Shown: in pieces, positions 1-22,672 of the stretch
How positions within the stretch are numbered: position 1 is the first letter of the stretch
Layout: each line of letters begins with the position of its first letter
Source of the DNA: Chromera velia
Lineage: Eukaryota; Sar; Chromeraceae
NCBI GenBank assembly: GCA_018398765.1
Contig: JAHBMJ010002088.1
Coordinates: 1-22,672, forward strand
DNA length: 22,672 nucleotides
Direction: 5' to 3'
Notes under the pieces: generated by a model
What the model was told of the DNA's origin: nothing
What the model saw: the letters and a program-made list of their open reading frames with translations, nothing else
Databases searched by the model: none
Translations under genes and position numbers: made by a program

Positions 1-61
1 TGGTCCCTCCACACACCTCGAAGTGGACTTAACTGCATTCATATTCAGAAGACACACATAT
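1..61. repeat. 61-bp exact direct repeat, copy 1
   Basis: The first 61 bases of the window are identical, base for base, to 1951-2011, and the match stops at base 62 (c versus a). The left limit cannot be judged because the window starts here. It could be a fragment of a dispersed repeat, a terminal repeat of an element, or an assembly-boundary overlap. Confidence 0.9.
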
Positions 62-1020
62 CTTTCTCGTAAATTCTGCAGCCACTTCAGTATTATCCCC
101 ACGCAGTATCGAGTCTACTATCGACTTGTGCTCTTGGTTGAACATATTTTCACGGCTGGCCGCTGCATTTGCATCATCACCTTGCTCATGCAAAGAGTGA
201 TAAGAAGGATGGATGCATGGATGCAGACAGAAGAGCAGACAGAGGAGAAGTTCTTTAACCGGCTCTTTGACGATATCTAGGACGATATACATTTCGAAGC
301 TCTAGTCGAAGCTAGTTTTGGTCAATCCTTTTAAGCGTCTACCAAGCTAGAAGTGAAACTGGGATTCTAGATATGATTCAAACTCTAGTTGAAGCTAGTC
401 ATTTAACCTTTATTTTTTTTACATATACAATAAAATTTTAAATAAAAATTAAAAAAAAGAATAGACGTTTTCAGATTTTTTTTTTTTTTTTACCACTGTG
501 CATCGCCTAAGATTGAATATCACTTTTTAAAACTGATATTTAACTGATTAAAGCGTTCAACTTTAAAAAAGTTGTGATACCTTTTAATTAATTCTAGTAT
601 GTTAATTCTAGTTTTTCTGGTGCTAATCCTAAACTATTCTAGACTTTAATTAAGTTTATTTAAGAATCTGTCAGTGATAAGACAAATCTATCCCAAACGG
701 TCTCCAACATCAAAACGGTCTCCAAAATTACCATATCTATTAAACATTTCTAGGTACTAAACAATGATTAAAAACTTAAAACAAAGAGTTTTAAACGGTT
801 TGAGAGTGCAATTAAGTGTTTTTTAAATCCTAGTTAGTAAGAGAATTATATAAAAATTTGATTTATGATAACTATATATATATTTAAATTTGAATGTATG
901 ATTTTAAGTTTTTAACTCTTTAAAATATTTTCTTTACAATGAATCTTAAGGTTTTAACAGAAAGATTGAAAACATATAAAACATAGTGTAGAGCTTTTAC
1001 AAGTATCACAATTGATGTTA
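62..1020. other. AT-rich non-coding stretch
   Basis: This is mostly A/T with homopolymer runs (a long T run near 478-492) and many stops in all frames. The short overlapping frames near its left end have no recognisable domain. The left arm of a long inverted repeat lies at 679-846. No gene or RNA gene is seen. Confidence 0.6.
679..846 (+). repeat. Left arm of a 4.57-kb inverted repeat
   Basis: The reverse complement of this stretch matches 5079-5245 at roughly 80 percent in its outer 125 bases. The shared blocks include TTTTGGAGACCGTTTT, TTGGAGACCGTT and GATAGATTTGTCTT on the complementary strand. The inner third is looser. The outer boundary is sharp (AAGACAAATC starts at 679) and is preceded by TGAT at 675-678. 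TGAT also follows the other arm, so a 4-bp target duplication is possible. Confidence 0.75.
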
Positions 1021-1029
1021 TTAATATAT

Positions 1030-1034
<5 letters not shown>

Positions 1035-1060
<26 letters not shown>
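1035..1060. repeat. (TA)n microsatellite
   Basis: An uninterrupted run of 13 TA dinucleotides. It has no coding role. Confidence 0.95.
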
Positions 1061-1293
1061 CTGTGTACTAGACTGTCTGAATACAAATCATGAGCAGAAC
1101 GCTCATAATATTGGCCGTGAGCTGAAGGCACTGTTTCAGTGTAACACTGCAACAACCAGACAACGAAGTTATTCGACTCATATAACAATTTTTTAATGCC
1201 GCCGAAACAATGATCAACATTTTTATATTGGCTTTGTGTACGTAACCTGTCAGTGTAAAGATCTGTGTGCATGTGGATCTGCCAGTGCGCGCA

Positions 1294-1294
<1 letters not shown>

Positions 1295-1370
<76 letters not shown>
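1295..1370. repeat. (CA)n microsatellite
   Basis: CA dinucleotide run interrupted by two ATACACATA-like spacers. It keeps several frames open on both strands, giving threonine/histidine or valine/cysteine strings that are not genes. Confidence 0.95.
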
Positions 1371-1371
<1 letters not shown>

Positions 1372-1640
1372 AGGGGAACGGGCCGGGGGGAAAGGGGAAA
1401 AGGGAGGATTATAAGCCGGCAGAGAAACCTTAGGCATGAAAAAGAGACCGAGAGGTAGAAGGAGAACGAGTACATGCACTGCAGACGCATGCACACGCAC
1501 ATAAACGCGCACTCAGACAAGCTGGCTCACAGAAAGCAACAACACGCCTTCATTCTTTCTGAAAGAGGTAAGCGTCATGAGCCTTATAAGAAAGAAAAGG
1601 ATGGAAAGACTGTGTTGCGTTGCGTGCATACCTTTATATA

Positions 1641-1668
1641 CCCACACACACGCACACACATACGCANN

Positions 1669-1709
<41 letters not shown>

Positions 1710-1757
1710 TACATACATATACATACACACACACACACATACACATACACACACACA
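1641..1757. repeat. (CA)n/(CATA)n microsatellite with a 2-base assembly gap
   Basis: Compound CA and CATA repeat. Two undetermined bases (n) sit at 1667-1668 inside it, so the true repeat length here is uncertain. Confidence 0.95.
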
Positions 1758-1950
1758 GTGTCACACACGCTGCACCTAGCGTTGTACACACCTAGATACA
1801 CACACGTGCAGAGACGGAAAAAGACTCAAAAAAGAAATCAAAATGGTCAACAAAAAGACAGCCTAGAGCTCCAGAGCCTGGCAGACTAAGTACAACCCAC
1901 TGACATAAAGGACAAGCTCTGAACCCACCTTCTAGAGGGGCTGTCAGGGG

Positions 1951-2011
1951 TGGTCCCTCCACACACCTCGAAGTGGACTTAACTGCATTCATATTCAGAA
2001 GACACACATAT
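1951..2011. repeat. 61-bp exact direct repeat, copy 2
   Basis: Identical to bases 1-61 in the same orientation, 1,950 bp away. The sequence on the right of the two copies is unrelated from the 62nd base on. Confidence 0.9.
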
Positions 2012-2325
2012 AAAGAAGAGCCCATAGATATATCAAGCACAGAAACAGGCAGATGGGAGAAGAATTAAAGCCTTAGAAAACGAATTCAGAAGGTTTTACA
2101 ATAATATAGCTGCTTTTTTCTGAATGTGCACAAGCAGAGAACACGAGGTGCGCAAGGTGCAACCCTGATGCCTAACCCGAAACGGCCCACAATAGTGCAG
2201 ATTAAGAACAGAAAAAGAACATGTAGCATGAATCCATACAAGATGAATGCTGTCCCGAATACCTTTTATCCAAAAAATGTGTCTTTTCTGTGATGCGAAA
2301 GAAAAAAAAATCCTTCGTATTTTTA

Positions 2326-2359
2326 CCGAGGGAGAATTCAGGCCTAAATTCTCCCTCGG
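2326..2359. repeat. 34-bp palindrome, copy 1
   Basis: Left arm CCGAGGGAGAATT (2326-2338) and right arm AATTCTCCCTCGG (2347-2359) are perfectly complementary. The centre contains AGGCCT, itself a palindrome, so only one base pair in the whole 34 bp fails to match. Confidence 0.9.
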
Positions 2360-2519
2360 GTGAAATGGTTCAAAGTGCTGCACATTGAGAGCTGCCAGGA
2401 GAGAAAGAGAGCAGTTAGCACGATTTCAATCAAGATGAATGCTGTCCCAAACACCTTTCATCCAAAGTACATCTCTTTTCTATGGTACGAAGGAAAAAAA
2501 AATCCTTCGTATTTTGACC

Positions 2520-2549
2520 GAGGGAGAATTCAGGGCTAAATTCTCCCTC
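2520..2549. repeat. 30-bp palindrome, copy 2
   Basis: Arms GAGGGAGAATT (2520-2530) and AATTCTCCCTC (2539-2549) pair perfectly around an 8-base centre. Confidence 0.9.
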
Positions 2550-2576
2550 AGACGATATTTCCTTGACATACCCGGA

Positions 2577-2606
2577 GAGGGAGAATTCAGCCCTGAATTC
2601 TCCCTC
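2577..2606. repeat. 30-bp palindrome, copy 3
   Basis: Same arms as copy 2 (2577-2587 and 2596-2606) with centre CAGCCCTG. It lies only 27 bp after copy 2, so the two could also pair with each other. Confidence 0.9.
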
Positions 2607-2692
2607 AGTGACAATAAAAAAAAATCTTTGTCGAGGGAGCAAAAAAAAGATGACTTATTTCGGTAAAAGAAGCCAGAAAAAACACTAAAAAA

Positions 2693-2703
2693 AATTCTCC
2701 CTC
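2693..2703. repeat. Isolated half of the palindrome
   Basis: AATTCTCCCTC occurs here without its left arm. It looks like a remnant of a further copy of the hairpin family. Confidence 0.5.
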
Positions 2704-2729
2704 CAAAATTTTTTTTTCAGATACTCATC

Positions 2730-2759
2730 GAGGGAGAATTCAGCCCTGAATTCTCCTTC
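2730..2759. repeat. 30-bp palindrome, copy 4
   Basis: Arms GAGGGAGAATT (2730-2740) and AATTCTCCTTC (2749-2759) pair with one mismatch. The centre CAGCCCTG is identical to copy 3. Confidence 0.85.
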
Positions 2760-2879
2760 GTCAAATATTTTTTTTACATAATCCGAAAGGGAGAGGCGGA
2801 ACACAAAGTATGAAATAGGCCTAAAAGAACAGTGCAGCTTCCACCGGCACCCTTTGCGAAGCTAGGCAATCCACTTTTT

Positions 2880-3300
2880 ATGCCTTAACTCCCCACCAAT
2901 TTCTCCCGCCGACCTCTCCGAGTCTCCGGATTGTCTGTGTCCTTCCCGATGGGCACTGGCCACCCCGGCTATTTGTGACGCCGCCGGCCCTGGCCCTGCT
3001 CCCTTGTGACGCCGCCAGCCCGGGCCAGGCCAGGCCCCGATCGCCCCCGGCTTCCTTTGCCAGTCGTGGACGTTCATTTACTCGGCCTAAACGTCTCACC
3101 GCTCCCTCCAGCTGGCGTCTCTCTGCTCCCTCTAATTTCTCCCTGTGATGCCGCCGGCCCTGGCCTAAGCCGCGGTATGGCCCGGCCCCGGGCCCGGCCA
3201 CCACCCTTGTCCCCGTCCTTGCCCCCACCTCCGTCGATGGACGTCCCCCCAGCCCCGCCAGCGCTCCGGTCTGCTCACTCTCTTGATCTGCCCTGAGGCT
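2880..3300. other. GC-rich island with three short repeat units
   Basis: GC content jumps relative to the AT-rich flanks. A GTGA(C/T)GCCGCC(G/A)GCCC unit occurs at 2975, 3006 and 3145, and CCGGGCCAGGCC-type strings are common. Open frames exist on both strands (for example minus 2878-3228) but are compositionally driven, with no domain or start context. A promoter-like CpG-rich region is possible, but no adjacent gene is visible. Confidence 0.5.
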
Positions 3301-3628
3301 CTCCTTCTCACTTCTTTGCCCCCTCTTCTACCTTCTGTCTCCGCCGGGATCCATACATCGGGGCCGGGGCTGGTGCCAGTGTGCAGTCTCAAAGATAGAA
3401 AGCAGACCTGAATACAGGCAGACAAGCAGTACAGTCAAAGGGAGACAAACGGAAAGTAAGGACAAGCATCCTTCCCCTCCTCCCATTGCCTCTTCCCAGG
3501 TTGCCATAAGTTCTCTTCGTTCTTTCTGGACCGTACCTACTGGATGCCTTTAACTATCTTTAACTAATTTTCACTGACAGGCACGGACGTAAAACGATGC
3601 GACTGATAGGGACCGAATGAAAACAAAC

Positions 3629-4330
3629 CACTGACCCAGAGAGATGGTCGTCACACCGTGACGGAGCCCCAAGTACTGCTCTTCAGCACGATCAAAGGAA
3701 CGAAACCTGCATTCAATCATATCCCCAAGAGGCAACAAAGCCAAAAACGACGGTTCAAGGCAAACATCTGCTCAACAGTGCATCATGCACTGACCTACAC
3801 AGAGAGACGGAACTGCAGACTTACCAGAAGAATGGCGAAAGCAACCCCAGCTCCTCAGCAAAGGCAAAAGGTAGTCCCAGATCCTGCGTGCAACCACCGA
3901 ACAAGAAAAGGATGAAGTTGCATAGGAGGGTCTGAGGTGCATCATGCTCTGACCTGATGGAACGGCTTGCAAGCAGTGAGACAAACAAGCTCAGCCTGAT
4001 AAACTTACCGGAGAGCACGCGAGGGAGCACCAAACCCTGCATCCACGCAGCCAGAGTGAAAAGAAGGATAGGTGAATAGAGGAACCCACGTGGATCATTC
4101 CCTGACATGAGTTGACCGACTGAAGCCGCGTTGTACCCAGAGATGCCCAACCCCTAACTGACCAAAGAGATGAGACAAACGCAACTCCTTCCGCACACCA
4201 GTGGCAAGCGAGAGCTCCAAACTCCTGCATCCATACCGTACGAAGAGGAAGGAAAAAGGGTAAACAGATGCATCAACCCAGGTCTTTCTGACGTAACAAT
4301 TAAAACCCCTTACCCATACAAAGTGTTGTT
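3629..4330. repeat. Degenerate tandem repeat, about 159-bp unit
   Basis: A GCATCATGC.CTGACC-like anchor occurs near 3780 and 3939 and, more diverged, near 4092. A CTGACCCAGAGAGATGG version lies at 3631. Further shared blocks are GAGACAAAC (near 3980 and 4172) and CTGCATCCA (near 4037 and 4217), whose wider spacing shows later indels. Short frames through it are not conserved between units, so I do not call a gene. Confidence 0.6.
3808..3863 (+). repeat. 56-bp dispersed duplicate, copy 1
   Basis: Matches 4912-4967 at 53 of 56 positions in the same orientation. This copy is part of the 159-bp tandem family. Confidence 0.85.
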
Positions 4331-4559
4331 TAAAAGGAGACGGCAAAGCTCAGCCCACCTCAAAAGTGCAGCCACACTACAGCACCGGCGCACGATCCCC
4401 AGCGACAGGCCCACAACAAGTGCACTCTACAGAAAATCTGCATAGCAACGTGGAGCTATAACTGAAAGGAATGAAGCGGGATCTTTTAATTTCTCCCTTG
4501 CTTTCTGACAGATGCCTCGGCCTGCAAAAGCATATAATCAGATTTCTACCGTATAGCCG

Positions 4560-4725
4560 AATATTCGGATTGGAATGCGTGCGTCAGTCAAGCGTGGCAG
4601 CCCGCGCGGGCCGGTTGGGGCAGGCCGCGGCACAGACGCACGTATGTACGGCGCGGCACTGCATGCCACACGCGGCATACACGCAGACCCGCCGGCCCGG
4701 CCTGCCACTGTGCTACAACATTTCC
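4560..4725. other. GC-rich patch with internal dyads
   Basis: Contains CCCGCGCGGG (a perfect palindrome) and matching GTGGCAG / CTGCCAC ends about 110 bp apart, in an otherwise AT-rich area. No coding region is supported. Confidence 0.35.
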
Positions 4726-4817
4726 AACCTTCACTCTCATACACTCCAGGCTCTAATTTAAAACCTTTAAAAACAACAAAAGAATCGCTAAAGATACACT
4801 TAAACGATTTTGAATAT

Positions 4818-4835
4818 GTTTAAACTAGTTTAAAC
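4818..4835. repeat. 18-bp perfect palindrome
   Basis: GTTTAAACTAGTTTAAAC is fully self-complementary. It lies in an AT-rich stretch with other TTTAAA strings, so composition helps explain it. Confidence 0.8.
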
Positions 4836-4911
4836 TGTTTGTATATTTAAAAAAATTTTGGAGTCGGAATTAGTGTTGGAGTTGGTCTAGTCCCGTTTTC
4901 ACATGGACTCA

Positions 4912-4967
4912 CGGAACTGCAGACTCACCGGAAGAATGGCAAAAGCAACCCCAGCTCCTCAGCAAAG
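4912..4967 (+). repeat. 56-bp dispersed duplicate, copy 2
   Basis: 53 of 56 positions match 3808-3863. Unlike that copy, this one stands alone, outside the tandem array, and ends abruptly before CCGCCTTAATT. Confidence 0.85.
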
Positions 4968-5078
4968 CCGCCTTAATTCCGGTGCTCCCCGCCGCCGCCT
5001 TAATTGCATGCATGACAGGCGCGTGCGTTGACGCACGAAACACGCACGCCGCGCGGTCAAATACAATATATTTTTTTC

Positions 5079-5245
5079 TCTCACTAAACCCAATTAATTT
5101 AAAAACAGGAAATCGTACTGTTTGATCGCTTAAAACTCTTTGTTTTAAGCTTTTAAATATTGTTTACTGCCTAAAAAAGCTTGAGAGGTATGGTTGTTTT
5201 GGAGACCGTTTTACTGTTGGAGACCGTTCAGGATAGATTTGTCTT
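5079..5245 (-). repeat. Right arm of the 4.57-kb inverted repeat
   Basis: Inverted partner of 679-846. It carries AAAACTCTTTGTTTTAAG, TTTTGGAGACCGTTTT and GGATAGATTTGTCTT in the same order as the complement of the left arm. It ends sharply at 5245 and is followed by TGAT (5246-5249), matching the TGAT just outside the left arm. Confidence 0.75.
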
Positions 5246-5249
5246 TGAT

Positions 5250-5828
5250 ATGAAATAACACATACAACAATACGCCCAGAAGCGTTGTGCACGATCCTGC
5301 TTAGAACTTAGGCTAGAAGCAGCTCTAAAGCGCTAGCCAACTGTCTGAAAAGGGTTTATTGTGTCGATCAGGCAAGTTGAGTCGAATTGATCCGATTGGC
5401 ATGCAGGCTTCCTCATCCCTCTCCCCCCCCTGAATGTGTGCTCTGGGTTGTCCTCAAAGCCTTGTTAGTAGCTTGGAATTTAGCGTTGCTGAATTTAGGA
5501 TTTAACCCTCAATGATTGGCTCAATCATCACTAGGCATGTCACTACATCTCACAGAAAAAAAAAAATCTTTAGAAAAACGAGTTATCTACTTTTTTTTTC
5601 CTTTTCTATTTTTGCCTGCAATACCTTGCAACTACTTGCAACACTTGTGCAACATGTACCCGTACAACAGCTAAACAACAGTTGTTTTAAACAAAAAAAA
5701 AGTATCTGATAAAGAGAGTTATTTATTTTTTTTTTCTCTGCGATACCGTTAGAATCATCATCACATAACAAATAATTTTAATTGAACGTTCAAAGTTTTT
5801 TGAGTTACGAAGCCTAGTACGAAGCTAA
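5250..5828. other. Spacer without a recognised gene
   Basis: Mixed-composition sequence with several A and T runs near 5550-5600 and 5690-5735. Short open frames on either strand lack domains or good starts. It ends where the retroelement remnant begins. Confidence 0.5.
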
Positions 5829-6563
5829 AAACATGCAGTCAAAAGCGAGCTAAAAGAGAGGGAAGAGCTGAGAGAAGGCGTCATGCATCCTATCCATGCG
5901 TCTCTATCTAACGGAAATCGCCTAAACCTATGGCTGCACAATAGGAAGAATGGAGAAGATACAGACAGAAGCATTTCATTAGATAGAAATAAGATAGGGA
6001 GAACTCCCATCTGCTATACAAAGATAGCTCCCTGGCCTGTCCACAGAAGAAGGGCTGCATTTTGGGTGGAAGAGAGAAACTTAAAGGTAAACAGGGGGAA
6101 GTTCTCAATAAAAGGAGACAGAGGGACCCCATTGACAGAAAGGAAATGCATGGTTTGCTTTGACCTGCTTGATATTCAAGCAGTCGAAAATGAAATCCAT
6201 ATGCTGACTGAATGCCCTCTGCATGATGGAGAGAGAGCAGACTGCTTGTAAGCTTTGATGACACGTTGGAGTTCGGTGAAAAGGAGAGAGGAGAGAGCTG
6301 CAAATAGCAGCAGATGGAAAGTGGGTAGTGAAGGGAAGGTAGACAAGATCACTCTATTCTCTTTTCTTTTGAATGAGGCCGATAAGAATGTTGATACCTT
6401 TCTGAAAGACGTCATGATGAAAAGACAGGTAGTGAGAGAATGGAAAAGAAAAAAGGGAGACAATTTGAGTCAAGCTTTACGAAGAGAGTTAGATAGATTG
6501 CATCAGGAGACTTGGAAAAGTGAGAAAGAAAGAGAGGGAAGAATTAAAGAGTATGAAAGAGTG
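5829..6563 (+). pseudogene. Reverse-transcriptase C-terminal fragment (non-LTR type)
   Basis: One reading frame is open from 5829 to 6563 except for a single TAA at 6249-6251. Before the stop it has the zinc-knuckle-like tail common in LINE polyproteins: an R-K-C-x2-C pair (around RKCMVC), then E-N-E-I-H-M-L and E-C-P-L, giving C-x2-C-...-H-x4-C. After the stop the same frame continues with a LL-x5-V-x2-FLKDV segment and charged helices, as in LINE C-termini. The upstream limit is a stop at 5826-5828, and no catalytic residues are present. The in-frame stop and missing 5' part indicate a dead copy. A separate functional gene is unlikely. Confidence 0.65.
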
Positions 6564-6869
6564 TAGAGCGATATAAAGGAAGCAAAAGAGGAGGGAAAAA
6601 GGAGGAGGATGGGATGTTGGGAGGTTTTGGAACTCGCTTCGAGCCGTTCATCTGCAATTCTGGGATCGTTCCCTTTCCAACCCTGCTTTGGAATGGAGTG
6701 AGCCCTCTCGCATACACACGCAGGTGATTGACTGTTCAATGTGATCCGTTCGCGACACAGGCTAGACCTGTGCGGGCCGGCTAGGGAGGTCTGATGTGTC
6801 TAGGCGCTTTCTCTGGAAGCCGCACATCGGATATTCGGCATTGGGGCGGGAGGCCAATCCTCTGGACAT

Positions 6870-6893
6870 TAATCCTAATCCTAATCCTAATAA
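6870..6893 (+). repeat. Retroelement 3' tail, (TAATCC)n
   Basis: Three perfect TAATCC units followed by TAATAA. I read this as the 3' terminus of the LINE remnant rather than as a telomere repeat. Confidence 0.6.
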
Positions 6894-7507
6894 AGACTCT
6901 TATTCTAGCTCTTATTGCATCTGGTTCTTGAATTCTGATTCAGCACTATAGATTCAGCAGCTTCTACCTAGGCTACTACTAGCAACTGAATCGAGAACTG
7001 CATGAATTAGCATATTAAAATAAGAAGCTCGATCCGACTTAATCGGCGAAAACTGTTTTCCTATTGCATACAAACATTAATCGAGACAAACTCTACATGA
7101 CAGAGAAATGACAGAGAGACGAAATGACCTCGATCCATCCTAGCATCCATGATCCATCCGGCCAAAGCACGTCGATCATGCGGATTTATGCCAACAGAGA
7201 CGGATCGGGAAAACGAATTAACGAAAAATAGTCAGACAGCGATGCGCTCTCAGGGGCAGTCATCAAACGTTGTCACCATGCAGAGCTAGATGCAGAGCTT
7301 AATTCAGACAGGTCACAGGTCTCGAGTGTAATCTAAGTTCAAGGGAACTTGTCCAGGTATATCCAGATGTCTATTCTTCTCAACCGAATTGAGCAATGCA
7401 GAGCTCGATCGTGTGTCTTTTTTTGACCCTCTGGACCCTGAAAAGGGTGGGACCATCCCGATATCCGTCTTTTTTGTGTACCTTTTTCTCTTTGGATGAT
7501 AAATGCA
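6894..7507. other. Spacer without a recognised gene
   Basis: Unique-looking sequence between the retroelement tail and the 47-bp array. No domain-bearing frame was seen on either strand. Frames that run in from the array (minus strand) are repeat shadows. Confidence 0.5.
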
Positions 7508-8180
7508 TGGCAAAAAGTAGCCAGCGCTCGACAACTGAATTCAGCATCCGTGTGTGGTAAGGAGGAACCAGCGCTTGACAACTGAATTCAGCATCAGTGC
7601 GCGGCAAGGAGGAACCAACGCTCGACAACTAAATTCAGCGTCAGTGCGCGGCAAAGAGGAACCAACGCTCGACAACTGAATTTACCGTCAGTGCGCGGCA
7701 AGGAGGAACCAGCGCTCGACAACTGAATTCAGCGTCAGTGCACGGCAAGGAGGAACCAGCGCTTGACAACTGAATTCAGCATCAGTGTGCGGTAAGGAGG
7801 AACCAGCGCTCGACAACTGAATTCAACACCAGACTGAGTGCGCGGCAAGGAGGAACCAACGCTCGACAACTGAATTCAACGTCAGTGTACGGTAAGGAGG
7901 AACCAGTGCTTGACAACTGAATTCAGGATCAGTGCGTGGCAAGGAGGAACCAGCGCTCGACAACTGAATTCAGCATCAGTGCACGGCAAGGAGGAACCAG
8001 CGCTCGACAACTGAATTCAGCGTCAGTGCACGGCAATGACTCAGAGTTACCAGGGCTCGACAACTGAATTCAGCGTCAGTGCGCGGCAAGGAGGAACAAG
8101 CGCTCGACAATTGAATTCAACGTCAGTGCGCGGTAAGGAAAAATAAGCGCTCGACAACTGAACTCAGCATCAGTGCGCAA
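7508..8180. repeat. 47-bp minisatellite, 14 units
   Basis: The anchor C(T)CGACAACTGAATTCAG recurs at 7527, 7574, 7621, 7668, 7715, 7762, 7809, 7862, 7909, 7956, 8003, 8056, 8103 and 8150. Eleven of the steps are exactly 47 bp. The two 53-bp steps (into 7862 and 8056) each carry a 6-bp insertion. Every standard unit has the palindrome CTGAATTCAG and a purine block GGCAAGGAGGAACCA. 47 is not a multiple of three, and all minus-strand frames stay partly open, so the frames here are not evidence for a gene. Confidence 0.95.
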
Positions 8181-8713
8181 GAAAGATGGTCAAACGTGAG
8201 TGCTAGCTCACCCTGCCCCCCACCATGCATGCGAAACACCAACCAAGAGACGCGTGCAGACAGAAGCTTCGGCCGAGAGAGAGATAGGCCGGACGAAAGA
8301 AAAAAAAAGGGAATTCCAGAAACCTGCCCGACTCCCCCCCTCTCTCCCCTTCCCTTCGAGAGAGACTAGACTCAGCCCCCGCTATAAAGAGAGAATTAAA
8401 GCCCCAGCAGACAGACTGGGATGAAACACAATTCAGCAACTGCCTGCCAAACCCACAGACCCACTCCCCCTTTAAGTTCGTTCTCTACCTGAGAAGACCT
8501 GCTTCCCTTCCCCCCCCCCGGGTGCCTGGTTGAATTAAGATCTGCCCCCGAAGATTCCCGAGAATACCGAGTTCCAGAGAAAAGAACCCGCAGAACATGC
8601 CGCCCTCCTGGCTGACTCAGAGGCCACAGTCTTCCAGCACTTCGCAGCAACCCACCACGACCAACCTGCAACTCGATCCTGCAGGAAGGAAGGAAGGAAA
8701 GAAAGAACAGAAA

Positions 8714-8717
<4 letters not shown>

Positions 8718-8754
<37 letters not shown>
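8718..8754. repeat. (GGCA)n microsatellite
   Basis: About nine uninterrupted GGCA units between GAGGC and GGGAGAC. Confidence 0.95.
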
Positions 8755-8756
<2 letters not shown>

Positions 8757-9088
8757 AGACGCAGAAAGAAGAGAATGTCGGATGCATGCAATAGGATCAC
8801 AGACAGGCCGTATGTCTAACGAAAGCGTAGAAGAACTAACGGGAGAGAGAAAGTCTGGATGATGTCATATGAACACACAGAGAAATGTAAACTTTACGAT
8901 ACATGCACTGAGCGCATCTACAAAGGGCAAGCGGAAACCATTTCAGGACGCGACAAACAAAACGGTACCCCCAAGAGAAAAATAAAAAAGCCCTGCACTC
9001 CCTGCACCCCAGAAAAAATCACAATCACAGAGAGACATCCCCCCGATGGCCTCCTTTCCTTCCCTCTCGTCCCCCCTGAGGAACCCCG

Positions 9089-9117
9089 ACTGACTGACTG
9101 ACTGACTGACTGACTGA
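9089..9117. repeat. (GACT)n microsatellite
   Basis: Seven uninterrupted GACT units. Confidence 0.95.
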
Positions 9118-9465
9118 CCCAGATTATGGAAGGAGACCTCCTCTTTCTGCCCCCCCTCCGTCTTCTCTGGCAACTCCCGTCTCTCTTTGCCGTCTCCGGC
9201 TGAGCAGACAGGAGGCTTAGCCTTTTGCCCCCCTTTCTCTTTTTTTGGCTCACAATATTTTGCCTCCGCTTCTTACTTTCAACGTCCCCTTTTACGCCGG
9301 CAGACGTGTTGCCCCTTTCCTTCTCTTTTGGGGAGAGGCTCAGGCTCCCCTCGTCTGTCTTCCCCGGAAGGCCACCGGAGAGACTGCTGGGAGACGATCG
9401 GGGGGGCAATGAGGGGCCCGGGGGGGGGGCGCTGATGTTGCTGCCCCTCCTCCCTCAGGCTGAGG

Positions 9466-10953
9466 CTACCCTTCCTCGTCTCTTTCTCTTTCTCGCTGAT
9501 TCAGACGGCCCCCTGCTTCTCCTCTATCTCTCTGCCCCCCTCTCAGTGCCAGCTCACCGACACTCGTTTCTTCGTCCCTTACTGCAAACTCAATGGATGC
9601 CTCTCCCGCCTCCATCTTCATACAAATCCGCCAAGGCTGCTCTTTCCCCAAGGGGCAACGAGGCGATGAAGAAAGTGCCTCGGTCTGCCTACCAGCAAAA
9701 GACAGTGCGGTTTGCACTGTCTGCGCAAAAGCAGCTAACAAATGAAGTCTTGCCGCTGTCGGTGCAGAAGGAGAAAATGAGGTTTCCCCTGTCTGCATTG
9801 AAGCCGACAGTGAACCTGCCGTTGTCTGTACGGAAGAATATGAAAACGAACGACGATGAGATGGTGGGGGGCAGATGGGGGCAAAATGCATAGAGTTTGG
9901 CTGAGAGGTTGGGGCTCTCTTTCGATGCGTGGTTTGAGAGAGACTCCCCTCTCCCACTCCGTTGCACCTAGCCCCACCGAAAGAGTGGGGGCCTGAAGAC
10001 ATCCCCCCTCTATCCGGTGAAGGACTTTCCAATGACCCCACACCCCCTCTGTCCGGTGAAGGACATTTCAATGACCATACCCTCCCTCTGTCCAGTGAAA
10101 GACGTTCCAATGACCATACCCCCCTTATGTCTGGTGAAGGACGTTCCAATAACCCCACCCCCCCTCTGTTCGGTGAAGGACTTTCCAACGAGCCATTTCC
10201 CCTGCTTGGGGGAAACGGACTTTCTGACAATGCAGCTCCCCCTCTGGATGAACAAGGGTGTTCCGATGGCCCGTCTTGCTCCCTCTGCAGGGGGGAATTC
10301 TCTGATAACTCTTCCGTCCCTCGGTGCAGAGAGAGGGAGGGAACGCCCACAGATGGAAGGCAACACGCCTGCCCCACAGCCGTGCTCCCGCAGTTGACAG
10401 GGGCCATGCGCGTGCTTGTCACTGCCATTGCTTCTGGTATTGACGGGGGGGGGAGAGACCTCGAGTGAGCGCAGAAGGAGGGAGACGGGAGTGGACTTTC
10501 GTCCCCGACGCTGGGTGTTGTTCTTGCATTGGATCCGCTCTTTCGGTCTCTGGGGTATCGGAGCATTAGCGCCTGTGGCGGTTCTTCTGTTTCTTCTTGC
10601 GCTTCAAGGTTTCTCTCTCCCCCTCTCTCGTTTCTCCCTCCACCTGCCTGAAAAGGCGTATCTACCACATTGGATATAGAGTCATTGGAAACGCATCCAT
10701 CACATGTCGATCTTTTGGAGCTTTCCCCATCAGGAAAAGGACAACGACGCAAATTTTGAATCATCTCAGAAAGAGTGTCGACCCTTATCTTGATGTTCTT
10801 ACCCTTCTTCTCGATCTCAAGGGTCTGTCGGCGGAATTCTTTTGAGGACATCTCTCCTGCAAGGCGCCTCTCGAGCCCCCTCATCAGTTCGTGTTGAAGC
10901 GGATCATACTCCCTAAGCAACTCCCTTTGTTCTCGTACATAACGCAGTATCAA
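9466..10953 (-). CDS. Hypothetical protein, 495 aa, repeat-rich
   Basis: Longest intact frame outside the lectin gene, and single-exon as read. The first 70 residues are charged and heptad-like (leucine/glutamate/arginine rich, with LRREYDPLQ-like and LEIEKKGKNIKIRVD segments), compatible with a coiled coil. The rest is Ser/Pro/Gly rich. Five 13-residue units of the form L-E-x-P-S-P-D-R-G-G-V-x-S lie around residues 255-320, encoded by a 39-bp DNA repeat. A second, looser repeat lies further on (plus-strand 9680-9850) with spacings of 33-39 bp. Periods and indels in multiples of three favour translation in some frame. However, plus-strand frames through the same repeats are also open (9225-9893 and 10017-10397), so strand and exon structure are uncertain. 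No known family is recognised. Confidence 0.4.
   Translation of the reverse strand: MILRYVREQRELLREYDPLQHELMRGLERRLAGEMSSKEFRRQTLEIEKKGKNIKIRVDTLSEMIQNLRRCPFPDGESSKRSTCDGCVSNDSISNVVDTPFQAGGGRNERGGERNLEAQEETEEPPQALMLRYPRDRKSGSNARTTPSVGDESPLPSPSFCAHSRSLPPPSIPEAMAVTSTRMAPVNCGSTAVGQACCLPSVGVPSLSLHRGTEELSENSPLQREQDGPSEHPCSSRGGAALSESPFPPSRGNGSLESPSPNRGGVGLLERPSPDIRGVWSLERLSLDRGRVWSLKCPSPDRGGVGSLESPSPDRGGMSSGPHSFGGARCNGVGEGSLSQTTHRKRAPTSQPNSMHFAPICPPPSHRRSFSYSSVQTTAGSLSASMQTGETSFSPSAPTAARLHLLAAFAQTVQTALSFAGRQTEALSSSPRCPLGKEQPWRICMKMEAGEASIEFAVRDEETSVGELALRGGQRDRGEAGGRLNQRERERDEEG
9680..9850. repeat. Degenerate 33-39-bp repeat
   Basis: A CTGTC(T/G)G-type core recurs at about 9682, 9717, 9756, 9789 and 9822. 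All spacings are close to multiples of three. It resembles the 39-bp array at 10.0 kb (GGTG.AGAAGGA versus GGTGAAGGAC), so both arrays are probably one family. Confidence 0.6.
10005..10200. repeat. 39-bp tandem repeat within an open frame
   Basis: The unit CCTCTGTCCGGTGAAGGAC followed by a TTTCCAATGACC-like part is repeated about five times at 39-bp steps and then fades out through 10,330. It encodes the 13-residue SPDRGG-type repeat on the minus strand. Confidence 0.85.
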
Positions 10954-11744
10954 GCTGCTTTTTGTTATTGTGTCCCCCGCTTACACAATATCTGCTCTCC
11001 AAATGTCTACACACGAACCACAGTCCCGCTAAGAGGCGAAAGGTGGGAAAGAAGGTGGCCTGCTTTCTCGACTCAGGAGAGAGGTGGGCCGCGGCGCAAT
11101 TTTCTGTAATTACGGTCACAAATTTTGTCTGCCTTAAAGATTGAAGTTCGAAGTTTGAGCTGCATGGTGCTTGGACAGTCGATCAAATGCAGAGAAGATC
11201 AAATGGAGAGGAAGAAATTTACCAGCTGCGTATATTAATATAACCAGCAGTGCCGAGATGTGCCGAGAGGTCCGAAGATCATGCAGAATTAAGGGAATTT
11301 CTATGCTCCTGCGGAGCATGCCGTAGCCCTGGTGCTAAAGGACCACTAGTGGCCGGAGAGAACTGTATAGATATGAAGATCGAATTAATAGGATTCATAG
11401 GAATGGATAAGAACAAAAGCTTACAGAAAGACCGAAAAAGGCTTTGTTTTACTGGCTGTTTCAGTTTGTTCACTTTCCTAATCCAATTAATCCTAACAGT
11501 AATATATGTGATTTAAAAACTTTATAAAAAAATATTATCAGTATTTTAAAACCTTTCTTTTCTCATTTGAATTAGGATGGTTCAAACATTTTAAACATGT
11601 CCAAACTAGTAAGCGACCACTCATAAGTTTTCATAAATCCACCAAACGCGATTTAATCAATATTAATTGAAACTACTTGAAACTTTAAGTTAGTATAGTA
11701 ATTTACTTTAAGTTTGTAAACCAGGGGCGCCACAAAAAGAGGGA
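10954..11744. other. Spacer, one hairpin, no gene recognised
   Basis: Moderately AT-rich. It contains TATATTAATATA at 11,225-11,236 and the ATGCTCC-TGC-GGAGCAT hairpin at 11,303-11,319. Frames of 60-90 codons show no domain. The stretch just left of 11,000 could hold a 5' untranslated region for the minus-strand frame ending at 10,953. Confidence 0.5.
11303..11319 (+). repeat. Hairpin ATGCTCC-TGC-GGAGCAT followed by GCCGTAGCCC
   Basis: Perfect 7-bp stem with a 3-base loop. The same arrangement (7-bp stem, 3-base T-R-C loop, then GCCGT(A/G)GCCC) occurs at 13,515, with two compensatory base-pair changes in the stem. Confidence 0.7.
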
Positions 11745-12205
11745 CAGATAAACGAAAAGAGATGGAGGCAGACGGATGGAGGTAAAGAGGTGAGAACAGA
11801 TGAATAAACGAAAAGAGATAGAAGAAGAATGATGGAGGTAAAGAGATGAGGGCAGATAGATAAACGAAAAGAGATGGGGGCACTCTCTGAGACGGATGGA
11901 GGTAAAGAGATGAGAGAAGATGGATGAACGAAAAGAGATGGAGGCAGACGGATGGAGAAAAAGAGATGGATGCAGATGGATGGAGGTAAAGAGGTGAGGG
12001 CAGATGGATGAACGAAAAGAGATGTGGGCAGACGGATGGAGGAAAAGAGATGGGGGCACTGCCAGACAGATGGAGGCAAAGAGGTGGGGGCAGACGGATG
12101 GAAGAAAAGAGATCAGGGCAGACGGATGGAGAAAAAGAGATGAGGGCAGATGGATGAACGAAAAGAGATGGGGGCAGACGGATGGAGGCAAAGAGATGAG
12201 ATGCA
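11745..12205. repeat. 28-bp purine-rich minisatellite, about 16 units
   Basis: Unit of the type GAGATGGGGGCAGACGGATG plus GAGGAAAA, 28 bp long, with two 6-7-bp insertions after GGGGCACT. Pyrimidines are rare on the plus strand. 28 is not a multiple of three and the minus strand has almost no stops, so three overlapping minus frames (up to 211 codons, Leu/His/Pro/Ser rich) run through it. I treat them as artefacts of the repeat. Confidence 0.9.
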
Positions 12206-12362
12206 ATGAAGAAATTTAAAGCGAGCTGTGTAAATGAGGAGAGGGAAGGCGAGCTGTGTGAATGGGGCGAGGAAAGACGAGCTGGCAAAAAGATGCAAAA
12301 AGTTGAACTGGCTTTACGTAAGTGTCATCGCGTCGCTCCGTGTTGTTCCTGCGTGAAGGTGC

Positions 12363-13163
12363 TCATATCCGCTCTTTTATGAGGCCTTTGGCAATACGGA
12401 AGGCTTGACGTTTCAGGCTGTCCGCCTTCCGCGCCCGAGAAATGTACTTGTGGACCCTGCAATAAAACTTCCCGTCCTTATCCGGATTTGGAACAGCAAC
12501 ATCCGGGCAAGAAAATAGATATCCGTAAACATACTCACACTTGGGAGCCTTTGTTGACCCAGATAGTGTGAGTTCACGGCAGGCCCGGCGTTCCAGGTTC
12601 TTCAGCTTCTGTGCCTGAGGAATGTACTTATGGTACTTGCAGTAGAATTTTCCGTCTCCCGCAGGTCTTGCCAAAGCAGCTGTCTGGCAGGGCGCCCACT
12701 CTCCATGTGAGAACGGGTACTCACAACGTCGAGCTTCGAATGCCTCAGGTCGCCTCTTCTTCAGGTGGAGTCCAACATGGGGTGCATCTGGGAGACCAAG
12801 AGAGCCCAAGACTTCTGAACGGCGTTTCAAATTAGTCTCCTTTCGGGCTTGTGGAATATACTTATGCTTCCGACAGTAGAACCCTCCGTCTGCAGTAGGT
12901 TTGGGAACAGCTGGAACTTTACAAGAAGACCTGCCATATGCGAAAGGGAATTGGCAAGCCAGAGGGGATGAGCACGCTACCCTTGGCTTTTGGTACTTAT
13001 GGCTTCTGCAATAAAACTTTCCGTCGGCTGCAGCAGGTTCCACTATTCTTTCCTCACACTTCGTTTGTTGGTGAGCATAAACGAATGCACAAGGCACTTC
13101 GTTCTGCAACATTGCACTCGATTCTAAATTCAATTTCAAATTGTATGATATCCTGCTACGCAT
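12363..13163 (-). CDS. Four-repeat C3H (putative zinc-binding) protein, 266 aa
   Basis: An intact single-exon frame made almost wholly of four copies of one module: C-x(9-11)-C-x15-C-x2-H-K-Y. Ligand sets by residue: C25, C36, C52, H55; C70, C81, C97, H100; C147, C159, C175, H178; C209, C219, C235, H238. Each module also keeps an aromatic pair after the first Cys (such as EYPF), a Pro before D-G-(K/G)-F-Y-C, and A-(R/Q)-K after HKY. Linkers are basic (KKRRP near 135; KRR/ERR after modules 2-4), which would fit nuclear or nucleic-acid binding. Regular Cys/His spacing implies metal binding by inference. The last half resembles EsV-1-7 repeats (C-x4-C-x16-C-x2-H) and the C3H domains of KANSL2/INO80D, but the first spacing differs, so no family is assigned. 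There is no signal peptide. Met18 is an alternative start and leaves all modules intact. Confidence 0.8.
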   Translation of the reverse strand: MRSRISYNLKLNLESSAMLQNEVPCAFVYAHQQTKCEERIVEPAAADGKFYCRSHKYQKPRVACSSPLACQFPFAYGRSSCKVPAVPKPTADGGFYCRKHKYIPQARKETNLKRRSEVLGSLGLPDAPHVGLHLKKRRPEAFEARRCEYPFSHGEWAPCQTAALARPAGDGKFYCKYHKYIPQAQKLKNLERRACRELTLSGSTKAPKCEYVYGYLFSCPDVAVPNPDKDGKFYCRVHKYISRARKADSLKRQAFRIAKGLIKERI

Positions 13164-13455
13164 AGAAGTGCCACTGAACTTGAATAAGTCAGAGGTGAAT
13201 TTATCGATAACTTGAAAGTGGTGTTGGATGACTGATCTGTTTGGTCCGTCTCATGCCGTCTCCATCAGACTGACCGCGCGCAGTTAGCCATGAAGGGTAT
13301 TGAAGAGCCCATGCACGCGCATGCATTCTAAGCTAGAAGAAAAGCTTGAAAATCGGGTTAAAATTTTCTGTCAAGGTAGCGGGCCGCGTGAAATTCGAGG
13401 CAGGGGGTCATGCAGGCTCACCTTACCTTAATTTATTTTACCTTTCGGTTTGGGC
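13164..13455. promoter_or_regulatory. Upstream region of the C3H-repeat gene
   Basis: This lies immediately 5' of the minus-strand start. No clear TATA box or initiator stands out, and no coding potential is seen. It ends at the MITE-like element beginning at 13,456, which therefore sits about 290 bp upstream of the gene. Confidence 0.3.
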
Positions 13456-13695
13456 TACAGATACCGTGGCTCGGGGGCCACGGCATATATAGGATCGAGG
13501 GATTATGCATTGTAATGTCCCTACGGGACATGCCGTGGCCCCCAGGGGTGAGATAGGGTGAGAGCACTGAGAGGTGTACCCATGATTGTAATACATGCAT
13601 GCAACAGGTTCCCCTTCCCATATTAATATATGGTGCATGACAAAACCCTCAATCACGGTTGTTAGCTGCGCAAAGGCGTAGTCGCGGTATCTGTA
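13456..13695. mobile_element. MITE-like element with terminal inverted repeats and TA ends
   Basis: TACAGATACCGTGGCT (13,456-13,471) pairs with AGTCGCGGTATCTGTA (13,680-13,695) at 14 of 16 positions. If TA is the target duplication, the ends are CAGATACCG...CGGTATCTG, in the style of Tc1/mariner-derived MITEs. It is 240 bp long with no coding frame, and contains a nested hairpin (13,473-13,543). A related CAGATACC-plus-GGGGGCCACGGC string at 16,471 suggests a family. Confidence 0.5.
13473..13543. repeat. Nested dyads: GGGGGCCACGGCAT...ATGCCGTGGCCCCC with inner hairpin
   Basis: The 14-bp arms at 13,473-13,486 and 13,530-13,543 are perfect inverted repeats. Next to the right arm is a second stem, ATGTCCC-TAC-GGGACAT (13,515-13,531). 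The two foldings share bases 13,530-13,531 and so compete slightly. Confidence 0.8.
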
Positions 13696-14260
13696 AATGC
13701 CATAGATGGCCGGAGACGGCTAAACGGGCTTCAAGACCTAGCTTCAAGACGGTTGAGAAGAAGAAATAAGAAGAGCTCTGCTATTAGATACGTTTGCTAA
13801 TAAGAAAATTAATGGTGTACAAGGACTTCGCTAACACATGGTATTAATGTGAATAAACGTGAAAAAGAAAATAAAATTGTAACCATAGCAATACATTACT
13901 GATAAATCTTTAACAACTTATTTTTGCTTTAAAAAAAAAAATGCCAGTGCTCCCCACTTAAATTTACTTACATTTTTATTTTTTATTTACGGAGTCAATA
14001 TATAGGTCTTTTACATACAGACATATATGCTGTAATGTTTCTTTCATTTACTTTCATTTATATTTTAGCCATTCTAGTAGTAGCATAGTAGCATATGTAG
14101 TAGCTAAACATTATATACGCCTTCTATTATCAACTTGCTCTTTTAAATCATCTAGCTGTGACTGAGACTGTGAGCTAGTCTATAAAATGTTTGAACACAA
14201 CGTTGTACAAGTCCCAAACTACACGCTTGCTACGCTTGCGGTATTAGTTGCTGTAGTTGA
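13696..14260. other. AT-rich spacer
   Basis: Long A and T runs (for example near 13,930 and 13,978) and many stops. No gene, RNA gene or notable repeat is recognised. Confidence 0.5.
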
Positions 14261-14261
14261 T

Positions 14262-14400
14262 TATGCTCACTTACTCACTCACTAACACACTTAGTCACTG
14301 ACTCATTAAGTCATTCTTGCTTTCCTTACTAATTTACTCACTCACTGTCTTACTTACTCACTCACTTACTCCCTCATTTTCCCTGTCTCTCTTTGATCAC
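14262..14400. repeat. Imperfect (CACT)n tract
   Basis: CACT/CTTACTCA units run with interruptions. It leads directly into the larger minisatellite on the right. Confidence 0.7.
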
Positions 14401-14444
14401 TCACCCATATACCTAAAGTTAACGGCTTCTATCAACACTCTCAT

Positions 14445-15870
14445 ATCCACAGGCCCAAACGGCTTTTGTTCATACACTCGCTCTCTCTGTCTCTCTTCGT
14501 TTATTTCTATTTACCCACAAGCCCTAGCGGCTTGAAGTTCTGTTTACACACTGAGTCTCATTCTCTCTTAGTGACAGGCTGTCTCTATTTATTCAGGTAC
14601 CCACACGCCCATGCAAATATCTTCTGCTGACATGCTTGTGCGAGTCCTTGTCCCTCTTCATTCACCCACACGCCCAACCGGCTCCTGTTCACCTAGCTTG
14701 TTCATACCGGTTCACACATTTGCTTTCTCTGTCTATGTTCATGCACCTATACCGTCGTGACGCCCCAAACGGCTTCTGTTTACATACTTGCTCTCCATGT
14801 CTCTCTTCATTATTCTTCATTGATTCACTGCATAAGGCCCAAGCGGCTTCTGTTCACACACTCGCTCTCCTTGTATTTCTTTGTCTCTCTTCATTTACCC
14901 ACATGCCCAAACGGCTTCTGTTCACACACTCACTCTGTCTGTCTTTTTTAATTTATCAGCAGGCCCAAGCGGCTTCTGTTCACGTACTTGATATCTCTTC
15001 ATTCATCTACAGGCCTAGCCATAGGCCCGAACGGCTTTTATTCAATAACACACAATTGATCCCTCTTCATTCATCCACGGGCCCAAACAGCTCCTGTTCC
15101 TAGCTTCTGTTCTGAATCACACACTCACTCTCTTTGTCTTTCTTTCTTTGTCCGCACGCCCAACCGGCTTCTGTTCACATGTGTCACTCGCTCTCCTTGT
15201 ATCTCCTTGTCTCCCTTCATTCACCCACACGCCCAAGCAGCTTCTGTTCATACATTCGCTCTCCTTGTATTTCCTTGTCTTCCTTCATTCACCTACACGC
15301 CCAAGCGGCTTCTGTTCATACACCCACTCTCCTTGTATCTCCTTGTCTCCCTTCATTCACCCACACGCCCAAACAGCTTCTGTTCATACACTTATTCTCC
15401 CTGTCTCTCTTCACTTATCCATAGGCCCAAGCGGCTTCTGTATGTTTCTGTTCACACATTTGATCTCTCTTCATTCATCTACAAGCCTAACCAGCGACCT
15501 AAGCAGCTTTTTTTCAATGACACACAATTGATCTCTCTTCATTCATCTACGGGCCCAAGCGGCTTCTGTTCACACACTCGTTCTCCTTGTCTCGCCTGCA
15601 CGCCCAAACAGCTTCTGTTCACAAACTCATACATACTCATAAACACGCTTGCTCTCTCCGTTTCTCTTCATTCATCCACCTGCAGGCCTAAGCCTAAGCC
15701 TAAGCGGATTCTGTTACTGCACACACTTCCTTTTCATACCCCTCTTTCTCCATGCACCCGCACGCCCAAACATTCACCCACACGTCCAAACGGCTTCTGA
15801 CAGTGTTCACATACTTGCTTACCTAGCTTTATCCATAGGCCCAAACGGCTTCTGTTCATATTTCTCCCTC
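14445..15870. repeat. CCCAAACGGCTTCTGTTCACACACTC-type minisatellite, about 20 units
   Basis: The core (A)AA(A/G)CGGCTTCTGTTCA followed by CACACTCGCTCTCCTTGT and a pyrimidine stretch CTTCATTCACCCACACG recurs, among other places, at about 14,460, 14,770, 14,845, 14,910, 14,970, 15,030, 15,165, 15,235, 15,305, 15,370, 15,430, 15,555, 15,607, 15,790 and 15,843. Spacing varies from about 50 to 90 bp. Overlapping Ser/Leu/His-rich plus frames exist in more than one phase and are not conserved in register, so no protein is called. Confidence 0.9.
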
Positions 15871-16470
15871 TTGAACTCACCAAGCGCTGGACCTATACGC
15901 GGTGAGCCTCTCTACAACATTTTATAGCGAATACTACAGTATCCACAGGGATACACACTATATATAGGCAGTATTTTGTATTCTAAATCCTCAAGTGGAG
16001 GTAGAAGGAAGTCGAGAAACCAGGTGCTAAAGAACGATAAGAGGGGCCAAGTAGAGAGAAAGAAAACGGGTAAAAAGGGGTTCCTACAGATCAAATTAAC
16101 CGTTTTTCCTCTTTGTCAAGCGCACTCAGTCGTGGTGCGGTTTATTCCTGATTTTGTAAGGCGGTATGTCTTAACTTACTACTGAGCTTGGTAGCATAGT
16201 CAAACAACGAAGCAATTCAGAGCAGCTTTATTTAGACGGTATGCTTTATCGCCTTCCTTAAAAACTATACAGATGATTGAATCTACGTACAATTCCCCTC
16301 CATGTGTGTTTTTGCATATGTACCGATACATCAAGGTTAGACAAAAGGTGCATGTTCGCCATGCACGCGCTGTACAGATGCCGGAAAGCGCGGGTCCCGA
16401 AAGGCAAATGTAACCCGATTTATTGGTAATTCGACTTTTTTTTTTCCATAGGTGCGGCTAAGGGCCTTAA
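15871..16470. other. Spacer without a recognised gene
   Basis: Mixed composition. TACTACAGTATCCACAGGGATA near 15,933 can form a weak hairpin, and a T run lies at 16,436-16,446. No supported coding region. Confidence 0.45.
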
Positions 16471-16533
16471 CAGATACCATGGCCGGGGGCCACGGCACCG
16501 GGGGCCACGGCACATGGCCGGGGGCCACGGCAT
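16471..16533. repeat. CAGATACC plus three GGGGGCCACGGCA copies
   Basis: CAGATACCATGG at 16,471 is followed by GGGGGCCACGGCA at 16,485, 16,500 and 16,520. The order CAGATACC then GGGGGCCACGGCAT is the same as at the left end of the MITE-like element at 13,456, so this is probably a rearranged relative with the inner motif tripled. Confidence 0.7.
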
Positions 16534-16839
16534 GGAGGGAATTGGAGGGATTTGATGGGAATTAACATGCACCCAAAATTCGCTTTCCGGGCCATTCGCA
16601 CGCGAAGAGATGATATATTAATATTTGTATGCATGTCGATGTGTCTCGATCACTGCGTATCACTGCATCCATGAGCATATGCAGTGTTGCCGAAATTGGA
16701 CACCCAAATGTGTTGTTTTGAGTCTGCAGCTTTATCTACAGACCAAACCAATCGCAAGTCCATATGTCTCCGTGGATTCCGGTCCTGGGGAGGCAAAAAC
16801 GAGAAGCATCAGACTTTCGAGCCGCGGCAAACAGTATCA

Positions 16840-16886
16840 CCTCATCATATATACAAGTCTGCATTAATCTTCAATACAGAAAGAGC
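16840..16886 (+). promoter_or_regulatory. Possible TATA-like site and leader of the lectin/FG-GAP gene
   Basis: ATATATAC lies about 40 bp upstream of the chosen ATG (16,887). Placement is compatible with a short leader, but the motif is common by chance in this sequence. Confidence 0.2.
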
Positions 16887-17610
16887 ATGTGGAAGATCCC
16901 GTTCCTGTTCCTCTTTGCCTTACCCTTTCACAGGGCAAGCAGTCAATCAGATTGTGTCACCACTGCTGGCTTAGCAGTTAGCGGCCGCCTTGTCGAAGGG
17001 GTGGCAACCGAGACAGCAGTCTCTGTTGCGAGAGACAATTTACCCGTCTCCGTGGTGGGGTCTGCAGCACGAATGGACTTTTTCTTCACTCATGAGGAAA
17101 ACACTGGTACCGGAGCTCCGGTCAAGACAGCCACTGTCAAGTTTCCGCCCACCATCGCTGCGCTAGCACAGCAGAACCCTCTGAGCATCTTACTGAAGAT
17201 GGTCAACCAGAACGGAGCCCTGAGCCCAGACACCGACTGCACAAATGGCGGTGTGCCGGTTCTTGGTGGTGCTCTGGGGGAATGGAAGATAGAGTGCATG
17301 ACCGAGCCTGGAGCCAACTTCTCCATCGAAGTAACGGTCGACAATCTTCCTCTTTGCGAAGATTGTGTGGTTGAAGCTTCTTTCACCGACTCGGACTGTA
17401 GTCCTCCCGCAATCTTCAGCCTTCGATTTTCTGTTGTTCCGAAGGCCTTCAGGGGCTCCACTATGTCAGGACGTCGACTACAAGACACCTTAGAGTGTTC
17501 CATGGCGGAGGATGGGACTTCTTGTACAGACGAGGGAAACAAATGCACCGCCGATCTCTGCAGTGCGGGACAGTGCACGCACCCACCACTCAGCAATACG
17601 GCCTGCGAAG
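16887..17610 (+). other. Exon 1: signal peptide, N-terminal domain, Cys module 1
   Basis: 724 bp, ending one base into a codon (donor AAG/GTACGT). After the signal peptide comes a roughly 180-residue domain with six or more Cys that I cannot name. An R-R-L-Q stretch follows (possible processing site), then the first 40-residue module: E-C-x6-G-T-S-C-T-D-E-G-N-K-C-T-x-D-x-C-x2-G-x-C-T-H. This module resembles the Dictyostelium CTDC-type repeat. Confidence 0.8.
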
Positions 17611-20600
17611 GTACGTCCGTGTCCGGTTTCAAATTTTGCAGTGAAACGCCACTGAAAATGCTCGCATGCTCACCACTTCGACAGGGCATTATCTAGCCAG
17701 GTCCTTTCCAAAATCTTTTGCTCCTTTCATTTTTCCTGCAAAACGAGGCCGAAAGGTAAAGGCAAGTGTATCGTTTATACTGTATACAAGCGTCTGATCA
17801 GAAACCTGCTCTGCGTACTAGTGAAACCGGAGTGGTGGGAATCAATAAAAAGATGTTCTGCATTTTCCTTCACCTTTGAAAACAGTGAAGAAGTATCTCA
17901 TCTATCTGTCATTCCACATTCACGAGCTGATCATGTATTCTTTCTTCAGGATGCGATTTGAGTGGCCCTGGATTCTGTGTCTGCCGCGAGGGGTCATGCC
18001 AGGGCATCTCTGCGGACACGCGCGGGATTCCTCAACCCTGCTGGACTCAGATTCCCTTCGCAGACCCCGTCGTCCCCGACCCCGGAATCTCTTTTTCGGC
18101 AGGCGACTTCAGGTTTCAGATTTCGGGCAACGGGAGGAAGTTTATCTCATACCCCGCCTCAGTAGTTGCTCCTCAGCCGGATACCCCCCTTGGACCACAG
18201 ACCTTCACAATGGTGATTGAGGGGCCCCCGGCAGGTTCCGGGGAGCCGCCTTCACCGGTGTACGGAGGCTTCTACCTGGACGCCAATGTGGGGGACACCA
18301 CAGGAGACGATGCAGAGGTCCTCGGATCTCCGTCTCCCGGACAGTCCTTTGAGACCGGGTCCTTCAACGACGCTGACCCGACCGTCACGGACATCGACAG
18401 GACCCTCGCCAACCTGCGTCGAGAGAGCCTGAGCAGCACGAACAAAGTCAGGACAGAGTTTGGGGGGGCGACCGACGCCGTTTTTGCCCTGAGTCATCAG
18501 GTGGAAGTTCCGGCCGGTCAAACGGCGATCCTCCTTTTCTCCACCTACGCTTCCAGCGACGGTCCCCCAACAAAGCTCGAAGGAAGCACCCTCGTGCTGA
18601 AGCAATCTGACCCCGCCGGCGCCGTCAGTCAAGACTTCTACTTCACCAGCAGCGCGTGCCTCGTCGACACGAGTCTGGTGGCTTTTGCTGTCTCTTCGGA
18701 CGCCTGTGGAAACCAGCCGATTGGCATCCCGTGTGCTGCAGATCCGGCGTTGGAGACGTGCATGGGGACTTTTTGCGTTTTCGATTTTTGCGTGCCGCTC
18801 CCAGGGGAGTTCTTCGGTGAAGACTTTCCCTGGATCTATGCCGGCAATTCGTGCGGCCCCGACGGCGAGTGCTCGAGGCAATTGTGTGATCCAGAGGGGC
18901 AGTGCAATTCAGAACCGTTTCCCATCAACAGCGGCCAGCCTTGCACGGGGGGGTTTTGTCTGGCGGGCGTGTGCGCAGAAGCAACCGAGTGCATCGGGGA
19001 GGCTGACGGTACTGTCTGCACAGACGATGGAGATGACTGCACGGATGACATCTGTGCTCTGGGCCAGTGCACGCATCCACTTATCGACAGCCCGGATTGC
19101 AACGGTACGTATTGCAATCTCTTAGTTTCTGTACGTTGTTGTGGCAGATCTAGACGCTGGCTGGGTATATGATGCAGGGCATTCATTCATTGATTGGTGA
19201 GGTCGACCTGGGAGATTCCGATCTAAGTAAATTTGTTTTCATCCAAGGGGCCGGACCTCGCTTGATCTCATCTCAGCTCTTCTCACATGATGCAGAGCCT
19301 ACAGATTTCACGAATGCATGCTCTGTGTGCCTCATGCTCGTCCATGTCTTTGGTGTTGGTTTTTGTGCCGTGGTGCTTTGCGTCCGTGCATTGTCATGTG
19401 GCTGTGTGTGCGTTTTGCCAGTGTCGTTGGCCGTATGTGTCCGCCTTCTTTTGCCTGGGTGTGTGGCATTTCCCTGTACCTACCTTTCTGATGAACGTGG
19501 TGATGTGGGGTGCTTTGCAGCTCTGAACCGTTTCCGCGCGGTCTGCACTGGCAGAGTGAGTCAGGCGGATGCCGCATCAATATGCGAGAGCAGCGGGCGG
19601 CGTCTTGCGCGGATTCAGTCGGACGCTGACAATGGCAGAGCCGTCGCATCGCTCGCTGCCCTGACGAGTTGCCGAGGGAGTTCAGCGGGAGCGTGGATCG
19701 CGGGAACGGACGCGGCGAGTGAGGGACAGTTTGTCTTTCCGTCCGCAGACCCCCTTTTCTACTTCAACTGGAGAGAGGGAGAGCCGAGCAACGCCAGGGA
19801 TGATGAGGACTGCATTGCGATTGCCATGGACCCTCTCTTGGGAGGGATGTGGAATGACCAGACATGCGATCGAACGCCGTACTCGGCCGCCATCTGTGAG
19901 AGTCCAGGACGTCAGTGGTTCTTTCTTGCCGGCTTAATTGTCGTTCCACGCATCCTCGAGCTCAACCGTACTTTTCTTTCTGTGTCTCTTGCGGCATGCA
20001 GGACTCAGCCCAGCTTGCTTGTACACTGAATGACTGACGCACGCACGAATGCATCAAAAGTCCTTTCGAAGTCTTAGCCTGGATCGAGAAAGGACCTCGG
20101 GCTTACTTTCCTTTCCTCTCCTCTCCCTTTCTGTCAATTTTCCTCTCATTCTTCCGCGTTTGTCTCGATCGGCGCATTGTTTGCAGCCCCAAGCCGCTTC
20201 ACCGCGCTTTGCACTGGCGGAGCCAATCAGGCAGACGCAGCGCTTGTCTGCGAGAACAACAGTCTGCGTCTTGCGCGCATTCGGACAGCGGGAGACAATG
20301 CGAGGGCTGCAGCTTCGCTCGCATTTCAGGCGGACTGCCCGGGAGGATCCTCCGGCGCGTGGATCGGAGGGAGCGATGAGGTGAGTGAGGGCAGCTTCGT
20401 CTTCGCGAATGGAGAGCCGCTGTCGTACTTCAACTGGAAAGCTGGAGAGCCGAACAACGACGGTGGCAACGACAGTGGAAATGAGAACTGCATCGGCTTG
20501 TTGTCGGGAGGAGAGTGGAACGACCTCAGCTGTTCCGACACCCTGTCTACCTCCGTCTTATGCGAGGATCCCGCAGGTGAGACGGCACTCACTCACACAC

Positions 20601-21100
20601 TCGGACTGCAGCACGTTTTTCTTTTCTTTTCAGGCGGGCGATACACAGACGCTCGCTCACGGGAGTTTGGCATGTCTGTTTTGATACATTGAAGCGTGCA
20701 CTCACTGCATGTGATCCCTTCTCCGTATGAAATGCGTGCAGAGTGCCTGGGGGTTCCTGACGGGACTTCCTGCGCCGACGACGGAAACCAGTGCACTGAC
20801 GACGTCTGCACTGCCGGAGAGTGCACACACATCCCGTCGAACAATGTTCCATGCAATGGCCCCCTCCTCAGTCTGTTTACTACAACACCTGGTCAGTAGC
20901 CGGAAGGGCATAAGTGTGGCTTGCAGTGTCATGTTTGTGGGTCCGATGCTTTTGCTTTTTCTTCATCTCTTTGTGCTAAAGGATCAGGAGCAGTCACAGG
21001 ACTGGGGAAAGTCAGTAAGTGACCGCTGGATTCAACCTGTCGCGAAACGTGGCCGGGCATTTTTGTCGGACACTTGCTTGACGCAATCAGAGTGCTTCAC

Positions 21101-21136
<36 letters not shown>

Positions 21137-21260
21137 TTTTCTTTATCCGGCCCGTCGGTCCGTCTCTGTGTCATTCCGTCCGTCAGTCCTTCTGCCGCAC
21201 TGTGTCTGTGTCCGTCTTTGGGTCTGCCTGTCTGTCTGTCTGCCTGTCTGTCTCCGTCTC

Positions 21261-21293
<33 letters not shown>

Positions 21294-22628
21294 GTCTCTC
21301 TGTTGGTCTGCCTGTATGTCTGTCGGTCTGTCCGTCAGTCTGTCCGCCTGTCTGTTGGTCTATCTATCCGCCGGTATATGTGTGTGTCTGTCTGTGTGTG
21401 CTTCTGTCTGCGTGTGTGTGCTTATGTGTGCTTACAATCTCTGGTCTTCCTCACTCGGAGTCCTGCAGGGGGAACATCTTTCAATGCGGCTGACCTCAAC
21501 GGAAGAAACGGTTTCACTTTTTCGCTCCTGGCTGGCGACTCTGGGGACTGGGCGGACGGGGTGGGGGACGTGAACAACGACGGGATCGACGACGTCATCG
21601 TCGGAGGCTCAGGCAGAAGTGGGGGGGGAGGGTCGGGGAGGAGAAAGGGGAGGGAAAGGGGGAGAGACAGACGGGGGGGGGAAGAAGAATGTATTGCCCG
21701 TCCCCATGCTTCTTTGTCGTTAAGTCTACTAGAGATCGGACGTGAGTTCCGGAAGAGAGAGTCCGATCTTGCACTACAATTGTAAGGCAGGCTTTCTGTT
21801 TCCATTTTGTCCTTTCTCTCTCTCTCTGTTTTCGCAGACAACTTTGCCGGGGTGGTCTGGGTGATCTACGGGAAGAACGTGACGGGTGAGGGGTTCTTCA
21901 GCGCGAGCGTCGACCCGGAATCTCTGACAGGAACGACAGGGTTCAGGATCGACGGAGGGGATGGGGGTCCTTTCTTTGGCGAAAATTTGAACAAGGGGTC
22001 GCTGGCGGGGGACTTGAATGGAGACGGCATTGATGACTTCGTACTCGGAGCCCCCAATGCAGGTAAGTCCACGGCTAGGTCGCATGCATGGTCAGACAAG
22101 CATCACATGGGGATGGGGACAGTAGATCTGTCTCTCGGAAAAGAAGCGGATGAGGAAGGCAGATAGAGAGGCCATCACAGTGTCTCGCGTGGGTCTTGGT
22201 TTGGATGTGGATGCCCTTGTTTGGATTTGGAAAAATGGAAATGGATCAGAAGACTAACTGCACCCTCTCTAAGAAAAAACGATTTTTCGGCTTGAGACTC
22301 GGCCAAAGTGGAAATGCCCGTGGCACTGTGCCCCCCTGCAGGCAGTTTCTGCTTCTCTGCTTTTGACTAGTCGTGTGTCCGTTCACGCTGCCCTTTGATG
22401 TGTGTTCGTTCCACGCAGGCAGAGGGGCAGGCTCTGTGTGGGTGGTCTTCGGAAGGCAGAGCACAGACCCCTTCCCTAGCCCCTTCGACCTCTCCTCTCT
22501 TGACGGCTCTAACGGTTTTGTCATCACACCGGCCTCACGGACCCGCTTTTTGGGGTTCTCGGTGGGACTGGCCGGGGACCTCAACGGAGACGGCCTTGAC
22601 GACCTCGTCATGGGGGCTTATATCACAG
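16887..22628 (+). CDS. Secreted C-type lectin / cysteine-rich / FG-GAP modular protein (3' partial, 8-9 exons)
   Basis: Model: 16887-17610, 17950-19104, 19521-19910, 20187-20576, 20742-20891, (optional 20982-21014), 21469-21618, 21838-22062, 22419-22628, continuing past the window. All introns are GT-AG and phase 1. The start was chosen because MWKIPFLFLFALPF followed by SSQS-DC is a clean signal peptide; upstream in-frame sequence lacks one. Domain order: N-terminal domain of unknown fold (about residues 22-200), 40-residue Cys module, unknown beta-rich domain, second Cys module, two C-type lectin domains, third Cys module, then FG-GAP blades with D-x-N-x-D-G-x-D-D calcium loops. About 1,131 residues are visible. 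By family knowledge, C-type lectin folds bind sugars with Ca, and FG-GAP blades form integrin-alpha-type propellers. The inferred role is extracellular adhesion or recognition. A transmembrane anchor, if any, lies beyond the window. Confidence 0.8.
17611..17949 (+). other. Intron 1 (339 bp, phase 1)
   Basis: Donor GTACGT, acceptor TTCTTTCTTCAG. Splicing joins G to GA, giving glycine and a smooth continuation into a Cys-rich stretch (C-D-L-S-G-P-G-F-C). Confidence 0.8.
17950..19104 (+). other. Exon 2: unknown beta-rich domain and Cys module 2
   Basis: 1,155 bp, exactly 385 codons, phase 1 at both ends. It opens with a short EGF-like C-x-C-x5-C piece, then about 230 residues with alternating hydrophobic strands (many Gly/Pro/Asp), then a Cys-dense part and the second 40-residue module (G-T-V-C-T-D-D-G-D-D-C-T-D-D). 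The beta-rich domain is not recognised. Confidence 0.8.
19105..19520 (+). other. Intron 2 (416 bp, phase 1)
   Basis: Donor GTACGT at 19,105, acceptor TGCTTTGCAG at 19,520. A frame starting at 19,169 runs through it without a stop into exon 3, so partial retention would not truncate if that upstream frame were entered in register. I see no reason to treat it as coding. Confidence 0.75.
19521..19910 (+). other. Exon 3: C-type lectin domain 1
   Basis: 390 bp, phase 1-1. C-type lectin landmarks in order: an A-x2-I-C helix region, W-I-A-G-T-D, E-G-Q-F-V-F, Y-F-N-W, G-E-P-S-N, D-C-I-A, W-N-D and a final C. The usual E-P-N calcium/sugar motif reads E-P-S here, so ligand binding may differ. The donor is GTCAGT. 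Confidence 0.85.
19911..20186 (+). other. Intron 3 (276 bp, phase 1)
   Basis: Donor GTCAGT, acceptor TTGTTTGCAG. It joins C to CC for proline between the two lectin domains. Confidence 0.75.
20187..20576 (+). other. Exon 4: C-type lectin domain 2
   Basis: 390 bp, the same length as exon 3 and clearly its duplicate: shared L-C-T-G / V-C-T-G start, R-L-A-R-I, G-A-W-I-x-G, E-G-x-F-V-F and Y-F-N-W. It keeps E-P-N and W-N-D intact, the pattern associated with mannose-type Ca-dependent sugar binding. Donor CAG/GTGAGA. Confidence 0.85.
20577..20741 (+). other. Intron 4 (165 bp, phase 1)
   Basis: Donor GTGAGA, acceptor ATGCGTGCAG. Joining G to AG gives glutamate, restoring the E-C that begins each Cys module. 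Confidence 0.75.
20742..20891 (+). other. Exon 5: Cys module 3 alone
   Basis: 150 bp, phase 1-1. It encodes just one 40-residue module (G-T-S-C-A-D-D-G-N-Q-C-T-D-D-V-C) plus a short tail (T-T-T-P-G). The donor is CTG/GTCAGT. An exon consisting of a single module is strong evidence that the module is a real unit. Confidence 0.8.
20982..21014 (+). other. Candidate 33-bp microexon
   Basis: It is preceded by a pyrimidine-rich tract (TTTTGCTTTTTCTTCATCTC) and an AAAG acceptor, and followed by GTAAGT, the best donor consensus in this intron. It is 33 bp, open, and phase 1-1. It would add S-G-A-V-T-G-L-G-K-V, resembling the G-A-x-x-V-V-F-G-K strand that begins an FG-GAP blade. The gene also reads through without it. 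Confidence 0.45.
21102..21134. repeat. (GT)n microsatellite inside intron 5
   Basis: Uninterrupted GT run after CACGC. Confidence 0.95.
21220..21360. repeat. (TCTG)n microsatellite inside intron 5
   Basis: Imperfect TCTG/TCCG units. It keeps all three plus frames open as Cys/Leu/Ser/Val-rich strings, which are not coding. Confidence 0.9.
21469..21618 (+). other. Exon 6: FG-GAP blade segment 1
   Basis: 150 bp, phase 1-1. It encodes N-G-R-N-G-F followed by G-D-V-N-N-D-G-I-D-D-V-I-V-G-G, the FG-GAP calcium loop. The donor chosen (GAA/GTGGGG) is weak, but it makes G-G-S to V-W-V spacing equal to the next blade. A stronger donor, GAC/GTGAGT at 21,742, is also in phase but adds 41 low-complexity residues. 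Confidence 0.65.
21619..21837 (+). other. Intron 6 (219 bp, phase 1)
   Basis: Begins with a G-rich run and ends with CTCTCTCTCTGTTTTCGCAG. The 5' end is uncertain (see exon 6). Confidence 0.6.
21838..22062 (+). other. Exon 7: FG-GAP blade segment 2
   Basis: 225 bp, phase 1-1. F-A-G-V-V-W-V-I-Y-G, then a loop with N-V-T (possible N-glycosylation), and G-D-L-N-G-D-G-I-D-D-F-V-L-G-A-P. Donor CAG/GTAAGT is strong. Confidence 0.85.
22063..22418 (+). other. Intron 7 (356 bp, phase 1)
   Basis: Donor GTAAGT, acceptor TTCCACGCAG. No internal feature is recognised. Confidence 0.8.
22419..22628 (+). other. Exon 8: FG-GAP blade segment 3
   Basis: 210 bp, phase 1-1. G-A-G-S-V-W-V-V-F-G, then D-G-S-N-G-F and G-D-L-N-G-D-G-L-D-D-L-V-M-G-A-Y. 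Donor ACAG/GTGTGT. The gene continues to the right, and a full propeller would need about four more blades. Confidence 0.85.
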
Positions 22629-22672
22629 GTGTGTGTCTCTGTGTAATTGTGTGTGTGTGTGTGTGTGTGGGG
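22629..22672 (+). other. Start of intron 8, with (GT)n
   Basis: Begins GTGTGTGTC and runs into a GT microsatellite at 22,649-22,670, where the window ends. Confidence 0.7.

Follow-up and report, generated by a model that had tools for sequence, protein, structure and literature searches.

The Chromera velia contig JAHBMJ010002088.1 raises a question of kind and of function: what is a small protein that consists of four C3H modules with an unusual spacing, and what would it bind? The window, meaning the whole stretch of 22,672 nucleotides that was analysed, carries the gene on its minus strand (Table 1). We describe the modules, compare them with known families, propose how the protein may work, and place the gene among its copy and its neighbours.

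The four modules and the protein that carries them

The protein is basic, with a pI of 9.73 and 51 K+R against 23 D+E. The open frame at this place extends over 295 codons; when the 1-kb region was shuffled 500 times by mononucleotides, the longest had 184 codons. The cysteines and histidines of the modules stand at C25-C36-C52-H55, C70-C81-C97-H100, C147-C159-C175-H178 and C209-C219-C235-H238, and two extra cysteines, Cys64 and Cys195, lie outside them. Each module could be found by an HMM made from the other three, with E values scaled to 7,732 sequences (Table 1). In all six frames of the window, the pattern C-x(9-11)-C-x15-C-x2-H is present in these four modules only. Shuffling of the protein gave, in 200,000 trials, three cases with one match to the motif plus K-Y and none with two or more, and the four-module arrangement thus exceeds chance.

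An earlier note on this DNA had described four C-x(9-11)-C-x15-C-x2-H-K-Y modules with a D-G-(K/G)-F-Y-C core and basic linkers, and all of these features are found in four of four modules. Its picture of a small, all-repeat protein with an unusual spacing is likewise borne out by the module positions and the shuffles. The same note placed the variation mainly between Cys1 and Cys2. This is correct for the spacing, as Cys1-Cys2 is the only distance that varies within the modules; residue differences also occur in the Cys2-Cys3 loop and the linkers.

The internal copies can also be compared at the codon level. Over 25 codons, with the six pairs of modules summed, pS is 0.76 against a pN of 0.35. 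The 11 core codons give 0.95 against 0.13, a figure that is biased because these codons were picked for their conservation. The internal copies have diverged mostly at synonymous sites, which does not demonstrate present-day selection.

Table 1. Positions of the gene, its modules and the adjoining repeats in the window
Feature	Position	Strand	Remarks
Four-module protein ORF	12363..13163	-	266 aa, ATG to stop
Module 1, aa 25-55	12999..13091	-	C-x10-C-x15-C-x2-H; leave-one-out E 2.7e-11
Module 2, aa 70-100	12864..12956	-	C-x10-C-x15-C-x2-H; leave-one-out E 1.3e-21
Module 3, aa 147-178	12630..12725	-	C-x11-C-x15-C-x2-H; leave-one-out E 1.8e-18
Module 4, aa 209-238	12450..12539	-	C-x9-C-x15-C-x2-H; leave-one-out E 2.3e-16; modelled with a C-terminal helix, pLDDT 80.7
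Basic linker of 46 aa between modules 2 and 3	12726..12863	-	12 K+R, 5 D+E; contains LKKRRPE
Basic C-terminal tail, aa 239-266	12366..12449	-	10 K+R, 2 D+E; largely helical in the module 4 model, which reaches aa 262
Tandem repeat array of 28/56 bp, downstream of the gene	11747..12200	.	part of the DNA that the second copy has in common with the window
Dispersed repeat, upstream of the gene	13385..13600	.	similar stretches at many further sites of the assembly (query 2386-2487, 2503-2601)

Known families and nearest relatives

The protein was compared with Pfam at E values up to 10, with filters that drop most matches above about 0.1. Five families were returned for the whole protein, namely Zn_ribbon_RRN7 (E 0.001), DUF5763 (0.0032), TIG_2 (0.45), DUF2990 (0.5) and zf-CW (0.94), and none is over its cut-off. 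The first of these (PF11781) was rejected, with 19.1 bits against a cut-off of 27.1 and a best stretch of nine residues of one core. DUF5763 (PF19067), second after this nine-residue zinc-ribbon match, scores 17.3 bits, below its cut-off of 26.3. When the modules were scanned singly, the one match in all was that of module 1 to DUF5763 (E 0.031, 14.2 bits). NCBIfam gave a best E of 0.73 with none over cut-off, PHROGs a best E of 0.021 over 16 residues, and PADLOC no match. Among PDB sequences, phmmer returned nothing at E up to 10, and a profile search returned one match that is not significant (E 0.71). The earlier remark that the spacing could not be matched to a named zinc finger therefore stands, since no named family passes its cut-off in Pfam or NCBIfam.

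The spacing had been called near, but not equal to, that of EsV-1-7 and KANSL2-type C3H domains. EsV-1-7 has a C3H make-up with the spacing C-x4-C-x16-C-x2-H, and the zf-C3Hc3H domain (PF13891, KANSL2-type) shares its C3H ligand set with the window modules. EsV-1-7 (PF19114) further resembles the window protein in its algal context and in being a repeated motif, as the cited passage has it (PMC7457493), but its intervals of x4 and x16 contrast with x9-11 and x15 in the window. Neither of these families, nor WRC, is among the Pfam matches for the whole protein or for single modules. The same genome holds seven PF19114 and four PF13891 matches, all under cut-off and rejected, and a motif scan of these 11 loci in all frames did not turn up any module like those of the window protein. 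The part of the claim that says "not equal" is thus sustained; as to "near", a closer kind is at hand.

This closer kind is the WRC domain, an atypical C3H finger, CX9CX10CX2H, that was found in barley HRT and is described as a DNA-binding domain in the portion of the source cited here (PMC7380329). As far as that portion goes, WRC (PF08879), a domain of GRF factors in plants, and the finger of HRT share with the window modules the C3H ligands, the nine residues between Cys1 and Cys2 (9-11 in the window) and the two between Cys3 and His. They differ in the Cys2-Cys3 loop, which has 10 residues there and 15 in four of four window modules, that is, five more. The window protein also differs in having no PF08879 match listed and no QLQ or other such domain found. 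In the same genome, the WRC profile had six matches and none over cut-off. The repeats of the plant EFFECTOR OF TRANSCRIPTION (ET) proteins are also comparable, being zinc- and DNA-binding Cys/His repeats in variable number, according to the cited part of PMC6585611. ET proteins carry a GIY-YIG nuclease domain, whereas the 266 residues of the window protein have no such Pfam match. By spacing, the nearest known kind appears to be the plant WRC/HRT finger, C-x9-C-x10-C-x2-H, together with the similar DUF5763 modules. The window modules are most likely a variant of this kind with a Cys2-Cys3 loop that is five residues longer.

DUF5763 offers a comparison within the same genome, where proteins with such modules have the spacing C-x9/10-C-x10-C-x2-H. 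They are like the window modules in the Cys3-x2-His half, the Cys1-Cys2 spacing and the aromatic residue before Cys3, but their Cys2-Cys3 loop is shorter. One protein (C1894; L102 674-1588 (-)) carries two DUF5763 modules, with an E of 5.5e-16 for the protein, and weak matches to SNase (0.0021, under cut-off), WRC (0.056) and zf-C3Hc3H (0.53); a search of phages with its module part gave no match. For a profile comparison, we used 11 DUF5763-like modules, three from this genome and eight from 11 fetched contigs. L116 (odd frame), L119 and L122 (near-duplicates) and C1545 (incomplete Cys3-x2-His) were left out. Aligned by hhalign with the four window modules, this set gave an E of 6.4e-4 and a probability of 27.8 over 22 columns, all within the Cys3-His half. 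The score was reached by none of 150 shuffles that kept Cys and His in place and by one of 150 full column shuffles. An HMM of the DUF5763-like modules, run on the 7,732 ORFs, gave an E of 0.048 for the second copy of the window gene (C403) and of 0.19 for the window protein, no individual stretch being significant. In reverse, and outside these two copies, the window HMM gave 0.092 for the DUF5763-like L120, 0.2 for L028, 7.7 for C1894, and 0.00016 and 0.022 for L072 and L080, the last two scores being biased because these contigs were fetched for carrying the motif. By these measures, the window modules and DUF5763 show a weak profile similarity that does not extend beyond the Cys3-His half.

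Common descent with the C-x9-C-x10-C-x2-H kind is suggested by these likenesses and is plausible. The modules could instead be a convergent new C3H class, unrelated to WRC, HRT or DUF5763, in which Cys3-x2-His and the aromatic residue merely reflect the chemistry of a small zinc site. This would accord with the lack of any family profile over cut-off, the loop of 15 rather than 10 residues, a profile match that covers one half only and a weak reverse search. The hhalign score that none of the shuffles with Cys and His fixed could reach, and the agreement in Cys1-Cys2 spacing as well, tell against it, and we give convergence a real chance that nevertheless falls short of even. It concerns descent, and is compatible with the functional reading given below. 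A bolder proposal is that of a new module class (C-x9-11-C-x15-C-x2-H-K-Y, with DGxFYC) confined to the chromerid or a few alveolates, and a four-finger DNA-binding regulator with no counterpart in plants, animals or viruses; this we regard as somewhat unlikely.

Viral and prokaryotic sequences were searched as well. In viral_contigs, the peptide pattern matched five stretches, none of them confirmed. A DNA pattern for C-x15-C-x2-H-K-Y with FY before Cys3 matched 20 contigs, of which 16 have a stop in the matched frame. The other four (L071, L072, L074 and L080) have open frames of 28-74 aa with one motif each, not preceded by a Cys at a distance of 9-11 residues. The 74-aa frame belongs to L072, an IMG/VR contig, and has FY before Cys3 and no second module. 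A viral origin by way of L072 and L080 was rejected and these matches were taken as chance, with a single motif and a biased score. The tandem EsV-1-7 pattern, in the spacing given above, matched 10 contigs, eight with a stop and two with frames that look low in complexity. Phages gave no match by tblastn, and the 22 and 10 pattern matches in prokaryotic genomes were not confirmed.

Two further IMG/VR contigs, L118 12520-13437 (+) and L121 61-813 (-), each encode a DUF5763-like C3H module under cut-off (E 0.066 and 0.0023). The same proteins carry a T5orf172/MUG113 domain, with T5orf172 over its cut-off (E 2.9e-5 and 1.5e-8) and a weak GIY-YIG match in L118. T5orf172/MUG113 is kin to GIY-YIG, and the C3H and GIY-YIG-type pairing in these two proteins appears to be the same as that of the plant ET proteins. 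The latter are called plant-specific in the cited part of PMC6585611. Taken with the window protein and the DUF5763 proteins of the same genome, these viral-contig proteins hint that the ET/WRC finger of plants could be part of a kind that is broader and older. In the same genome, C1545 (L105 1423-2493 (+)) has a further DUF5763-like stretch (E 0.00019) and, within that frame, a weak match to von Willebrand A (E 0.0052), both under cut-off.

Predicted fold and proposed working

By its pLDDT (Table 1), module 4 is predicted with fair confidence. A helix begins right after Cys3 and contains the His, and a longer basic helix lies behind it. Foldseek against the PDB gave 20 matches, which at E values of 1.9 and above are all non-significant; they include RING, LIM, AN1, the Pygo PHD, five GATA chains and the DNA-binding domain of the glucocorticoid receptor. 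The Pfam scan of the 266 residues found no recognised catalytic domain. The stretches that follow each His contain 3/0, 12/5, 8/2 and 10/2 K+R/D+E in modules 1 to 4, which sums to 33 K+R and 9 D+E, and all four are net positive. The LKKRRPE of the longest linker is, as we take it, a possible nuclear localisation signal. A disulfide-rich secreted protein was considered and set aside by inference from the three Cys and one His per module and the basic N terminus.

In the working that we propose, each module would hold one zinc ion by Cys1, Cys2, Cys3 and His. The His would sit on a short helix after Cys3 with the longer basic helix behind it, an arrangement extended to modules 1-3 from the model of module 4. 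The F-Y and K-Y pairs, which are invariant, would make up a hydrophobic core or a contact surface. The four modules and the basic linkers could together grip a nucleic acid, most likely DNA, with the linkers lying along it. The grip would resemble that described for plant WRC and ET repeats, and the site of action would be the nucleus. Since a recognised catalytic domain is lacking, the protein is read as a binding or recruiting factor, possibly of transcription or chromatin, with a presumed regulatory role.

Metal-dependent nucleic-acid binding, as put forward in the earlier note, is plausible for these modules. On the grounds of composition and of the roles ascribed to WRC and ET repeats, we hold zinc-dependent binding of nucleic acid, probably DNA, by the four C3H modules and their basic linkers to be slightly more probable than not. 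The modules may, on the other hand, mediate protein-protein contacts, as an adaptor or scaffold in the manner of many small treble-clef, RING, AN1 and LIM fingers. The presence of RING, LIM, AN1 and Pygo PHD among the non-significant Foldseek matches would suit such a role, and the invariant F-Y and K-Y could form its binding surface. The net positive charge after every His speaks for nucleic acid instead, as does the closest spacing kind (WRC and ET), which is described as DNA-binding in the cited parts of the sources; we consider the protein-contact role unlikely.

Should the protein bind DNA through zinc, the CX9CX10CX2H kind, known in the sources as cited from plant GRF and ET proteins, which are termed plant-specific there, would be extended to another spacing in an alga. 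A candidate regulator would also be added in a probable close relative of the apicomplexans.

The second copy and the surroundings of the gene

The assembly was searched over 177.8 Mb in 4,040 contigs, and match counts from it are lower bounds. According to the cited part of PMC4501334, a published Chromera velia assembly comprises 5,953 scaffolds that total 193.66 Mb, and transposable elements account for about 30 Mb. Profile searches of the assembly matched 11 alveolin-type (IMCp) and 58 light-harvesting (Chloroa_b-bind) places, and each search also matched one bacterial control. For the window protein, one other strong place was found among the matches, C403:36015-36707(-), which is 94% identical over aa 24-254. 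The string FYC-x2-HKY without mismatch occurs at eight places, four in the window gene and four in the C403 copy. Allowing up to two mismatches gave 291 matches, which are background because the reversed control gives 323. From the best-scoring of these mismatch places, the only ones taken on as loci, came two looser forms: C-x12-C-x14-C-x2-H in a 52-aa frame (L028, C1925; window-HMM E as above) and C-x10-C-x13-C-x2-H in a 57-aa frame (L034, C18), absent from the window-HMM list. Two weaker candidates, C1199 (E 0.03) and C963 (E 0.55), were rejected as having no such module.

The DNA common to the window and the C403 copy runs from about 11748 to 13063 of the window, and the C403 copy therefore begins inside module 1, of which it has no Cys1. 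Its in-frame ATG lies within a dispersed repeat just upstream. This repeat spans about 365 bases and has at least 45 matches including itself, with 40 of 448 candidates scored. To the extent of these searches, an intact gene and a truncated, chimeric copy are all that the assembly contains, which does not amount to an expansion, and the lineage-specific family suggested earlier is not demonstrated.

Over 217 shared codons, the two copies differ by three synonymous and five non-synonymous changes (8 of 651 bases), too few for constraint between them to be judged, and by 4 bp in length near the C terminus. The window gene might be seen as a decaying or non-functional member of a pair in repeat-rich DNA, outside present selection. 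The truncation of the C403 copy within module 1, its start codon in a dispersed repeat, the 4-bp difference and the five of eight differing codons that are non-synonymous would all fit decay. The window copy, however, keeps each of the 16 residues proposed as ligands, its first module is complete, and its modules diverged mainly at synonymous sites, so that we find decay quite improbable.

Elsewhere in the window, a tandem array of a 47-base unit in 13.7 copies occupies 7521-8178. Two adjacent ORFs at 5883-6566 (+) show a Cys/His pattern with no Pfam match at E 0.01, and give the impression of the C-terminal end of a retroelement protein. A C-type lectin domain (E 1.9e-9) is encoded by an ORF at 19169-20029 (+), and the ORFs around it, between about 16.7 and 22 kb, give the impression of exons of Cys-rich extracellular proteins.
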